From Deltaproteobacteria bacterium (lineage in GTDB: Bacteria > Lernaellota > Lernaellaia > JACKCT01): a stretch of 64,000 bases of DNA. How positions within the stretch are numbered: the stretch's first letter is position 1; every line of letters begins with the position of its first letter. Location: assembly GCA_020845895.1 (NCBI GenBank), contig JADLEX010000053.1, forward strand, positions 1-64,000, in the 5' to 3' direction. This document shows, piece by piece, positions 1-64,000 of the stretch. A program made the translations under genes and the position numbers. The notes under the pieces were generated by a model, which was not told the origin of the DNA, ran no database searches, and was given only the letters and a program-made list of their open reading frames with translations.

Positions 1-366
1 GCGCGACCAGTTGTCTGCCGCGAGCGGCTCGTCGCAAAAGCGCGGCGCGAGCAGATCGACGACGCCGAAGGTGTCGGCGGTCATCTCGGGCACCCAGATT
101 TCGCACCCCTCGAAAATGACGTTCTGGCGGCAGTGATCGATGTGGGAGTGCGTGTTGATGACGCGCGCGGGCCGGTAGGTGTCGCGAAGCCACGTCGCGA
201 CCTCGGGGGAAAATCCGGTATCCACGATCGTGACGGGATCGGTGTCGATGAGAAAACTGAAGGCGTCCGGGAATTTGCCGTGAAACGGCCCGACAATCAG
301 GAAAATCGCATCGCCCAGGGGAACCAGAACATCCAGCATTTCAAATCCCGAATCCAAATCCGCCAT
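1..366 (-). CDS. MBL-fold metallo-hydrolase, C-terminus cut by the window edge
   Basis: The reverse-strand frame stays open to base 1, so the 3' end lies outside the window. The visible part has the metallo-beta-lactamase layout: a beta-rich N-terminus, the strand VTIVDTGFS, then the zinc motif THSHIDH (HxHxDH). This fold is used by thiolesterase/glyoxalase II-like hydrolases and many other enzymes, so the substrate cannot be named. I took the ATG at 366; an in-frame ATG at 339, preceded by GGGA, is a good alternative. It is divergent from the aminotransferase gene that follows. Confidence 0.75.
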   Translation of the reverse strand, partial: MADLDSGFEMLDVLVPLGDAIFLIVGPFHGKFPDAFSFLIDTDPVTIVDTGFSPEVATWLRDTYRPARVINTHSHIDHCRQNVIFEGCEIWVPEMTADTFGVVDLLAPRFCDEPLAADNWSR

Positions 367-528
367 GGGCGGTTGCGCCGCTCTTGTCGCACGTCGAACT
401 GCGTTTTTAAAGGGCAACCCCGATCCCTTCGAGTCGCGTTTTCTTGATTTTGTCGGCCGATTCCCATAAGTTCCTCGTGCGCGTTGCGCTTTGCTTTTTC
501 TTGTGCGCCCTGCGTTTCGGAGGGGATC

Positions 529-1461
529 ATGACGGCATTTTCGGATATTCCCGGCAGCACCAAGGTCTGGAAAAACGGCCAGTTCATCGACTGGAAGGAT
601 TCGACCGTCCACGTGATGTCGCACGCCCTGCACTACGGGTCGAGCGTGTTCGAGGGCATCCGCTGCTACGAGACGAAAAAGGGCTCGTCGGTCTTTCGAC
701 TCCCCGAGCACGTCCGGCGGCTCTACGATTCCGCGAAGATGTACCGCATCGAGATTCCTTTCGCGCTCGACGACCTGAAAAACGCGATGATCGAGACTGT
801 GCGCGTCAACGGCTTCAAGTCCTGCTACCTGCGCCCGATCGTCTTTCGGGGCACGGGGCCCTTTGGCGTGAATGGCCTTCAGAACTCGGTCGAGACCTTC
901 ATCTGCGCATGGGAATGGGGCGCTTATCTCGGCCCGGACGCGCTGGAAAAAGGCGTCAACGTGATGTTCGCGACGTGGAATCGATTCGCTCCCAACACGA
1001 TGCCCGCGATGGCGAAGTGCGGCGCGAACTACGCGAATAGCCAACTCATCAAGATGGAAGCGGTACTCAACGGCTACGCCGAGGGCATCGCGCTCGACAC
1101 CAACGGCTACGTCAGCGAAGGATCGGGCGAGAACATCTTCGTCGTGCGTCAGGGCCGTGTTCTCACGCCCCCGTTGGGGAACTCGGTGCTGCCGGGCATC
1201 ACGCGCGACAGCGTCATCATCATCCTCAAGGAACTCGGTTACGAGGTCGTCGAGGGCATGATCCCGCGCGAGATGGTCTACATCGCCGACGAGGTGTTTT
1301 TCACCGGCACCGCGGCCGAGATCACCCCCATCGCGAGCGTCGATAAGATCCCGATCGGCACGGGCAAGCGCGGTCCGATCACGAAGGCCATTCAGGAGCG
1401 ATTCTTCGCCAACATCCAGGGCGACCTGCCCGACACGCACGGCTGGCACACGTTCGTATAA
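529..1461 (+). CDS. ilvE: Branched-chain amino acid aminotransferase (class IV, PLP)
   Basis: This PLP enzyme of fold type IV transfers the amino group between glutamate and the 2-oxo acids of leucine, isoleucine and valine in the cytoplasm. The product is 310 residues, the usual IlvE length. The N-terminus has the family block SHALHYGSSVFEGIRCYE. The Schiff-base lysine is K163 in the stretch AKCGANYANS, and E198 in SEGSGENIF matches the conserved glutamate near the cofactor ring nitrogen. The ATG at 529 follows GGAGGGG with good spacing. An upstream in-frame ATG at 484 would add 15 unconserved residues, so I rejected it. No other ilv gene is adjacent; the dehydratase at 23.9 kb belongs to a sugar-acid subgroup. 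D-amino-acid transaminase and aminodeoxychorismate lyase share the fold but fit less well. Confidence 0.93.
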   Translation: MTAFSDIPGSTKVWKNGQFIDWKDSTVHVMSHALHYGSSVFEGIRCYETKKGSSVFRLPEHVRRLYDSAKMYRIEIPFALDDLKNAMIETVRVNGFKSCYLRPIVFRGTGPFGVNGLQNSVETFICAWEWGAYLGPDALEKGVNVMFATWNRFAPNTMPAMAKCGANYANSQLIKMEAVLNGYAEGIALDTNGYVSEGSGENIFVVRQGRVLTPPLGNSVLPGITRDSVIIILKELGYEVVEGMIPREMVYIADEVFFTGTAAEITPIASVDKIPIGTGKRGPITKAIQERFFANIQGDLPDTHGWHTFV

Positions 1462-1519
1462 AGACGGTTACATCGTCGCCAAACGTGGTATCATGCACCA
1501 AAGCCATGCGAGGTGCGTG

Positions 1520-2608
1520 ATGCGCGCGGTTATTCTCGCGGTCTTGGTCGTTGGGTTCGTGACGGCGTTTGGCGGAGCCGCTCCGCGATCGGCCGGGGCG
1601 GATCATCAGGCCCAGCCCCGGTACGGAATCATCCCATCCGATCCCGACATTCCGTACTGGGAACTGTTCAACCTCGTCCTCGACACGCTCGTCTCGGATT
1701 ATTGGAGCCCCGACGGCAACTGGGACGGGGACATGATGGACGACGCGACGACCTTCGCGCCCGAAGCCTTGCTCGCTTGGGGATACGAGAGCGGGGACGC
1801 AGATTTGGTGGCGATGGGCGAGCAGACCTGCCTGTGGGAACTCGAACTGCTGGACGCGGGTTTCGGCGGCGACGTCGACGCGCTCCAGGAAGCGGCAATG
1901 GGTGCGCTGGCGCTGTGGTGGGGTTATCGCTTCGACGTCGATCCCGCGTTCGATCTCTACGCGCGGCTGCTGCCGCCGATCGTGAACCTGATCGCGATTC
2001 CCGTCGCCGAGGCCATGGCCGACGAGTACTGGCCCGCCTCGACGATCGTCGGATTCATGGCGCACATCGACAACGAGGTCGCGCGATACAAGCGGGCCGA
2101 CGAGCGGCAACAGGCGCTCGACTGGGCGAAGGAATTGATCGACTGGGCGTACGCGGAGCAGTACGACGTGGGAAAGGGGCTCTTCGACGACGGCTACCTC
2201 ATGTCGAACGGCGTGATGCTCGCGGCGACGGCCCAGTACGCGCGACTCGCCGATGACGCCGCAATGGAGCAAAAAGCGCGCGACCACTTCGACGCCATGA
2301 TGGCCGAACTGCACGACGGCGACCGGGGCGCCTTCTGGAACGAGCCGGGCGACAACGTGAAGCATTTTTCGAAAAATTTGATGGCGCAGCGCGGGCTGAT
2401 CGCGCTCTTCGAACTCACGGGCGAGACCGTCCATCGCGACGCGATTCTCGACAGCCTCGGGTGGATGAAGCGGGATCTCCTGGGCGAGGGACTGCTGGAA
2501 CACCACTGGACGGAAGGCGTCGGCAAGGCCGGCTACGTGTGCACCGGCTGCAACTTCCTGTTCCTCGACAACATGCTGCACTGGCGTCGCGCGCTCGCGG
2601 CACAATAG
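1520..2608 (+). CDS. Exported all-helical protein of unknown function
   Basis: The predicted product has a clear Sec signal peptide (MRAVILAVLVVGFVTAFGG followed by an Ala-rich cleavage region). The mature chain of about 335 residues has recurring aromatic/acidic helices (ALLAWGYESGD, ALALWWGYRFD, KELIDWAYAEQYD, FLFLDNMLHWRRAL). This pattern suggests an alpha/alpha-toroid like those of glycan-processing enzymes, but no catalytic signature can be pinned down. I chose the ATG at 1520 because the signal peptide starts there; the ORF opens nine codons earlier. A long reverse-strand reading frame covers the same bases but looks like a codon-bias shadow. A hairpin follows immediately. Confidence 0.72.
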   Translation: MRAVILAVLVVGFVTAFGGAAPRSAGADHQAQPRYGIIPSDPDIPYWELFNLVLDTLVSDYWSPDGNWDGDMMDDATTFAPEALLAWGYESGDADLVAMGEQTCLWELELLDAGFGGDVDALQEAAMGALALWWGYRFDVDPAFDLYARLLPPIVNLIAIPVAEAMADEYWPASTIVGFMAHIDNEVARYKRADERQQALDWAKELIDWAYAEQYDVGKGLFDDGYLMSNGVMLAATAQYARLADDAAMEQKARDHFDAMMAELHDGDRGAFWNEPGDNVKHFSKNLMAQRGLIALFELTGETVHRDAILDSLGWMKRDLLGEGLLEHHWTEGVGKAGYVCTGCNFLFLDNMLHWRRALAAQ

Positions 2609-2611
2609 AAA

Positions 2612-2637
2612 AACGCCGGCCACCCGGGACCGGCGTT
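2612..2637. terminator. Bidirectional hairpin between converging genes
   Basis: AACGCCGG and CCGGCGTT form an 8-bp stem around a 10-nt loop, four bases after the stop of the secreted-protein gene and 21 bases before the end of fusA. A-rich sequence on the left and TTCTTCG on the right flank it, so it could serve both converging genes. The T-tract is weak. Confidence 0.55.
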
Positions 2638-2657
2638 CTTCGTCGATCTCGTTCGGA

Positions 2658-4736
2658 TCAGCGGCCTTCGGCCTTCATGCGCTTGTGCGCCTCATCCAGC
2701 ACCTTCGTCTGCATGTGCGCGGGCAGCGCGTCGTACCGATCAAGTTCCATCGAGTAGTTCGCGCGACCCGACGACACCGAACGCAGCGTCGTCGCGTAGC
2801 CGAACATCTCCATCAATGGGACTTCGGCCGAAATCTTCTGCGCGCCCTTGCGGAATCGGCGCATGTTATGGACCTTGCCGCGCCGCCGGTTCAGATCGCC
2901 CACGACGTCGCCGATGTAGTCGTCCGGCGTCGCGATTTCCACGGACATGACGGGCTCCATCAGCGTCGGCCGCGCCTTCATGAATGCTTCCTTGAAGCAG
3001 ATCGACGCGCAGGTGCGGAACGCCATTTCGGAGCTGTCCACCGCGTGGAAGCTGCCGTACGTCAGGACGACGCGGACATCGACGACGGGATAATCCGCCA
3101 TGATGCCGTTGTTGATCGCGTCTTCCACTCCGGTCCTGCACGCGGGAATGAACTCGGACGGAATCGCGCCGCCGACGATGTGATTGACGAATTCGAAGCC
3201 GCCGCCCGGGTTCGGCTCGACGCGCATGACCGTGTGTGCGTACTGGCCCTTGCCGCCCGACTGCTTCACGTGTTTGTACGCGTGCTCGCACTCGGTCGTG
3301 ATGGTCTCGCGGTATTCGACCGACGGCGCCCCGACGACGGCACTGACTTTGAAGTCGGTCTTCAGGCGGTCGACGATGATTTCGAGGTGCAACTCGCCCA
3401 TGCCCGAGATGACCGTCTCGCTCGTGCGGTCCATGACGCGCACGCGAAACGAAGGATCTTCCAGCGACATCTTGCGCAGCGACTGATGGAGCTTCTCCAG
3501 TTCCTTCGGCGTCTCGGTCGAGACCTTCACGCTGATGACCGTTTCGGGAATCGTCACCGTTTCCAAAAGCAGCGGCGAAACCGTATCGCACAGCGTGTGG
3601 CCGGTGTGGGTGTCCTTCATTCCGATGAGCGCAACGATGTCGCCCGGGCCGACCTCGGGGATCTCCTGACGATCTTTGGCGTGGATGCGCATGATGCGCG
3701 CGACGCGCTCCTTGGTGCCGTTCGTGGCGTTGAGCAGCGTCTGCCCTGCCTTGAGCACGCCCGAATACGTGCGCACGAAGGTCTGCTGGCCGACGTAGGG
3801 ATCGTGAATGATCTTGAATGCCAGTGCGCAGAAGGGGTCTTTCGAAATGGGGTGGCGCGTGTGCGTCTTCTCGGGATCGTCGATGTCGACGCCGGTGATC
3901 GCCGGAGGATCGAGCGGCGAAGGCAGATACGCGCACACGGCGTCGAGGAGTTTCTGCACGCCCTTGTTCTGATACGCGGCCCCGCAAAAGACGGGAGTCA
4001 CCTGCGAACGCAGCACGCACCTGCGGGTGATGCGGTTGATGAGTTCGACGGGGACCTCTTTTTCGTCGAGGTACAGTTCGGCGATTTCGTCGTCGTACTC
4101 GGCGAGTTTTTCGAGCAGAACGCCTCGCTTCTCTTCGACGAGCGCTTTGAGATCCTCGGGAACCTCGGCCACCTCGCCCTCGAGATCACGGAAGATCCAC
4201 GCTTTGCCGCTGACGAGATCGATTGTCCCGGCGAAGCCTTCCTCTGCGCCAATCGGAATCTGATACGCGACCGCATTGGCGTCGAGTCGCTCGTTCATCT
4301 GGTTCACGACGTCGAAGAAGTCCGCGCCGGCGCGGTCCATCTTGGTGACGAACGCGATGCGGGGAACGTGGTAGCGGTCGGCCTGACCCCACACGGTCTC
4401 GCTCTGCGGCTCGACACCGCCCACCGCGCAGAAAACCGCGCAGATGCCGTCAAGCACCCGCATCGAACGTTCGACCTCGATCGTGAAATCGACGTGGCCG
4501 GGCGTGTCGATGATGTTGATGTCGTGACCGTCCCACTTGGTCGAAATCGCGGCGGAGGCGATCGTGATGCCGCGCTCCTGCTCCTGCTTCATGAAGTCCA
4601 TCGTGGCGGTGCCGTCGTGGACCTCGCCCAGGGCGCGTGTCACGCCCGTGTAAAACAAAACGCGCTCGGTGACCGTCGTTTTGCCCGCGTCGATATGGGC
4701 CGCGATCCCGATATTTCGCCTGGTCGTCAAACTCAT
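2658..4736 (-). CDS. fusA: Elongation factor G
   Basis: EF-G is the ribosomal translocase GTPase. At 692 residues this is full length. The P-loop AHIDAGKT (13-20), switch II DTPGH (77-81) and the G4 motif TKMD (131-134) are visible, followed by the EF-G domains including [10 protein letters not shown] and the domain IV/V region. G4 reads TKMD instead of the usual NKMD. The body resembles the mitochondrial-like EF-G group known from spirochaetes, planctomycetes and deltaproteobacteria; this subgroup assignment is inference. The ATG at 4736 follows GGAGAGG. The gene stands alone, without rpsL, rpsG or tuf, suggesting a second EF-G copy rather than the str-operon gene. Confidence 0.95.
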
Positions 4737-5003
4737 TGTCCTCTCCGCATCCGGTCGAACAGCGATAAAATGGAACAAGCCCCACAACCTTCCGGCCCTG
4801 GGGCGCGCGCTCTTTAGCACAAAGGGATTGGTCGTACAAGGGCGGCGACACCCGTGTACGAAGCGGGGAAGATGTCCGGGGCATCAGCGGGAGTCGATGT
4901 CCGGTTTTCCGGCGGGGTGGTTTAGAGGTGTGGGATACAACACCACAGCACCCTGGCCCGCGAGGCCCAAGCGATGGCGAAACGCGAGTGAATTCAGACG
5001 GAG

Positions 5004-5176
5004 ATGGAGGTTGGCCGTCTGAAGCGGGAGGTGTATCCGGATTTTTCGGTTCGCCATTTTCACGAGTTCGCGGTTCGGGAGCACGGTCTGAAGTCGGGCT
5101 GCACATGGACGCTGATCGTGCTTCAACAACACGGCCTGGCCCAGAAGGCTACGCGCCGGGGACAATACCGCCGCAA
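5004..5176 (+). pseudogene. Remnant of an ISNCY-type integrase-core transposase
   Basis: The forward frame encodes YPDFSVRHFHEFAVREHGL and, shortly after, a Trp-containing helix and an Arg/Lys-rich stretch ending RRGQYRRKK. This order matches the segment just before the DDE domain in ISNCY-like transposases (typically Y-x-DFNVRHFHE-x-L...HG...YTWVK-x-ALQ...RRR...HRRRR). An in-frame TGA lies five codons before the ATG. The DDE catalytic part is absent: the frame runs into unrelated sequence after about residue 58. It is therefore an internal fragment of a once mobile gene. The family call rests on remembered family patterns. Confidence 0.55.
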
Positions 5177-5182
5177 AAAGGA

Positions 5183-5259
5183 TTCCGACGCCCTTGAGGC
5201 GTCGGAAACAACCCCAAGGGATACTCCCGGTTTCCCAAACGACCGGCTTCGCCGGTCGT
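5183..5259. other. Two strong hairpins in the metG leader region
   Basis: Bases 5183-5192 (TTCCGACGCC) pair perfectly with 5198-5207 around the loop CTTGA. Bases 5239-5246 (ACGACCGG) pair with 5252-5259 around CTTCG. Neither has a T-tract on either side. They lie between the transposase remnant and metG. They could be leftovers of the element, ends of another small repeat, or structured leader RNA. Confidence 0.5.
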
Positions 5260-5412
5260 CAACACACCGGACATCTACGAACGCTTATGAACAGGACTTC
5301 TACCAACGCTACGGACAGTTCCGCGAGGAATCGAACGAGCGTCCCTTTTCAGGTCGGGGCATTCCGCTATGATACGCACCGTTTTCACCCAGACCCACGA
5401 CGGGAGAATCCG

Positions 5413-7485
5413 GTGAGCGCGAAGACCGAGAAAATTCTGGTGACGAGCGCCCTGCCCTACGCCAACGGGCCGATCCATTTCGGCCACATCGCGGGCGCCT
5501 ATCTGCCGGCGGACATCTTCGTGCGTCACAAGCGAATGTGCGGCGCGGACATCGTCTATATCTGCGGCAGCGACGATCACGGCGTCGCGATCACGATCAG
5601 CGCGCAGAAGGAAGGTCGCTCGCCCGCGGAGCATGTGCGCATCAACCACCAGTTGATTGTCGACATTTTCGAGCGCATCAACATCCGATTCGACAACTTC
5701 TCGCAGACGAGTCGGCCCCTGCACTACGGCGTCTCGCAGGAGTTTTTCGCCGACGCGGTCCGCGCGGGGTACATGGAGACGCGAAACGACCGCCAGCTCT
5801 ACTGCGAAAACGACCGGATGTTCCTCGCCGACCGTTACGTGACCGGTGCGTGCCCGCACTGCGGATTCGTGGGCGCGCGCGGCGACGAGTGCGGCGGGTG
5901 CGGCAAGTGGCTCGATCCGCAGGAACTGCTGAATCCGGCCTGCAAGGTCTGCGGCAGCACCCCGGTCGTCCGCGAAACGACGAACTGGTATTTCCTGCTC
6001 GACAAGCTCCAACCCAAGATCGAGGCGTGGCTCGCGGACAAGCCGCACTGGAAAGACAACGTCATGAACTTCGTGCGGGCGTGGCTCGACCAGGGCCTGC
6101 AACCGCGTTCCATGACGCGCGACATCGAGTGGGGCATTCCCGTGCCGGCGGAGGGCGCCGACGGCAAGGTGCTCTACGTGTGGTTCGATGCGCCGATCGG
6201 TTACATCTCGAGCACGATCGAGTGGGCGGCGCGTATCGGTGAACCGGAACGATGGAAACGCTACTGGCACGCGCCCGACACGCGCCTCGTCCACTTCATC
6301 GGCAAGGACAACATCCCTTTCCACTGCATCGTGTTCCCCGCGATGATCATGGCGAAAAACGAGGTGCGGTCCGAGCAGATCGTGCTGCCCGAAAACGTGC
6401 CCGCCAACGAATTCTACAACCTCGAAGGCCGGCAGTTTTCCAAGAGCGAAGGCTGGTACATCGACCTCGACGATTTCTTTTCGAAGTACTCGGTGGATGC
6501 GCTGCGCTACACGCTGTGCGCCAACATGCCGCAGACGAAGGACAGCGAATTCACGTGGCACGATTTCGGGTTGCGCAACAACTCCGAACTCGCCGACATC
6601 TTCGGCAACCTCGCCCAGCGCGTGCTCAAATTCATCGAGAAGTACTTCGACCTCGCGGTGCCCGAACTCGGCACGCCCGACGCGGAGGACCAGGCTCTTC
6701 TCGACCGAGCGGCGGCGCTGCCCGGCCGGATCGCCGAGGAGCTCGACCGTTTCGAGTTCCGGCGCGCGCTCTATGAATGGATCGACCTTGCCCGCGAGAC
6801 GAACAAGTACTTCGACTACAAAGCGCCGTGGAAGACGGTGAAGGAAGATCGCGCGGTGTGCGCGCGGACGCTGCACGTGTGCCTGCGTTCGTTGCAAACG
6901 CTCGCGGTGACCGCATTTCCGTTCATGCCCGAAACCGCGCAAAAACTGTGGATGATGCTCGGTCGCGAGGGCTGCGTCGAGGAGCGCGACTGGTTCGCGG
7001 GGGCGACACAGCCCTTCGAAACCGAAGCAAAACTCGGCGCACCCGAGATCCTGTTCGCGAAGATCGAACCGGCGCAGATCGAGGCCGAGGTGGCGCGCCT
7101 CAAGAGCTGGGCCCAGGCCGCCGCGCCCAAACCCGCCACGCCCGCGGTGGAGTACGCGCCGCTCAAGGATCTCGTGGAATACGAGGATTTCGCCAAGCTC
7201 GATCTGCGCGCGGCGCGAATCATCGCCGCCGAAGCGGTGCCCAAGAGCAAGAAGCTCGTGAAGCTTCAGATCGACCTGGGTTTCGAAAAGCGACAGATCG
7301 TCGCGGGCATCGCGCAGCACTTCAAGCCGGAGGATCTCGTCGGCCGGGAAATCGTCGTGGTCGCCAACCTCCAGCCGGCAATGCTGATGGGAGTCGAATC
7401 GAACGGCATGCTGCTCGCCGCGCGGATCGGCGACCGGCTGACGCTGCTCACCGCGGCGACGGAGCCCGGCGCGACCGTGAGCTGA
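5413..7485 (+). CDS. metG: Methionyl-tRNA synthetase with C-terminal tRNA-binding domain
   Basis: This class I synthetase charges initiator and elongator tRNA-Met. The 690-residue product has the HIGH-type motif HFGH (22-25), the signature loop as FSKS (342-345, for KMSKS), and a connective-peptide zinc knuckle with cysteines at 147, 150, 160 and 163 plus a second CxxC pair at 177/180. The last ~110 residues, beginning near YEDFAKLDLRAARI, form the Trbp111-like OB-fold that aids tRNA binding and dimerisation. I chose GTG at 5413, preceded by GGGAGAA; the open frame extends 73 codons upstream into non-conserved sequence derived from the hairpin/transposase region. The gene appears monocistronic and ends before a hairpin terminator. 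Confidence 0.95.
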   Translation: MSAKTEKILVTSALPYANGPIHFGHIAGAYLPADIFVRHKRMCGADIVYICGSDDHGVAITISAQKEGRSPAEHVRINHQLIVDIFERINIRFDNFSQTSRPLHYGVSQEFFADAVRAGYMETRNDRQLYCENDRMFLADRYVTGACPHCGFVGARGDECGGCGKWLDPQELLNPACKVCGSTPVVRETTNWYFLLDKLQPKIEAWLADKPHWKDNVMNFVRAWLDQGLQPRSMTRDIEWGIPVPAEGADGKVLYVWFDAPIGYISSTIEWAARIGEPERWKRYWHAPDTRLVHFIGKDNIPFHCIVFPAMIMAKNEVRSEQIVLPENVPANEFYNLEGRQFSKSEGWYIDLDDFFSKYSVDALRYTLCANMPQTKDSEFTWHDFGLRNNSELADIFGNLAQRVLKFIEKYFDLAVPELGTPDAEDQALLDRAAALPGRIAEELDRFEFRRALYEWIDLARETNKYFDYKAPWKTVKEDRAVCARTLHVCLRSLQTLAVTAFPFMPETAQKLWMMLGREGCVEERDWFAGATQPFETEAKLGAPEILFAKIEPAQIEAEVARLKSWAQAAAPKPATPAVEYAPLKDLVEYEDFAKLDLRAARIIAAEAVPKSKKLVKLQIDLGFEKRQIVAGIAQHFKPEDLVGREIVVVANLQPAMLMGVESNGMLLAARIGDRLTLLTAATEPGATVS

Positions 7486-7520
7486 TCCCGCGCGTTCATT
7501 TCATTTCCGATACCAAAAAG

Positions 7521-7544
7521 AATCCCCGGCCGAGGCCGGGGATT
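7521..7544. terminator. Bidirectional hairpin between metG and the OmpA-family gene
   Basis: AATCCCCGGC and GCCGGGGATT form a perfect 10-bp stem around CGAG, 35 bases after metG and 25 bases before the end of the converging OmpA-family gene. A-rich sequence precedes it (AAAAAG), giving a T-tract for the reverse-strand transcript. Confidence 0.75.
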
Positions 7545-7569
7545 CGTCGTTTCGGGATGTGCGCTCGCG

Positions 7570-9336
7570 TCAGTTGATGATGAACTCGACGCGGCGGTTC
7601 TCTTCGCGGCCGACCTCGGTGTCGTTGGGCGCGATCGGCTTGGTCTCGCCGTATCCCACGGACACGAGCATGTTGGGATCGAGGCCCTTTTCGATGAGCC
7701 ACTTGCGCACGGAGGCCGCGCGGCGCTTGGACAGATCCAGGTTGTGCGCGTCGGTGCCTTCGGAGGAGGCGTGGCCTTCGATCGTCAGCTTCTTGATGTT
7801 CGCGTCGGCCTTGACCACGTCGTAGACATTTTCGAGCACCGGGAACGACTTGGACAGGATCACGTCGGAATCGTACGCGAAGTGAACCTTGCCGATCGGC
7901 ACGATCTTCTTCTGCACGTCGAGAACGACGACGTTCGCCGTGTTCTTGACGACGGAGTAGGACTGCGCGGCCTCGGCCCACTCCTTGCCGCCGCCCGTGC
8001 TCACCTTGATGGACTGCGCGCTGTAGGCGCCGACGTCCCAGACACCCTTGTCGTCCGTGAGGTGCTTGGTGTCCTTGCCCGCGGCGTCGGTCAGGGTGAC
8101 GAAGATGCCGGGGACCGGATCGCTCGTGCCCTTCATGCGCACCTTGATGGTCAGCGTCGTGGAATCGACCGGTGTCAGAACGACAACCACGCTCGTGGTC
8201 TTGCCGAGCGAGACGCTCAGGCTCTTGCTGCCGTCCTTGTAGCCGTCTTTCGAAGCCGTGATGTCGTACGCGCCGGGCGTCACCATGGCGTCGTAGCAGT
8301 TTTCGCCGCCGGTGTTGACCTTGAACGGCTTCGCACCCTCGACGGCGAGGTCGGCGTTGTTGATCGCGTTGCCCTCGGGATCTTCGACGCACACCTTCAG
8401 CTTGCCCTCGGTCGGGCCTTCGCATTCGGGGTAGTAGTCGAAACCCGCGATCAGGCGATAGGTCGGAGAACCGACGCCGCCGCCCATGCCGCCGCCGCCG
8501 CCGCCGATGATGCGCGGCCCGCCGCCGAACTTGTATCGAAGGGTGGCGGTCAGCTCCATCGGGTTCGCCTGAAGCTGAAGATTCGACGAGGACTTGTACT
8601 GTTGTCCCCAGTATTCGAGCGAGAAGCCGAGGCCGCTTTTCCAATCGCGCGAAACGCCCGCGCCGAACAGGTAGGCGTTGCCGACGTCGGTGCCGAGGAT
8701 CGTCTTTTCCGGACGTACGAGATAACCCCCGTTGCCCGCGATGTTGAAGATCCCCAGATCCTTCTCGATGGCGAGCTTTCCGCCGAAGTTGGTGCCTCCC
8801 TCGCCGAGGAAGTGGTCGGGATCTCCGGTTGGGAATGTGCCGAAGCCCGCGAGCGCGAGGCCCAGCACGCCGTTTTTCTCCTCATTCAGAATACCGAGTT
8901 TGATTTCGCCCTTGATGTCGCCCAGCGCGGAGATGTTCTCCTGCTCCGTGCCCTGCACGCCGAGGTCCTCGATATCGTCGATTGACTTGCCGCGCGCCTG
9001 AACGTGATAAGGCACATCGACGCCGAGGCTGAGCCACGACCAGGGAGAGAACGCGAGCGTGAGGTTCGCGCTCAACGCCTGTTCGAGAACACCGGACTTG
9101 AACTCTTCGTTATCCTGGTCCTTGAGCTCGACCAGGCTGTCGGTGAAGTTGAAATAGAGCCCGAAGCCCCAGCACATGGCGTCGAGCGTCTGCGCGTCCT
9201 CGATCGCCAGGAAATGGCCGTTGAAAATGCTGGGGCGGAACATCTGCGCATCGAGCGCTTCATCGACGGCGAGAGCCGCCGTCGGAACGAGCAGCGCCGC
9301 CAAAATCAGGATCCACACCCTCGTATACCGACGCAT
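7570..9336 (-). CDS. OmpA-family outer-membrane protein with regulatory-like repeats
   Basis: The product is 588 residues. Residues 1-23 are a signal peptide. The following ~260 residues have the alternating pattern and aromatic ends of a transmembrane beta-barrel, then a Gly-rich linker (GGGGGGMGGG). Two or three carboxypeptidase-regulatory/PEGA-like beta-sandwich repeats come next (GAYDITASKDGYKDG is the clearest). The last ~115 residues are an OmpA C-terminal domain (IEGHASSEGTDAHNLDLSKR, GYGETKPIAPN) that binds peptidoglycan non-covalently. It therefore likely tethers outer membrane to cell wall. The ATG at 9336 follows AAGGGGG. It is longer than classical OmpA (~325) owing to the middle repeats. 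Confidence 0.9.
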   Translation of the reverse strand: MRRYTRVWILILAALLVPTAALAVDEALDAQMFRPSIFNGHFLAIEDAQTLDAMCWGFGLYFNFTDSLVELKDQDNEEFKSGVLEQALSANLTLAFSPWSWLSLGVDVPYHVQARGKSIDDIEDLGVQGTEQENISALGDIKGEIKLGILNEEKNGVLGLALAGFGTFPTGDPDHFLGEGGTNFGGKLAIEKDLGIFNIAGNGGYLVRPEKTILGTDVGNAYLFGAGVSRDWKSGLGFSLEYWGQQYKSSSNLQLQANPMELTATLRYKFGGGPRIIGGGGGGMGGGVGSPTYRLIAGFDYYPECEGPTEGKLKVCVEDPEGNAINNADLAVEGAKPFKVNTGGENCYDAMVTPGAYDITASKDGYKDGSKSLSVSLGKTTSVVVVLTPVDSTTLTIKVRMKGTSDPVPGIFVTLTDAAGKDTKHLTDDKGVWDVGAYSAQSIKVSTGGGKEWAEAAQSYSVVKNTANVVVLDVQKKIVPIGKVHFAYDSDVILSKSFPVLENVYDVVKADANIKKLTIEGHASSEGTDAHNLDLSKRRAASVRKWLIEKGLDPNMLVSVGYGETKPIAPNDTEVGREENRRVEFIIN

Positions 9337-9384
9337 CGAAGCCCCCTTCGTGGGAAGACGTAACGGTTTATTCGAATCCGCCCG

Positions 9385-9404
9385 CCCGCCGCCGAAGCGG
9401 CGGG
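9385..9404. terminator. Hairpin downstream of the Asp/Thr-rich secreted protein gene
   Basis: CCCGCCGC and GCGGCGGG form a perfect 8-bp stem closing the tetraloop CGAA, 60 bases past the stop of the reverse-strand gene that ends at 9465. There is no T-tract, so intrinsic termination is possible but not secure. Confidence 0.35.
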
Positions 9405-9464
9405 AGTTGAGTGCGCTGGATCGGGAGGTCCGGCATGGCCGGCCTTGTCGCGACCCTCGTTATT

Positions 9465-10826
9465 TCAATTGCAACCGAAGTCGAAAGAGCCGCCGCCGAG
9501 CCCGTCCTCTTCCGGCGGCGAAACGGTCGCGGCGCCGTCGTCGTCATCGTCGTCATCCGCGTCGTCGTCACCCATGTCATCGTCCATGTCGTCGTCCGTA
9601 TCGTCATCGGCCGGGGGCTGAGTGGTCGTCGTCGTGCTCGTGGGCACCGTCGTCGTGGTCGTTGTCGTGGTCGTCGTCGCTTCGACGCAGTACTCCGCCT
9701 CGCCGCGGATCATCGCGTTTCCGTCGATCGGGTATTCCGCATAATCCGACCAATACCAAAGGTCTTCGTCCCAACTGCCCTTCCACGAGTTGCCCGAGTC
9801 GGACGCGTCGACTCCGACGGCCTGGTTGCCGAACTCGTCCGGCGCCAATACGCCCAGGCACCACGCGCCGGCGGTCAATGGAGCCTCGAGTTCTTCTTCA
9901 TCGGATATGTCTTCAATGCTCCAGGCGCCGGAAGTTCCCGGCGATGGAGTGAATTCGTCGCCGACCCAGATGGGCTTCGCTTCCGGGCCGTCTACGAGGG
10001 TACCGCGGAAAACGGCGAATTTCACGGGAGTCGTTCCCGCGGCCACATTCGGCGGATCGACGAAGAATGCGGAAATCTCCGTCAGGTAAGATGGATAGAC
10101 CGTCGGCTCGATGCAGGTGACGTCGATGCTGTCGTAGCCGTAAAGCATCGTCATCGTTTCGTTAGTCCCGTCGTCGACCATCAGCGTCTCGGTCGTCGTG
10201 TCGGGGCACTCGCCTTCGATGAGGATGTTGTCGACGGCGCACCAGCCGTACTGCACGTCATCCTCCGTCTCCAGCGCGGCGAAGCGCCAGCGAATTGCGA
10301 AGTCGCCGTTGCCGTCGGCGAGCGTCGAGATGTCGAAGGGATACGACGCGTCGTTGCCCCAAATGGTGTCCACGGGATCGAATCCTGAAACGGCCGTCCA
10401 GTTCGTTCCGTCGTAAAGCTCGAACGAAATGTCGGGATCGAGAATCGCCGCCACGTCGGGGACATACCGAGCGCAGTCGGCGTCGAACGTGATTTCCACA
10501 TCCGTGAACAGTGACAGGTCGATCTCGTTGCTGATGAGGTCGGTATCCGATTCCGGATAGTATCGGGGGCTGCACACATTGTCCGCTGCGGCGAATGGAT
10601 ACGCGATCAGGTCCCAATCCTCGCCGTTCGACTCCCACAGGCAGTAGTTGTCAGTCGTCCAACGCGGATTGTCGCCGATGTTGTCCACGACGCTCCAACC
10701 GATCGGCAGGGTACCGTTGGATGTGGTGGAAAAATCCTCCCACAGGATGACACGGGCCTGCGCGGTCTGGGCGAGCGCCAGAAATCCGAGCATTGCGAAC
10801 AGCAGCAACCGTTTTCGAATCTTCAT
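9465..10826 (-). CDS. Secreted surface protein with Thr-rich and Asp-rich C-terminal tail
   Basis: The product is 453 residues. It starts with a signal peptide (MKIRKRLLLFAMLGFLALA...AQA), then a beta-rich domain resembling carbohydrate-binding/MAM-like jelly rolls (WEDFSTTSNGTLPIGWSVVD, a start common to such domains). A second beta domain follows, then a run of ten threonines, VPTS, six threonines and an acidic stretch of repeated DDD units. It ends in a Gly-rich segment with a final Cys-Asn. Thr-rich and Asp-rich linkers are typical of proteins displayed away from the cell. No enzymatic motif is seen. The ATG at 10826 has AAGGGA upstream. The ORF opens 14 codons earlier, without a signal peptide. 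Confidence 0.82.
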   Translation of the reverse strand: MKIRKRLLLFAMLGFLALAQTAQARVILWEDFSTTSNGTLPIGWSVVDNIGDNPRWTTDNYCLWESNGEDWDLIAYPFAAADNVCSPRYYPESDTDLISNEIDLSLFTDVEITFDADCARYVPDVAAILDPDISFELYDGTNWTAVSGFDPVDTIWGNDASYPFDISTLADGNGDFAIRWRFAALETEDDVQYGWCAVDNILIEGECPDTTTETLMVDDGTNETMTMLYGYDSIDVTCIEPTVYPSYLTEISAFFVDPPNVAAGTTPVKFAVFRGTLVDGPEAKPIWVGDEFTPSPGTSGAWSIEDISDEEELEAPLTAGAWCLGVLAPDEFGNQAVGVDASDSGNSWKGSWDEDLWYWSDYAEYPIDGNAMIRGEAEYCVEATTTTTTTTTTVPTSTTTTTQPPADDDTDDDMDDDMGDDDADDDDDDDGAATVSPPEEDGLGGGSFDFGCN

Positions 10827-11271
10827 GTGTTGTCCCTTGCTCCCGGCCCGATGGAAATCGGTTGTCATTCGAACCCCGGCGGTGAGCCGCGCCGCCGAAG
10901 TGCGTGTATCCGTCCTCGAAGTGCCAACCCGAGACGGTTCACCGCGTCTCCGGCACGTTCAACCAACGCACAGCGAGTGACTTCGGCGACCCCGCGCAGA
11001 CCGACGGGCACCGCTTATCCCTTCGCGAACCTGCATACGTTTCCCGTGGCGCGCCACCCGCACGACACGAAACCCACAAAAACGATTGGTTTCCTTTAAC
11101 GCGTTTTTAGTACCGTTGTCAATGGAAATTCCGCTGCCCCGCTCGATCGGAGGCTTCAACCTGTTGTTTTTATTGCGTAAATTTCTTTCATTCGGTTATG
11201 CGCGCTTTGCCGCACCGCATCGCCGCGCCGGACGGTCGCGTATGCCCGCGAGTGCGGCCATCGAAGCATTT

Positions 11272-11289
11272 ATATGATCTACGTCATAT
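11272..11289. promoter_or_regulatory. Inverted repeat ATATGA-N6-TCATAT, possible operator
   Basis: Two perfect 6-bp arms are separated by six bases, in the AT-rich half of the gap before ribBA. The size and spacing suit a dimeric helix-turn-helix repressor. There is no second copy in this gap that I could see, so chance is not excluded. Confidence 0.3.
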
Positions 11290-11427
11290 GTTCTCACGGT
11301 CGAAGTGCAAACTGACAGTTCCTAAGAAGGAGATTGTCGAGCCGACTTTCGGGGTCGGTCGGAGGTTTTGATTCCTCTCCCACCCGAGCAGTGAATGGCC
11401 GCTCATCGCGGAATGCCGTGTTTTCCC

Positions 11428-11457
11428 TTGCTATGGGAGGGGTCTCGGTGCTAAATA
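11428..11457 (+). promoter_or_regulatory. Promoter-like pair before ribBA
   Basis: TTGCTA and TAAATA are separated by 18 bases, placing a start point near 11465 and a leader of about 40 nt to the ribBA ATG. Each hexamer matches the sigma-70 consensus at four positions. It is the best candidate near the start. Confidence 0.3.
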
Positions 11458-11501
11458 GAGCCCCGTCGGCCGCCGCCGGACCTTGGAAAGGACCCATTGA
11501 A

Positions 11502-12707
11502 ATGCCGTTTTGCACGATCCCCGAAGCTCTGGACACCCTCCGCCAGGGCCGAATGATCATCCTCGTGGACGACGAGGATCGGGAAAACGAGGGGGATCTG
11601 TGCATCGCCGCCGAAAAAGTCACCCCCGAAGCCATCAATTTCATGACGAAAATCGGCCGGGGCCTCGTTTGCCTCGCCATCACCGAGGACCGGGCGGATG
11701 AGCTTCAACTCCCGCCGATGGTCACCTCGAACTCCAGTCGTTTCGGCACCAATTTTACGGTCAGCGTCGAGGCCCGCACCGGCGTGACCACCGGGATTTC
11801 CGCGCACGACCGGGCTCGCACGATCGCGGTCGCGGTCGCCGACGAATCGCGCCCGCACGACCTCGTTCGCCCGGGCCATATTTTCCCTTTACGCGCCAAG
11901 CGCGGCGGCGTCATCGTGCGCGCGGGCCAGACCGAGGGTTCGGTCGATCTTGCGCGCCTCGCGGGGCTCAGGCCGGCCGGCGTGATCTGCGAAGTCATGA
12001 ACGATGACGGCACGATGGCCCGGCTGCCCGATCTGGAGATCCTCGCGAAGGAGCACGACCTGCCCATCGCGTGCATTCAGGATCTCATCCACTACCGGAT
12101 GGAGCGCGAAATCCTGGTTCGCAGGGTCGCCGAGGCCAATCTTCCGACGGAATTTGGCACCTTCAAGTCGATCGTGTTTCAAAGCGACGTGGATGGTCTG
12201 GAGCACGTCGCCCTGGTCAAGGGCGACATTGGGGACGGGAGCGAACCGATTCTCGTTCGCGTGCATTCGAGCTGCCTGACCGGCGATGTGTTCTCGAGCC
12301 GCCGATGCGACTGCGGACCGCAGCTCCACGCCGCGATGGAACGCATCGACCGCGAAAAGCGCGGCGTGCTGCTCTACATGAATCAGGAAGGCCGCGGTAT
12401 CGGCCTGACCGCCAAGATCAAAGCCTACGCGCTGCAGGAGCAGGGTTTCGACACCGTCGAGGCCAATGAACGTCTCGGCTTCGCGCCGGACTTGCGTGAT
12501 TACGGCGTCGGCGCGCAGATTCTGTCTTCGCTCGGCGTGCGTCGGATGAAGCTGATGACGAACAATCCGCGCAAGATCGTCGGATTGCAGGGCTACGCAA
12601 TCGAGATTGTCGAGAGAGTCCCCATCGAGGTGGAGCCGACCGAATCGAATCGGGAATATCTCACGGTGAAGGCGCAGAAGATGGGTCACATTCTGCACAA
12701 GGTCTGA
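11502..12707 (+). CDS. ribBA: Bifunctional DHBP synthase / GTP cyclohydrolase II
   Basis: The two halves catalyse the entry steps of riboflavin synthesis: ribulose 5-phosphate to 3,4-dihydroxy-2-butanone 4-phosphate (RibB, residues ~1-200) and GTP to the pyrimidine precursor (RibA, ~205-401). RibB shows the metal/substrate loop [11 protein letters not shown] (23-33). RibA shows its zinc ligands C258, C269 and C271 (CLTGD...RRCDCG) and NQEGRGIGL. Both halves look intact. I chose the ATG at 11502, preceded by GAAAGGA; the frame is open 56 codons further upstream but unconserved. ribH follows after 28 bases, then nusB, forming a typical rib-nusB operon; ribD and ribE are not here. Confidence 0.95.
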
Positions 12708-12735
12708 CCTCGTGCGGAGCGATGAGGGGGAAGTC

Positions 12736-13209
12736 GTGCCGAAAGTCATCGAAGGCGTGTTGTCCGCGGCGGGGTGCCGGTTCGCGCTGGTCGCCGGTCG
12801 TTTCAACAGTTTCATCACGACCAAGCTCGTGGACGGGGCGATCGACGCCATCGTCCGGCACGGCGGGCGCGACGAGGACGTGACGCTCATCTGGGTGCCC
12901 GGGGCTTACGAAATCCCCGCGGCGCTCGGTCGCGTCGTCACGTCGGCAAAGTACGACGCCGTCATCACGCTCGGCGCCGTGATTCGCGGCGGTACGCCGC
13001 ATTTCGATTACGTCGCCAATGAGGTGAGCAAGGGCGTCGCGTCGGTCGCGCTCGGGGCGCCGATTCCGATTTCCTTCGGGGTCCTCACCTGCGATACGAT
13101 CGAGCAGGCGATCGAACGTGCCGGAGCGAAGGCCGGCAACAAGGGCTTCGAAGCCGCCACCGCGGCGATCGAACTCGTCAACCTCTACAAGTCTCTCCAG
13201 GCGGTTTAG
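12736..13209 (+). CDS. ribH: 6,7-dimethyl-8-ribityllumazine synthase
   Basis: RibH condenses the butanone phosphate made by RibBA with the ribityl-aminopyrimidine to give lumazine, usually inside a pentameric or icosahedral 60-mer shell. The 157-residue protein has the conserved opening [24 protein letters not shown], and the catalytic histidine H89 in [12 protein letters not shown] at 12736 is preferred because GAGGGGGAAG lies just upstream and the product then begins like its family; an in-frame GTG at 12712 is possible. It sits between ribBA and nusB with short gaps. Confidence 0.95.
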
Positions 13210-13217
13210 CGAGCTTT

Positions 13218-13838
13218 ATGGGCAACCGGCACAAATCCCGCGAATTCGCGCTGCAGATCCTCTACGCGATCGACGTATCGGGCAACGACCCCACGCTTGT
13301 CCGTTCGCTGTTCTGGGAGTCGCTCACGGCCCCCGACGAAGTGCGCGCGTTCGCCGAGGAAATCGTCACCGGCGTGCTGCGGGATCAGGAAAAGATCGAC
13401 CGCCTCATCACGCACTTTTCCGAACACTGGACCATCGACCGCATGACCGCCGTGGATCGCAACATCCTGCGAATGGCCGTCTGCGAGTTGATCTCGATCG
13501 CGGGGATCCCTCACAGCGTCACCATCAACGAAGCGGTGGAGATCGGAAAGAAATTCGGTTCCGAGGACTCGGGCGCGTTCGTGAACGGCATCCTCGATCA
13601 CATCGCCAAGGACTCCGAGAAAATCGACGTCGCCACGCTTGAAGTGCGTCACTCGCCGGCCGCCAACGGTCCGAAACCGTCGGAGATCGTCCCCGAGATC
13701 GCGCCGGACGTCGCCGAGATCGAGGACGATCGGACGAGGCGCCAGCGCGAGCGCCGCGAAGCCATTGTCAAAGCCGGAAACCAGAAGAAAATGCGAGTGG
13801 GAAGCCTGATCAAGGTTCGCCACGGAGATCGCGCTTGA
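13218..13838 (+). CDS. nusB: Transcription antitermination factor NusB, with a C-terminal tail
   Basis: NusB binds boxA RNA with S10 (NusE) in rRNA antitermination. The first ~140 residues are the family domain (HKSREFALQILYAIDV at the start, DRNILRMAVCEL and INEAVEIGKKFGSEDSGAFVNG near its end). The protein continues for about 65 more residues, Pro/Glu-rich and then Arg/Lys-rich, which is longer than the usual ~140-160. The tail is charged and probably disordered; it could add RNA contacts (inference). The gene starts eight bases after ribH and overlaps the next gene by four. Confidence 0.93.
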   Translation: MGNRHKSREFALQILYAIDVSGNDPTLVRSLFWESLTAPDEVRAFAEEIVTGVLRDQEKIDRLITHFSEHWTIDRMTAVDRNILRMAVCELISIAGIPHSVTINEAVEIGKKFGSEDSGAFVNGILDHIAKDSEKIDVATLEVRHSPAANGPKPSEIVPEIAPDVAEIEDDRTRRQRERREAIVKAGNQKKMRVGSLIKVRHGDRA

Positions 13839-14374
13839 AGATCCGCGCCACGAACACCGAGGTCGTGCAGGTCGAGGTCGACGCCGTCGTGGTGTCGTTT
13901 TTCCACGATGAGCGCCCTCTCAAGGGCCACATGGGTCTCGCCGACTGGCGGCTTTGCGGCATGCTGTCCCGGTTCATCCTCGACGGACGCATCGACGGCG
14001 GACTCGGCGAAAAAATCCTGTTTCCGATGAACCATCGCATGAAGTGCCGGCGTGTGGTGGCGATCGGTCTCGGGTCCAGGATGGAGTTCGACGACCGGTC
14101 TTTTTTGTCGTCGTGCCGCCTCATCGCCGACACCCTCTTCCGACTCCAGATCACCGAGTTTGCGCTGAGCCTGCCGGGCTCCATCATCGACGGATTCGAC
14201 GCCGTGGCCGCGACGGCCAAGCTGTGCGAGGAGATCGGCGACCGCTTCCGCGTGGATCGCCAGATGTTCAAGTCGCTCAATCTGTCCATTCTCGCCGAGG
14301 GCGGCACGCTCAAGGACATCAATCCGATCGTCGCGAAATACGAACACCGCTTCAGCGAGGAACTCGGGAACTGA
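13835..14374 (+). CDS. Stand-alone leucyl-aminopeptidase (M17) N-terminal domain protein
   Basis: The 179-residue product resembles the N-terminal macro-like domain of M17 leucine aminopeptidases: LADWRLCGMLSRFILDG, then GEKILFPMNHRMKCRRVVAIGLG. The catalytic C-terminal peptidase domain with its two-metal site is missing, and the next gene is convergent, so it is a genuine single-domain protein rather than a truncation with its other half nearby. The start is TTG, overlapping the nusB stop as TTGA, with GGAG upstream. No catalytic role can be assigned. In PepA the equivalent domain mediates hexamer contacts and DNA binding, so a regulatory role is conceivable. Confidence 0.72.
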   Translation: MKIRATNTEVVQVEVDAVVVSFFHDERPLKGHMGLADWRLCGMLSRFILDGRIDGGLGEKILFPMNHRMKCRRVVAIGLGSRMEFDDRSFLSSCRLIADTLFRLQITEFALSLPGSIIDGFDAVAATAKLCEEIGDRFRVDRQMFKSLNLSILAEGGTLKDINPIVAKYEHRFSEELGN

Positions 14375-14395
14375 TCGCGGCGTCCCGCACGCCCC

Positions 14396-15508
14396 TTACG
14401 ACCCAACCCGGTCGCCGGGCCCCATCTCGATGCTGATGCGCGCGAACTCCTGTTCGACCTGCTGGAACGCCTCGACGACAAAGAGATCGAACTGCGTCTC
14501 CCTGCCGTCGACGATCATCCGACGACAGGTGGCGTGCGGAAGTGCATCCTTATACGGTCGCCGGGAGCGAAGCGCGTCGTACACATCGGCGACGGACATG
14601 ATGCGCGCGGCCAGCGGAATGCGCCGCCCCGCCAGTCGATCGGGATAACCCGTGCCGTCCCAACGTTCGTGGTGGTGCTTCGCAACGGCAATGCCCATTT
14701 TGATGAACGGATTCGCGGGATACGCCCGATCCACCTCCTGCAGGGTGCTCGCGCCATAAATCGTGTGACGTTTCATTTCGGCGAACTCATCTTCGTTGAG
14801 TTTTCCGGGCTTGAGCAGAATCGCGTCGGCGATGGCCACCTTGCCGATGTCGTGCAGCGCTCCCGCGAAAAAGATGTTGTCGATGAACGCGCGGTCGATC
14901 TCCTTCTCGAATCGACGCGTGGCGCTGAGCTGTTCGGCCAGCAACCGGCAGAACGTGCGCGTTCGCTCGATGTGCTGCCCGGTGTCGTCGTCACGGCACT
15001 CGGCGAGTTTGGCGAGCGCGACAATGGTCGCCATGTGTGCATCGCTGACTTTTTTGACCTGCTCCTCGACCGACTCTTCGAGCAACCGATCGTAATTGCT
15101 GATTCGACGGCGCAGACCCCCGCTCTTCAGATAGATGTCGACTTCCGCCAGAACGACTTCGGGGCGCAGGGGTTTCGGCAAGAATCCCACGCCGTCCAGC
15201 GAGGACTCGCGGATTTTCGCGCGCATCCGCGCGTCTTCGGCGAGAAACACAATGGGGATGTCCCGTAGGGACTCGTCGGCGCGAAAAATGTCGTAAATCT
15301 GAAAACCCGAAAGCCCCGGCATGGCGACGCCGCAAATGACCAGATCGGGCGGCGCGTCCCATGCGCCGCGGATCGCGGACGACCCATCTCGGAACGACTG
15401 CACCCGGTGCCCTTCGGCAGCGAGGATATTCGTCAATTCCGACAGGACGTCGGCGTCCCCATCGACCACCAGAACCCGGGCGGCGCGCGGGCGTTTCTTC
15501 TCGGACAT
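14396..15508 (-). CDS. Degenerate receiver domain fused to an intact HD-GYP phosphodiesterase
   Basis: Residues 8-125 have a receiver fold, but the phosphoacceptor aspartate is replaced by glycine (DLVICGVAMPG, G60) and the acidic pocket reads VVDGD. The conserved lysine is kept (K112). Residues ~155-345 form an HD-GYP domain with HDIGK (H219-D220) and HHERWDGTGYP (279-289), so cyclic-di-GMP hydrolysis is likely. The receiver probably cannot be phosphorylated and may act through protein contacts. The ATG at 15508 shares one base with the TGA of the upstream gene, so the two are translationally coupled. This is the last gene of the three-gene signalling operon. Confidence 0.9.
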   Translation of the reverse strand: MSEKKRPRAARVLVVDGDADVLSELTNILAAEGHRVQSFRDGSSAIRGAWDAPPDLVICGVAMPGLSGFQIYDIFRADESLRDIPIVFLAEDARMRAKIRESSLDGVGFLPKPLRPEVVLAEVDIYLKSGGLRRRISNYDRLLEESVEEQVKKVSDAHMATIVALAKLAECRDDDTGQHIERTRTFCRLLAEQLSATRRFEKEIDRAFIDNIFFAGALHDIGKVAIADAILLKPGKLNEDEFAEMKRHTIYGASTLQEVDRAYPANPFIKMGIAVAKHHHERWDGTGYPDRLAGRRIPLAARIMSVADVYDALRSRRPYKDALPHATCRRMIVDGRETQFDLFVVEAFQQVEQEFARISIEMGPGDRVGS

Positions 15509-16713
15509 CACAGAACCGTCGCCGCGGACGGCCTATTCACGAGAATCCGAAATCCCTGCGGGGCAACCGGGAACCGCCGGCGGATGAGAAGGCACAGGTT
15601 GAGTGTCAGTTCCGTTCCCCTGGCGAGAATCTTCACGCCGTCGTCGCCCATCAGATTGTCCGCGAGCACGAGGCCCGGGCGCAGTTCCTCGAGCGAAATC
15701 CACTCCACATCCCGCACTTCGGCCGGCGGTTCGGGAACGCCCGTGACAACGGGCTCCTCGGCGACGTCGCGCACGCCTTCAACGCGCGCGAGTTCTTTCA
15801 CGATGGCCGGGAAGTACCGATCCGGAGCGCGACGCAATTCCTCGATCGATTCGGCTTCGCTGGAATTCTGCTCCAACCTCGTTTCGTAAGCCATTACGAC
15901 GCGCAGAATCTGTCCCGCGAGAACCTCCTTGGGCCATCGCTGCCAGACGGGGTCCGCCGGCGAACCGTCGGCGATCCGCTCGACGATCGCAGCGATCTCC
16001 CCAAGCTGCGGGATATGGCTGATGACCCGCGCGGCATCCGCGAGCCCCTCCGCACTCAACCCGTCGCCGCCCTCGGAGACGGCTTTTCCGGCCGGGACCG
16101 GCGATGTCGTCACGGACACGATGGTCCCCAGATTCGCCAGCATGGCCGCGAGTTCGAGTTGGTGAAGATTTTCCATCGAAAACGCTTCGGCCAGTTTCCG
16201 CAAATCCTGCGAAACGCGGATCGTGCGCCGCTGCGCCCCGGGAAACGAGACGCCGACGAGTTCGTTGAACGCCTTGATCGCGCCGACAAGCGTCTTGCGA
16301 AGCAGTTCACTGGTCTGCCTGCGTTGCTGCTGAAGCTCGATGTGCGTGTTGACGCGGGCGAGGACCTCCTCGGCCTGAAACGGTTTGACGATGTAATCGA
16401 GCCCGCCCGCCTCGAACGCCTTGACCTTGTTAAAGGTTTCGGTGAGCGCGCTGATGAAAAGAATGGGGGTCTGCGAGGTGGATTTTTGCGCACGGAAACG
16501 CGCGCACGCTTGAAATCCATTCATGAGGGGCATGTCGATGTCGAGCAAAACGATGTCGGGCGGCGAAATGTCGGCTGCCTTGAGCGCGGACTCTCCGCTG
16601 CGAAACACGAGCGCCTTATGGCCGGCTTTGTTGAGGATTTTTTCGAGCAAACGCAGGTTGTCGGGCTCGTCGTCGACGATCATCACCCGGGCGGTCGTGG
16701 ACGGCGTGTCCAT
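15508..16713 (-). CDS. Receiver domain fused to a decayed HD-GYP-like domain
   Basis: Residues 8-125 are a complete response-regulator receiver: acidic D14/D15, phosphoacceptor D58 in DIVLLDIDMP, and K110 in DYIVKPF. The next ~170 residues align in layout with an HD/HD-GYP helical domain, but where HDIGK should stand the chain reads MLANLGTIVS, so metal ligands are absent and hydrolysis is unlikely. The C-terminal ~70 residues look like the barrel end seen in other degenerate HD-GYP regulators. It is the mirror image of its neighbour (intact receiver, dead output). It starts three bases after the histidine kinase stop, so the kinase most likely phosphorylates it. Confidence 0.85.
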   Translation of the reverse strand: MDTPSTTARVMIVDDEPDNLRLLEKILNKAGHKALVFRSGESALKAADISPPDIVLLDIDMPLMNGFQACARFRAQKSTSQTPILFISALTETFNKVKAFEAGGLDYIVKPFQAEEVLARVNTHIELQQQRRQTSELLRKTLVGAIKAFNELVGVSFPGAQRRTIRVSQDLRKLAEAFSMENLHQLELAAMLANLGTIVSVTTSPVPAGKAVSEGGDGLSAEGLADAARVISHIPQLGEIAAIVERIADGSPADPVWQRWPKEVLAGQILRVVMAYETRLEQNSSEAESIEELRRAPDRYFPAIVKELARVEGVRDVAEEPVVTGVPEPPAEVRDVEWISLEELRPGLVLADNLMGDDGVKILARGTELTLNLCLLIRRRFPVAPQGFRILVNRPSAATVL

Positions 16714-16716
16714 GGT

Positions 16717-19425
16717 TCAAAGCTCCTTGAGACGGGAAACGATGCGATCGAATTCGTAGGTTTCGACTAGCAACTCCAACTCCTTCGCCAAGGCCGGGTT
16801 TTGTGCCGCCACCTCCTCGCCGATGCGCCGGCGCAGCAGATCGGCGTCTCCCGTGGTCGCTGCTTCGATTACGCCATCGATGACTGTCGCGGAAACGCAG
16901 TCCCGCCCGTTCGCGGTCGCGGCCGAAACGCTCGGCGCGGAGTTTCGCACGATGGCGTCCGAGTTCGCGGTGGCGGCGGGGCCGTCAAGCACTTCGCGGA
17001 CCTTCGCGAGAAGGTCCTGCTGGCGAAGCGGCTTGGCGATGAAGTTGACGCCTTCGTCCAGAACGCCTTGGCTGGCCATGGCGTTACCCGTATAACCCGA
17101 CATGAACAACACCTTGAGTTCGTGATGCGACCCGCGAAGTCGCTCGACCAGCTCACGCCCGCCCATGCGCGGCATCACGACATCGGTCAGCACGAGATGG
17201 ATCGCGGAATCGCCCCGTTCAAACTCGAGAAGCGCTTCGTCACCGTTGGGCGCCGTCCGTACGAAGTACCCGGCGAATCTCAGAATTCGTTCGATCAGCC
17301 GCCGGACCGCGTCCTCGTCCTCGACGACCAAAATGGTCTCCCCGCCGCCGCGCGCGCGACTGACCGCCGCGCCGGCGATGGTCGCCACCGGCCCGACGAC
17401 GCTCGAACGGCGCGGGAAGAATACGCGAAACGTCGTTCCCCGGCCGGGCTCGCTGTATACGTGGATGCTGCCTTCGCTCTGCTCGACGATTCCGTAGACG
17501 GTGGAAAGTCCAAGTCCCGTGCCACGATCGGGGCTTTTCGTCGTGAAAAACGGCTCGAAAATCTTCTTTCGGGTTTCCTCATCCATGCCGATGCCGTTGT
17601 CCGAAACGGCGAGTACCGCGAATTCCCCGGGACGAATCGTCGGATGCTGCTCGGCGAAGTCTTCGTCGACCACGAAGTTGGACGTCTCGATCGCGACTCT
17701 TCCGGCGGACGTGATGGCATCCCGCGCGTTGACGACGAGATTCATGACGACCTGTTCGACCTGCCCGGGATCCGCGAAGATCGGCCACAGCTCGGGCGCG
17801 AGCGCACAGTTGATGACGATGTCCTCCTGCACGAGCCGGTTCAGCATCTTCTCCATGTTCGAAACGATGTCGTTGAGACTCACGACTTTGGGCTGCAGCA
17901 CCTGCTTGCGGCTGAAGGCCAGAAGCTGGCGCGTGAGGGAAGAGGCCCGTTGCCCCGCGCGCGACACTTCCTTGAGAAGCTCGACGACGCCGCTCATTTC
18001 GCGAACCTCGTCGAGCGCCATGTCGGTGTATCCCATGATCGCCGACAGGTAGTTGTTGAAGTCGTGCGCGACCCCGCCGGCCAGTCGGCCCACGCACTCC
18101 ATGCGCTGCGCGGCCTGAAGCTGTTCCTCGATGCGTCGCTGTTTGGTCAGATCGATCAGAATGCCTGTGATTCCGACCGGGAAACCGCTTTCGTTGACCG
18201 CGCGAAGCGACGTGCGCACGTGTCTCACCGCGCCGCTTTTGTCGATCAGTCGGATCTCCCGAACATCGGCTTTGCCGTCGGTCGTGCGGACGAGCGATTC
18301 GTCGAACGATGTCCGGTCGTCCGGATGCACGAAATCCCGGGCTCGCCGACCGACAATTTCGCCTCGCTCGTATCCGAACCGGGCGATCGACGGACCGATA
18401 TAGTGCACGATTCCATCAAGGGTCGATGAAAAGACGACGTCGTCGAGATTTTCCACGAGATCCCGATATTGTTTCTGGGACCGTTCCAGGTCACTCAGAA
18501 TCTGAACCTTTTCCATGGCGACGGCCGTGGAGTTGGCCAAAGCCTGGAGAATGTGAACTTCCCCGGCTGTGGCGGTACGCGTTCTGGCCCAATAGGTCCC
18601 AATCGCGCCGATCGGAGCGGCCACGCGAATCGGAACCATCACGAGGCTCTTCACGAATGTGGGGCGATATGCGTCGTGGGGAATCCGTTCGTCGAGATAG
18701 ATATCATCGATCACCGCCGGTTTCTTGTGAATCATCGCCCACCCGCTGATACACGCGCTCATCGGGAATCGGCGTCCCTTCCAGAGCGGGGCGATCGCAT
18801 TTTCGTCCACGTAATGGCACATGTCTCCGTCGCGGAGGACGAAGGTCGCGCCGTCCGCGTCCGTGAGACGGCGTGACGCGATTCGGACGACATCGATGAT
18901 CGCTTCGAGTGACTGCGCGTGGGACAGGTCCTGAATCACTTGGAGCAGCATCTCGAGTCGCGCGGCGAGACGGAGGACACCTTCTTCCGAGTATGGCTGC
19001 CGGGGAACCGGCGGCACGGGCTCGCCGAGGTTCGCGACCGGTCCGGAAGGAATCGAGGCGGAGAGAATCATGACGCCGACCGCGACCTTTTCGATGGAGA
19101 ATCGGTACCAGGTCGATCTGCCCTCCGGTCTCTCGACGGGCGTCATCAATCGGCGCGGCTCTCCCGATTGCAGGCAATCGCGGATCGCCTCCATCAAGAC
19201 GTCCGAATTGTTCGAATCGTCGGAATGGATGACGACCTGCCCCACGGGAGATGTCCCGGAAAAAAGCCAATCCGACTGCGCCGGGGCGTTCGCGTAAAGA
19301 CAGACTCCTTCGGGATTCACAACGACGCACGATTCGATCAGGCCATCGAGCAACGGCCCGTAGACATCGAGCCACGCTTCGGGCGTCACGGACGGAGAGT
19401 TCCAACGACTCGTGGTGCACTCCAT
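16717..19425 (-). CDS. Hybrid sensor histidine kinase (PAS-GAF-PAS-HisKA-HATPase-REC)
   Basis: The product is 902 residues without transmembrane helices. In order: a PAS-like N-terminal sensor (~20-125), a GAF domain (~155-310), a PAS/PAC domain (~320-430), a HisKA dimerisation helix with the phosphorylated histidine H454 in GGVAHDFNN, an HATPase domain ([17 protein letters not shown]), and a receiver (LVLTDVVMP). A C-terminal ~70-residue helical segment could be a degenerate HPt; it has no clear phospho-histidine motif. GAF and PAS suggest a cytoplasmic signal or cofactor. The ATG at 19425 follows GGGGGAA; the upstream-extended frame is unconserved. It heads the operon with two receiver/HD-GYP genes and has a good promoter at 19609-19637. 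Confidence 0.93.
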
Positions 19426-19608
19426 ATTTCCCCCTTCGTCACAAAGTCGCAAACACCCGTCTGCAATGCCGTGCCGAGGTGCCCAACACCCCATGATGAT
19501 CCGGGGCGGTTTCGGCAACTCTCCACCGGTACTCCAGTGAAAGCGACTTCGACGTGAGCGCAACGCCAAGCTCACGCCCACACCCGCTGCGATCTCTCTT
19601 GCTGTATG

Positions 19609-19637
19609 ATTGTAACGAGATCAACGGGCGACTTCAA
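19609..19637 (-). promoter_or_regulatory. Sigma-70-like promoter of the signalling operon
   Basis: Read on the reverse strand, TTGAAG and TACAAT are separated by exactly 17 bases (five and five matches to TTGACA/TATAAT). It lies about 185 bases before the histidine kinase ATG. The gap from 19426 to 19752 contains no gene; the rest is an AT-rich stretch (19640-19700) that could bind regulators. Confidence 0.5.
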
Positions 19638-19752
19638 ACTTTTTCTAGTGAAATATCAAAATTTTTCGATACCTCTGAACCGATTTCACCTAATTCGGTG
19701 GCATTCGGCCCATCGTGTTTCCCGAAACGTGCCCTAGGCGACCACGACGGTG

Positions 19753-22086
19753 TCAGGGTTGTCTCAGAGCATGGGTCGGCGTGTCGCCCATGACGAATTC
19801 CAGCGTCCCGCCGTTCGCGATCCGGTCGTGCGTGAACCACGGGTCGTCGAGCGGCTCGCCGTTCAGTGTGACGGACTGGACGTAAATGTGGTCCTCGTCC
19901 GCGTTCTCGGCGACGATCTCCAAATCGCCGCCCGGCATGTGCACCACCGCGCGCGGAAATTTCGGCGAGCCGATCACGTAGGTGTTGGTGCAGGGCAGCG
20001 GGTAGAACCCGAGCGCCGTGAAGACATACCACGCCGAGAGCGAACCGCCGTCGTCGTTGCCGTCGAGTCCGTCGGGCTTGGTGGAATACCGGTGTTTCGC
20101 GACCCAACGCACCCAGTCCTGCGTCAGGTCGGGCCGCCCCGCGAAATTGAACAAATACGCGGCGTGCATGTCCGGCTCGTTTCCGTGCCAATACCACGGC
20201 TGAACGGATAGCTGCGTGCGTTCGCGCATGCCGTTCACGAAAAATTCCTCGAGTCGATCGACGAAGATTTCGGGGCCGCCGAACAGTTGGACAAGGTCCG
20301 GGGCATCGTGGAGAACGAACCACAGCCAGTGCCGCGCGTTGCCTTCGGTGTAACCGTTCAGGTTGAAAATCGCGGAACCCGGACTGAAGGGCTCCTTAAA
20401 TGATCCGTCGGAATTTCGCGGGCGGAAATATTCGGTTTCGTCGTCCCACAGATTGCGGTAGTTGCGGGATCGCGCGAGAAAAATATCTCTATCCGTCTCG
20501 TATCCCAGCGCATCGGCCAAGCGTCCGAGACAAAAATCGTTGAGCGCGTACTCCATCGTTCGCGAAACCGATTGGTCCTGATGATCGGCCGGTACGTAGC
20601 CGAGATCCATGTAGTCGCCGAGGCCCACCCGCTCCGCCAGCGCCGCCTCCACGAACGCGTGTTCGCGCAGTCCGGGATAAATCGTCTCGATTTCGAGATC
20701 GGTATTGCCCTTCAGATAGGCGTCGGCGATCACGGTATCGGAATGCGTGCCGATCATGACCTGCGTCTCGCCGATGCCCTGCGCCCACATGGGATACGCG
20801 CCACCCTGTTCGTACATGGCCTTCGCCGAAAGCGCGACGTCGCGGTTGATCTCGGGCCGGATGAGCTGCATCAGCGGGTGATAGGTGCGGAATGTGTCCC
20901 ACAACGACAGGTCGCTGTAATACGTGAAACCTTCCGCCGCGTGCTCCTCGCGATCGAACCCCATGTACGTCCCGCCGGATTCGACGAGATTCGTCGGCAA
21001 AACGTCGAGGTGCATCATCGCCGTGCGGAAGATCTGTCGCTCGGCCGCGTTGCCGCCCTCGATCTCGATCGCGCCTAGCCGTTCGCGCCAGATGTCGCGG
21101 CTCTCTTCGAGCACGGCGAAAAAGTCGAGATCGCCGATTTCCGATTCGAGGTTCGCGCGCGCCTGATCGACGCCGATGAGCGAGATGCCGACCGCGACAT
21201 CGACCACGCGCGTGCCCTGCGCGAAGCCCACGTAGGCCGCGATATCCCTGCCGCTCTGGTCGGCGACTCCGGCGAAACGCTGCGCGTTTTTCACCGTGCC
21301 GAAGTCGGCGACCGGTTCGGAGAATCGTGCCGCGAAATAGATCGGCATGCCGCCGTAGGAGTAGCTGAATCCGCCGTGCTGATCGGTGTATCCGAAAACC
21401 TCGCCCGTCGCCGCATCGACGTGAATCTCGCCGCCCCAGCTCGCCTCGATCGCCACCGAATGGCTGGAGTCGATGACGACATAGGGCGCGGGGCCGTCGT
21501 CCGGAAACGTGTAGCGGTGATAGCCCGCATTCATCGTCGCGGTGAGCTGCGCGTCGATGCCGTAGCGTTCGAGAAACACGCGGTAATAGCCGGGGCTTGC
21601 GTCCTCGTTGGCGTGCGAGAATCGGGATCGATAGCCTGTTTGCAGAGCTTTCTCGTCGGACATGCCGAGGACCGGCATCACGAGGATGTTGCCGAGATCG
21701 ACGATGCCCGTGCCGGGCAAATGCGTGTGCGAGAAGCCGCGGATCGTGTTGTCGCCGTACCAGTAGCCGCCCGCGTGGAACAGGAAGATGTAGATCCAGC
21801 CCAATCCCGTGTCCGGCCCGAGCTTGACCAGACCGTTCGGGCGCATGGGCCCCGGCTGCATGAAACCGAATCCCCAGATCGGCATTCCGGCCGTTCCAAT
21901 GAAGGGATTCACTTCGTCGAGAATGTCCGCGGGGGCCGTGTCGTCGTCATCGGCGAGGTCGTCATCCGAGCCCGCGTCGTCGTCCGGGCTCGCCGCCGCT
22001 TCCTTCGGCTCGTCGCCGCCCTCTTCGTCGAACACGCACCCGAACGAAAAGACTCCGACGAGCATCAGGAATGCGAGGAAACGCAT
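19753..22086 (-). CDS. GH92-family alpha-mannosidase-like lipoprotein
   Basis: The 777-residue product has a hydrophobic leader ending FSFGC, an imperfect lipobox. An acidic linker with repeated DDD follows, then a full GH92 catalytic region starting VNPFIGT. GH92 marks present are WDTFRTYHPL, the general-acid region HGNEPDMHAAYLFN, and GLDGNDDGGSLSAWYVFTALGFYP, which holds the paired aspartates of the catalytic base. These enzymes are Ca-dependent inverting exo-alpha-mannosidases. Activity on mannose-containing glycans at the cell surface is expected from the family; the linkage is unknown. A second GH92 gene lies at 31.9 kb. The gene follows a lipoprotein gene after a 45-bp gap. Confidence 0.92.
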   Translation of the reverse strand: MRFLAFLMLVGVFSFGCVFDEEGGDEPKEAAASPDDDAGSDDDLADDDDTAPADILDEVNPFIGTAGMPIWGFGFMQPGPMRPNGLVKLGPDTGLGWIYIFLFHAGGYWYGDNTIRGFSHTHLPGTGIVDLGNILVMPVLGMSDEKALQTGYRSRFSHANEDASPGYYRVFLERYGIDAQLTATMNAGYHRYTFPDDGPAPYVVIDSSHSVAIEASWGGEIHVDAATGEVFGYTDQHGGFSYSYGGMPIYFAARFSEPVADFGTVKNAQRFAGVADQSGRDIAAYVGFAQGTRVVDVAVGISLIGVDQARANLESEIGDLDFFAVLEESRDIWRERLGAIEIEGGNAAERQIFRTAMMHLDVLPTNLVESGGTYMGFDREEHAAEGFTYYSDLSLWDTFRTYHPLMQLIRPEINRDVALSAKAMYEQGGAYPMWAQGIGETQVMIGTHSDTVIADAYLKGNTDLEIETIYPGLREHAFVEAALAERVGLGDYMDLGYVPADHQDQSVSRTMEYALNDFCLGRLADALGYETDRDIFLARSRNYRNLWDDETEYFRPRNSDGSFKEPFSPGSAIFNLNGYTEGNARHWLWFVLHDAPDLVQLFGGPEIFVDRLEEFFVNGMRERTQLSVQPWYWHGNEPDMHAAYLFNFAGRPDLTQDWVRWVAKHRYSTKPDGLDGNDDGGSLSAWYVFTALGFYPLPCTNTYVIGSPKFPRAVVHMPGGDLEIVAENADEDHIYVQSVTLNGEPLDDPWFTHDRIANGGTLEFVMGDTPTHALRQP

Positions 22087-22131
22087 GACTCCTCCGTCAG
22101 CGGGCGCGGTTCGGATCGATCCAGCGCATCC

Positions 22132-22725
22132 CTATTCTTTCGTCTTGACGTCCAAACTCCGGCAGAATTCGAGGAACGCCGGCTCGAATTTCGACAGATC
22201 GTCGTACTTCGCCGTCAGCTTGACGAAGACAGTCACGTTTCCGTGTGTGGCGAGGGCCGCGAAAAACGCGCGCTCGGCGAGTTTGGGATTTTCCATGCGG
22301 TAGTACTTGAATGACCCGAACTTCATCTGATCGGCTTTGCCCGCCGCCTCGATCTCGGCGGGCGTCATCGGCGGCAACTCCACCTGCTTGCGCCAGCGCG
22401 TGATGTTGGCTTCCAACCCTCCGGCCTTTCCGACGAGTTCCGTGATGGCCGCGTCGGCGGTGACATCGCCGATCTTGATGTCGAAACTCGCCGCGCGCAT
22501 GCCCTTGGCGGGCTTTTCCGTCCAACCCTCGGGCAGCGTCCACGCATAAGTGTTGAGGGTTTGCGGTTTCTGGAGTTCCCGCGTCGTACCCAGCATCCGG
22601 GCCGCGCCCTCATCCATGGCACTTTTCTTCGCGGGTTTCTCTTCCTCGGGTTTGTCTTTAGGCCCGCAGCCGGCGGCGACCACGATCAACGTCAGGCACA
22701 GCACCGCGATCACACAGGATTTCAT
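22132..22725 (-). CDS. Small lipoprotein of unknown function
   Basis: The product is 197 residues. A signal ends in VVAAGC, a good lipobox, followed by a Lys/Glu-rich spacer. The folded part contains WTLPEGWTEKPAKGMRAASF, GGLEANITRWRKQVELPPMT and a C-terminal segment KFEPAFLEFCRSL. This pattern occurs in uncharacterised lipoproteins with a 'VPAGWTxxP' opening that I recall from planctomycetes and related phyla; no activity is known to me. It overlaps the upstream TfoX-N gene by four bases (ATGA). Confidence 0.8.
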   Translation of the reverse strand: MKSCVIAVLCLTLIVVAAGCGPKDKPEEEKPAKKSAMDEGAARMLGTTRELQKPQTLNTYAWTLPEGWTEKPAKGMRAASFDIKIGDVTADAAITELVGKAGGLEANITRWRKQVELPPMTPAEIEAAGKADQMKFGSFKYYRMENPKLAERAFFAALATHGNVTVFVKLTAKYDDLSKFEPAFLEFCRSLDVKTKE

Positions 22726-23147
22726 GACTTGCTCCCGTCAGGATGTTGATTGTGCGTTCGATTCTTGGCTGAACTCGCCTGGCGCGCCGGCGATTTCGGT
22801 TTCGGTTTGGACTTCGCACCAACGGTGCGCAGGGCCGCGTCCATCGCCGACCCTGCCCAGCGAGCAAGTTCGTCGGGATCGTCCAGCGCACCCTCGGGGC
22901 ATGCGAAATACGACATCTCCATGCGCCGACCGTTCGCCTCATAAACAAAGGGGCCTGAACCCGCCTCGATGAAGGCGTCTTTGTTGCGCGCGTCGACTTT
23001 GAGATAGAGCACGTCGTCGGCCACGAGCCCGAACATGAGGTCGTGCCGGTAAATGCCATGGCCGCCGAACATGGCGCGGGCGCGGACGCCGTCCACTTGG
23101 CGCAACTGGTCCAGCAGGTACTCCACAAAGGCGCTCTTCGACGCCAT
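22722..23147 (-). CDS. TfoX/Sxy N-terminal domain protein
   Basis: The 141-residue protein matches the TfoX N-terminal domain: VRARAMFGGHGIYRHDLMFGLVADD, then LYLKVD, and later MEMSYFACPEG. Full TfoX in gamma-proteobacteria regulates competence, but isolated N-terminal domains are widespread and not known to do so. The last ~35 residues are a basic, Pro/Lys-rich tail. It is divergent from the methyltransferase gene and precedes the lipoprotein gene with a 4-bp overlap. Confidence 0.88.
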   Translation of the reverse strand: MASKSAFVEYLLDQLRQVDGVRARAMFGGHGIYRHDLMFGLVADDVLYLKVDARNKDAFIEAGSGPFVYEANGRRMEMSYFACPEGALDDPDELARWAGSAMDAALRTVGAKSKPKPKSPARQASSAKNRTHNQHPDGSKS

Positions 23148-23223
23148 GATGTCTCCGGATAATTCGAGGCATTTTGAACCGGTGCGGGACGGTTATCAAT
23201 CACCCGCGCGGCCGAGGTTGTTG

Positions 23224-23889
23224 TTGAACCGAATCCCCGAACCGAACGCGATCATGGACGAAGCCGAGCAGGCGCTCGCCTATACGCGCGCCGATTTCGC
23301 CGACGTCAACCGGCGATTCGTGGATCGATTCGTCGAGCACTTTCCGGACTTCGAACCGGGCCGGATTCTGGATCTGGGTTGCGGTCCGGCGGATATCCCG
23401 ATTCGTTTCTGCCGCGAAATGCCGGGCGTGACCGTCGTCGCCGTGGACGCCTCGCCCGCCATGATCGAACTCGCTCGCGCGGACGTCGGAGTTTCCGGCA
23501 TCGCCTCGCGAATCGAGTTGCGGCTCGGCATGGTGGACGGTGCTGCGATCGACGGCGCGCCGTTCGACGCCGTTGTCAGCAACAGCCTGCTCCATCATAT
23601 GGACGATCCGCTGGAGTTTTGGATGGCGATCGCTGCGAATGCGCGGTCCGACGCGCCGATCCTCGTCGTCGATCTGTTTCGCCCGCCGAGCCGCGAAGAC
23701 GCGCGACGCATCGTGGACGCCGCGTCACCGAACGAGCCCGAAATTCTGCGGCGGGATTTCTTCAATTCGCTGCTGGCCGCGTATTCGCGCGAGGAGATTC
23801 GCGATCAACTGCACGGATCGGGGTTGGCGCACCTTTCGTGCGAGATCGTCAGCGACCGTCACGTCGCCGTGTGGGGGCGTGCGCTCTAG
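23224..23889 (+). CDS. Class I SAM-dependent methyltransferase
   Basis: The 221-residue product has motif I ILDLGCGPADIPIRF, motif II-like VVAVDASPAMIELA and SNSLLHHMDDP, the standard class I methyltransferase pattern. I chose TTG at 23224, the third of three consecutive TTG codons, because GAGG lies six bases upstream and the product then starts MNRIPEPNAIMDEAEQALAY, which is how this subgroup begins. The longer open frame overlaps the divergent TfoX gene. Its stop overlaps the convergent dehydratase stop (shared TAG/CTA bases). The substrate is unknown. Confidence 0.85.
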   Translation: MNRIPEPNAIMDEAEQALAYTRADFADVNRRFVDRFVEHFPDFEPGRILDLGCGPADIPIRFCREMPGVTVVAVDASPAMIELARADVGVSGIASRIELRLGMVDGAAIDGAPFDAVVSNSLLHHMDDPLEFWMAIAANARSDAPILVVDLFRPPSREDARRIVDAASPNEPEILRRDFFNSLLAAYSREEIRDQLHGSGLAHLSCEIVSDRHVAVWGRAL

Positions 23890-25565
23890 CAGAAGTCCAG
23901 ATCCGCGCCGAGGTGCGCCTGCGTGACGTGCCGGGCGTGCAGCCAGCGATAGCCGCGCGCGGGCGGATCGGGCGGTCGCCACGATTCCCGCCGACGCGCG
24001 AGATCAGCATCTTCCACGAGCAAATCAAGACGGCGATTCGAAACGTCGAGGCGGATGGGGTCGCCGTCGCGAACGAGCGCGAGCGGCCCGCCGACCGCCG
24101 CCTCGGGCGAAACGTGCAGCACAATCGTCCCGTACGCCGTTCCGCTCATACGCGCGTCGGACACGCGCACCATGTCCTTGACGCCGTCGCGGGCCAGATA
24201 CTTCGGGATCGGGATCGCTCCCGCCTCCGGCATGCCCGCCCCGACCGGTCCCGCGTTGCGCATGACGAGCACGTGGTTCGGCGTGATGCCGAGCGCGGGA
24301 TCATCGATGCGCCGCGCCACGTCGTCGGGCGATTCGAAGACGACGGCGGGTCCCGTGTGCGCAACCAAATGGGGTGACGCGGCGGCGACCTTGATGACCG
24401 CGCCCTCCGGCGCGAGGCTGCCGCGCACGACGGCGAGCGCTCCGGTCGGCCCCAGTGGCGTGTCCAGGGTGCGGATCACCGACTGCCACTCGGCGGGCCC
24501 GGCCGACGACGCGAGGCGATCGCCCAGCGTTCCACCCTCGACCACGCGCGCTCCGCGGCGAAGCAACGGCTCGAGCGCCTTCAGCAAGACCGGCACGCCG
24601 CCCGCATGGTGGAAGTCCTCCATGTAGTTCGCGCCCGCCGGCTTGCAGTCCACGAGGAGCGGCACGCGCACCGACACCGCATCCACATCGGTGAGCGACA
24701 GGTCCGCGCCCGCGCGCCGGGCAATGGCGAGCAGGTGGACGATCGCGTTGGTCGATCCACCGAGCGCGAGCAGCACCGTGAGCGCGTTGAGAAATGCGTC
24801 GCGCGTCAGAATCTCGCGCGGGCGGATTGGCGTGCGCGCCCGCGCGACCGCCATTCGCCCGGTCGCCACCGCGTGACGCAACCGATCGCCGGTCACGGCG
24901 GGCGGCGTCGCCCCGCCGGGAAGCATCATGCCGAGTGTCTCGGCGAGACTCGCCATGGTCGATGCCGTGCCCATCACCATGCATGTCCCGCCGGTGGGGC
25001 ACAGGTTGGGTTCGATGGCGGCGATGTCGTTCTCATCGAGATCGCCCGCCCGATGCGCCGCCCAAAGGCGTCGGCAGTCGGTGCATGCGCCCAGGCGCTC
25101 GCCGCGCCATCGGCCGGTCAGCATCGGCCCTGTCACCTCGATCAGTGCGGGTACGTTTGCCGAGGCCGCGGCCATGAGCTGCGCGGGCACGGTCTTGTCG
25201 CAACCGCCGACAAGCACCACCGCGTCCATGGGGTGCGCGAGGATCATCTCCTCGGTCTCCATCGCCAGCAGATTGCGAAAGAGCATCGTCGTCGGCGACA
25301 TGAGGATCTCGTGCAGCGACGACGTGGGAAACACGAAGGGAAGCCCGCCCGCTTCGAGCACGCCGCGTTTCACCGCGTCGATGATCTCGGGCATGTTCCG
25401 GTGGCAGGTCACGTAGTCCGACGACGTGTCGGCGATGCCCACGATGGGCCGATCGAGATCCTCGGCGTCGAAACCCACCGAAGCGAGAAACGCGCGGCGC
25501 ATATACCGCGAAAACGCCTCGTCGCCCGTCGTGGCGAGATTCGCGTTGATGCCTTTTCGACTCAT
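23886..25565 (-). CDS. IlvD/Edd-family dehydratase, probably for sugar acids
   Basis: The 559-residue product belongs to the Fe-S dehydratases that remove water from 2,3-dihydroxy acids. Candidate cluster ligands are the cysteines in VTCHRNM (~54), VGGCDKTVPAQ (~122) and PTGGTCMVMGTAS (~197). The GGCDKT.PA context and the PTTMLFRNLLAMETEEMI block resemble aldonate dehydratases (arabinonate/xylonate type) more than biosynthetic IlvD. It is the last gene of an operon with an aldehyde dehydrogenase and an IolD-like enzyme, which also favours a catabolic sugar-acid role. True dihydroxy-acid dehydratase activity remains possible. Confidence 0.88.
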   Translation of the reverse strand: MSRKGINANLATTGDEAFSRYMRRAFLASVGFDAEDLDRPIVGIADTSSDYVTCHRNMPEIIDAVKRGVLEAGGLPFVFPTSSLHEILMSPTTMLFRNLLAMETEEMILAHPMDAVVLVGGCDKTVPAQLMAAASANVPALIEVTGPMLTGRWRGERLGACTDCRRLWAAHRAGDLDENDIAAIEPNLCPTGGTCMVMGTASTMASLAETLGMMLPGGATPPAVTGDRLRHAVATGRMAVARARTPIRPREILTRDAFLNALTVLLALGGSTNAIVHLLAIARRAGADLSLTDVDAVSVRVPLLVDCKPAGANYMEDFHHAGGVPVLLKALEPLLRRGARVVEGGTLGDRLASSAGPAEWQSVIRTLDTPLGPTGALAVVRGSLAPEGAVIKVAAASPHLVAHTGPAVVFESPDDVARRIDDPALGITPNHVLVMRNAGPVGAGMPEAGAIPIPKYLARDGVKDMVRVSDARMSGTAYGTIVLHVSPEAAVGGPLALVRDGDPIRLDVSNRRLDLLVEDADLARRRESWRPPDPPARGYRWLHARHVTQAHLGADLDFC

Positions 25566-25596
25566 GACCGCTCCACCGAAGTCGCGACGAATTCGT

Positions 25597-27033
25597 CTAC
25601 AGGAGGAAGTTCACGTACTTCGTCACCGTGTACGCCTCGATGCCCTCGTTGCCGCCCTCGCGACCGAAGCCCGATTGCTTGATGCCGCCGAAGGGGATCT
25701 CCGCCGCGGCGATGACCATGTTGTTTATGCCGACCATCCCCGCCTCGATCCCCTCCGCCGCGAGAAACGCCGTGCGCGTGTTCTGCGTGAAGACATATGC
25801 CGCGAGGCCATATTCCGTGTCGTTGGCGAGCGCGAGGCCGTCTTCGAGATCGGTGAAGGTCGCGATCGGCGCGATCGGGCAGAACGGCTCGTGTGTCAAG
25901 ATGTCCATGGTGCGGTTCACGTCGGTCAGCACCGTCGGCAAAAAGAAAAACCCGCGGTCACGACCCGGCGGGCGAGTTCCCCCGCACGCAACGCGCGCGC
26001 CCTTGCCCACCGCGTCGGCCAACAGCGCCTCGGTGGCGTCGAGTCGTCGCCTGTTCGCAAGCGGCCCGACCTCCGTCGCGTCGTCCATGCCGTCGCCCAC
26101 GCGCAGCGACTTGGTAATCTCCACGAACCGGCGCGTGAATGAATCCGCGACGCGCTCTTGCACGAAGAACCGGCTCGCGCAGATGCACACCTGCCCGTTG
26201 TTGCGAAACTTCGCGCGCGCGGCCACGGTCGCCGCGTGCTCGATGTCCGCGTCGTCGAAGACGAGGACCGGCGAATGCCCGCCGAGTTCCATCGTGACGG
26301 GCTTGATGCCTTCCGCCGCGAGACGCAGCAGCTCGCGCCCCACGGGCACCGAGCCGGTGAGGCTGACCTTGCGAATGATGGGCGAACGGATGAGGTGCGT
26401 GCTGATCGCGGCGGGATCGCCCGTGACGACGTTGACGACGCCCGGCGGAATTCCCGCGTCTTCGCACGCCTTGGCGAGCGCGAATGCGGTGAACGGCGAT
26501 TCCTCCGCGGGCTTCAGGATCACGGAGCATCCGGCTGCGAGCGCGGGCGCGATTTTTCGCGACGGCAGCAGCGCGGGAAAATTCCACGGCGTGAACGCGG
26601 CGACGGGACCGATGGGCTGGCGGATCACCATCAGCCGATGCGCCCGCGAATGGCCATCGATGACTCGCCCGTAGATGCGCCGCGCCTCGTCGGCGAACCA
26701 GTCGAACTGGTCGGCGGCGGCGTGAACCTCCGCGCGGGCCTCAGCTAGCGGCTTGCCCTGCTCCGTGGTCAACGTGCGGGCGATGTCCTCCGTTCGCTCG
26801 CGGATCAGCGCCGCCGCGTGGCGGATTTTTGCGCTGCGCGTCCAGGCGTCCACATCGCGCCACGATTTCCACGCGTCGTTGGCCGCCGCAAGTGCGCGAT
26901 CCAGATCGTCCGCCGTCGCGACGGGCACGCTGCCGACCACGTCTTCCGTCGCGGGGTTGAGCACATTCATCCGCGCGCCGCTAGAGGCCGCGGTCCAGCA
27001 TCCATCGATAAACATTTCCGTGGGCGCATTCAT
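25597..27033 (-). CDS. Aldehyde dehydrogenase, succinate-semialdehyde-dehydrogenase-like
   Basis: The product is a complete 478-residue NAD(P)-dependent aldehyde dehydrogenase. It has TPWNFPALLPSRKIAPALAA, KPAEESPFTA, the catalytic glutamate in MELGGHSP and the nucleophile in NNGQVCICASRF. The C-terminus PFGGIKQSGFGREGG is typical of GabD-like enzymes. In the family, GabD oxidises succinate semialdehyde and close relatives oxidise 2-oxoglutarate semialdehyde, the end step of non-phosphorylative sugar-acid catabolism, which fits the dehydratase next door. It starts 23 bases after the IolD-like gene and ends 31 bases before the dehydratase. Confidence 0.9.
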   Translation of the reverse strand: MNAPTEMFIDGCWTAASSGARMNVLNPATEDVVGSVPVATADDLDRALAAANDAWKSWRDVDAWTRSAKIRHAAALIRERTEDIARTLTTEQGKPLAEARAEVHAAADQFDWFADEARRIYGRVIDGHSRAHRLMVIRQPIGPVAAFTPWNFPALLPSRKIAPALAAGCSVILKPAEESPFTAFALAKACEDAGIPPGVVNVVTGDPAAISTHLIRSPIIRKVSLTGSVPVGRELLRLAAEGIKPVTMELGGHSPVLVFDDADIEHAATVAARAKFRNNGQVCICASRFFVQERVADSFTRRFVEITKSLRVGDGMDDATEVGPLANRRRLDATEALLADAVGKGARVACGGTRPPGRDRGFFFLPTVLTDVNRTMDILTHEPFCPIAPIATFTDLEDGLALANDTEYGLAAYVFTQNTRTAFLAAEGIEAGMVGINNMVIAAAEIPFGGIKQSGFGREGGNEGIEAYTVTKYVNFLL

Positions 27034-27056
27034 GGCCGCCCTCCCCTCGTGCGAAA

Positions 27057-28946
27057 TCAGAGTCCCAACTCGTGACGCAACCGCTGCGTGTCTTCAACCC
27101 AATTGCCGACGTTCCAGCGCCCGAACGCGCCGAGCCCGCCCAGTTCGTTCGCGCCGCAATAGACGGGCACGTGAACGAGCGAGACGCCATCGAATGCGAA
27201 AGCCTCGTCCAGCGCGCGGCGCAGTTCGTCGGGAGTTTTCCCGCCGAAGATCGCCCGCACGCCGCCGATCGCAGCGCCCCACGCCACGTAGTCCACCGCC
27301 ACGCGGTCATTCGTCGCGTGGTCATGGCCGTACTGCGCCCATTGCAGGCCCGAGATCGCCGCCATGCGACGGTTGTCGAGCACCACCACGCACCCCCGCG
27401 CGCCGTGTTGCACGCCATCGCTAAGCGCCTGCGGGTTCATGGTGAACGACCCGTCGCCCGTGAGCACGATGGAATACGGAACCTTTTTCGACAGTGCGGT
27501 CGCAAGCAGCGCCGACGTCGCGAAACCCATGTAGCTCGCACCCGTTTCCGTGAAAGTTCGACCCGGGCGGTCATCCTCGACGAGCTGAAACCCATTCGCC
27601 TGCACGTCGCCCGCGTCGAAAAACGTGATCGCTCCGCGCTCTCGCGCGAGATCGGTGATGAGCTTGATCGCGGCGGGCTGCGTCAGAACGGGCTCATTCC
27701 AGACACCGTCGTGCAGCGTGGGCGCATCGTAGCGGGCGCGTTTGAACGCCTCCCACTCCGCCCGCCTCGCTGCGCACGCATCGAGCCACGCGGCGCGTTC
27801 CTGCGTTCGTGGAATTGGGTCCGCTTCGAGCAGATCGCAGAGCCGATCGAGCGTCGGACCCGCGTCGCCCACCAGCGCCGTGGTGCGGCTGTAGTGCATC
27901 GCCGCGCGCGCGTCGGTGTTGATGTTGATGACGTGCCGCGCGTTCAGGTAGCCAGTTCGCGAACAGTCCGACTGGCACACTGCGCGCGATCCCAGCACGA
28001 CCACGAGATCCGCCTGCTCCATCGCAAAGTTGCCGCTGATGCTGCCCTTCGACCCGCCGACCTGCATGTTGCGCGGATGTGCAAAGGCAATCGCGCCCGT
28101 GCTGCGCGGAGACAGTGCCGCCACGGCGTGCGTGAGATCCAGAAAGCGTGCGATCGAATCACCGGCGAAACGCGCTCCCGCACCGATCTTCAGCGTCACG
28201 CGGCTTGCGGTGCGAAGGACCGATACCGCTTCGCCGTACGCGACCTCGTCCTGCGACGCACCGAGCTTGGGCGGCGCGCCGCACGGCAACTCGTCGAGGT
28301 GAAAGCCGCGCAGTTCCGCGGGCTGCGTGTTGAGGGGCATCAGCAGGTAGAACGGCCCGGGAGAATGCGGATCATCCACCCGCGCTAGACCGCGACGCAG
28401 CGCGGTCGCCAGCGCCCAGGGCGTGTGAAGAGAGTATGCGTCACCCATGGTTGCGCATAGCCGCGTGAAAAGCCCCTGCTCCTCGCGCGGGATCTGCTGC
28501 ATGTTCGGGCCTTCGTCTTGCGTGGTTTCGTCGCCGAAGAGGTACCACACGCCGAGACCGTCGCTCGCCGGCGCGATCGACGCCGCGAGCGCCTGAAGCG
28601 CGCCCGGGCCGATCGACGTCACGACTGCCGCTTTTTCCCCCGTTACCCAGCGTAGCGCCGCCGCCGCATGCGATGCCTCGACCTCGCTGCGCACGCCGAA
28701 GGTCCGCAGCAGCCCGGCGGACTCGTAGATCCGCAGAACCTCGCCCAATTCGGTCGAACCGTGGCCGAGAACGGTGACATAACGGGAGACGTTCTGACGT
28801 AGGAGTCCGAGAACGATGAGCTCGGCGAGCGTCGCGTCGATTCTGACCGGAATCGCGCCCGATGAGATCGCGGCGTCCAGACCGCCGGCCCGAGAGATGG
28901 CAAATGCACGCTCAATGCGCGCGCGGGCGATCGACTCCCCACTCAT
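27057..28946 (-). CDS. Thiamine-diphosphate enzyme related to IolD
   Basis: The 629-residue chain has the three-domain layout of ThDP enzymes. The N-terminal PYR domain has LGHGSTELGE and the likely catalytic glutamate in RSEVEASHAA. A central domain binds around NMQVGGSKGSISG, and the C-terminal PP domain has the cofactor motif GDG...N (GDGSFTMNPQALSDGVQHGA then VVVLDN). Length and the order 'GHG-x, E-x3-H-A-A, VTSIGPGA' are closest to IolD, the trihydroxycyclohexanedione hydrolase of inositol breakdown. No other iol genes are visible, so a decarboxylase or lyase acting on another substrate is equally possible. I chose ATG 28946 (GGGGG upstream). It is the first gene of the operon. Confidence 0.85.
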   Translation of the reverse strand: MSGESIARARIERAFAISRAGGLDAAISSGAIPVRIDATLAELIVLGLLRQNVSRYVTVLGHGSTELGEVLRIYESAGLLRTFGVRSEVEASHAAAALRWVTGEKAAVVTSIGPGALQALAASIAPASDGLGVWYLFGDETTQDEGPNMQQIPREEQGLFTRLCATMGDAYSLHTPWALATALRRGLARVDDPHSPGPFYLLMPLNTQPAELRGFHLDELPCGAPPKLGASQDEVAYGEAVSVLRTASRVTLKIGAGARFAGDSIARFLDLTHAVAALSPRSTGAIAFAHPRNMQVGGSKGSISGNFAMEQADLVVVLGSRAVCQSDCSRTGYLNARHVININTDARAAMHYSRTTALVGDAGPTLDRLCDLLEADPIPRTQERAAWLDACAARRAEWEAFKRARYDAPTLHDGVWNEPVLTQPAAIKLITDLARERGAITFFDAGDVQANGFQLVEDDRPGRTFTETGASYMGFATSALLATALSKKVPYSIVLTGDGSFTMNPQALSDGVQHGARGCVVVLDNRRMAAISGLQWAQYGHDHATNDRVAVDYVAWGAAIGGVRAIFGGKTPDELRRALDEAFAFDGVSLVHVPVYCGANELGGLGAFGRWNVGNWVEDTQRLRHELGL

Positions 28947-29057
28947 GCACGGCCCCCGATGAATCCAGAGCAAACCCGACCGCGAAGGCGCGGCGGGGTC
29001 ACGTCATGATAGGAGGAAGCGCGACGGGCCGTAAAGCGAAATGGAACGCGGGCGAAG

Positions 29058-29594
29058 CTACGCGTGGGTCTCGACGAAACGTTCGATGCGACTCGTCTCA
29101 TCGTCGCCGAGATGCTGGAACTCCACGCCGACCAACAAGCCGTCGTCGTGGCCCGCGAGGTGGGCGATGCGTCCGTGCATGACCGTCCCGGACAGCGGAC
29201 CGTCCGAGAGGCCAAGTGTGACCGTGTGTTCGCCCATGGGGATCGAGAGTGTCTGACCGACCACCCGAATCCGCGCGCCGCCGCGCGACACGTCGGAGAT
29301 ATGTGCTTCGTAAGGGCCGTATTCGTGTCCGTTCACCACGGAAACGCGCCCGTTCCACTGACAGTTCACGCGGCGATGCCTCCGGCGCATCGGCGTCGAT
29401 TCCTCGAGCAAATCGTACGGAATGCCGTGGAAGCTCATGAAACGCAGAAGGTTGGCGAGCGGAATGCGCCGACCGCTGCCGTTGGGCAGACGGAAGCCTT
29501 CGATCTCGCCGTCGTCGAACCACTTGATGACGGTGTTGATGTTGATGCCCAGAAGCCTGGCCACCTCGCCCGTCGTGAACACCTTCTTGGTCAT
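29058..29594 (-). CDS. MerR/BldC-like helix-turn-helix fused to a PilZ domain
   Basis: Residues 1-55 form a winged HTH of the BldC/excisionase type (KVFTTGEVARLLGININTVI, then RLPNGSGRRIPLANLLRFM). Residues ~70-178 form a PilZ domain with the two cyclic-di-GMP signatures: RxxxR (R71-R75) and DxSxxG (D101-S103-G106 in DVSRGGARI). PilZ binds c-di-GMP, so the fusion looks like a one-component, c-di-GMP-responsive DNA-binding regulator (inference). ATG 29594 gives the family-like start MTKKVFTTGEVA; an ATG four codons earlier is possible. It lies alone between the divergent ThDP operon region and a membrane-protein gene. Confidence 0.85.
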   Translation of the reverse strand: MTKKVFTTGEVARLLGININTVIKWFDDGEIEGFRLPNGSGRRIPLANLLRFMSFHGIPYDLLEESTPMRRRHRRVNCQWNGRVSVVNGHEYGPYEAHISDVSRGGARIRVVGQTLSIPMGEHTVTLGLSDGPLSGTVMHGRIAHLAGHDDGLLVGVEFQHLGDDETSRIERFVETHA

Positions 29595-29640
29595 GCCGCG
29601 TCCCATCCATTCGAAGAAACAGAAGCAATTGGATTATTGC

Positions 29641-29681
29641 AAATTTCCAGACCCTTGGCAAGGGAAATTACCGGAAATTTT
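29641..29681. promoter_or_regulatory. AAATT repeats upstream of the HTH-PilZ gene
   Basis: AAATT occurs at 29641, 29665 and 29675. The last two are parts of near-identical GGAAATT units spaced ten bases apart, and the first is in the context AAATTTCC, the reverse complement of GGAAATTT. The cluster lies 40-90 bases before the regulator's start. BldC-type proteins bind short AT-rich direct repeats, so autoregulation is plausible. Confidence 0.35.
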
Positions 29682-29689
29682 CCGACCTT

Positions 29690-31876
29690 TTACAAATAGG
29701 ACTCCGGTTCGAGCGGGAAGAACCGGATTTCGGGCTTCCCATCAGCAGCTTCTATCGCCCAAGCGTCGATGCGATGGGGGGTCCCCTTCGCCGAATCGAC
29801 GATCCAATATCGAAGAATTACACGGACTTCCGCCGGAATTCGAACGGAAATGACCGACCGGTCGTCCGTCTGGGGAAGCGCCGTCAGGCCGGTGTCGAAT
29901 GCCGCCTGACCGCGCTTCTGAGCGCCGAGGTGAATCAAATTGACGCGTTCGAAGCCCACCTCGTCCTTGCCGTAGCTCACGAAGGCGTTGAGTTCGATCG
30001 GCAACTCCGCCAGCGCGTGGAACTCGGGCTTGCCGGGCAGCACGGTCATCGTCAGGGGTTCGGGTTGCCACGAGACGGGAACGGTCTTGTGGTAAACGTC
30101 CAGCACACTCTCCTCGTCGATGTAATCGAGGAAAAACTCGGTCCCCTCTTCGGCAACGCGCACGGCGTTCGCCGGATCGGTTGCGAGTCGTTCCAGATCG
30201 ACGGCCAACGAGCGGAATCGCCCGGAAAACGGCATCTCGGGAATCGGCCTGGCGAGGACATCGGCGAACTCCGAACGGACCCACGAATGCTCCGCGACGC
30301 GCGGCGAGGCGCCTTTGCCCAGCAGGGTTTGCGCGACAATCGCGGACTCCACCCGTTTCCGGCCCCAGCGCAGTTTGTCGAAAAGCGGCGCGTATCGCGG
30401 CCAAGGCCGGAACCGCGAAAATTCGCCGCGATAGAACTCCGAGTAAGCGACCGCGTCGCTTTGATAGACGGGTTTTCGCTCGCGCGAAGATTCGTCCGAA
30501 GCCGCATCCCATCGCGCGACAAAAAATCCCCACGCGAAAACCACAATCGCGCAGCCGAATGCAACCCCCCACCGGCGACGAAGGTGGTCGCGTTCCATCA
30601 CGCTCGCGATCCCGGCGGCGATCCAGACGACCAGCGCGGGGAACGCCGAAACCAGAATGCGCAGCTTGTCCGCCTCGATCCAGTCACGCTGCGTCGCGAG
30701 GACGAAAGAGATCGGAAGAAAAACGAGGATGGGAATGGTGAAATGAGCGTTGCATCGACGCTTCAAATCGACGCACCCGGCTAGCGCCAGTGCGAGCGCG
30801 GCGACGCCGAGAAAACGAAGAAGATGCATTCCGTACCACGCCGCATTCGGCAGCGGTACGAGCGGTGTCCTTGTGGGGTGCGCCAGCAAATCCCACGCCA
30901 GCTTCCACGCCGGGGTCGTTTCGCCCAACGTGTGCAGACCGTGCCACGTGAGATGCGGCAGGTTGAACGCGAAAGTCGCCGCCGCGACAACCGCGAATCC
31001 CGCGAACGCTTTCCACGAACGTTTCCGAACGACGAAGACGAGGGCGATCGGCAAGGCGCCCACGATCCACAAGAAGCGCAGCCCCGTTCCCGCGCACAGG
31101 CCGAACAGGAGTCCCAGGAATCCGACTCGTTCGTCCCGTGTCCATGCCGCATGCAAGAGAGCCGCGCCGAGGGCGAAGGCGATCACGTTTCGGTCGAGCA
31201 CCTCGATCCAGAGCATGTACGGGCTGAGCGCGACGAACGCGGCCGCCACCAACGCGGCGAAAGATTTTTCGGTCCACGCACTCGCGAGCAGGTATGAGAA
31301 CCAGAAAACGAGGACCTGGAACACGACGTACATGATGTGAAACGTATGGCGACCGAGGATCGGAAAGAACGCCGAGGTAAAGACGACATTCCCGGGCGTG
31401 CTGATGATGTCGTACGCCTCGCGCAGCGAGGTGCGCAGCCCGCCGGGATGCAAGGCGCCGACGAGCTTGAACGTCTGCATGTAAAAGCACTCGGCCTCGC
31501 CGCGCTGAAGATACGACGCGAGAGCGAGAACGAATTCCGCGTCGTTGTAGTGGCGCCACGCGACCGCGGCGACGAGCACACCGATCGCCAGCGCGACGCC
31601 ATTCCAACGTGTCATCGGGCCAGTACGGCAGAACTCACACCGGCGACGCCACGCGAGAAGACCGAAGAACGCCGCCGCGAGGACGGTCGCAACCACAATC
31701 GAGGTATTCGTGATGAACGCCGGCGCGAGGAATGCATGCGCGACGACAAACAGCGGAACAAGGCCGATGCCGAAGAGCAACGAATACGCAATCCGCTCGA
31801 CGAGAGTCGCTTTCGGCGCGAAGGAGATCGCGGCGAGATACCCGATCGCGAGCCAGACGAACGGAACGACGAACAA
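29690..31876 (-). CDS. Large polytopic membrane protein, glycosyltransferase-like
   Basis: The 728-residue protein has about ten to twelve hydrophobic helices in its first ~460 residues (starting MFVVPFVWLAIGYLAA) and a soluble ~270-residue C-terminal domain rich in beta strands. The layout, with Arg/Asp-containing loops between helices (RHYNDAEFVLALASY), resembles polyprenyl-phosphate-dependent GT-C glycosyltransferases, but no DxD motif is secure. It starts with TTG, 23 bases after the GH92 gene, with GGAG upstream. It closes an operon with aldose epimerase and GH92, so a role in surface glycan metabolism is inferred. Confidence 0.75.
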   Translation of the reverse strand: MFVVPFVWLAIGYLAAISFAPKATLVERIAYSLLFGIGLVPLFVVAHAFLAPAFITNTSIVVATVLAAAFFGLLAWRRRCEFCRTGPMTRWNGVALAIGVLVAAVAWRHYNDAEFVLALASYLQRGEAECFYMQTFKLVGALHPGGLRTSLREAYDIISTPGNVVFTSAFFPILGRHTFHIMYVVFQVLVFWFSYLLASAWTEKSFAALVAAAFVALSPYMLWIEVLDRNVIAFALGAALLHAAWTRDERVGFLGLLFGLCAGTGLRFLWIVGALPIALVFVVRKRSWKAFAGFAVVAAATFAFNLPHLTWHGLHTLGETTPAWKLAWDLLAHPTRTPLVPLPNAAWYGMHLLRFLGVAALALALAGCVDLKRRCNAHFTIPILVFLPISFVLATQRDWIEADKLRILVSAFPALVVWIAAGIASVMERDHLRRRWGVAFGCAIVVFAWGFFVARWDAASDESSRERKPVYQSDAVAYSEFYRGEFSRFRPWPRYAPLFDKLRWGRKRVESAIVAQTLLGKGASPRVAEHSWVRSEFADVLARPIPEMPFSGRFRSLAVDLERLATDPANAVRVAEEGTEFFLDYIDEESVLDVYHKTVPVSWQPEPLTMTVLPGKPEFHALAELPIELNAFVSYGKDEVGFERVNLIHLGAQKRGQAAFDTGLTALPQTDDRSVISVRIPAEVRVILRYWIVDSAKGTPHRIDAWAIEAADGKPEIRFFPLEPESYL

Positions 31877-31899
31877 GGGCGCTCCGGGACAGTCAGTGT

Positions 31900-34200
31900 T
31901 CAGTTCGAACGCTTTTGGCCCCGATGGACCTTTGGGTCAACACCGGTGGGCGATGAGGTCATCACGAACCGGAGTTCACCTCCGTGCCGGATTTCCTCGT
32001 GGCGCACCCAGGTGCGTGCGAGCGGCGCGCCATTCCATTCAACACGCGAGACGAAGGGACGATTCGGAGCCTGATTCTCGGCCACAATGACCAGGTCCCC
32101 ATCCGGCAGATGCAAAACAGCCCGCGGGAACAGCGGGGTGCCGAGTTCATAATTCCCCGAGCACGGATCGAGCGGATAAAGACCGATCGCGGACCAAACG
32201 TACCAGGTCGACAGCGTGCCCGCGTCGTCGTTGCCGTCGAGACCGTCCGGGGTGTCGTCGTACTTGTTCTCCATGATCCAGCGAACCCACGTCTGCGTCA
32301 GATCCGGACGTCCGAATCGATTGAATAGATACGCCGCGTGAATGTCGGGTTCGTTACCGTGCCAATACGCGCGATCCGGGAGCATCGTGTCGCGCGCGCC
32401 GACGCCGGATTCGAAGAAGCGGTTGAGTTTTTCCGCCGCCGATTCCCGCCCACCGAGCAGGTCCGCTAGCCCCTCCGGGTCATGGGGGACGTACCACCTC
32501 CAGTGTTCGGCGCTTCCTTCCACGTAGTCGCGGTCGAACACCCACCGACGCCGAAACGGCCGCGTGAACGATCCGTCCGAGCGTCGCGCACGAAAGTAAC
32601 CGGTTCGATCGTCCCAGACATGCCGGTAGTTTTCCGAACGATTGCGAAACACGTTCGCGAGTTCGCGTGCTCCGAGCGATTTGGCCAACGCGGCGACGCA
32701 GGCATCGTCGAACGCATATTCCAAGGTCTTTGAGACCGCTTTTGGGGTACGATCCGCGGCGCAGTATCCGTGCGTCACATAGTGATCGGCGTCGTCGCGA
32801 TCCGGCCGGGCGTCGTTGGTCATCAAGTGCAACGCAAATCGCAGATCTTCGTCTCGCATGCCCTTCACCGCCGCTTCGGCCACGACCGCGTCGGCGTGGG
32901 TCCCGATCATGCACGCACCGTCACCGCGTCCCATCGGCCAGACCGGAAACCGGCCGGTTGCCCGCGCCATGGCGACGAGCGACTTCACCAGATCGCGGTT
33001 CAGATCGGGATCGATCAGGTTGTAGAGGGGGTGAACGGTGCGAAACGTGTCCCACAGCGAAAGATCGGAGTGGTATGTGAAGTCGTTCGCACGGCGGGTC
33101 TGCCCATCGAATGCACGGTAATCGCGCCCACTCTCCGTCATCAAGGTCGGCATGCGAAATGCGTTGTACAGCGCGGTGTGAAAGATCCGGCGCTGCCGCG
33201 CCGTTCCGCCGCTGATTTCGATGAGATCGATTTTCTTCGACCAGTGCTCGCGCGCACGCGCGACGGTACGATCGAAGTCGAACCCCGGCAGGTCTTCGTC
33301 GATGTGGGCGCGCGCGTGCGCGACGTCGATGTACGAGATTCCGACGGCGACCAAAATGTCGCGGGCCGCGAACTGGGCGTACGCGCCGGACAACGCGCCC
33401 GACGCCTCCGTGTCGCCCTCCCGCACCCGGCCATCGGCAAAAGTGTCACAGTCCGCGAGCGGCTCGGAAAAACGCAGGGCGAAATATGTCGGCAGCCCGC
33501 CGTAAGCGCCGCTGAATCCTCCAGCGAGATCGATGACGCCGCGAATCTCGCGCGCCTCGCGATCGACTTCCACCTTCGCGCCGCGCACGTGGCCGGGAAC
33601 GATGGCCGCGCCCGCATCGACGATCACGGTCGGCGGTTCGGAAGTGCGTGGATACGTGAATCGATACAGCGCCGCCCGATCGCCGGGTGCGATCTCCACA
33701 TCGATCCCGCTCGGTTCGAGCACGACGCCGTAGTATCCAACACGCACGCGTTCGCGGTCGTGGAAGAAGCGCTGGCGATACCCCGCCTCTCCTGTTTTCG
33801 ACCGATCGAATCCGTGCGTCGGCATGATCCGAACGACGCCCTGATCGTTGAGCCCCACGCCCACAAGACGGGTTTGCGAGAATCCGCGGATGTGCGTGTC
33901 TTCGTGCCAATATCCCGCGAAGTGCTGCCACGGCCATGCCACATGATCGAACGACGTGTCGGGACCGGGGCGAATCATCCCCTTCGGCGTTTGCGGCGCG
34001 GGCGTCATGCTTCCGGCGCCGAATCCCCAACCCCCGGAGCCGATCAACGGATCGACCCAGCCGAGTCTCGGATTACCCGCCGTCGCTCCCGAAATCGAGG
34101 CGGACCTCGATTCCCCCGCGCCGCGATCGAATGCCATGCCCGTGCGCGCGAAAAACTGCGTCGCGATTGCGGCAAGAAATAGAAAAACGAGACGCTTCAC
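31900..34200 (-). CDS. Second GH92-family alpha-mannosidase-like enzyme
   Basis: The 766-residue product begins with a Sec signal (MKRLVFLFLAAIATQFFA) rather than a lipobox, so it is probably periplasmic or secreted. The GH92 region starts WVDPLIGSGG and includes WDTFRTVHPLYNL, HGNEPDIHAAYLFN (general acid Glu) and GLDGNDDAGTLSTWYVWSAIGLYP (base aspartates). It lacks the Asp-rich linker of the paralogue at 19.7 kb. GTG at 34200 is preferred: GAGGA stands nine bases upstream, and ATG at 34230 would overlap the epimerase gene. It lies ten bases after the aldose epimerase gene, so both probably act on released sugars. Confidence 0.92.
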   Translation of the reverse strand: MKRLVFLFLAAIATQFFARTGMAFDRGAGESRSASISGATAGNPRLGWVDPLIGSGGWGFGAGSMTPAPQTPKGMIRPGPDTSFDHVAWPWQHFAGYWHEDTHIRGFSQTRLVGVGLNDQGVVRIMPTHGFDRSKTGEAGYRQRFFHDRERVRVGYYGVVLEPSGIDVEIAPGDRAALYRFTYPRTSEPPTVIVDAGAAIVPGHVRGAKVEVDREAREIRGVIDLAGGFSGAYGGLPTYFALRFSEPLADCDTFADGRVREGDTEASGALSGAYAQFAARDILVAVGISYIDVAHARAHIDEDLPGFDFDRTVARAREHWSKKIDLIEISGGTARQRRIFHTALYNAFRMPTLMTESGRDYRAFDGQTRRANDFTYHSDLSLWDTFRTVHPLYNLIDPDLNRDLVKSLVAMARATGRFPVWPMGRGDGACMIGTHADAVVAEAAVKGMRDEDLRFALHLMTNDARPDRDDADHYVTHGYCAADRTPKAVSKTLEYAFDDACVAALAKSLGARELANVFRNRSENYRHVWDDRTGYFRARRSDGSFTRPFRRRWVFDRDYVEGSAEHWRWYVPHDPEGLADLLGGRESAAEKLNRFFESGVGARDTMLPDRAYWHGNEPDIHAAYLFNRFGRPDLTQTWVRWIMENKYDDTPDGLDGNDDAGTLSTWYVWSAIGLYPLDPCSGNYELGTPLFPRAVLHLPDGDLVIVAENQAPNRPFVSRVEWNGAPLARTWVRHEEIRHGGELRFVMTSSPTGVDPKVHRGQKRSN

Positions 34201-34210
34201 GCGACCGTCC

Positions 34211-35137
34211 TCAGCTCGCCGTGATCCCATGAACCTCGAACGTCACCTCGAAAGCAGCCGATTCCCCCGGCGCGAGCGTCTTGATCGGATACGCCCCGGG
34301 CATGCGTTCCACCAGATTGTACCCGTCATTCGCGTTGGCGGCCGGCTCGACCGCGACGAACGATCTTCCCACGGGCGAGTACACGACGAGATGGTCGAAC
34401 CAACCCGCCGGGGCGGTATGGATGCGCAGCGAAATCCCCGTCTTCGGCCAGTTCAGGATCGCGCGACCGTCCCATCCACCGAAACAGTGATCGAGACCGA
34501 ACGGCGTGAACCGCGACCGCCGAAAATCCAGTCCGCGCGCCCTCGCGTCCGCGATGGCGACGGGCAGCGGCGTACCCGGCTCCATGTCATAGATGTGCGG
34601 CGCGTGAAAACGGAGCTGAAGGTCATCGCCGATTCCGGCGGGATCGCGCGAAAAGTACGGATGAAATCCGCCGCCGATGGGCATGGCGCGATCTCCCACG
34701 TTAAGGATCCGTCCGAATCCGCGGACCGCGCCGCGCGTGGCGAGCCAGGTGATCGAAATCGTCATCGGAAAGGGATAGTTGAAGTCGGAGAAATCACGAG
34801 AGTCGAATACGAATGAGCAAGCGGCCGGACGCAGCGACTCGGGCTCAACCGGAACGATTCTCCACGGGCGTTCGCGAACGTCGCCGTGAAGCGCATGACG
34901 CTCGGCGTCACGCAGTTGGTAGGCAACCCCTTCGAACGAAAAACGCCCGTCGCGGATGCGATTCGAATAGGGAAACATCGAATAGCTCGCGGCCGAGGTC
35001 GATCGCGTCAGATCCGGCGGGCTCGGGCGCGTGAGGGAAATCCACGCCCCGTGACGCAAGACCGCGAGGCTTCGCCAGCTCGCACCCAAATCGGGTTCGA
35101 TGTCCAGGCGGATCGTATCGTCACCGATGGAGATCAT
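34211..35137 (-). CDS. Aldose 1-epimerase family protein
   Basis: The 308-residue product has the galactose-mutarotase beta-sandwich signatures: SNRIRDGRFSFEG near residue 58, the catalytic histidine in GGGFHPYFS, and the catalytic glutamate in VAVEPAANANDGYN near 268. Mutarotases interconvert alpha and beta anomers of hexoses. No signal peptide is visible, so it is cytoplasmic. It is the first gene of an operon with GH92 and a large membrane protein. Some relatives act on hexose 6-phosphates; the substrate is not decided by sequence here. Confidence 0.88.
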   Translation of the reverse strand: MISIGDDTIRLDIEPDLGASWRSLAVLRHGAWISLTRPSPPDLTRSTSAASYSMFPYSNRIRDGRFSFEGVAYQLRDAERHALHGDVRERPWRIVPVEPESLRPAACSFVFDSRDFSDFNYPFPMTISITWLATRGAVRGFGRILNVGDRAMPIGGGFHPYFSRDPAGIGDDLQLRFHAPHIYDMEPGTPLPVAIADARARGLDFRRSRFTPFGLDHCFGGWDGRAILNWPKTGISLRIHTAPAGWFDHLVVYSPVGRSFVAVEPAANANDGYNLVERMPGAYPIKTLAPGESAAFEVTFEVHGITAS

Positions 35138-35211
35138 GGGCCGCCCTCTCGGCTGTCAGGGAGTGTCGTCTGACGAATTCGACGCGAAATCCGGGATCGC
35201 CGTCAACAACG

Positions 35212-35244
35212 AAAAATCCCCGGAAATCCGTCGATTTCCGGGGA
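35212..35244 (-). terminator. Intrinsic terminator of tRNA-Gly
   Basis: Bases 35217-35227 (TCCCCGGAAAT) pair perfectly with 35234-35244, an 11-bp stem with a 6-nt loop. On the reverse strand it is followed by TTTTT (35216-35212). It begins nine bases after the tRNA 3' end. Confidence 0.88.
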
Positions 35245-35252
35245 CCGAGATG

Positions 35253-35324
35253 AGCGGGAAACGGGATTTGAACCCGCGACCCTCGCCTTGGCAAGGCGAT
35301 GCTCTACCACTGAGCTATTCCCGC
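35253..35324 (-). tRNA. tRNA-Gly (anticodon GCC)
   Basis: The reverse strand folds into a full cloverleaf. The acceptor stem is GCGGGAA/TTCCCGC; the D arm has AGCTCAGTGGTAGAGC; the anticodon stem is CGCCT with loop TTGCCAA (anticodon GCC); and the T arm has GGGTTCGAATCCC. The discriminator base is T, and CCA is not encoded. Its length is 72 nt. A strong terminator follows. Confidence 0.97.
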
Positions 35325-35404
35325 GCGCCGCGAAGCCTACGCGATATAGCCAATGAGCCCCGATTCGTCAAGCGCACTTATCGGGCCGACACCGTCTTCG
35401 GACA

Positions 35405-36604
35405 TCAGTCGGTTCCGCCCTTCGCAGCGGGAGAAATCAGGGCTCGCGAATAGCCGATCAGATACGCCGCGAACGCCGCCGACCACAACGCACCGGACCA
35501 TCCCAGGAGATCGATGTAGTGCGCCGGAGTTACCATCGGTCCGGCGACGCGAATGACGGCCGCGACCGTGATGGCGGCATAGGCAAACAGCATCGCCGGA
35601 GACGACTTCACCGGGCGACCTGTGTGCGCGAGCCCGACCCATCCCATCATGCCGAGCGTGAGCGTCCCCAGTGCGCCGACGGTCAGGGCGTGCGTGGCCG
35701 ATGAGGGCGTCCCTCCCCCGACGAGCGCGAACCATCCGCGCAGAAAAAATCCGATCGGCAACCAGAGATAGGCGATATGAAGGACGAGCAGCATCGGACT
35801 GGGCGCCGCGCGCCACGGCTTCCAAAAGTAGAGACGAAGCAGATTCGCGGCGGCGGCGACAAACGCCATCGCACCCACCCACTTTTCCGCGCGCGCGAGC
35901 GAAAGAACCGGCATCGCGCCGACCGCCAGAATCGCCGCCCAATCGAGCGCGGGAAACGACCGGATGCCTTCGGCTTTCAGGTGAAAGCGCGTGAAATTGG
36001 GAATGATGCGACCCGCGATGATGACGATGAGCAGGAGCGTGATCGCCACGCCGAGCGTGGAAATCCGACCCGGTCCGCCCTCGACGCCCCGTGCCGCGAG
36101 GCCGTGCGCCACAGCGGAAAGCACGCCCATCACTGTCAGCCATGCGGCAAAACCGAGGTCGCCCAGGCGCCGCGCGGCGTGGAGCGGACGCGCGATGACG
36201 ATCGCGACCGCGACCGGGAAGGCCAGGTCGAAAATCGCCGGCATCCACCACGGGAGAACGGCGGAAAAGGCGCCCGTGAGCCGTCCCGCGATCCACAGCG
36301 CGAAAATCGCCGCAAGCCTGCCGCCACGTGCGGTTTCGCGTCCGCCGGACCAGTGACGAACCGCCGTCAGAAGAAAGCCCGCCACGACGGCCAACGTGTA
36401 GCCGAACACCATTTCGTGACTGTGCCAATCCGACCCAGAAAAACGGGAATTCGGAAACGGAGCGCCGTGCAACTTGCCGATCCAACTGAGCACGCCGACG
36501 CATGCGAGAATCGCCGCTCCAAAAAAGAACGGTCGAAACCCAGTCCGCCAGATCGGCGTGGGCAGTCCGGCAGACGCATTCGTTCGCTGAAATTCGATCG
36601 ACAA
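35405..36604 (-). CDS. NnrS-family haem/copper membrane protein
   Basis: The product has about twelve transmembrane helices and the NnrS marks WRTGFRPFFFGAA near the N-terminus and SDWHSHEMVFGY, a histidine pair thought to bind metal. NnrS proteins protect against nitrosative stress and are often near denitrification genes, but none are seen here. I chose TTG at 36604, which has GGAG ten bases upstream and brings the start close to the first helix. ATG at 36673 is in frame but adds 23 unconserved residues and has no good ribosome site. Confidence 0.87.
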   Translation of the reverse strand: MSIEFQRTNASAGLPTPIWRTGFRPFFFGAAILACVGVLSWIGKLHGAPFPNSRFSGSDWHSHEMVFGYTLAVVAGFLLTAVRHWSGGRETARGGRLAAIFALWIAGRLTGAFSAVLPWWMPAIFDLAFPVAVAIVIARPLHAARRLGDLGFAAWLTVMGVLSAVAHGLAARGVEGGPGRISTLGVAITLLLIVIIAGRIIPNFTRFHLKAEGIRSFPALDWAAILAVGAMPVLSLARAEKWVGAMAFVAAAANLLRLYFWKPWRAAPSPMLLVLHIAYLWLPIGFFLRGWFALVGGGTPSSATHALTVGALGTLTLGMMGWVGLAHTGRPVKSSPAMLFAYAAITVAAVIRVAGPMVTPAHYIDLLGWSGALWSAAFAAYLIGYSRALISPAAKGGTD

Positions 36605-36770
36605 TGGGTGACGACTCCGTTCAGGGTGTGAAGCCGCGCCGGCGAAGTCATCCGCCCGCGCGCCGACGCGCATCTTTCACGATTGCCGGAGAAACTGTTT
36701 GATCGAGGTCAACAGACGGGGAAAAAACCGAATCGCGCTTCGAGCGCCGGGCCGAACGCGCCCGGGATGC

Positions 36771-37709
36771 TCAGACGAGAAGTACGGGGTTGGGTCCATG
36801 CGCGACGAACGCGCGGGCCTGCAGCGCCTGAAGCGTGGCGATGACCGGATACTTCGCTGTCGCGGAATCCTGTCGAACGCCCTTGTCCTCGAAGAGTTTT
36901 TCGAGCAGGGACATCGCGCGCCGCAAAGGTTCTTCGAAACCCGCGCCGTCGATCGAAGACCACAGACGGGCCGCCTGCGCCGTTAGACCGGCGTGCGAAG
37001 GCGCGCCTTCGTCCCCGGTCGCCGCCAGTCCGCCGTCCGCATTGCGACGCTGGGTGAGCGCGTGCCCGGCGTTGAGGAGTTGCCAGTACTTCGTGTCGGC
37101 ATGCTGGAGGAGTCCTTCGACCGCGAACACGATGTCGAGCGTCGAAACGCTTTTGCCCGCCGGATCTCCACCCAGCAACGCCGCGAATGAAGCGCCGGAC
37201 GCGATACCGAGAATCGCCGAGGCCTCGGGTTCGGGCAGATAGGGGTAGATCTTCAGAAGATCGGGCGCGACGCGATTATTCCAGGTCTCCGGAACCGCGT
37301 TTCCATGCGTCGCCGCGACCCCCGCCGCCATGGCGCGCGCTCGATCGGCCGCTTCGAAGTAAGCCGGCCAGTCAGCCTCGTCCGGCGCGGCCTGTTAAAA
37401 ACGCCAAAGCGACTGAAGCGCGAGCAGCGTGTCGAACAGGTAGATCGCACCCTCCGTGCCGAGGCCGCCACGCAGGGAGATCAGGCGCTGCAGGGATTTG
37501 GCGAGCCGGCGCGCCGGGCCCAGAGCGCCCGCGTCGTCGTAAACGCGATAGAAATACACGCACGTCGAAATCATGTACGCGGACGACAGACCGTCCGGCC
37601 GCGCGGACTTGTGAATCTCGGAGCGCAGCAGGCCCGACGAGGTGTCGAACGCCGCGTTGGTCAATCGGTCCAGAAACTTGGCGACGACTTTCTTGGTATC
37701 CGGTATCAT
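36771..37709 (-). pseudogene. Helical-repeat protein split by an in-frame TAA
   Basis: The ATG at 37709 opens a 104-codon frame ending LLALQSLWRF and then TAA (37397-37395). The very next codons continue in the same frame as QAAPDEADWPAYFEAADRAR and run on through GLLQHADTKYWQLLNAGHAL to the stop at 36771. Both halves share the same helical-repeat, alanine-rich style (SSAYMISTCVYFYRVYDDAG, IYLFDTLLALQSLW), as in alpha/alpha-toroid enzymes, and the joined length (~312) is natural for such a fold. The stop therefore looks like a nonsense mutation or a sequencing error rather than a gene boundary. The alternative is two genes, the second starting at ATG 37331, which has no clear ribosome site. 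The function is unknown. Confidence 0.65.
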
Positions 37710-37931
37710 GCATGCGCCCATCGTATCGACGCGACCGGAGTGCCGGGCAAAACACCCGTCTGGGCCGGTCAGCGTGAGTTTTCGAACCGAATTCCCGGAA
37801 ACGAGTCCAGAAAACCGCCTTGCGCGGCGAAATGACCGCACTCCGCCGTGTTCTCGATATAAAGGTCTTGGAAACCGGAAGTCAAGGAACGGTGAGAATT
37901 CCGAGGCGATCGACGGACGCTCACCCGACAA

Positions 37932-37966
37932 AAGGGACCGGCGTTTTGGCGGTCCGCCGGTCCCTT
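37932..37966 (-). terminator. Intrinsic terminator of asnA
   Basis: AAGGGACCGGC (37932-37942) pairs perfectly with 37956-37966 around a 13-nt loop. On the reverse strand it is followed by TTTTGT. It lies 16 bases past the asnA stop. Confidence 0.8.
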
Positions 37967-37981
37967 GTCCTGTCTTCGCGA

Positions 37982-39112
37982 CTATTCGAGGACCTGAATA
38001 TTCTTCTTCGCGCACATCTCCTTGAGGACCTTCGGCCACACCGTCACGCTCACCTCGCCCAGGTGCGCCTTGCGCAGGAGCAGCATGAGCGTGCGCGCCT
38101 GGCCGATTCCGCCGCCGATCGAGAGCGGCAACGTGCCGTTCACGATTCCCTCGTGATAGGGGTAATTCAGGAAGTGGAGCTGGTTCGTACGTTCGAGCTG
38201 CTCGCGCAGGGTTTGCGCGTTGACGCGGACGCCCATCGACGACAGCTCGTGACGCCGTTTCGTGACGGGGTTCCACACGAGGATGTCGCCGTTCAAACCG
38301 TGCATCGGGTGGCCGGCGGCGGATACCGTCGGCGTGACCCAGTCGTCGTAATCCGCCGCGCGCATCTCGTGCGGATACCCATCGGCGAGCGTCCAGCCGA
38401 TCCCGATGATGAACACCGCCGGGAATTCCTGCAGAATCGCAGTCTCGCGCTGCTTTCGCGGCAGATCGGGGAATCGTTCCAGGATCTCCTCGGCGTGCAG
38501 GAAAACGAGTTCCTCCGGCAGTTCCGGATACTTGCTCTCACGCAGCTTCGGGAACTGCTCGAGCACGTGGACCTCGGCGCCCTTCAGGACCTTCCAGATC
38601 TTCTTCACGACGTCTTTCAACAGATCGAGGTTGCGGTCGGCCTCGATGATGACCCGCTCCCAGTCCCACTGATCCACGTAGCTGCTGTGGTCGTGATCGA
38701 GGAAATAGTCCTTGCGCACGGCGCGCATGTCGGTGCAGATGCCCTCACCGCGACCGAGGCCGAACTGTTTGAGCGCCACGCGCTTCCACTTCGTCGCGGC
38801 CTGCACGACCTGCGCGTTGATGGGGTTCTTGCCGTTGTCGTTGTTGATGCGAAACGTCACGGGCCCGCGCGATCCGTCGCGGTCCAGATAGTCGTTGACG
38901 CCGCTTTCCTCATCGACGATCAGCGGTACCGTGACCATCATGAGGCCCAGCTCTCGGCAAAGATTTTCCTCGATGTAGTTTTTCGCGACGAAAATCGCGC
39001 CCTGCGTCTCGCGGGGCGAGAGCGGCGTCGAATAGTCGTCCGGCAGCACGTTCCACAGGTCCTCGTAGTTGCCGATTCCCGGTCCGGCCAAGTCCGCGCG
39101 TTTGTCGAGCAT
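37982..39112 (-). CDS. asnA: Aspartate-ammonia ligase
   Basis: AsnA makes asparagine from aspartate, ATP and ammonia; its fold is related to class II aminoacyl-tRNA synthetases. The product is 376 residues (E. coli AsnA is 330). It has AGPGIGNYEDLW near the start, ETQGAIFVAKNYIEENL, a PVTFRINNDNGKN segment, and the C-terminal SIGGGIGQARTLMLLLRKAHLGE, which corresponds to motif 3 with its ATP-binding arginine. The extra length lies in internal insertions. The gene is flanked by a terminator and appears monocistronic. Confidence 0.93.
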   Translation of the reverse strand: MLDKRADLAGPGIGNYEDLWNVLPDDYSTPLSPRETQGAIFVAKNYIEENLCRELGLMMVTVPLIVDEESGVNDYLDRDGSRGPVTFRINNDNGKNPINAQVVQAATKWKRVALKQFGLGRGEGICTDMRAVRKDYFLDHDHSSYVDQWDWERVIIEADRNLDLLKDVVKKIWKVLKGAEVHVLEQFPKLRESKYPELPEELVFLHAEEILERFPDLPRKQRETAILQEFPAVFIIGIGWTLADGYPHEMRAADYDDWVTPTVSAAGHPMHGLNGDILVWNPVTKRRHELSSMGVRVNAQTLREQLERTNQLHFLNYPYHEGIVNGTLPLSIGGGIGQARTLMLLLRKAHLGEVSVTVWPKVLKEMCAKKNIQVLE

Positions 39113-39282
39113 GTGGTCCTCCGAAAAAAAGATCGCCAGATTGGAGACTCGTGGCGTGATGGACGTGCGTTATCAAACGATCAGCGGCGAAGGGGGGGCG
39201 CCGCGCGGATCGGAATCTAGCACGTTAAAACCGGGCGTCAACATAAATCGACATGAAGCTCGATTGGGTTTGACGCAGACCG

Positions 39283-40593
39283 TCAGAGCGCCCGCAACCG
39301 GGGGAAGAGCCGGTCGGCAATCGCGCCCAGCGCAACCCCCCACAGAGCGCACAGTCCAAGCGCCGGCAATAAAAACACCTTGGGGACGATCCATCCCGGT
39401 GTGAGTGTTGCGACGACGAAACCCGCCCACAGGAATGAAGCGGTCGCGAATGTAACCAGCAACCACGAGCCCTTGCGGATCGCGCGATACCCTCCGACTG
39501 CCGTCAACGCGACGCAGACCGCGACGACACCGAGTTGAAAGCCGGACGGCAACGGCAGTCCGCCGAGCTGATTGAGCGGCCACGGGTGAATCGCGACGCC
39601 GACGAACGGCATGGTGGCGACGTACGCAAGCGAGTCGGAACGCAACGTGCCGAGTTCGCCGCCGAGCGCCCGCAGGTGGCCCGTGGTCATCTCACGCAAC
39701 GCGAAGGCCGGATCGGTCCACAACAGCGGATGAAACGCGGCGAACACAACGGCGGCGACGGCGGACGCGATCGTGATATCGCGCCATCGCCGCCCGGCTG
39801 ACGAATCCCCATCGAGAATCCGCGTCAGGGCGAACACGACGAGCAGCGGGATCGCGTAGAGCTTGCACCCGATCGCAAGACCAATGAACGCGCCCGCGAT
39901 AGCCGACGCGAGACGCGTGTCTCCACCGCGCATCGCGGCCCTCGAAACGCGGTGCGTGAAGAGGAGCGCCGCCGCCGCGAGTGGGATCATCGGAGTCTCA
40001 GGAAGAATCGACACCTGCACCGAGCGAAAGACGGGATTGGCGAGCGACGCCGCCGCGCCCAGCCACGCCGCGGTCTTCGACCCCGCCGTCTCACGCGCGA
40101 GCATGAACATCAACGCGACGCCGAGCGCAGACCAGAGCCCGTATACCACCCGCAGAAAAACGATGCGTTTGTTCTCGGCGTCGAAGCCGATCGCGCGCGC
40201 GGCGAGATCGTGCGCGCCCAGAATCATCGGGCCGATCCGCGGGCTGGGGCTCCCGTAGAAAGAGTCGTTCTCGCGCCAGTAGGGGTGGCCGAATTCCCCT
40301 CGCGCGAAGTGCGTGAGGGCGCGGATGCCGGCGTTCGCGAATCCCTCGTCGCCCTCGACGTGATCGGGGCGGAACGGAACCGACGCGAGGATGACGACGG
40401 CCGCGAGCACGAACACCGCGCCCGCCGCGCGTCGACTCTCGCTTCGTTCCTGAGGTAGCTTCCCGTTCGTCGCGCCCACGTTCCCGCCGATGCCGTCGGG
40501 CTCATCTTCCGCGATGTCCGCGCGCGCGTCGAGACGCCCCGGTGGGCGCGAGCGCCCCCATTGGCCGAAGAGGCGCGATCTGATAAACGCCAT
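39283..40593 (-). CDS. GT39/PMT-like membrane glycosyltransferase
   Basis: The 436-residue product has a ~55-residue hydrophilic N-terminus, then about ten transmembrane helices. After the first helix it carries VEGDEGFANAGIRAL, matching the acidic DE motif in the first periplasmic loop of GT39 and related lipid-linked-sugar glycosyltransferases. The sugar and acceptor are unknown. Its start lies 38 bases from the divergent pepF ATG, so the true start may be internal; I found no better one. Confidence 0.78.
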   Translation of the reverse strand: MAFIRSRLFGQWGRSRPPGRLDARADIAEDEPDGIGGNVGATNGKLPQERSESRRAAGAVFVLAAVVILASVPFRPDHVEGDEGFANAGIRALTHFARGEFGHPYWRENDSFYGSPSPRIGPMILGAHDLAARAIGFDAENKRIVFLRVVYGLWSALGVALMFMLARETAGSKTAAWLGAAASLANPVFRSVQVSILPETPMIPLAAAALLFTHRVSRAAMRGGDTRLASAIAGAFIGLAIGCKLYAIPLLVVFALTRILDGDSSAGRRWRDITIASAVAAVVFAAFHPLLWTDPAFALREMTTGHLRALGGELGTLRSDSLAYVATMPFVGVAIHPWPLNQLGGLPLPSGFQLGVVAVCVALTAVGGYRAIRKGSWLLVTFATASFLWAGFVVATLTPGWIVPKVFLLPALGLCALWGVALGAIADRLFPRLRAL

Positions 40594-40631
40594 GAATCTA
40601 CCGAGAGCTTTGCGTCCAAGGAGCTTCGCCC

Positions 40632-42518
40632 ATGCTTCGAACGTCCGTACGCCGGATCGCCGTCTTCGTCCTTTGCGCGCTGATCGTGACGACGGCCGCC
40701 CACGCGGAGGAAAGAAAGGACATCGCCGTGAAGGACACCTGGAATCTCGCCGATCTGTACCCCACCCTCGACGAATTCAAGAAGGCCAAGGCCGATTTCG
40801 CCGGGAGGATGGACGCGGTCTCGGGCTCCGCGGGAAAGCTGGGCGAATCGGCCGCCGCGCTGAAACGCGCGCTCGACACCTACTACGCACTCGAAGGCGA
40901 TCTGCGACGGCTCGAAAGCTACGCGGGCCGCCTGTCGGACCAGGACACGCGCGACGCCGCCGCCAAGGCGCTGGACAATGAGGTCAGCCAAATGCGGGTG
41001 AAGTTCGGCGCGGCCGCGTCGTACATCGATCCCGAAATCCTCGCCGTCGGGGAGGCGCGCGTGAACGAATTCCTCGCCGCCGAGCCGGGGCTGCGCGTTT
41101 ACGAGCGCCCGATCCGCGAGACCTTCCGACGGCAGAAGCACATCCTTTCGGGCGATCAGGAAAAAATTCTCGCCGCCGCCGGGGACGTCGCTTACACGGG
41201 CATGTCGGCCTTCGGGCTGCTCGCCACCGCGGATCTGCCCCGCGTCGAGGTGACGCTTTCCGACGGCACGGTCCTCAAACTGAACGACTCGAGCTTCGTG
41301 AAGCATCGCCGCACGCCCGTGAAAGCCGATCGCGACAAGTTGGCCGCCGAGTTCTTTGCCCAATACGCCGCCTTCGCGCGCACCTTCGGCGAACTACTCT
41401 ACTCCCAGATGAAGAGCCACAAGTTTTTCGCCGACGCGCGGGGATACGCGAACACGCTCGACGCCGCCCTCGACCGCGACGAGGTCGATCCGGCGATCTA
41501 CCACAACATCATCGAGGCCGCGCACAAAAATCTGCCGACCTTCCACCGTTACCTGAAGCTCAAGGCGCGCGCGATGAAGGTGGAGCGTCTGGACTATCAG
41601 GATCTCTACGTGCCCTTCACCAGCAGCACGAAGATCGACGTGCCGTACGCCGAAGCGCAGACGTTGATCGCCAAGGCGCTCGCGCCGATGGGCAAGGAAT
41701 ACGTCAAGACCGTGCAGCGCGCCTTCGCCGAGCGGTGGATCGACGTGTATCCCGCGGAGGGCAAACGCAGCGGCGCGTACGCCAGCGGCTGGGCCTACGG
41801 CGTGCACCCCTACATGCTGCTCAACTACAATGGCCAGTTCAACGACGCGCTCACGCTCGCGCACGAGCTGGGCCACGCGATGCACTCGTATTACTCCAAC
41901 GAAGCGCAGCCGTTGCCGACCTCCGATTACTCGATCTTCGTCGCCGAGGTCGCATCCACGTTCAACGAGAATCTGCTGAACGACTACATGCTCAAGGCCG
42001 TGAGGAGCGACAACGAGCGTTTCTTCCTGCTCGGCGATTTTCTCGACGGCACCATCAAGGGTACGTTCTTCCGCCAGATCCAGTTCGCCGAATTCGAACT
42101 GCGCGCCCACGAAACGGTCGAGCGCGGCGAGTCGCTGACCGGCGAGGAGCTGAGCCAGCTGTATCTGGAGATCACGCGCCAGTACTACGGCCACGACGCG
42201 GGCGTGTGCAACGTGCCCGACGTGTTCCAATCCGAGTGGATCTACGTGCCGCACTTCTACTACAACTATTACGTCTTCCAGTACTCGACGAGCGTGGCCG
42301 CCGCGAGCGCGCTGGGCGACCGCGTGCTGCGCAAAGAGCCGGGGGCCCTCGACGCCTACTACGGATTGCTGCGCGCGGGTGGTTCGAAGGGTCCGGTGGA
42401 CATCCTGCGCGACGCGGGCGTGGACATGACGAAGCTCGACGCGTATCAAGCGCTCATGGACCGCGCCAACCGATACATGGACGAAATGGAGAAGATCCTC
42501 GCCGCGAAGGGGATGTAA
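40632..42518 (+). CDS. pepF: Exported oligoendopeptidase F (M3B)
   Basis: The 628-residue metallopeptidase has the zinc motif HELGHAMHS (H411-E412...H415) and the third ligand in EVASTFNEN. The rest matches PepF/M3B throughout (WNLADLYPTLDEF, YPAEGKRSGAYASG, FEFELRAHE-type). These enzymes cleave short peptides. Unlike the usual cytoplasmic PepF, this one begins with a signal peptide (MLRTSVRRIAVFVLCALIV...AHA), so it probably works in the periplasm. The ATG follows AAGGAG. Its stop codon is immediately followed by the AT-rich insert, so its native downstream sequence has been lost. Confidence 0.93.
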   Translation: MLRTSVRRIAVFVLCALIVTTAAHAEERKDIAVKDTWNLADLYPTLDEFKKAKADFAGRMDAVSGSAGKLGESAAALKRALDTYYALEGDLRRLESYAGRLSDQDTRDAAAKALDNEVSQMRVKFGAAASYIDPEILAVGEARVNEFLAAEPGLRVYERPIRETFRRQKHILSGDQEKILAAAGDVAYTGMSAFGLLATADLPRVEVTLSDGTVLKLNDSSFVKHRRTPVKADRDKLAAEFFAQYAAFARTFGELLYSQMKSHKFFADARGYANTLDAALDRDEVDPAIYHNIIEAAHKNLPTFHRYLKLKARAMKVERLDYQDLYVPFTSSTKIDVPYAEAQTLIAKALAPMGKEYVKTVQRAFAERWIDVYPAEGKRSGAYASGWAYGVHPYMLLNYNGQFNDALTLAHELGHAMHSYYSNEAQPLPTSDYSIFVAEVASTFNENLLNDYMLKAVRSDNERFFLLGDFLDGTIKGTFFRQIQFAEFELRAHETVERGESLTGEELSQLYLEITRQYYGHDAGVCNVPDVFQSEWIYVPHFYYNYYVFQYSTSVAAASALGDRVLRKEPGALDAYYGLLRAGGSKGPVDILRDAGVDMTKLDAYQALMDRANRYMDEMEKILAAKGM

Positions 42519-42613
42519 TTTTTTAACTACCAAGAACGTTTAATCTTAAATGTAGTTCATATGTACCTTTTTAATTATAATTTTTCATTAACTTCTTTTC
42601 ACTCTTCACTTCA

Positions 42614-43279
42614 TCACGGAATACACATATAAACGATACTCCTCTCCTCAGAAGTCATCGTTTCGCTGAATGTCTCAACGAATTTTGTCAATTTTTTACT
42701 ATACATTCCAAATGCCGTGTTGTAGAAATTTCTTAGAACAAATTCAATAAAAATACTCGGAGTCAACGGAGAAGTCACGGGGATTCTGCAATTTTTATAT
42801 TGCCCCAACGTCAAGTGAGACGCTGAATGTGTCATCCCATTATCTGCATTGTCACTATTATAATCAAACCTAAACGGAAAAGGAATTATATTTTTCATCA
42901 CGATATCTGCATATATCTCATCCTCTAAATACACGTTCGGTTTGTTTTGAAACTCTTCCAAATAGGGCGAAGGGAAAAACCCCAACCGGTGTGCGGCAAT
43001 GACGTCTTTATCAAATCTGTACATAAGTTGCAATAACGCGCCATCAATCATTTTAATATTGTATGTTTTACTCGACAACATTTCATCATATTGAGTTTTA
43101 TACGGAATATTTCGCAACAATGAGCTTATGCCTGAACTGCCAGAAATGCCTATCTCGATCTTCCCCCTCCCAATTTTCGTCATAGAGGGAAACTGCTGGT
43201 CATTACATAGACTAAAGCCGATTAGTTCGGAAGTGAGAATTTCAACCTGTTTTTGAATGCGGCGCGGTGTAATTGTCAT
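42614..43279 (-). CDS. DUF2290-family protein
   Basis: The 221-residue protein fits DUF2290 closely: TPRRIQKQVEILTSELIGF at the start, MIDGALLQLMYRFD, HRLGFFPSPYLEEFQNKPNV, EDEIYADIVMKNIIPFPFRFD, SHLTLGQYKNCRIPV and FVLRNFYNTAF near the end. No enzymatic motif is recognised and the family has no assigned activity that I know of. It overlaps the helicase gene by four bases (ATGA), so the two are translationally coupled and probably act together. Codon use and base composition are unlike the host, indicating transfer. Confidence 0.88.
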   Translation of the reverse strand: MTITPRRIQKQVEILTSELIGFSLCNDQQFPSMTKIGRGKIEIGISGSSGISSLLRNIPYKTQYDEMLSSKTYNIKMIDGALLQLMYRFDKDVIAAHRLGFFPSPYLEEFQNKPNVYLEDEIYADIVMKNIIPFPFRFDYNSDNADNGMTHSASHLTLGQYKNCRIPVTSPLTPSIFIEFVLRNFYNTAFGMYSKKLTKFVETFSETMTSEERSIVYMCIP

Positions 43280-45441
43280 TTTTTCTTGGCTCGTTTTGCT
43301 TCTAACAAATTACGAAGTTTCTCAACTTGCTCAGACCCTAAATCCTCAACATATAAACGTCCCGCACTCAAATCTTCAATTAATGTCGCTAGTTCCTTTT
43401 TTCCTTTTTTCACTTTTTGTATTTCTGTTTCGGTCATGTCTCGGTTAACTATGTTAATTTTTTTCCTTTCATCCTCTGTTGGATACCTGAATGACAGTTT
43501 ATATAGATTCTTTTTGACTCGTTTATACTCACGCTCAAGGTTCGACATTCCCACACCGACTCCACACACACGCACCCACGCTTTAGTTCTTGTTATAGCA
43601 GTAAATATACGATTTCTCACCGCTGCCAGATTTCCAAATGAATTGAAGCAGTCGTGAGCGTTAATAATGTATACCATACCGGCCTCGTTTCCTTTAGCTC
43701 TAAATATGCCGGTAAATGCTATTGATTTCTTGTCTGTATCAAAAAAAACATCTGGTGTAGTGTCTACGCCCGCCAAATGTGTATTTACTCCTCTTTCAAA
43801 TAGCAATTTTCTAAGTGGGCCAACAGCGTCCCGAGTGGTCAGTGGCTCCGGATTGATCACAACAATGTCGTCAGGCCGTAGCTCATCTTCATTCAAATTT
43901 TTTTCTATCTCGTCCGCTATCCATTCTGCCTGCTCATCTGGTGTATTAAAGGTTTTAAACACAATCAGATCGTCAGTTTCAGAGTGGCTCTCCAGAAATT
44001 TCGGGCTGCTCTCCTCGGTGCGTACAAGCGTGACCTCAAGTCCATCAGCAAGCTCACCTCTCTCGACGCTGTATCCGACCTCCAACCAAAGCTCTGTGTG
44101 ATCAAAGATCTGGACAAGACCGGTTCCGACCTCAATGTCTGCATCCCGATAAATTCCAAACCCTAGGGCGTGAGCTGTCACCAATAACGGCCTAGAGTTG
44201 CGATAGCACTTTTCCAATATAATGTCCTGATGAGGTATGCCAATTTTTTGCGTTTCAAATTTAACGCGAGGCGAGCCGTCCGAATTTTTACCAAATATTA
44301 TTTCAGGAGGCGGCAGCGCTTGCGAAGCCAAATTCTGCAGTTCGTCATAAGCATAAACGAGTCGTCTTTTTGCGGTAGTAAGTTCATAACATATCTGTAA
44401 AAAGCTAGGTGGAAAATCTTGCGCTTCGTCGATTAAAATAGCGTCATATATCCCGACTGACTTTTTTATCTGCTGAAGAGCTCTTTCGCAAGCGCCATTA
44501 AATTCATTCCGACTTCCGAATTGACCTCTAGCGGAATTGAAATCATGGTATTCGATCCCGTGTAATTGCGAAAATACATAATACAAACCATTGCGATCAC
44601 CACCGCCCGGGGCACCCCAGGCATGAATAACTTGAATGTTGTCCCAGTCTGGTTCTTCGTTCGTCTGCTCAATTGTAAATGTATTTATGAGTTGTCTGAA
44701 CTGTCCTTTTAGCGATCTAGTATTAAAGGTGACTGCGATTTTCCAGTCCGGATGTTGAGCGTGAAGATAGGCAGCTTTCAACGCGAGCACAATTGTTTTC
44801 CCGGACCCCGCCAAACCTCGAATTCGCTGCACGCCCTCAACCGTTTCTATTACCGCTTGTCCTTGCAGATTATCCAAATTTGCAATCGAGTCTTCCAATT
44901 TTTTTAATTTGGCTCCTCTTGAGTCTTCTTTTTTGACTTCTCGTTTCTTTTTTCCTTTTCTGATACTCGAAATTGACTGTAACACCGCCAATAATGAACC
45001 GTAAATAGTTGAATTTTCCCAACTTAATTTGTCAATATAGCCTTTTAGTGTTTGCTCTGTGCACACAACATGATCATCATTGAGGTCTGTCTTAAATCCC
45101 GCGACAGCGGATCCAAAACTTACAACATTAATTGGTACTTGGAGATCTCGCCCTTTCATTAACGATTTATGCCCTTTTAGTTTGGCTTCAACTTTATTTG
45201 CGCAATCATCTTGAATTTCTATAAAATTACCTACGTTTCTCCCCTCTATAATATTAAATATTACCAGACCTTTTTCTGGAGAAATCCACAATGCGTCGAT
45301 AGGGAAAGCCCCTTCCGAGGTTCCGATTATGGGATATCCGATATAGAGAAAGCCATTATAACCATGATGTTTTGCAAAGAAAAGCGTCAGACGACTGCTC
45401 GAAACAGGCTTATTTGTTGTCCCTAAAATAATATTAACCAT
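43276..45441 (-). CDS. SF1 (UvrD-like) helicase with a nuclease-like N-terminus
   Basis: The 721-residue protein has Walker A GLAGSGKT (209-216), Walker B with DEAQD (338-342), the later motif VYAYDELQNL, and the C-terminal UvrD_C-like AITRTKAWVRVCG near 630: a superfamily 1 helicase/translocase. The N-terminal ~150 residues (GAFPIDALWISPEKGLVIFNI) resemble NERD/PD-(D/E)XK-like nuclease folds, though the expected ExK triad is not clean. The ATG at 45441 has AGGGGG upstream. It is the first gene of the pair with DUF2290. A phage- or plasmid-defence role is inferred from the mobile setting and the helicase-nuclease layout. Confidence 0.9.
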   Translation of the reverse strand: MVNIILGTTNKPVSSSRLTLFFAKHHGYNGFLYIGYPIIGTSEGAFPIDALWISPEKGLVIFNIIEGRNVGNFIEIQDDCANKVEAKLKGHKSLMKGRDLQVPINVVSFGSAVAGFKTDLNDDHVVCTEQTLKGYIDKLSWENSTIYGSLLAVLQSISSIRKGKKKREVKKEDSRGAKLKKLEDSIANLDNLQGQAVIETVEGVQRIRGLAGSGKTIVLALKAAYLHAQHPDWKIAVTFNTRSLKGQFRQLINTFTIEQTNEEPDWDNIQVIHAWGAPGGGDRNGLYYVFSQLHGIEYHDFNSARGQFGSRNEFNGACERALQQIKKSVGIYDAILIDEAQDFPPSFLQICYELTTAKRRLVYAYDELQNLASQALPPPEIIFGKNSDGSPRVKFETQKIGIPHQDIILEKCYRNSRPLLVTAHALGFGIYRDADIEVGTGLVQIFDHTELWLEVGYSVERGELADGLEVTLVRTEESSPKFLESHSETDDLIVFKTFNTPDEQAEWIADEIEKNLNEDELRPDDIVVINPEPLTTRDAVGPLRKLLFERGVNTHLAGVDTTPDVFFDTDKKSIAFTGIFRAKGNEAGMVYIINAHDCFNSFGNLAAVRNRIFTAITRTKAWVRVCGVGVGMSNLEREYKRVKKNLYKLSFRYPTEDERKKINIVNRDMTETEIQKVKKGKKELATLIEDLSAGRLYVEDLGSEQVEKLRNLLEAKRAKKK

Positions 45442-45588
45442 TTAATTCCCCCTAAATTGAGTCGCGCCAAGCGAAATATTGTTTACAAATGAGGAGTAAA
45501 TGTAGGCTACTTTTATAAGATCATCTATGCGGACTGGAGCCCGAGAAACCGGTCGCGCGGGAAATCGATCGCGCTCGAACGTCACCAT
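45442..45588 (-). CDS. Possible 48-residue ORF abutting the helicase start
   Basis: An ATG at 45588 opens MVTFERDRFPARPVSR... and stops with TAA directly against the helicase ATG. The helicase ribosome site (AGGGGG) lies inside its last codons. The peptide runs from the GC-rich patch into the AT-rich segment, so it may be a chance junction frame. A forward 54-codon frame (45527-45691) also covers this region. Neither has a recognised family or a good ribosome site. Confidence 0.22.
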   Translation of the reverse strand: MVTFERDRFPARPVSRAPVRIDDLIKVAYIYSSFVNNISLGATQFRGN

Positions 45589-45732
45589 CTCACATATCAA
45601 GAAGTCCTTCAAAGACACGCCAAAGCCCTTTCTAGCTGCAGTTCATCCAAATGCTGTGCATTCTCCAAATAAACACTGTCGTAACATCTAGCTAGTTCCC
45701 ATTGAGCTTCCAGCGAGCCAGTGTCCAGTCGA

Positions 45733-47394
45733 CTATAGGGTGATTTCGTCCCCTGTCAATGCCACCCCCGCCGTCAGATCGTCCAGATCGACGAGCGACC
45801 AGATCAGCGACGTGCCGTATTCGCTGAACGTGGGATCGCCCATGCCCTTCCACGTCGAGACGACGCGCGCGAATTGCAGCACATTGTGGTCCACCACCGT
45901 GCCGTTCACCTCGAAGTCGTCGTGGAGCGTCATCGTCGATTCGACCAGGTAGTTGCCGTAACCGTAGGCGGCGGTGCCCATCGGGTCGCTCCAGCGCCAC
46001 GGCGTGTTGATGTCGGCTACATGCAGCTCGAGCTCCCCCACGAAGTGGCTCGAGTAAACGGGGTGGTCCTGCATCCACTGCTCCGAGTCGGAGTCGGTGA
46101 AGCTGTGCGCGAGCAGCAGGTTGAACGTGCCCGGAATCGGTTTGACCGAAAACTCGCCGAACTCGGTCTTGTCGATGACCGGCACGGCCTGCTCGATGTC
46201 GCCCTGAACCCAGCAGCCGTCGTCGGGACCCGTGTAATACTGAATCGACTGATACGCCGTGGGCGATTCGATATCCGCGAGATTGATGTAGGCCAAGTAG
46301 AGCGCACTCGATCGGTAGTTCGGATGCGAACCGACTACGCACGGACCCGCGTTCGGTTGCGCGTCGGCGAAGCTCACGGTGTTGGCGACGGGCCGGCCGC
46401 TGCCGTACACGACGAGCCCGCGTTCGTGCGCCTCGCTCCACGGCAGCGGGCACTCGTCGGGATCGACCGTGTTGTCGCGCTCGACCAGCATGGGCGCGGT
46501 CTGGATGAACTTTGGCCCGGCCCACGGCGAGATGTACCGCCAGTCGCCTGACACGACATCCATCGCCACGAGGTGCGACTGGTCGCAAGCGGTGTTGTTC
46601 ACGTACTTGCCGTACCAGTAATAGATCGTCTCGTCGTCCACCTGCGCGACGCCGGTGGGAACGAAGAATCCCACCTCGTGATCCGTCGGCTCTCCGCCCG
46701 GGAAGATGTAGGCGCGCTCGGCGTCGTTGAAGAGCGTGGTCGGATCGCCGTCGCCGTCGAAAGCGACATACGGCGTCACCGACTGATACTCGGGTACCGC
46801 GCCGCTGTTGCCGGAGATCGTGTCGATCGCCGCGTCGCCGTCGGTGTCGAGCCCCCATGGCACTCCGAGCATCGGTCCGGATTCCACGTCCTTCGACTCG
46901 TCCACCGGGTGCGTGTCACCGAAGAAAAAGTAGGTGACATCGCCGACCAGCACGTTGTTCGCGAGATCCGTTCCCGCAATCACGGCATCCCAATGTTCGT
47001 CGGCATCGTAATCGAATCCACCGGGGAAAACTTCGGAGGTCAGTTCGTCGCCAGGGTCTTTCGCGGCTTTTCCGGCGAGATCCACTCCGTAGTACTGGCA
47101 AATGCCGACCTCCGCCTTGATGCCGTTCTCGTCGAAACACTCGGCGTCGTCCCACGAGGTTTCGTCGTCCCCGTCGTCATCGGCTGCATCGTCATCCGAC
47201 GCGTCGTCGTCCGAAACATCGTCGTCGGAAGCGTCGTCATCGGTCGCGTCGTCGTCCGTGACGTCGTCATCGGACGCATCGTCGTCGTCCGCGTTCGTCG
47301 CGTCGTCTTCATCGCCCGCGCATCCCGTGAGGATCAGGCAAACCGCGAATCCCGCGTGCGTGAACAGACGAAAGCCCCGGCGCATGGCGAGCAT
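45733..47394 (-). CDS. Lipoprotein with DDD pentapeptide repeats and a DUF4185-like domain
   Basis: The product is 553 residues. A signal peptide ends in LILTGC (good lipobox), followed by an acidic linker in which five-residue units such as ASDDD, VTDDD and ATDDD repeat about ten times. The folded region contains GDVTYFFFGDTHPVDESK, resembling the 'fFGDT' hallmark of DUF4185 beta-propeller-type domains, then many aromatic beta segments. Surface display on a long acidic stalk is likely; no enzyme activity is assigned. I chose ATG 47394, after GGAGGGG. It ends just before the AT-rich insert, which may have removed its original downstream region. Confidence 0.8.
   Translation of the reverse strand: MLAMRRGFRLFTHAGFAVCLILTGCAGDEDDATNADDDDASDDDVTDDDATDDDASDDDVSDDDASDDDAADDDGDDETSWDDAECFDENGIKAEVGICQYYGVDLAGKAAKDPGDELTSEVFPGGFDYDADEHWDAVIAGTDLANNVLVGDVTYFFFGDTHPVDESKDVESGPMLGVPWGLDTDGDAAIDTISGNSGAVPEYQSVTPYVAFDGDGDPTTLFNDAERAYIFPGGEPTDHEVGFFVPTGVAQVDDETIYYWYGKYVNNTACDQSHLVAMDVVSGDWRYISPWAGPKFIQTAPMLVERDNTVDPDECPLPWSEAHERGLVVYGSGRPVANTVSFADAQPNAGPCVVGSHPNYRSSALYLAYINLADIESPTAYQSIQYYTGPDDGCWVQGDIEQAVPVIDKTEFGEFSVKPIPGTFNLLLAHSFTDSDSEQWMQDHPVYSSHFVGELELHVADINTPWRWSDPMGTAAYGYGNYLVESTMTLHDDFEVNGTVVDHNVLQFARVVSTWKGMGDPTFSEYGTSLIWSLVDLDDLTAGVALTGDEITL
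47172..47295 (-). repeat. 15-bp repeats encoding the (xxDDD)n linker
   Basis: Tandem, slightly diverged 15-bp units of the form GTCGTC-N-TCGGNNGC (plus-strand view) encode the acidic pentapeptide repeats of the lipoprotein. Such arrays can change copy number by slippage. Confidence 0.8.
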
Positions 47395-47512
47395 GGACCC
47401 CTCCATGGATCGATGAATACTCCACTATTCGGCTGTCCGGGTCCGAACATTGAGGGAAATTCGAGAAGGAGTGGATCCACCGACGCAATACGAAGGTGCG
47501 TTACCCGCGCGG

Positions 47513-48535
47513 TCAGTCCAGATACACCTCGACGAACCACGCGCCCCAGTCGCGGCCGGCGGCATCCTGAGCGCTCTGGCTTTGGACGATGGGTTTGCCC
47601 GGTTCGAGCGCCTCGTCGAAGCAGAAGCCGTCGTCCACATAGGACTCGATGACCAGGCGCGCGCACAGGTGCAGGCGGCGGCGTTCGTCGCCCTCGTCGG
47701 TCGAGACCGTGCGCGGCACGAACACTCGATACGCCGTCATCGTGAGGTCGAGCGACGCGCGCACCGGCGGCGAATCACCGAAGGCGTCGCGGTCGACCGC
47801 GAGATCGTGGTTGCGATGAACCACCGTTTCGAAGTCGCGCACGACCATGCGCGGCAGACGGATCGGCTGCAATTGCGCGCGGCGCGCGACTTCGCCCGCG
47901 AGTACTGCCTCGCGCACGGCGGGATCGGCCAGATCGGGAGGCGCCTGGCCGGGCGCAAGCGGCGGCGTGTCGGGCGACGGCACGTTGTGCGCGATCGAGA
48001 TGCGCAGACTCGACTCCGCGCTCTCGGCGGGCAGTGGAAATGCGGGCGGCGCTTCGGACTTCTGCAATTCGTCTCCCGCCGCGCTGCGCCGCGCGAGCAG
48101 CCGCCCGGTTTGCGCCTTGATCGCGTCGATCAGCGGGTCGTCCGCGTACGGCTTGATGGTGACGGGCACGAAACGCTCGGCTTCGCGGCGATACCAGTGC
48201 CACGCGCCATCGGCGTCGGCCGCGCCGAACGCCGCGCGCACGCCGCCCTCCGCGTACTCCGCGCGCACCGAACGGCCCTGAAATACCCAATGCGCGACAC
48301 GCACGGCGTTCGCCTCGTCGGTGATGGCCGCGGCGAGGGTCTCGCCGTTCGCGCGAAACTCCCACAATCCGCCTCCGTCGGTGAGCGCTTCATCGAATAA
48401 CGAGGGCAACGCGGGAGGCGGGACCGGCGCGGGCTTTTTCTTCGCGGCGACGGGAGACGCGACCGCGAACACCACGAGCGCGATGAGCGCCGACCAGCCG
48501 CAAATCCGCCAGCCGTGAATCCGCGCACGCGTCAT
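47513..48535 (-). CDS. Exported protein of unknown function, last gene of an eight-gene operon
   Basis: The 340-residue product has a signal peptide (hydrophobic core SALIALVVFAVASPVAA), a Pro-rich spacer, and a mature part with few recognisable motifs. It has an LPRMVVRDFETVVHRNHDL segment and several long acidic/Pro-rich linkers. No family is recognised. Its ATG overlaps the stop of the glycosyltransferase-methyltransferase gene by four bases, so it is coupled to that operon. Confidence 0.75.
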   Translation of the reverse strand: MTRARIHGWRICGWSALIALVVFAVASPVAAKKKPAPVPPPALPSLFDEALTDGGGLWEFRANGETLAAAITDEANAVRVAHWVFQGRSVRAEYAEGGVRAAFGAADADGAWHWYRREAERFVPVTIKPYADDPLIDAIKAQTGRLLARRSAAGDELQKSEAPPAFPLPAESAESSLRISIAHNVPSPDTPPLAPGQAPPDLADPAVREAVLAGEVARRAQLQPIRLPRMVVRDFETVVHRNHDLAVDRDAFGDSPPVRASLDLTMTAYRVFVPRTVSTDEGDERRRLHLCARLVIESYVDDGFCFDEALEPGKPIVQSQSAQDAAGRDWGAWFVEVYLD

Positions 48536-50478
48536 TCGTCGCTCCGAAGTTTCGCCACAACCAGCCGGATGTCGCCCATGCGAATTGTGAAAGTGCGTTC
48601 GGCGACGTCCAATGCGCCGGAAACCGAACGGATCGCGCCGCCGAGGGCTCGCGAATAGTAGCGACCGATCCGGTCGGCCAGCAGATTCGGCGTGACGACT
48701 TTGCCGACTTTTTCATCGCGCAGCACGTCGAACCCCTCTTCGCGCAGCAACCGCGCGAGCACCGCGCCGGTGTAGAAGCGGTCGTGATCGGAAATGAACT
48801 GCCGCCAGCGCCGGCCCGCGATGCGCCGCGCGAGGGCGTCGTAGGCCGGGATCTCGATCAGCAGCGCGCCGCCGGGCGCAAGAACGCGGCGGCATACGGC
48901 AAGCGCCGCACGCGGGTCGGCGAGGTGCTCGAAGACATGAATGAAACTCACCACGTCGAACGCGCCGCGCGGGATGGCCGCGGACTCGAGCGTGCCGACC
49001 GTGACCGAAAAGCCGAACTCGGCCTCGGCGCGCGCGGCGGCCGACGCGACCGGTTCCACGCCGCGCACGTCGTAGCCGAGTTGCTTCGCGGCCCCCGCGA
49101 AGCGGCCGTCGTAGCAGCCCACGTCGAGCGAACGGCGGCCATGACCGGGCAGCGTCGCCTCGAATCGGCCGAGCCGGTCGCGCGCGTTGGCCAGATAAGC
49201 CCCGGGCGAGTCGGTGAACGCGGGCGGCAGCGCCTCGACCGGCGGCGGGCTGACCGAAAACACCATGGCGCACGCGGCGCACCGAGCCACGCGGCCCGAG
49301 CGCGTGCCGTCGTATTCGCGCGTCTTTTCCGCCGCGCCGCACAACGGGCACGGCATCGCGTGCTGCGCGGCGGTGAGGCCCGTGCGCGCCTCGCGATACG
49401 ATTCGAGCGTCGCATCGGCAATCGCGCCCCAGCGGTAGTGACGAAGAACATGCTGGGCGCCGCGCTTCGCGAGTTCGCGCGCCGTTTCAGAATCGCGCAG
49501 AAAATCCGCGAGGGCGTCGCGAATCGCCGGGGGAGTCGCCGCCTCGGCGAATCGTGCAAGCACCCTGCCCTCGCCATCCGTCGCCACCTCGCGCGCGGCG
49601 GGGATATCCGTGGCGACGACTGGAACGCCGTAACTCATCGCCTCGAGCATCGCGACCGGCAGCCCCTCGTGTTCGCTCGGCAGAACGAACGCGCAGGCGT
49701 GCGTGTAGAGTTCGGCGAGTGCCTCCGTGTCCACGTAGCCCGTCATCACCACGCGCGGATCGTCCGCGGCGAGCCGCGCGACCTCATTCTCGAAAGGCTC
49801 GCCGTGCGACGCGCCGCCCACCAGCGCGAGACGCATCGGCGTGTCGATTTCGCGAAACGCGCGCAGCAGGTGGTGCGGACCCTTTTCCGGCGAGATTCGC
49901 CCGACGTAGAGCAGATATTCACCCGGCGCGAGTCCCCATCGCGCGAGCGTCTCGCCCGCCGGGCGCGGCATGGGATCGGACACGCCGTTGGGGATGAATG
50001 ACGACCCGGAATGCGCATCCGCCATTTCGCGGCTCACGCAGATCAGCCGATGCGCGAACGTGCGCGCCGCCAACTCGCCCGCGTGCAGCGCAAGACGCGC
50101 GAACGCGCCCCACTTGCCGCGCAGGTAGTCGCGCGAGTGCATCGTGACGATGACGGTTCGCCCTGCGATGCGCGGAATCCACGCAAAAAGCGCGGGGCCG
50201 ATGCCGTGGATGTGCACAATGTCGAAGCGACGCAGCGAAGCATCGACGCACGAGAGGAGCGTGTGGATCGTCGCGTCGAGATGCTTGGAGTGAACCGTGG
50301 GCAACAGGCGCAGCGCGATGCCGCGCACCGGAGTCGGTGACGGCGTGTAATGCGGGCGGACATACGCGGTGACCGATTCGCCACGCTCCGCGAGCCGCGC
50401 GGCGAGTTCCTCCACGTGGCGCTCGACGCCGCCGTGGATTCCGGGCAGCCCCTTGAGCCCGATCATCGCGATCTTCAT
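48532..50478 (-). CDS. GT4 glycosyltransferase fused to a zinc-ribbon methyltransferase
   Basis: Residues 1-~390 are a GT-B, GT4-type glycosyltransferase: GLKGLPGIHGGVERHVEELA, the nucleotide-sugar segment LYVGRISPEKGPHHLLRAF, and PSEHEGLPVAMLEAMSYGVPVV (the E-x7-E signature). Residues ~395-430 form a CPLCG...CAACAMVF zinc ribbon. The rest is a class I methyltransferase (RSLDVGCYDGRFAGAAKQLG; FIHVFEHLADP). Both modules often occur as separate proteins in polysaccharide loci; a single chain suggests that one product is glycosylated and methylated in sequence (inference). ATG 50478 is family-like (MKIAMIGLKG) and overlaps the radical SAM stop by four bases. Confidence 0.88.
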   Translation of the reverse strand: MKIAMIGLKGLPGIHGGVERHVEELAARLAERGESVTAYVRPHYTPSPTPVRGIALRLLPTVHSKHLDATIHTLLSCVDASLRRFDIVHIHGIGPALFAWIPRIAGRTVIVTMHSRDYLRGKWGAFARLALHAGELAARTFAHRLICVSREMADAHSGSSFIPNGVSDPMPRPAGETLARWGLAPGEYLLYVGRISPEKGPHHLLRAFREIDTPMRLALVGGASHGEPFENEVARLAADDPRVVMTGYVDTEALAELYTHACAFVLPSEHEGLPVAMLEAMSYGVPVVATDIPAAREVATDGEGRVLARFAEAATPPAIRDALADFLRDSETARELAKRGAQHVLRHYRWGAIADATLESYREARTGLTAAQHAMPCPLCGAAEKTREYDGTRSGRVARCAACAMVFSVSPPPVEALPPAFTDSPGAYLANARDRLGRFEATLPGHGRRSLDVGCYDGRFAGAAKQLGYDVRGVEPVASAAARAEAEFGFSVTVGTLESAAIPRGAFDVVSFIHVFEHLADPRAALAVCRRVLAPGGALLIEIPAYDALARRIAGRRWRQFISDHDRFYTGAVLARLLREEGFDVLRDEKVGKVVTPNLLADRIGRYYSRALGGAIRSVSGALDVAERTFTIRMGDIRLVVAKLRSDE

Positions 50479-51452
50479 GACATCAGCAGCTTGTGCCGCG
50501 CGACCCACGCCGCCACTCGCGGCAGATTCTGGCGCATGATCGGCGCGACCGTGCACGTCATCCAACAGTGCTCGGTGCAGTTCGCGACCTGGTCGAGCAT
50601 TTTCGGGTTCGACGCCACGATGCGCTCGTAGCCCTCGTCGAGTTGCCCGACGGACCAGTCGAGCACGTGGCACGTGTACACCTTGCCCGTCGGGTCGAGA
50701 TAGAAAAATCGCGACAGCGCCGTGCAGTCGATGCGCCGGCGCTTGCCGGTCACGTCGTCCACCACGCCCGCCGTGAAGTACGAGCGGAACCAGTTTTTCG
50801 GTTTCGCGCTGCGCATCTGCCGTCGCTGGAGTTCGCGGAACGCGTGCGCGGCCTTGTCGGGATCCGGCGTGTTGTCGCTTTGCTCGCCGAAGAAGATGGG
50901 CGACGAATGCACGACCGTGGACGTGAACTGCCAGCCGTTCGACATCGCCATGTCGTAGGCGGGGATCATCTCTTCCTCGTTACCCCTCATCAGCGTGTAG
51001 CCGATGCCCAGATCGCGCACGCCCATGCGGCGCATGGAATCCAGCGTCTCCATGCACTTCTTGTAGCCGCCGGGGATTCCGCGGATGCGGTCGTGCGTCT
51101 CCCCCAGCCCATCGATGGACACGCGCACGGCGAGATTGCGCGTCGCCTTCAGCATTCGCGGCGCCATGTCTTCAAGCCGCTTGGTGTGAAAGCCGTGCGT
51201 GGAAAGGATGATGCGCACGCCCGGGCAGCGCTCGGCGATGACGGCGACAATCTCGGGCAGGTCCTCGCGCAGCGTGGCCTCGCCGCCGGTCAGGTTGACC
51301 GTGCGAAGCGTGCGCGGGAGGTGGTAGTAGTAACTGGGCTCGACCTCGTACGTGCCGTCGTGCTGCCAGATGTCGCACATCTGACAGCGGGAATTGCACC
51401 GCAACGTCACGGCGATGATGGCTTCACGAACGGTCATGTCGCGTTCCGTCAA
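50475..51452 (-). CDS. Radical SAM protein with a SPASM-like C-terminal cysteine set
   Basis: The 325-residue product has the 4Fe-4S radical SAM motif C19-x3-C23-x2-C26 (RCNSRCQMC) and the SAM-binding GGE-type NLTGGEATLR. At the C-terminus, cysteines in DCTALSRFF, VYTCHV and NCTEHCWMTC resemble an auxiliary-cluster SPASM/twitch region. Such proteins modify peptides or small molecules; the substrate is unknown. The TTG at 51452 overlaps the phosphoesterase stop (TTGA); an ATG at 51437 is in frame. It lies between the phosphoesterase and the GT-methyltransferase fusion. Confidence 0.88.
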   Translation of the reverse strand: MTERDMTVREAIIAVTLRCNSRCQMCDIWQHDGTYEVEPSYYYHLPRTLRTVNLTGGEATLREDLPEIVAVIAERCPGVRIILSTHGFHTKRLEDMAPRMLKATRNLAVRVSIDGLGETHDRIRGIPGGYKKCMETLDSMRRMGVRDLGIGYTLMRGNEEEMIPAYDMAMSNGWQFTSTVVHSSPIFFGEQSDNTPDPDKAAHAFRELQRRQMRSAKPKNWFRSYFTAGVVDDVTGKRRRIDCTALSRFFYLDPTGKVYTCHVLDWSVGQLDEGYERIVASNPKMLDQVANCTEHCWMTCTVAPIMRQNLPRVAAWVARHKLLMS

Positions 51453-52189
51453 ATGCCCCGATAGAGGCGGCGTGCCAACGAGTCGCCGAACGGCAGAGCC
51501 CGGATGCGCTCGGCCGTCTTGTCGATGTCGAACGGCACGCGGAAGAACGACACCTCGGCGGCCTCGGCATCATACACGCAAAACGCCGCGCGCGGGTCTC
51601 CGTCACGGGGCTGACCGACCGAGCCGGGGTTGATGAGATAACGTCCGCCGGGGCGCAGGACGAGTTTTTCGGCCTTGGTACCCGCGTACAGGTTGTTGCC
51701 GTCGTCTTCGTAATAGATGCGCCGGTGCGTGTGGCCGAAGAACGCAACGCGCAGCGTCGGGTACTGCTCGGCGAACGACTCGAAGCTGCTTTCGATTTCA
51801 GGGCGAAAGAGCAGATACTCGTCGCGGTCGCGCACCGAGCCGTGCACCATGAGGATGGATTCGTCCACGATCAGCGAGTCGGGCAGCGCGCGAATCCACT
51901 CGCGATTGGAATCGGTCAAAGTCTCGCGCGACCACAGCACGGCGGCGGCGGCCGTGGGATTGAAATACACCGGCTCGACGCGCCCACACGCGACGACGTC
52001 ATGGTTGCCCATGATCGAGGTGATCGCGCGCGCGCGCACGGCGTCCACGCACTCGTTGGGCGACGCGTAATAGCCGACAAGGTCGCCGAGGTTCAGCACC
52101 CGATCGACACGCAGCTCGTCGATCTTCTCGAGCACGCGCTCGAGGGCTTCGTGGTTCGAATGCACGTCACTGAAGATCGCGTAACGCAT
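51449..52189 (-). CDS. Calcineurin-like metallophosphoesterase
   Basis: The 246-residue product carries the metallophosphoesterase signatures in order: DVHSN near the N-terminus (FSDVHSNHEA), NLGDLVGYY, MGNHD, MVHGS and FGHTHRR. This is the YfcE/MJ0936-like group, which hydrolyses phosphodiesters or phosphates with a dinuclear metal site. The upstream frame is open for 90 codons but overlaps the GNAT gene; the ATG at 52189 shares one base with that gene's TGA. The in vivo substrate is unknown. Confidence 0.92.
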   Translation of the reverse strand: MRYAIFSDVHSNHEALERVLEKIDELRVDRVLNLGDLVGYYASPNECVDAVRARAITSIMGNHDVVACGRVEPVYFNPTAAAAVLWSRETLTDSNREWIRALPDSLIVDESILMVHGSVRDRDEYLLFRPEIESSFESFAEQYPTLRVAFFGHTHRRIYYEDDGNNLYAGTKAEKLVLRPGGRYLINPGSVGQPRDGDPRAAFCVYDAEAAEVSFFRVPFDIDKTAERIRALPFGDSLARRLYRGI

Positions 52190-52665
52190 CACACCACATT
52201 CCCGGCCCGCTCGGCGGCCACATCGGCCAGGACCATCAGATACGCGTGCCGCCCGGGTCCATAAAACGACGGCAGGAGTTGGCGGGATTCGTATCCCAGG
52301 CCGCGATAAAACTCCTGCGCCGAGGTGTTGCCAACATACACATGCAGATACACCTTGGAAAGTCCGATTGCCCTCGCGGCGTCGGCGACGCGCCGCATCA
52401 GTTCGCCGCCGATTCCCTCGCGCCGCGCGTGGGGGTGCACGTCGATCGTCGCGACGCACGCCAGCTCGGGCGGCTCCGGTTCGAGGACGATGAAACCGAC
52501 GAGCCCCCGCCCGTCGTCCACAGCCTTGATCGCGATGACGTCGGGATTCGACATGAGGTAATCGAACGTCGAGCGCGCGAACCGGAACGGCGGCTCAAAG
52601 CACAGCATGTCGAGCCGGTACATCTGCTCGACGTCGTTGTGATCGGCCGGGACGTAGCGGATCAT
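52189..52665 (-). CDS. GNAT acetyltransferase, RimI-like
   Basis: The 158-residue protein is a GNAT with the RimI pattern: DMLCFEPPFRFARSTFDYLM at the start, IDVHPHARREGIGGELMRRV, which carries the acetyl-CoA pyrophosphate loop R-x-x-G-I-G, and LHVYVGNTSAQEFYRGLGYE. RimI acetylates the N-terminus of ribosomal protein S18, but many homologues have other substrates. It is coupled to the neighbouring genes by a 4-bp overlap upstream and a 1-bp overlap downstream. Confidence 0.88.
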   Translation of the reverse strand: MIRYVPADHNDVEQMYRLDMLCFEPPFRFARSTFDYLMSNPDVIAIKAVDDGRGLVGFIVLEPEPPELACVATIDVHPHARREGIGGELMRRVADAARAIGLSKVYLHVYVGNTSAQEFYRGLGYESRQLLPSFYGPGRHAYLMVLADVAAERAGNVV

Positions 52666-53726
52666 GAACGCGCCAGGCGCGAATCGACGAAGTCGGCGTC
52701 GATGACGACGGTCTGTCCGATGCGCTCGGGCGCTTCGAACGCGAGATCGTGGAAGAGTTCCTCGAAGATCGAGCGCAGCCCGCGCGCGCCGGTCTTGCGT
52801 TCCTGCGCGTGGCGCACGATCCGCGCGAGCCCTTCGGGGCGCAGGTTCAGGCGGATTTTCTCGTAATCGAATAACTCCTGATACTCGCGATAAAGCGCGT
52901 CCGGCGGGTCGGTGACGACCCGGCCGAGTTCTTCGTCGGTCAGCGGGCCGAGTTCCGCGACGACCGGTAAACGGCCCAGCAGTTCCGCGATCATGCCGTA
53001 GCTCTCCAGGTCGCGGAACGTCACCTTTTCGCGCGCTTTTTCGTCGGCCGACACGCCGGTGAAACCGATATCCGACTTGATCGTCCCCCGCCGCATGTCG
53101 CTGAACGTGCCCGCGCAGATGAACAGGATGTCCGTGACGTCCATGCGCACGAAATCGTGCTTGTTCCAGTGCTGCGTAACGTTGAGCGGCACGAACACGG
53201 CGTTGCTCTCCAGAACTTTGAGCAGCGCCTGTTGCACGCCCTCGCCGCCGATGTCGCGCCCGCCCGCGCCGGTGCGACCGCTGTCGCCGCGCCGGGCGAT
53301 CTTGTCGATCTCGTCCACGAACACGATGCCGCGCTCCGCGGCGCGCACATCGCCGTTCGCCGCGAAGAGCAGCTCGGCGATCATGACCTCGACGTCTTTT
53401 CCGTAGTACCCGGCCTCGGTGTACTCGGTGGCGTTGACGACCACGAAGGGCACGGAAAGGATGCGTGCGAGGCACCGCGCCAGATGCGTCTTCCCGCTGC
53501 CCGTGGGTCCCACCATGAGGATGTTGTTCTTGCGAAGAAGATCCCCATGCTGGCGGATGCGCTTGAGGTGATTGTACGCCGCGATCGCCAGCGTGCGCTT
53601 GGGCGCGTTCTGCCCGATCACGAAACGGTCGAGATCGTCGAAAATTTCGCGCGGCGTCACGTCGAGCGGCGGCGCCGTCGCCCGCGACTCGACCTCCTCC
53701 AGATCGTCCAGGGATTTCGTTTTCAA
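52662..53726 (-). CDS. ClpX-like AAA+ unfoldase without the N-terminal zinc domain
   Basis: The 354-residue protein matches ClpX from its AAA+ start (FVIGQNAPKRTLAIAAYNHLKR) to its end. It has Walker A GPTGSGKT (73-80), pore loop GYYG (106-109, ClpX GYVG), Walker B IVFVDEID (134-141), GEGVQQALLKVLE, and the ClpP-docking loop IGF (220-222). It lacks the ~60-residue zinc-binding domain that recruits adaptors, and the RKH loop reads NKH (188-190). It may be a paralogue with altered substrate choice that can still dock ClpP (inference). It sits mid-operon, with 4-bp overlaps on both sides. Confidence 0.88.
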   Translation of the reverse strand: MKTKSLDDLEEVESRATAPPLDVTPREIFDDLDRFVIGQNAPKRTLAIAAYNHLKRIRQHGDLLRKNNILMVGPTGSGKTHLARCLARILSVPFVVVNATEYTEAGYYGKDVEVMIAELLFAANGDVRAAERGIVFVDEIDKIARRGDSGRTGAGGRDIGGEGVQQALLKVLESNAVFVPLNVTQHWNKHDFVRMDVTDILFICAGTFSDMRRGTIKSDIGFTGVSADEKAREKVTFRDLESYGMIAELLGRLPVVAELGPLTDEELGRVVTDPPDALYREYQELFDYEKIRLNLRPEGLARIVRHAQERKTGARGLRSIFEELFHDLAFEAPERIGQTVVIDADFVDSRLARS

Positions 53727-54169
53727 TCGGACTCCTGCTTCAAAAGGTCGTCGAGCGCCTTCTGATCCTGATCCGTCAGATCCGATGAGGTCTTGGGAAT
53801 CGTGGTGGTGGTCGTCGGTTTCGTCGTTGTGGGTTTGACCGTCGTGGTGGTCGTTTTCACGGTCGAAGTCGTGGTCGTCGTCGAGGTCGTGGTGGTCGTC
53901 GCCGCGGGTTCCGGAGTGGTTTCGGCGCTCCCGGCGGCCTCGCGCAGCAGGGTACTCATGTCGGCCGGCGACGGGGTGGCCTGCGCCTCGCCGGTGCTTT
54001 CACGAAGCTGTTTGGCGGAGATCTTTTCACCGAGCGGACGCCAGCCGTAGCGCGACTGACCGATTGCCAGCACGCCGCCGACGGCGATCGCGAGGATCGC
54101 GAGACGCACGATGACGCCCGGCCAGTACCGCCGACGCGACCGATCCGTTTCCCAGGTATCGCGCGCCAT
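53723..54169 (-). CDS. Single-pass membrane protein with a Thr-rich stalk
   Basis: The 148-residue product has a short basic N-terminus, one transmembrane helix (VIVRLAILAIAVGGVLAIG), and an external part of about 105 residues dominated by threonine and Lys/Pro repeats (TTTTTSTTTTTSTVK...). It ends in an acidic helix (SDLTDQDQKALDDLL). No family is known. It overlaps the ClpX-like gene by four bases and starts two bases after the upstream gene's stop. Confidence 0.72.
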   Translation of the reverse strand: MARDTWETDRSRRRYWPGVIVRLAILAIAVGGVLAIGQSRYGWRPLGEKISAKQLRESTGEAQATPSPADMSTLLREAAGSAETTPEPAATTTTTSTTTTTSTVKTTTTTVKPTTTKPTTTTTIPKTSSDLTDQDQKALDDLLKQESD

Positions 54170-54171
54170 CG

Positions 54172-54900
54172 TCAGTCTTCCGTCCCGCCGGTCCCGTGGG
54201 AACGTTCACCGAAGATCGCCAGGGAGAGTTGCGGCGTCGGCGGCTCGGCGACGGGCTTCACGTCGGATTCGCGCAGGTCGGTCCCGCCCGAGCCTTCGCG
54301 CCACGCGCCGCGCACGAACGCACGGACCATCGCGACGGACGCGTCGCCCGGCACCTCGCTGGGCCACGAATCGCGCGCGAGCGAGGCCGCCTCGCGGTCG
54401 AGATACACCGTTTCGATGCCGAATTTCGCGAGCATCGCCTCCGCTTCCTCCGACTTCTCCGGGCTCGCCTGACTGTAGAACAGCACCTTGCGGACAACCG
54501 CCGGAGACAACCCGTAGCCGATGCGCAGCGCGTCCACCGCGTCGTCGGAGAGCGCCTCGGTCACGCCGGCCAATAGGTGCGAACGCAGCAGACTCGGCGT
54601 CAGATGCGCGCCGGGATTCCACCACGCGCGAATCGCGCCCACGACCGCCTCCGCGAGGCTTCCACCGCGAATCCGCAAACCGACGACATCGAAATTTTTC
54701 ACGACCGGCCCGGCCTCGGACACCCCCGCCACGCTGACGCCGAACGCGGCGAGATAGCCCTGCGACGCAAGGTATCGCTTGACCAACGCTTCGGCGATCC
54801 GTTCCACACCGGCTCCTTGCGCGAAGTGTATGCGCCGCGCGTGCCGCGGGTCAATCGGCTCGGCGGATTCGAGCCGCGGAATTTCCAGACGTCCTGACAA
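54172..54900 (-). CDS. Hypothetical protein, first gene of the ClpX-like operon
   Basis: The 242-residue product has an N-terminal half with alternating strands and helices (LVKRYLASQGYLAAFGVSVA, FDVVGLRI) and a region VVRKVLFYSQASPEKSEEAE. These recall small alpha/beta nuclease-like or Rossmann-like folds, but no motif is decisive. There is no signal peptide or membrane helix. It heads the run of eight tightly overlapping genes ending at 47513 and is separated by only 20 bases from the divergent SGNH gene. Confidence 0.7.
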   Translation of the reverse strand: MSGRLEIPRLESAEPIDPRHARRIHFAQGAGVERIAEALVKRYLASQGYLAAFGVSVAGVSEAGPVVKNFDVVGLRIRGGSLAEAVVGAIRAWWNPGAHLTPSLLRSHLLAGVTEALSDDAVDALRIGYGLSPAVVRKVLFYSQASPEKSEEAEAMLAKFGIETVYLDREAASLARDSWPSEVPGDASVAMVRAFVRGAWREGSGGTDLRESDVKPVAEPPTPQLSLAIFGERSHGTGGTED

Positions 54901-54920
54901 CGCCGCGCGATCCCCCTAAG

Positions 54921-56183
54921 ATGCTGGGGCGCATGACACTTCAAAATCCCAGGGGTTGGACGCGAAGGATCCCCAAGCCTTCGGCGCGCGTCATCTGGAG
55001 CTGGCCGGCGGCCTTCGCGCTGACGCTTTGGATTTTCAAGAACGACGAGGACGTTTCGCGCCACATGGCGCAGGTCGCCATCGTGTGGCTGCCGCTGCTG
55101 CTCGTGCTGTTCCTGCCGGAAATCGTCCGTTACTGGAGGAAGGCTCTTCTTGTTCTTGCGTCCACGGCGCTCGCGGCGGGTGCGGTCACGCTCGCGGGAC
55201 CGACGATCCTGCAGCGCGTCGTCATGCCGATGTACTACCTCGATGTCGATCACTGGCCGCGTCCCGGCACGTATTCGCTCAACAGCGACGGCGTGTTCGG
55301 CCCGGAACCCGATTCGATCCGCGACGACGATTTCGTCATCATTTTCCTCGGCGACTCGTACACCGAGGGCATGACGCTCTCGCGCGACATGGCCTTCCCG
55401 ACCGTGATCGAAAAGCGGCTCGCCGCCGAAATGCCGAGTTCGCGCATCGTCGTCCTGAACATGGGGTGGGCGTCGTCGAGTCCGCTGACGCAGCTCCGCC
55501 GGTTTCAGGCGATCGGCGCGAGGTACAAGCCCGACCTCGTTCTTCAGTTCTTCGACATGACGGACTTTCACGATGACATTCAAGGGCTCTACAAACTTCG
55601 TGAAGGGGGGCTCGACAAACCCACCGACATGTCGATCTGGGAGGCGATTCTCGTGCGGTTCAGCGTGTCGCTGGGCGTGGCGCGCTTCGACGAGTGGGTG
55701 CGCTTCAATCGCCCGGGGTGGGAGCCGCTCGTTCCTGAAACGCAGATTCCCGTTCCGACGCAGCGTTACTTCGCCCTGTTCGAGCCGCTGGCGAATACGG
55801 AGCCGCTGCTCGATCCGACCTGGGGTTTCCTGACATCGCTCGCGAACGAATCGGCACAACTCGGCGCGAAGTACATGCTCTTCGTCTACCCTCGATATCA
55901 GCAGTATGACCCGGCCGAAAGCCCGAACGACTGGGAAAAGGGGTACTTCCCCACCACGCCCGATCATCTGGAAGAGCCGTTCAAATGGTTTGAGCGCAGA
56001 GCCCCTTCCTCTTCTTTTCCGATCTATTCGATGCTCGGCGACTTCCGTTCGCGGGCCGACCGCACCCCGCTGTGTCAGGAAAACGATCCGCACTGGAACG
56101 AAAAAGGCCACGAGTTCGTCGCGGACGTCGTGATCCGCGAACTGCGCGTCCGAAACCTGCTGCCTGTGTCGGGGACCCCATGA
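54921..56183 (+). CDS. SGNH/GDSL-type hydrolase with N-terminal membrane helices
   Basis: The 420-residue product has two or three hydrophobic helices in the first ~90 residues, then an SGNH hydrolase: FLGDSYTEGM (nucleophile Ser), NMGWASSSP for the Gly/Asn blocks, and DPHWNEKGH for the catalytic Asp/His. AlgX/AlgJ-like SGNH enzymes of this layout add or remove acetyl groups on surface polysaccharides. It overlaps the next gene by four bases, so the pair probably forms an acyl-transfer unit. The start at 54921 has no strong ribosome site; ATG 54933 is an alternative. Confidence 0.83.
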   Translation: MLGRMTLQNPRGWTRRIPKPSARVIWSWPAAFALTLWIFKNDEDVSRHMAQVAIVWLPLLLVLFLPEIVRYWRKALLVLASTALAAGAVTLAGPTILQRVVMPMYYLDVDHWPRPGTYSLNSDGVFGPEPDSIRDDDFVIIFLGDSYTEGMTLSRDMAFPTVIEKRLAAEMPSSRIVVLNMGWASSSPLTQLRRFQAIGARYKPDLVLQFFDMTDFHDDIQGLYKLREGGLDKPTDMSIWEAILVRFSVSLGVARFDEWVRFNRPGWEPLVPETQIPVPTQRYFALFEPLANTEPLLDPTWGFLTSLANESAQLGAKYMLFVYPRYQQYDPAESPNDWEKGYFPTTPDHLEEPFKWFERRAPSSSFPIYSMLGDFRSRADRTPLCQENDPHWNEKGHEFVADVVIRELRVRNLLPVSGTP

Positions 56184-57565
56184 ACGATTCCTTCGTTCCG
56201 CTCGATCTTCCATCGGAAGGTCTGTTGATTTGGGAGCAGCCCGGGTTTCCGCAGACCGACTACGCCGCGTTCGTGCTGCTCGGTCGCCTCGACCCGGGCG
56301 CAATGGACGATGCCCTCGCGGGTGTGCTGGCGACACGACCGACGTTTACCTCTCGCCTCGTCTGGAGGCGAATTGGTTGGTCGATGCGACCGGTTTGGAT
56401 CGATGGCCCGCCGGGGCGACCGGGGTTCGCACGGCGGGACTTTCGCGCCGAACGGGCTCCCGCTGATCTCGAAGACTGGGTTCACGACAAAATGAAGCCG
56501 GTCACGACGCGGATTCAGGATCTCGCGACCGAACCGCCGATTGCTTTCGAATTGTGGCACATCGACGACGAACGCTGGGTTCTCGTCATCGTTTTTCATC
56601 ACGTCGCCACCGACGGCGGCGGGCTCTACGACGTGTTGCGCGAACTTTTTGCCCGGTATCACGAGCGCGTGATGGGTATGCGTCCGTCGTGGGCCGACGT
56701 GGCGGGGATTCACGCGCAGGTCGGATCGAGTCCGCCGATCGCCCCGGTTTCCACGCCGCGCATGGTGCTGCGGACCCTTCGGATGGATCAGGACTACCCG
56801 GGATCGCAGGTCGCCCAACCGTGGGGCTCGAGCGATCGGCCGAGCGGGCGGCGGATGATCCGGTACAGGTACGACGATCCGGCGCTCCTGCGGGGACTGC
56901 GTCGTCGTGCTGCCCGCTCCGGCGGTTCGATGACCGACCTGTGTCTGGCGGCCTCGAAATTGGCGATCGAGGAATGGAACCGGGCGCACGGCGCGGACGC
57001 CGACGTGTTTCTGCACGGATTTGCCGTCAACCAGCGGGCTCGGCGCCCCGCTGCCCAAATCGAAGGTCAGGGCAACCCCATGTCCGGTTTCGCGATCCCG
57101 AGCCGCGCCGTCGAGCGACGCAACCCCGAGACGGTCTTGCAACTCGTCATCGCGCGGCGCAAGGCGGGCATGGATCAGGGCTACGACATCGCGATGAGCG
57201 AGATGGGGCGCAAGCTCCAGCGCATCGGCCTCGCCCTGCCGCGTTCGGGTCGGTACACGGCGCTCCGAACCATTTTCGACCGGAAGATCTCGTTCTTTCT
57301 CACCAACCTCGGCGTCGTCTGGCCGGTCATCCGCGACGGCCGCCCGACGGGCGAGACCGCCATCCGCGAGGTCGGCCGCGCGGTGCTGCACGACGTGCAC
57401 AGCAGCGTCGGCGGCACGGCGAACAACCCCGCCGCGATGATTCTGCGGACATTCCTCGGCCGGTTCTACATGGTGTTCACACTCGGCGGGCAGCGGTTTC
57501 GCGACGACGAGGCGCGCGGTTTCGCCGACACCGTGGTGCGTCGCGTTTTCGACTGGCTCGACTGA
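56180..57565 (+). CDS. Condensation-domain/BAHD-like acyltransferase
   Basis: The 461-residue product carries HHVATDGGG, the HHxxxDG catalytic motif of condensation-domain, wax-ester-synthase and BAHD-like CoA-dependent acyltransferases, placed at about residue 140 as usual. The second half (FLTNLGVVWPVI) has the family DFGWG-like position replaced. It therefore likely moves an acyl group onto an alcohol or amine. The ATG overlaps the stop of the membrane SGNH hydrolase gene as ATGA. It converges on the carbamate kinase gene. Confidence 0.75.
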   Translation: MNDSFVPLDLPSEGLLIWEQPGFPQTDYAAFVLLGRLDPGAMDDALAGVLATRPTFTSRLVWRRIGWSMRPVWIDGPPGRPGFARRDFRAERAPADLEDWVHDKMKPVTTRIQDLATEPPIAFELWHIDDERWVLVIVFHHVATDGGGLYDVLRELFARYHERVMGMRPSWADVAGIHAQVGSSPPIAPVSTPRMVLRTLRMDQDYPGSQVAQPWGSSDRPSGRRMIRYRYDDPALLRGLRRRAARSGGSMTDLCLAASKLAIEEWNRAHGADADVFLHGFAVNQRARRPAAQIEGQGNPMSGFAIPSRAVERRNPETVLQLVIARRKAGMDQGYDIAMSEMGRKLQRIGLALPRSGRYTALRTIFDRKISFFLTNLGVVWPVIRDGRPTGETAIREVGRAVLHDVHSSVGGTANNPAAMILRTFLGRFYMVFTLGGQRFRDDEARGFADTVVRRVFDWLD

Positions 57566-57580
57566 CGCGCGATGCCGCGA

Positions 57581-58540
57581 TTAAGGGACGATCGTCGTCC
57601 CGTCCTTGCCCTCAATGGCCGCGGAAAGACGATCGGCGCTTGTGATGAGCGCTTCGCGGCCGCCGCGTTGCACGAACTGGATCGCCGCGTTGACCTTGGG
57701 GCCAATGGACCCGGGCGGGAAGTGACCTTCGGCGAGGTAGTCGGTGATCTCGGAGAGAGTCACGCGATCGAGCGCCCGCTCCTTCGGCGAACCGAAGTGA
57801 ACGCACACCTTGGGCTCCGGCATGAGGATGATGAGCGTGTCGGCGCGGATTTCCGATGCGAGCATCGCGCTCGTCAGGTCCTTGTCGATCACCGCCTCAA
57901 CGCCTTCGTACCTCCCGTTCGGGCCGACCTTGATCGGAATGCCGCCGCCTCCGCCGGCGATCACGATGTTTCCCTCCATGGCGCTGTGACGCACCATGTG
58001 GCGCTGCACGATCTTGAGCGGTCGGGGACTGGGCACGACGCGCCGCCAACCGTGTTCGCCGTCTTCGATCATCTGCCAACCGAATTCGCCGTGGAGATGA
58101 TCGGCTTCGTCCTTCGAATAGTACATGCCGATCGGCTTCGACGGCCTCGCGAACGCCGGATCGTTGGGATCCACAATCACCTGCGTGATCATGGTGACGA
58201 CGTACCGCTGCGCCTCCTCCTCGCGAAGCCGGTTCAGAAACGCCTGCTGAAGAATGTATCCGATCGACCCGCCGGTCTCGGCCACCAACACGTCGAGCGG
58301 CGTACGCGGCAGCAGGTCTTTGGACGCCTCGTTCCGCAACAGCAGATTGCCGACCTGCGGGCCGTTGCCGTGCGTGATGACGATGTTGTCGTCGCGACGC
58401 ACCAGCTCCATCAACTGATCGACGGTCTTTTCCGCGTTGGCTTCCTGCGTCTCGATGGTCGGGACATCGCCGTGACGAATCAGGGCGTTTCCGCCCAACG
58501 CCACCAAGGTCATTCGCCGATCGCTACGATAGATATCCAT
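57581..58540 (-). CDS. arcC: Carbamate kinase
   Basis: The product is 319 residues and typical of the amino-acid-kinase fold. It has LVALGGNALIR near the start, THGNGPQVGNLLLRNE, AETGGSIGYILQQ, and VIAGGGGGIPIK with AVIDKDLTSAMLA. The enzyme makes ATP and carbamate from carbamoyl phosphate and ADP in the last step of the arginine deiminase or related pathways. No arcA or arcB is next to it. It starts one base after the GT2 gene ends, so the two are probably co-transcribed despite unrelated functions. Confidence 0.94.
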   Translation of the reverse strand: MDIYRSDRRMTLVALGGNALIRHGDVPTIETQEANAEKTVDQLMELVRRDDNIVITHGNGPQVGNLLLRNEASKDLLPRTPLDVLVAETGGSIGYILQQAFLNRLREEEAQRYVVTMITQVIVDPNDPAFARPSKPIGMYYSKDEADHLHGEFGWQMIEDGEHGWRRVVPSPRPLKIVQRHMVRHSAMEGNIVIAGGGGGIPIKVGPNGRYEGVEAVIDKDLTSAMLASEIRADTLIILMPEPKVCVHFGSPKERALDRVTLSEITDYLAEGHFPPGSIGPKVNAAIQFVQRGGREALITSADRLSAAIEGKDGTTIVP

Positions 58541-58541
58541 T

Positions 58542-59249
58542 TCAACTCCGCGGCCGCGTGGGCGGCGGCGTCATCATACGAAAAGCCCGTGCCTCGCGCA
58601 CCACTTGCCACACGTGGCGAATGCCGGCGAGTTTCGACGTGCCGGCGGGACGTGCCCGGTGCGTCACGTCGATTTGCGTGAAAGTGCATCCCGCGCGTCG
58701 CAGGCCGACGAGCATCTCCGCGTCGATGAAAACGCCGTCGGAACGCAGATCGAGCGTACGTACCGCGTCTCCCGGGAAGATCTTGAAAGAACAGTTGATG
58801 TCGTCCACGGGCAAATCGAACGCGAGACGCATGAGCGCGTTGAATATGCGTGATTGAAACCGGCGTCCCGAGTGATCGCGTCGGATCGCGCGGCGTCCCA
58901 CCACGACCCGGTCTTCGTTCGCGATCGCGTGAGCTCGAGGCAGGTCGGCCCAGTCGAACTGTCCGTCGCCATCTGTGTAAAAGACGAGTCGACCGATCGA
59001 TGCGGCGATTCCCGAACGCAGGGCCATGCCGTAGCCTCGGTTCGACGCATGTCGAACGACGCGCAACCGGGAGGCTTCGGTCGCCAGTCGTTCGAGAATC
59101 CCGCGCGTGCCGTCGGTGCTTCCGTCGTCCACGACGATGAGTTCCGATGAGACCGCGAGCGAGTCGAGGGCGGCGAGCGCTTCGCGAACGGTGAATTCGA
59201 TCGTCGGCGCTTCGTTGAACACGGGCATGAAGGCCGACAGTTCGGTCAT
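58542..59249 (-). CDS. GT2 glycosyltransferase (DPM1/DPG synthase-like)
   Basis: The 235-residue product has the GT-A layout of polyprenyl-phosphate glycosyltransferases: FMPVFNEAPTIEFTV at the start, VVDDGSTDGTRGILE, RGYGMALRSGI, and the metal-binding acidic block YTDGDGQFDWADL (in place of DAD). There is no C-terminal membrane helix. These enzymes load a sugar onto dolichyl or undecaprenyl phosphate as donor for membrane glycosyltransferases. It lies between carbamate kinase and a membrane propeller protein, with gaps of 1 and 4 bases. Confidence 0.9.
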   Translation of the reverse strand: MTELSAFMPVFNEAPTIEFTVREALAALDSLAVSSELIVVDDGSTDGTRGILERLATEASRLRVVRHASNRGYGMALRSGIAASIGRLVFYTDGDGQFDWADLPRAHAIANEDRVVVGRRAIRRDHSGRRFQSRIFNALMRLAFDLPVDDINCSFKIFPGDAVRTLDLRSDGVFIDAEMLVGLRRAGCTFTQIDVTHRARPAGTSKLAGIRHVWQVVREARAFRMMTPPPTRPRS

Positions 59250-59253
59250 CGCG

Positions 59254-60789
59254 TCAGTTTCCCGCTGAACCCAACGGGCCCGCCGCCGCCAGCATGCGAT
59301 TCACGAGCACCTCGAAAAGTCCGCATCCCGACGCGGCGAAAACACGGCCGGAGCCCGTCTCGAAATGGATCGATCGCGCGAGCCGGCCGAGTTTCACGCT
59401 CGCACGCGTCTCGTGATCGTCGAGCCCGATCAGGTCGAGGCGACCGTCGGTGTAGCCCGCCGTGATGATGAGGCGGCGATTCAGATCCAGGTAAAGTTCC
59501 CGCACGGTCGTGCCCGTCGGGATGGTCTTTTCGAGTTCCAGCGTCTCTCCATTGAGCACGGCGATCTCGCGCGTCAGCGTTCCCGCCGCGTAAACGCGGT
59601 CCGTCACCGGGTCGTAATCGAGCCCGATCGTCGGAATCTTGATATTGCGTTCTATGAGCGGAGCGAGAAACTCCTCGGAGAGCATCAGAAATTCGCCGGA
59701 GATGGACGACGCATAGTAGACTTTCCTTTCTGGTTGGTGAACGAAAGTGTCGATCAGGCTCATGAAGAGGGCGCGGGAGACCTTGCGGTAGAGCGTCTGT
59801 TTGAAGGTGTCGCGATCGTAGACGCCCACCGCGCCCTCGTAGTTCAGGATCAGCAGGCGATTTCGCGCCTCATCGAGATAGACGCGAATCGGCTCATATC
59901 CTGGGCGGATCTCGGCGAGTTGCGTGAACCCGTTGCGGTATTCGATCACGCGCACCGTATGGTCACCGTCTACGTCGAGAACGACGACGTAGATGCGCCC
60001 GCGCCCGGGATCGACCGTAATTCGCTGCGGATAGGTTCCGGTACTTTCCGAGGAGATGGGAATCAGAGCCGCCGACGAGAAATCGGGGGACGAGAACGAC
60101 GTGGCTCCGATGGCGTCGTTCGGCACCGCAGGTTTCCATGGCATCTTCAGAAAGCCGGATCGCCGCTGCTTGAGCGTGAAGAACAGTCGATCCGCCGCGG
60201 GGTCGGATTTCACGTCGTAGGGAAAAGCGTCTTCGACCTCGGAGCGGTCGACGATCTGCGCTCTCGTGATGATAGGTCGCAGAAATGGACTCGCCTCGAC
60301 CTGCTCGCAGGTCGTGTCGGTGGACCCGTAGGCGTTGACGCCCATGGCTCCGATGCCCGCGAGCGCCGGGATAAGTATGAGAAGCGGAAGATCGGGTTTG
60401 ATTTCGGCGGGCATTCGTTTTCTCAAGACCAGCGACGCGAGAACCCAAACGCCGAGAACCATCGCGAGCCACTGCGAAAATTCGGGGTACAGGCCGTAGC
60501 CCACGGGCGCGTAGCCCAAGCCGGGAAGCGCAAGGATGGTGATCGTGCCCAGAACGCAACGACGATGCAGACGCGCGATCGTGGCTTCCCGCGCCACACG
60601 CCAGGTGCGGTACTTTTTGACCCGTTGGGTGGCGATGCGATCGCCGACCCCGATTCCGGCGAATCCCAGCGCCAAGGAAGACAGCACGGAATAAAACGCC
60701 AACCGGCGTTCAAGAAATGTCAGATTGAGATAAAATGCGATGGGAATCAGCAATACGCAGTAAAACAGGGTCCGCCGGAGCGTGAGCAT
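59254..60789 (-). CDS. Membrane protein with a YVTN-type beta-propeller domain
   Basis: The product is 511 residues. About five transmembrane helices occupy the first ~160 residues (RRTLFYCVLLIPIAFYLNL first). The remaining ~350 residues form repeated blades of the YVTN/NHL kind (PQRITVDPGRGRIYVVVLD, VYLDEARNRLLILNYEG, LDYDPVTDRVYAAGTL), likely a periplasmic propeller. No enzyme motif is seen. I chose ATG 60789; the frame is also open to TTG 60825. It heads the run propeller-GT2-arcC on the reverse strand, divergent from the tiny peptide gene. Confidence 0.78.
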   Translation of the reverse strand: MLTLRRTLFYCVLLIPIAFYLNLTFLERRLAFYSVLSSLALGFAGIGVGDRIATQRVKKYRTWRVAREATIARLHRRCVLGTITILALPGLGYAPVGYGLYPEFSQWLAMVLGVWVLASLVLRKRMPAEIKPDLPLLILIPALAGIGAMGVNAYGSTDTTCEQVEASPFLRPIITRAQIVDRSEVEDAFPYDVKSDPAADRLFFTLKQRRSGFLKMPWKPAVPNDAIGATSFSSPDFSSAALIPISSESTGTYPQRITVDPGRGRIYVVVLDVDGDHTVRVIEYRNGFTQLAEIRPGYEPIRVYLDEARNRLLILNYEGAVGVYDRDTFKQTLYRKVSRALFMSLIDTFVHQPERKVYYASSISGEFLMLSEEFLAPLIERNIKIPTIGLDYDPVTDRVYAAGTLTREIAVLNGETLELEKTIPTGTTVRELYLDLNRRLIITAGYTDGRLDLIGLDDHETRASVKLGRLARSIHFETGSGRVFAASGCGLFEVLVNRMLAAAGPLGSAGN

Positions 60790-60885
60790 GGGCGAGAATC
60801 TACGCGAATGGCTCCCCACGATCAACGGCGGTTCCGACCGGGAGCCTCGCGACGCCCGGCAGCCTCACAGGAACAAAACTATTTG

Positions 60886-60915
60886 TTGACACCCGACGCG
60901 GCGTTCGGGTACTGT
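60886..60915 (+). promoter_or_regulatory. Promoter of the tiny peptide gene
   Basis: A perfect TTGACA (60886-60891) and TACTGT (60910-60915) are separated by 18 bases, with a start expected near 60922, about 40 bases before the peptide ATG. Upstream of it is AT-rich sequence (AAAACTATTTG) in an otherwise GC-rich setting. Confidence 0.5.
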
Positions 60916-60962
60916 TTTCGATGTCACCAAGGGTCCTGACCTTGAACGAGAAGGAGGCTCCA

Positions 60963-61013
60963 ATGAACTGGCGTCCATCTCCGAAGCCCAAGCCGAAGCC
61001 GCCGACGCCCTGA
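60963..61013 (+). CDS. 16-residue Pro/Lys-rich peptide gene
   Basis: A strong ribosome site AAGGAGG, five bases before ATG, precedes the frame MNWRPSPKPKPKPPTP and TGA. Promoter (60886-60915), ribosome site, frame and a hairpin terminator (61047-61081) form a complete small transcription unit. The peptide has seven prolines and four basic residues in the pattern PxPKPKPKPP. The next genes are a methyltransferase and two B12-type radical SAM proteins. It may be a peptide substrate for them (a RiPP precursor), a leader peptide whose poly-proline-like translation controls read-through into them, or a free small peptide. None of these is proven. Confidence 0.6.
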   Translation: MNWRPSPKPKPKPPTP

Positions 61014-61046
61014 AGCGACGACGTTTTCTTCCTTGGTCCGAGGGTG

Positions 61047-61081
61047 AACAGAGGCGGCGATGAGCCGTCTCTGTTGGTTTT
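61047..61081 (+). terminator. Hairpin terminator/attenuator after the tiny peptide gene
   Basis: AACAGAGGCGGC (61047-61058) pairs with GCCGTCTCTGTT (61064-61075), twelve pairs with one G-T wobble and a 5-nt loop, followed by GGTTTTTC. It begins 33 bases after the peptide stop and ends 26 bases before the methyltransferase start, the position of a classic attenuator. Confidence 0.8.
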
Positions 61082-61106
61082 TCAGCCCGAATTTCGTCCT
61101 CGTCTC

Positions 61107-62024
61107 ATGCCGATGGTGACCCGCTCGCCCGTCAGCACCGCCATTCGCCTCCTGTATGGCGGAGCACCCGACCGACAAAGAGCGCTCACCGGCGATCCTT
61201 TTCTCGACAACGTTTGGGCATTCGAGCAGGCCGCCGCCAACCCGGTCGCGGCGGATTTTCTCGACGAAGCTTCGCCGTACTTCCCGATCAAGCGCCTGTC
61301 CACTTCGATCTATCGCGGACAACTTGAGAAAGCGGTCGTCCACGCGCCATTGCGCACACGCGCCCTCGACGCCGGATGCGGGATCGGCCGCTCGACGCTG
61401 CTGCTGTCCGAGGTCTTTCCGCGCGTTGTCGCGTTCGACCCCTGCCGGGCAAATATCGATTTTTGCGAGGCCCGACTCGCGAAAATCGGACACGAGGGCA
61501 AGGAACTTCACTGGGATGGGGTCGAGTTTCTTGATACCATCCAAAGCCAAGAGTTCGATTTTGTTCTGGCGCTGGAGTTCGTCTGCTACACGGGCGATCC
61601 GGCGCGTACCGTTGCCGAGTTGGCGCGAGTTCTGAAAGATGGCGGAGTGATGATGCTGTCCGTGGAAGCCACACCGGGCGCCCTGATCGCCGGAGACACC
61701 GATCCCGGATCGTTCGATTTCGTTCGAATGTCCCGAGACGACGACTCCGTCGATCTTCGGCAAGCCGGGCGATACGTTCGGCTGTTCCATCGGGAATCGC
61801 TCGCCTCCCTGTGCCGAAACGCCGGACTCGATCCCGTCCGCATCATCGCCTCGCACTTCTTCGGCGAGGGTCCGTTCTGGCAGACCGTGGACGACGATCG
61901 GCTTCGCGATGACGAATATCTTCGCACCGTGACGAAAGCGGACTGTGAGTTTCGCCTTAGCCCCGGTGCATCCCGGTTCGCACGAGTTCTCACGGCGGTC
62001 GCGATCAAGCCGCGGAAAGCTTAG
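61107..62024 (+). CDS. Class I SAM-dependent methyltransferase
   Basis: The 305-residue product has ALDAGCGIGRSTLLLSEVFP (motif I), VVAFDPCRANIDF (motif II) and LALEFVCYTGDPARTVAELA in the expected order. The N-terminal ~95 residues are helical. The ATG at 61107 is used because an upstream GTG at 61044 would place the terminator hairpin inside the gene; ATG 61113 is a close alternative. It stops four bases before the next gene, a B12-type radical SAM enzyme, so the two should be co-transcribed. The substrate is unknown. Confidence 0.85.
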   Translation: MPMVTRSPVSTAIRLLYGGAPDRQRALTGDPFLDNVWAFEQAAANPVAADFLDEASPYFPIKRLSTSIYRGQLEKAVVHAPLRTRALDAGCGIGRSTLLLSEVFPRVVAFDPCRANIDFCEARLAKIGHEGKELHWDGVEFLDTIQSQEFDFVLALEFVCYTGDPARTVAELARVLKDGGVMMLSVEATPGALIAGDTDPGSFDFVRMSRDDDSVDLRQAGRYVRLFHRESLASLCRNAGLDPVRIIASHFFGEGPFWQTVDDDRLRDDEYLRTVTKADCEFRLSPGASRFARVLTAVAIKPRKA

Positions 62025-62028
62025 GAAC

Positions 62029-63465
62029 ATGGCGCGCGTTCTGCTCATGAATCCCGGTTACGACGTCGACAGCGGATTCGGCGATTACAAGGCCCTCGCC
62101 GAGGCCATGCCCGTCATCGGGCTCGCTTACATCGCCGCGACCTGCCGCGAAGCGGGGCACGAAGTCCGCTGCCTCGACAATTTCGTCGACGGCCTGAATG
62201 AGACGCAGATCGTTGATCTCGTGAGCGAATGGCGCGCGGACGCGGTCGGCATCGGCGTCCTGACGCCATCGGTGCACACGGTCGAATCGCTCGGCCGAAG
62301 ACTGCGGAAGGAACGTCCGCAAACGAAGGTCGTGCTCGGCAATCTGCACGCATCGCTGTTCGCCGAGGACCTCGTACGCGACGGCTACGCGGATTTCGTA
62401 CTGCACAGCGAGGCCGAAACGACGATGCCGAAGCTGTGCGACGTGCTCGACCGGGGCGGCTCGTTCGACGATGTTCCCGGCCTGACGTACATGAACGGCG
62501 GCATCCACACGACACCGATCGCGCCGCTCCTGCAGGGTTCGGAACTCGACGAGTTGCCGCTTCCGGCCTGGGACCTCTTTCCCGAGCACGTTTACGGATT
62601 TCTCGCCTTCGTCAATGTCGCGAAGCCGGGACTGTCGATCATCGGTTCGCGCGGATGCCCGTTTCACTGCACGTACTGCGCGCTCGGATATCAGGGTCAC
62701 AAGGTCCGAAGGCGCAGCCCCGAAAACATCGCGGCCGAGATCGAGTGGCTCGTCAAAGAAAACGGCATCCGTCACGTTGGTTTTGTCGATCCGATTTTTC
62801 CTGTTCACAAGCAGCACGGCATCGACACGTGCCGCGCGATCCGCGAGCGCAACATTCCCGGGGAGTGGTGGTGGACGACCGAAACGCGGGTCGACGTCAT
62901 CGACGAGGAGATGTGCCGCGAAATGGTCGCGGCGAGATGCAAGCGCATTCTGTTCGGCATCGAGTCGGGCGTCGATACGCTACTCAAAAACGTCAACAAG
63001 AAATGCACGGCACAGGACATCCGCGACGGCGTGCGCGTGGCGCGCTCGGCGGGACTCGAAATCTCTGCGTTTTTCATGCTCGGTTTGCCGGGGGAAACGG
63101 CGGAGCAGACCGTCGAGAACATCGAGTTCGCCCGTTCGCTCGACATCGACTTCGCGAAGTTCGGGATCACCATCCCTTACCCCGGCACCAAGATCTGGGA
63201 TGATCTGGTCGCCGAAGGGAAGATGAAGCCCGGCGACTGGGACAAATTCTCGACGTTCAATCACGACCCCAACACGCTGCCGTTCATCCCACGGGGACTG
63301 ACCGGCGACAAGCTCGTCCGCCTGCATCGCCGCGCGACGTTCCGCTTCTACGTGCGGCCCCGCATGATCTGGCGGCACCTGTTCGTAATCCGCTCCATCG
63401 GATTGCGGCAGATGTGGAACGGCGCGAAAATCATGATCAAACACCTGCTGGGGCGAAAGCTCTGA
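62029..63465 (+). CDS. B12-binding-domain radical SAM protein
   Basis: The 478-residue protein has an N-terminal Rossmann-like cobalamin-binding domain (residues 1-~145; VIGLAYIAATCREAGHEVRCLD, GVLTPSVHTVESLGRRL), with no DxHxxG motif. The radical SAM core has C210-x3-C214-x2-C217 (GCPFHCTYC) and an EMCREMVAARCKRILFGIESG block. A helical C-terminus follows. Class B radical SAM enzymes of this form methylate unactivated carbon or phosphorus or rearrange bonds. The ATG at 62029 follows AGGA. Its stop overlaps the next radical SAM gene (TGATG). Confidence 0.9.
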   Translation: MARVLLMNPGYDVDSGFGDYKALAEAMPVIGLAYIAATCREAGHEVRCLDNFVDGLNETQIVDLVSEWRADAVGIGVLTPSVHTVESLGRRLRKERPQTKVVLGNLHASLFAEDLVRDGYADFVLHSEAETTMPKLCDVLDRGGSFDDVPGLTYMNGGIHTTPIAPLLQGSELDELPLPAWDLFPEHVYGFLAFVNVAKPGLSIIGSRGCPFHCTYCALGYQGHKVRRRSPENIAAEIEWLVKENGIRHVGFVDPIFPVHKQHGIDTCRAIRERNIPGEWWWTTETRVDVIDEEMCREMVAARCKRILFGIESGVDTLLKNVNKKCTAQDIRDGVRVARSAGLEISAFFMLGLPGETAEQTVENIEFARSLDIDFAKFGITIPYPGTKIWDDLVAEGKMKPGDWDKFSTFNHDPNTLPFIPRGLTGDKLVRLHRRATFRFYVRPRMIWRHLFVIRSIGLRQMWNGAKIMIKHLLGRKL

Positions 63466-64000
63466 TGCGCGTCCTCTACGTCCGCCCGCCCAAGTACCTG
63501 TGGCCCTACATGAACGAGATGGACAACTTTCTGTTGTCCCAGGCCATGGTCTATCTGGGCGCCGAACTGCGTCGCCGCGGTCACGAGGTCACGCTGCTCG
63601 ACTGCGGCCCGGCGAAGGTCGGCTGGAAGAGCCTCGCCGAGATCATTCGAAAAACGAAACCCCAGGTCGTGCTCGCGGGAGACAGTGAAACGCTCTACGA
63701 ACATGAGTGCGGACGCGTGTTCCGGCTCGCGAAGGAAATCGATCCCTCCATCGCCACGATCGCCGGCGGCGTCCACTTCGCGCAAAATTCCGCGGACTGC
63801 CTGGCGCGCTACCCTATCGACGCCATCGTGCGCGGCGAGGGCGAGATCACGCTCGGCGAAACGGTCGATGCGATCGAGCACGGTCGGGATTTGAAAAACA
63901 TCCCTGGACTCGCGATCCCGGGTGAGCACGGAGAGTGCGTTTACACGGGGCATCGAGATCTGATCGCCGATCTCGATACACTGCCGTTTCCGGCGTACGA
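63465..64000 (+). CDS. Second B12-type radical SAM protein, cut by the window end
   Basis: The frame opens at ATG 63465, sharing one base with the upstream stop, and runs to the window edge, giving 178 residues of an N-terminal B12-binding domain: FLLSQAMVYLGAELRRRGHE, VVLAGDSETLYEHECGRVF, IAGGVHF and IVRGEGEITLGETV. The GGxHxT-like and RGEGE blocks are usual in this family. The radical SAM core with its cysteines must lie beyond the window. It is the third gene of the methyltransferase-radical SAM run. Confidence 0.88.
   Translation, partial: MRVLYVRPPKYLWPYMNEMDNFLLSQAMVYLGAELRRRGHEVTLLDCGPAKVGWKSLAEIIRKTKPQVVLAGDSETLYEHECGRVFRLAKEIDPSIATIAGGVHFAQNSADCLARYPIDAIVRGEGEITLGETVDAIEHGRDLKNIPGLAIPGEHGECVYTGHRDLIADLDTLPFPAY

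Follow-up and report, generated by a model that had tools for sequence, protein, structure and literature searches.

The question raised by this locus is what two AT-rich minus-strand genes, which in the ORF list of the 64-kb window (the whole stretch of DNA analysed, 64,000 nucleotides) are flanked by two host genes, pepF and one encoding a lipoprotein, represent, and how their products, an SF1 helicase and a DUF2290 protein, might act together. The G+C content of the insert carrying them (Table 1) is 40.2%, compared with a mean of 63.5% (SD 2.6%) for 1-kb windows elsewhere in the 64 kb, i.e. a z score of about -8.8, and it is the sole stretch of the window below 55% G+C. The difference is also apparent from GC3 values, which are 0.37 for the helicase gene and 0.43 for the DUF2290 gene versus 0.87 for pepF. 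On the left, the composition changes sharply at the pepF stop (42518); on the right the change is more gradual, the AT-rich part stopping near 45520 and being followed by a region of mixed composition (45520-45732, 40-60% G+C). The helicase stop and the DUF2290 start share 4 bp (43276-43279). An earlier reading, made by a model from the letters and their ORFs (the sequence-only reading), had described both an AT-rich insert beginning at the pepF stop and coupling of the genes by a 4-bp overlap, and both descriptions hold.

No integrase is present at the ends of the insert, where a search gave no convincing repeats and no convincing tRNA target, the single tRNA of the window being at 35252. An Rfam search gave no match, and the right-hand junction sequence has no second copy in the genome. 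An empty site was not found, the flanks being non-syntenic in the sister genomes: in one of these (G001) homologues of pepF and of the right-flank gene are both present, on separate contigs, and the sister pepF regions have no second neighbour in common with the window.

Two observations concern the right flank itself. The product of the flanking gene is lipoprotein-like, with a long Asp-rich repeat past its cysteine, and when used as a query gives 7-25 matches in every one of the phylum's seven genomes; these are mostly limited to the Asp-rich leader, a pattern as though a single acidic leader were fused to many different proteins. A sigma-70-like site (TTGACA, 16 nt, TATAGT; 11/12) at 45732-45759 on the minus strand spans the stop codon of the same gene and points to the helicase gene, about 290 nt off; it may be there by chance.

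Table 1. Features of the insert, its flanks and the encoded helicase.
Feature	Position	Strand or protein	Basis or remark
pepF, host gene, left flank	ends 42518	+	homologues in sister genomes
AT-rich foreign insert, ~3 kb	42519-45520		composition; flanking genes have sister-genome homologues, DUF2290 has none
DUF2290 gene, 221 aa	43279-42614	-	ORF
Helicase gene, 721 aa	45441-43276	-	ORF
Likely Shine-Dalgarno sequence, AGGGGGA directly 5' of the helicase ATG	45442-45456	-	TTTAGGGGGAATTAAA-ATG read from sequence
N-terminal domain of helicase, NERD/PD-(D/E)XK-like	residues 1-172, 44926-45441	-	D49 kept, E-x-K missing
Walker A, GLAGSGKT	residues 209-216	helicase	alignment
Motif II, DEAQD	residues 338-342	helicase	alignment
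RAKGNEA	residues 581-587	helicase	alignment
TAITRTK	residues 614-620	helicase	alignment
Lipoprotein gene, host, right flank	45733-47406	-	homologues in sister genomes

The identity of the pair is apparent from profile comparisons. The Pfam UvrD-helicase (N-terminal) and UvrD_C_2 models both exceed their cut-offs in the helicase, and its partner matches Pfam PF10053 (E 3.6e-49), so that the SF1 helicase and DUF2290 assignments made earlier from the sequence are correct. The helicase also matches the PADLOC model PDLC03002 over essentially its full length (1123.6 bits, E 0, residues 1-714, profile positions 1-705 of 707), with all other PADLOC models below 56 bits, and the DUF2290 protein matches PDLC02999 (313 bits, E 2.1e-94, residues 3-220); the PADLOC rows are named only 'Helicase' and 'DUF2290', such that it is from these names and from published work that the two are joined as one system. 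The system concerned is the Helicase + DUF2290 system of Rousset et al. 2022 (PADLOC PDLC03002 with PDLC02998/PDLC02999; DefenseFinder Rst_HelicaseDUF2290), in which an ATP-dependent helicase and a DUF2290 protein of P4-like satellites inhibit T7, further copies being found in prophage hotspots of Vibrio and Bacillus (PMC9122126). The sequence-only reading had proposed a two-gene anti-phage module in a foreign segment, without matching it to a named system; the foreign composition, the matches to the system models and the pairing described below agree with the former proposal, but the module does have a name and has been experimentally tested.

The present locus has what characterises the system, i.e. 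two full-length matches, the helicase gene directly upstream on the same strand, coupling of the genes, and an accessory, mobile setting. It differs from the founding examples in being in another phylum, and in being a chromosomal two-gene insert with no visible phage or satellite genes around it. An E. coli plasmid pair matches the same models, its helicase being 52% and its DUF2290 protein 40% identical to those in the window; no near match to that plasmid pair was found among complete genomes of E. coli. As judged from these comparisons, the locus almost certainly represents the Helicase + DUF2290 anti-phage system already described, present in complete form and acquired by horizontal transfer; the anti-phage role of this particular copy is putative, following from its membership of the system.

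The association of the two genes across genomes is close. Among 84,980 species genomes scanned, DUF2290 was detected at 54 loci; in 50 of these the helicase gene is directly upstream on the same strand, and where the spacing could be measured the two genes are no more than 20 bp apart in 43 of 46 cases. The four exceptions comprise three loci that start near the end of their contig (L047, L052, L054) and one orphan in a Snowella genome (L031:4122-4703), which has an N-terminally broken DUF2290 gene with no helicase in its vicinity and seems to be the remnant of a pair. Among plasmid records, DUF2290 was matched in 13, every one of which also encodes the helicase over at least 95% of its length, and in two further, divergent plasmid records (from Lactococcus and Exiguobacterium) a DUF2290 gene comes immediately after the helicase gene. 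Co-occurrence is therefore far beyond chance. The distance matrices of the two proteins are correlated (41 pairs; Mantel r 0.72, p 0.0001, the best of 9999 permutations reaching 0.30), a value to which common ancestry contributes. From these observations it can be inferred that the helicase and DUF2290 proteins act as a single unit.

This unit has the distribution of an accessory element rather than of a core gene set with host-like composition, which, along with co-occurrence no better than chance, had been named as a finding that would overturn the earlier proposal. DUF2290 is present in one of the seven phylum genomes examined and absent from the six others, and in 41 of 44 relatives the flanks are richer in G+C than the pair (mean difference 8.8 points). 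Within about 2 kb of the relatives there are genes for type I restriction, a PLD-helicase with a DUF1156 methylase, DpdF, BrxL, integrases and resolvases, as well as housekeeping genes. DUF2290 matches occur on four viral contigs, while phage records gave none. Two divergent plasmid pairs are of note for their surroundings, i.e. that of a Thioflavicoccus mobilis plasmid (L057:3852-6705), which lies within a BREX locus between DNA methyltransferase and PglZ/BrxL genes, and that of a Lactococcus dairy plasmid (L134:658-5339), near an annotated abortive infection protein gene and with an IS6 transposase behind.

The occurrence of the insert in only one of the seven phylum genomes, isolated and with neither an integrase nor convincing end repeats, could also reflect a decaying passenger, i.e. 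a former defence system that is now inactive in its present host. Both reading frames are uninterrupted and complete, the ribosome-binding site is good and no invariant residue is missing, which renders this very improbable.

Within the helicase, the motif residues are nearly all invariant in a 43-sequence alignment. Among solved folds, SF1 helicases come nearest to the predicted structure (pLDDT 84), led by human SLFN11 and SLFN14; because TM-scores over the whole chain are low (0.3-0.4), the structural likeness can be read for the helicase core only. The Pfam Schlafen group 3 helicase model gives weak matches in 21 of the 43 aligned helicases (best E 1.1e-4). Together, the fold and model matches hint at a helicase lineage shared with the Schlafen proteins.

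The N-terminal domain is more equivocal. Its first 110 residues are predicted to have the alpha-beta-beta-beta-alpha-beta order of a PD-(D/E)XK domain and can be aligned with NERD domains in the same register, though weakly (P = 0.003; probability 10%). D49 is invariant among the 43 sequences and E66 is conserved in 41 (95%), but the E-x-K element is absent from all 43: position 63 mostly reads N/H/D/S, and position 65 mostly V/I, never K. Among divergent pairs, the Lactococcus and Thioflavicoccus helicases likewise have no E-x-K, and that of Exiguobacterium is without even the aspartate. By contrast, two unpaired NERD helicases, from Halapricum and Leptolyngbya (annotated as nuclease-related), have E-C-K and E-V-K, respectively, at the equivalent place, and neither has a DUF2290 gene nearby; this comparison sets 43 paired sequences and four divergent pairs against two unpaired ones. 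No match to Pfam NERD or to any nuclease family was found for the helicase N terminus. Thus, of the nuclease-like N terminus claimed in the sequence-only reading, the likeness in fold order and register stands as suggestive, whereas nuclease activity is probably lacking, given the missing E-x-K and the lack of a nuclease family match. The domain is probably a degenerate, non-catalytic NERD-type domain, as indicated by its residue pattern.

It may be argued, from the invariance of D49, the near invariance of E66 and a domain order fitting PD-(D/E)XK, that the N-terminal domain is instead an active non-canonical nuclease and the effector of the system, in which D49 would act together with E66 or with a lysine from the helix that follows, under regulation by DUF2290. 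None of the 43 aligned sequences has a lysine at the catalytic position, the Exiguobacterium pair is without even the aspartate, and those of Lactococcus and Thioflavicoccus are without E-x-K, which makes this proposal improbable.

The DUF2290 protein, by comparison, has an enzyme-like conservation pattern. Its predicted fold (pLDDT 86.5) has terminal helices and a largely beta centre, and 19 residues are invariant in a 44-sequence alignment, including D79, R137, D139, H151, H155, C164 and R165. The divergent plasmid copies keep the DG, HRLA, RFD and HxxxH motifs and the Arg positions, and D79, R137, D139, H151, H155 and R165 are retained even in the divergent BREX-embedded copy. The conservation of this polar set suggests that it forms an active site. 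Foldseek comparisons with the PDB and with viral structures gave nothing at E <= 0.001, and remote sequence searches gave no match to another family, with no other Pfam family being reproducible. Two specific candidates were set aside: a weak peptidyl-tRNA hydrolase match, seen in one of the 44 aligned sequences, was taken as chance, and homology to TumE (DUF6516), suspected from the RxD...HxxxH appearance, had a probability of 0.7-2.3% in profile comparison.

The literature searched contained no solved mechanism for the Helicase + DUF2290 system, but genetics are available for one member. PA1372/PA1371 of P. aeruginosa PAO1 has been named a 'Helicase + DUF2290 system' (PMC11637435). PA1372 adjoins PA1371 in an insert with 44% G+C, compared with 67% for the genome, and loss of PA1372 abolishes the fitness cost of plasmid pNUK73 and the associated expression changes, including the SOS response and high rep expression (PMC4410645). 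The PAO1 pair resembles the present one in being a low-G+C insert in a high-G+C host, the likeness being drawn through the published naming and not through sequence; it has been studied for plasmid cost rather than for phage. The PAO1 plasmid and T7 data are consistent with a trigger linked to the replication of foreign DNA.

In the mechanism proposed here, the SF1 helicase would engage abnormal replication DNA of phages or plasmids and hydrolyse ATP on it, with its NERD-type domain, having lost its catalytic residues, serving as a platform that binds DNA or the partner. DUF2290 would be the effector, delivered or released by the engaged helicase; it would most likely be a nucleic-acid hydrolase of alpha+beta type using the invariant Asp/His/Arg/Cys set, and its action would halt the infecting element and, in the case of plasmids, also bring about the observed SOS response and loss of fitness. 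The sensor role is assigned to the helicase because of the PAO1 genetics, and the effector role to DUF2290 because of its residue conservation and the lost nuclease site in the helicase. That E-x-K is missing in the 43 relatives and kept in the two unpaired helicases makes a sensor helicase with a DUF2290 effector the best mechanism, one which is held tentatively, with a little under even confidence. The overall explanation, i.e. an acquired Helicase + DUF2290 copy with a sensor helicase, a dead NERD platform and a DUF2290 effector, is judged marginally probable.

Several points count against these assignments. No enzymatic activity was recognisable for DUF2290 in the PDB, viral-structure and remote sequence comparisons; E66 or the lysines of the next helix could constitute an unusual N-terminal active site; and the PAO1 data are also consistent with a helicase that, instead of delivering a nuclease, raises plasmid copy number or rep expression. 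In an alternative of some weight, though unlikely, the role of effector falls to the helicase, which would remodel or stall the replication forks of phages and plasmids, and DUF2290 is a non-catalytic regulator or adaptor that restrains or targets it. Such a role is consistent with the invariance of the helicase motifs, with relief of the plasmid cost on inactivating the helicase alone (PMC4410645) and with the lack of a recognisable enzyme fold in DUF2290. It is less readily reconciled with DUF2290 being as obligate as the helicase, or with the enzyme-like polar set kept in very divergent DUF2290 copies, which exceeds what a simple adaptor needs.

A helicase that senses and a partner that acts, as favoured here, would have parallels in other defence systems. 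In Gabija (GajA/GajB) a UvrD-type SF1 helicase is likewise combined with a second protein, and the system serves as a model of the way in which an effector can be licensed by a helicase; assignment to Gabija was rejected, the GajB models scoring at most 19.7 bits and the partner matching PF10053 only, and not an OLD/TOPRIM nuclease. Hachiman (HamA/HamB) shares the two-gene logic of a helicase plus an effector, and its helicase senses damaged DNA (PMC12278908). Its components, i.e. the SF2 helicase HamB and HamA, a DUF1837 protein with a D-ExK element, are both absent from the present locus, where no DUF1837 match was found and the helicase is SF1 UvrD-like and not SF2 Ski2-like. The unpaired NERD SF1 helicases (NERD+UvrD, PADLOC C3a187; STM2767 family) are homologous in the helicase core (28-31% identity) and have a PD-(D/E)XK-type N-terminal domain in the same position, but the two examined retain an intact E-x-K and have no adjoining DUF2290 gene. 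Membership of that nuclease-helicase group was rejected on the lack of a Pfam NERD match and the absence of E-x-K in 43 of 43 sequences.

By itself, the locus extends the Helicase + DUF2290 system to one further bacterial lineage. The useful addition is that paired and unpaired helicases differ in specific residues, and the family comparison yields predictions at the level of residues, i.e. that the nuclease-like domain is catalytically dead and that DUF2290 is likely the active partner. It may be, as a doubtful but specific proposal for the origin of the system, that a self-contained NERD nuclease-helicase lost its nuclease site on gaining DUF2290, which took over catalysis in trans. If so, DUF2290 would have an effector fold not recognised before and would be a new enzyme that cleaves nucleic acids, with an SF1 helicase as its gate.

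Follow-up and report, generated by a model that had tools for sequence, protein, structure and literature searches.

The locus described here raises the question of whether a frame of sixteen codons, placed in front of a methyltransferase gene and two genes for B12-binding radical SAM proteins, is a gene and, if so, what its product does beside such enzymes. It is part of the window, by which we mean the whole analysed stretch of 64,000 nucleotides. The parts listed in the preliminary description (promoter, Shine-Dalgarno (SD) sequence, sixteen-codon frame, TGA stop and hairpin, followed by the methyltransferase (MT) and two B12-dependent radical SAM (B12-rSAM) genes) could all be read directly from the DNA where it had placed them (Table 1). 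The −10 element matches the consensus at three of six positions, and this weakness accounts for the absence of the promoter from the listing of a consensus promoter scan. The terminator-like hairpin consists of 12 pairs and a 5-nt loop followed by GGTTTTT; its folding energy is −21 kcal/mol as compared with a mean of −5.1 for shuffled sequences, none of 40 shuffles being as low. A second, short hairpin (ACCCGACGCGGCGTTCGGGT; 60891–60910) occupies the spacer between −35 and −10 and is possibly an operator. A tRNA was the sole Rfam match in the window.

Table 1. Features of the micro-gene locus and homologous peptide copies.
Feature	Position or location	Strand	Basis or remark
Possible accessory gene: membrane protein with beta-propeller-like C-terminal half, divergent from micro-gene	59254..60789	−	44–46% homologue at second G004 peptide locus
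σ70-like promoter (TTGACA 60886–60891, 18-nt spacer, TACTGT 60910–60915)	60886..60915	+	Direct reading; such a promoter in all eight micro-genes
SD sequence AAGGAGG	60951..60957	+	Direct reading; purine-rich SD before every copy
Micro-gene MNWRPSPKPKPKPPTP, putative precursor/substrate peptide (51 bases; ATG at 60963, sixteen codons, TGA ending at 61013)	60963..61013	+	Eight homologous micro-ORFs, third-position variation
Predicted intrinsic-terminator hairpin between peptide gene and MT	61047..61075	+	Sequence and folding energy
Class I SAM-dependent methyltransferase (MT), about 305 aa	61107..62024	+	Pfam Methyltransf_23/11; 36–40% orthologues
B12-binding radical SAM protein 1 (rSAM1)	62029..63465	+	Pfam B12-binding and Radical_SAM
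B12-binding radical SAM protein 2 (rSAM2)	63465..64000, on to contig position 65012 past the window	+	Pfam
Peptide copy MKWRPSPKPRPNPPSR	G006:C199
Peptide copy MQWRPSPKPRPNPRPRPTDTSE	G002
Peptide copy MNWRPAPKPRPETPKK	G005
Second G006 copy MNWRPSPKPKPKPSN	G006:C238
Second G004 copy MDYRPSPKPKPKPRP, Tyr for Trp at position 3	G004:C3, L068:6290-8564
Peptide copy MDWRPAPKPRPKGK, metagenome-assembled genome (MAG) of another phylum	G041 (L097), JAGUYV010000452

A DNA search with a 211-base region against 40 other genomes returned a single match outside the window's own genome, and this match coincided with the micro-ORF: MHWRPAPKPRPNPPTR, which in G004, a genome from a different family of the window's class, precedes the same MT, rSAM1 and rSAM2 genes. 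Together with the copies that came to light afterwards, it bears out the claim that the micro-gene lies beyond chance. Further copies were obtained by inspection of orthologous loci and by a motif search in seven genomes of the window's class, and MDWRPAPKPRPKGK emerged from a scan for SD plus motif across the genomes of 84,980 species. Three of the 44 hits of that scan are real as judged by ORF, SD and context (G002, G006 and JAGUYV010000452 of G041); the others had no matching short ORF or resembled chance matches. Contamination as the origin of the G041 copy was rejected, the tetranucleotide correlation of its contig with other G041 contigs being 0.947 (next best, 0.785). Also discarded were MSWRPSPRP in G044, G045 and G047, which overlaps the beginning of a spoVG-like gene in antisense, in a differing frame and without SD, as well as MKWRPAPRR (G000:C43) and MNWRPSAKL (G004:C41), which are located inside other genes. 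The motif had no match in viral contigs, and the surroundings of distant rSAM1 homologues (32–40%) yielded no micro-ORF. The search of related genomes that the preliminary description had proposed brought the number of copies to eight, spread over six genomes of uncultured bacteria: five among the seven examined in the window's class, and one from another phylum. Nearly all copies lie beside MT or B12-rSAM genes. Public MAGs among these relatives include JAOSJX010000012 (G002) and PMZC01000052 (G006, isolate fen_1099). FEN-1099 is a placeholder for the phylum proposed as Ca. Lernaellota (PMC13248872), and the window's class is probably Ca. Lernaellota.

All copies share the peptide M-x-[W/Y]-R-P-[S/A]-P-K-P-[K/R]-P followed by a variable tail of 3–11 residues, which results in lengths of 14–22 residues. 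At R4, P5, P7, K8, P9 and P11, codon positions 1 and 2 differ in 0% and the third position in 65% of pairwise comparisons, a sample of eight copies being small and the invariance partly imposed by the pattern with fixed W/R/P/P/K/P that served to retrieve or confirm most of them. The MHWRPAPKPRPNPPTR copy of G004 stems from the unbiased DNA search, and outside the search pattern position 6 is always S or A, position 10 always K or R, and position 11 always P. For codons 2–11 pooled, pS is 0.76 and pN 0.13. The C-termini vary (TP, TR, SR, SE, KK, RP, SN, GK), whereas the N-terminus is conserved; beyond the eleven conserved residues and the short tail, no separate leader or cleavage site was seen in the copies. 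The remark that the peptide has no recogniser region may therefore be wrong, since these nearly invariant first 11 residues could serve as one.

Expression signals accompany the frame. An exact TTGACA lies upstream of seven of the eight copies, with about 0.4 expected in total from shuffled sequences; in the eighth, TTGTCA is paired with TATAAT. Behind the copies in G000, G004:C38, G004:C3 and G041 there are strong terminator-type hairpins, and behind that of G002 a borderline one; the same test gave none behind the G005 copy or either G006 copy. Conservation of the frame had been set against that of the terminator as a check on the peptide gene, and the outcome was the opposite of the one that would speak against it: the frame is kept in every one of the eight copies, whereas about half of them have a convincing terminator.

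An MT or B12-rSAM gene is found within 1 kb of seven of the eight copies. The order peptide-MT-rSAM1-rSAM2 is common to three genomes of different genera (G000, G004:C38 and G006:C199), with identities of about 60% for rSAM1 and rSAM2 and 36–40% for MT; MT orthologues at this level are directly 3′ of the micro-gene in G004, G005 and G006. In G005 the peptide gene is followed by MT, and rSAM1-rSAM2 are elsewhere; in G002, where the assembled cluster contains several frameshifts, the order is MT-peptide-rSAM1-SRPBCC protein-flavoprotein-rSAM1-rSAM2. The second G004 locus combines the peptide with a different MT of 218 residues and a B12-rSAM protein 33% identical to rSAM1, and the G006:C238 copy is placed 109 nt past one B12-rSAM gene, facing a convergent second one (40% to rSAM1). 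The G041 copy is solitary and has a promoter and a terminator of its own. Within the class, rSAM1 orthologues at 60–63% occur only in peptide-bearing genomes: the peptide is present in exactly the five genomes with a close (60%) rSAM1 and was not detected in G001 and G003, which lack one, G001 retaining MT and rSAM2. We regard it as well supported that the micro-gene is real and linked to MT and B12-rSAM genes.

Downstream of the window's cassette, the same contig carries a second methyltransferase gene (65123–66025) and a third B12-rSAM gene, rSAM3 (66022–67488), which recurs at 58% in G000, G004 and G006. All three rSAM proteins carry PF02310 and PF04055, and with an N-terminal B12-binding domain and a radical SAM domain with CxxxCxxC (CPFHCTYC and CTDSCNYC in the translations) they correspond to class B radical SAM proteins. 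Against the NCBIfam equivalogs for B12-rSAM proteins (BchE, HpnJ, ApyD, TsrM and others), the best scores were 166–181 bits with a cut-off of 481; the best matches, BchE and HpnJ, are far below cut-off and not peptide-specific. An AlphaFold model of MT made from the single sequence has a pLDDT of 35. The Pfam domains of the tested peptide neighbours are confined to methyltransferase, B12-binding/radical SAM, SRPBCC, flavoprotein, glycosyltransferase and amino-acid kinase, and no dedicated protease, exporter or RiPP recognition domain was identified. As a separate observation, the G002 cluster holds, between its two rSAM1 copies, a flavoprotein gene with a Trp_halogenase-like N-terminus and the SRPBCC gene (L030:7733-9854, minus strand).

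Whether the divergent propeller gene upstream of the micro-gene (Table 1) belongs to the peptide system is uncertain. Its protein is conserved at 44–46% over the full length in two G004 loci, one of which adjoins the second peptide gene, and its Pfam match to Lactonase stays below cut-off. A third full-length copy has no peptide nearby, and a search around other beta-propeller copies likewise gave no micro-ORF, so that an accessory role is no more than possible. Weaker matches to the C-terminal part of this protein are often near B12-rSAM genes.

Based on the recurrent linkage, we favour, as a reading with somewhat better than even prospects, that the micro-gene is an independent transcription unit for a proline-rich, cationic peptide that serves the linked enzymes as substrate, be it as a short RiPP-like precursor or as a carrier. 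It probably encodes the raw material of an undescribed modified peptide; from the DNA we infer translation, recognition, modification, product and role of the peptide. In the model we propose, the peptide's own promoter and, in about half of the copies, the terminator behind the ORF would give rise to many short peptide mRNAs per read-through mRNA encoding the enzymes. The linked enzymes acting on it would be the class I SAM methyltransferase and two or three B12-dependent radical SAM proteins, which probably recognise the near-invariant N-terminal M-x-W/Y-R-P-S/A-P-K-P-K/R-P. Their probable targets are the invariant residues (Trp/Tyr3, Arg4 or prolines), where C-methylation is one conceivable reaction; a further methyl group would come from the class I enzyme. 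If any residue is modified, Trp3, Arg4 and the prolines are plausible targets, given the methylations known for class B radical SAM enzymes: in bottromycin they take place on Pro, Val and Phe, in polytheonamide on Val, and in the thiostrepton pathway on free Trp (PMC5682303, PMC11285071).

As expected for a RiPP system, a gene-encoded precursor is conserved across genomes (eight micro-ORFs in six of them), and modifying enzymes stand beside it in G000, G004 and G006, partly in G005 and G002, and not in G041. The solitary G041 copy argues against an enzyme-substrate relation, and its main weakness is the occurrence of enzyme homologues without peptide in the second phylum. There, all seven genomes examined possess MT and rSAM1 homologues and six possess rSAM2 homologues, unlinked where seen, and the peptide is detectable in G041 alone. 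G042–G047 have enzyme homologues (37–46%; rSAM2 was not found in G042) but no detectable peptide; hence related enzymes may have other substrates. B12-binding radical SAM genes are very numerous in genomes of the window's class, with 64–92 first-look rSAM1 candidates in G000 and G004 (64 in G000). Adjacency to an rSAM gene alone is weakened as an argument by this abundance.

An unlikely though possible alternative is that the product is a small regulatory protein that remains unmodified and acts in trans, with the methyltransferase, a B12-rSAM protein or the ribosome as conceivable binding partners. It would fit an autonomous gene, able to exist by itself with a promoter and terminator of its own (as in G041), conservation of the whole N-terminal part, and a sequence rich in Pro, Lys and Arg with a composition like that of proline-rich ribosome-binding peptides. 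However, the repeated linkage with MT and B12-rSAM genes is explained most simply by an enzyme-substrate relation.

We consider it distinctly unlikely that a small molecule or cofactor is assembled on the peptide, as a scaffold or carrier, and then released from it, the peptide not being the final product; PqqA and pearlin carrier peptides are invoked as parallels for such a function. The residues are fixed and diversify little, which suggests a single constant product, and rSAM2 homologues adjoin hemL in the phylum of G041; yet hemL is unlinked in the window's class, and the conserved cassette showed neither a peptidase nor an aminoacyl-tRNA-dependent ligase. In L115 and L117–L119 (G041, G044–G046), where the peptide is missing beside them, the rSAM2 homologues have hemL, a membrane glycosyltransferase-like gene or both as neighbours.

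The preliminary description had left the choice between a precursor and a leader peptide. Conserved linkage to MT and B12-rSAM genes speaks for the former, and the latter has become very improbable. A leader acting in cis would have translation of the Pro-rich ORF, with stalling at PP or Pro-stop, control the terminator in front of the MT and rSAM genes. Ribosomes can stall at proline-rich ends, and in the window a strong terminator does separate the ORF from MT. Such attenuation requires every member to have the short ORF in cis and ahead of the regulated genes, but the G002 ORF follows MT, precedes rSAM1 and has its own promoter, the G006:C238 and G041 copies have no enzyme gene downstream within reach, and terminators are not found behind all copies. 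Moreover, the N-terminus is the conserved part and the C-terminus the variable one. A chance ORF beside unrelated lipid or small-molecule B12-rSAM genes, to which the frequency of B12-rSAM and MT genes and the sub-threshold best matches to HpnJ/BchE/ladderane-type families might point, is hardly credible: eight copies are conserved together with their SD and promoter, the synteny recurs, and variation falls on third codon positions.

Very short precursors are already known, from microcin C and the biarylitides; for the peptide described here, no match to a known peptide family was found. Its longest homologue (22 residues) had no match among Pfam and NCBIfam models, and a text search of the literature available for the motif letters gave no paper. 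Like the micro-gene, mccA of microcin C encodes a very short precursor without a leader (7 codons), has a promoter of its own, and is followed immediately by a terminator and then by the genes of the modifying enzymes (PMC6495379). The terminator between mccA and mccB leads to a monocistronic mccA mRNA and a large peptide excess (PMC6495379). By contrast, the peptide described here has 14–22 residues, is proline-rich and is accompanied by a methyltransferase and B12-rSAM proteins, and no MccB-type ThiF-like adenylyltransferase was present among its Pfam-tested neighbours. The biarylitide gene bytA likewise encodes a tiny precursor (five residues, 18 bp) with hardly any leader that is missed by gene callers (PMC13417212); biarylitides, however, are cross-linked by a cytochrome P450 and involve no B12-rSAM protein, and both sequence and gene content of the present locus differ from a five-residue precursor with a P450.

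Bottromycin, polytheonamide and thiostrepton precursors have a long leader or follower. With BotRMT1-3, PoyB/C and TsrM, the linked proteins share the enzyme type, B12-dependent radical SAM enzymes in RiPP pathways (PMC11285071, PMC5682303), but rSAM1 and rSAM2 match the models of RiPP C-methyltransferases far below cut-off. The nearest family models are those of the class B proteins BchE, HpnJ and AprD4, and the nearest solved structure by sequence is that of AprD4 (6fd2); scores are again far below the curated cut-offs, and the substrates of those enzymes are porphyrins, hopanoids or aminoglycosides.

If confirmed, the micro-gene and its neighbours would form a substrate system of very small size for B12-dependent radical SAM enzymes, with the modifying enzymes adjoining and a peptide short enough for chemical synthesis. 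Annotation pipelines do not call such micro-genes, and more of them may therefore be hidden beside orphan B12-rSAM genes of uncultured bacteria. Motif and promoter together would offer a direct route to finding similar peptide systems.
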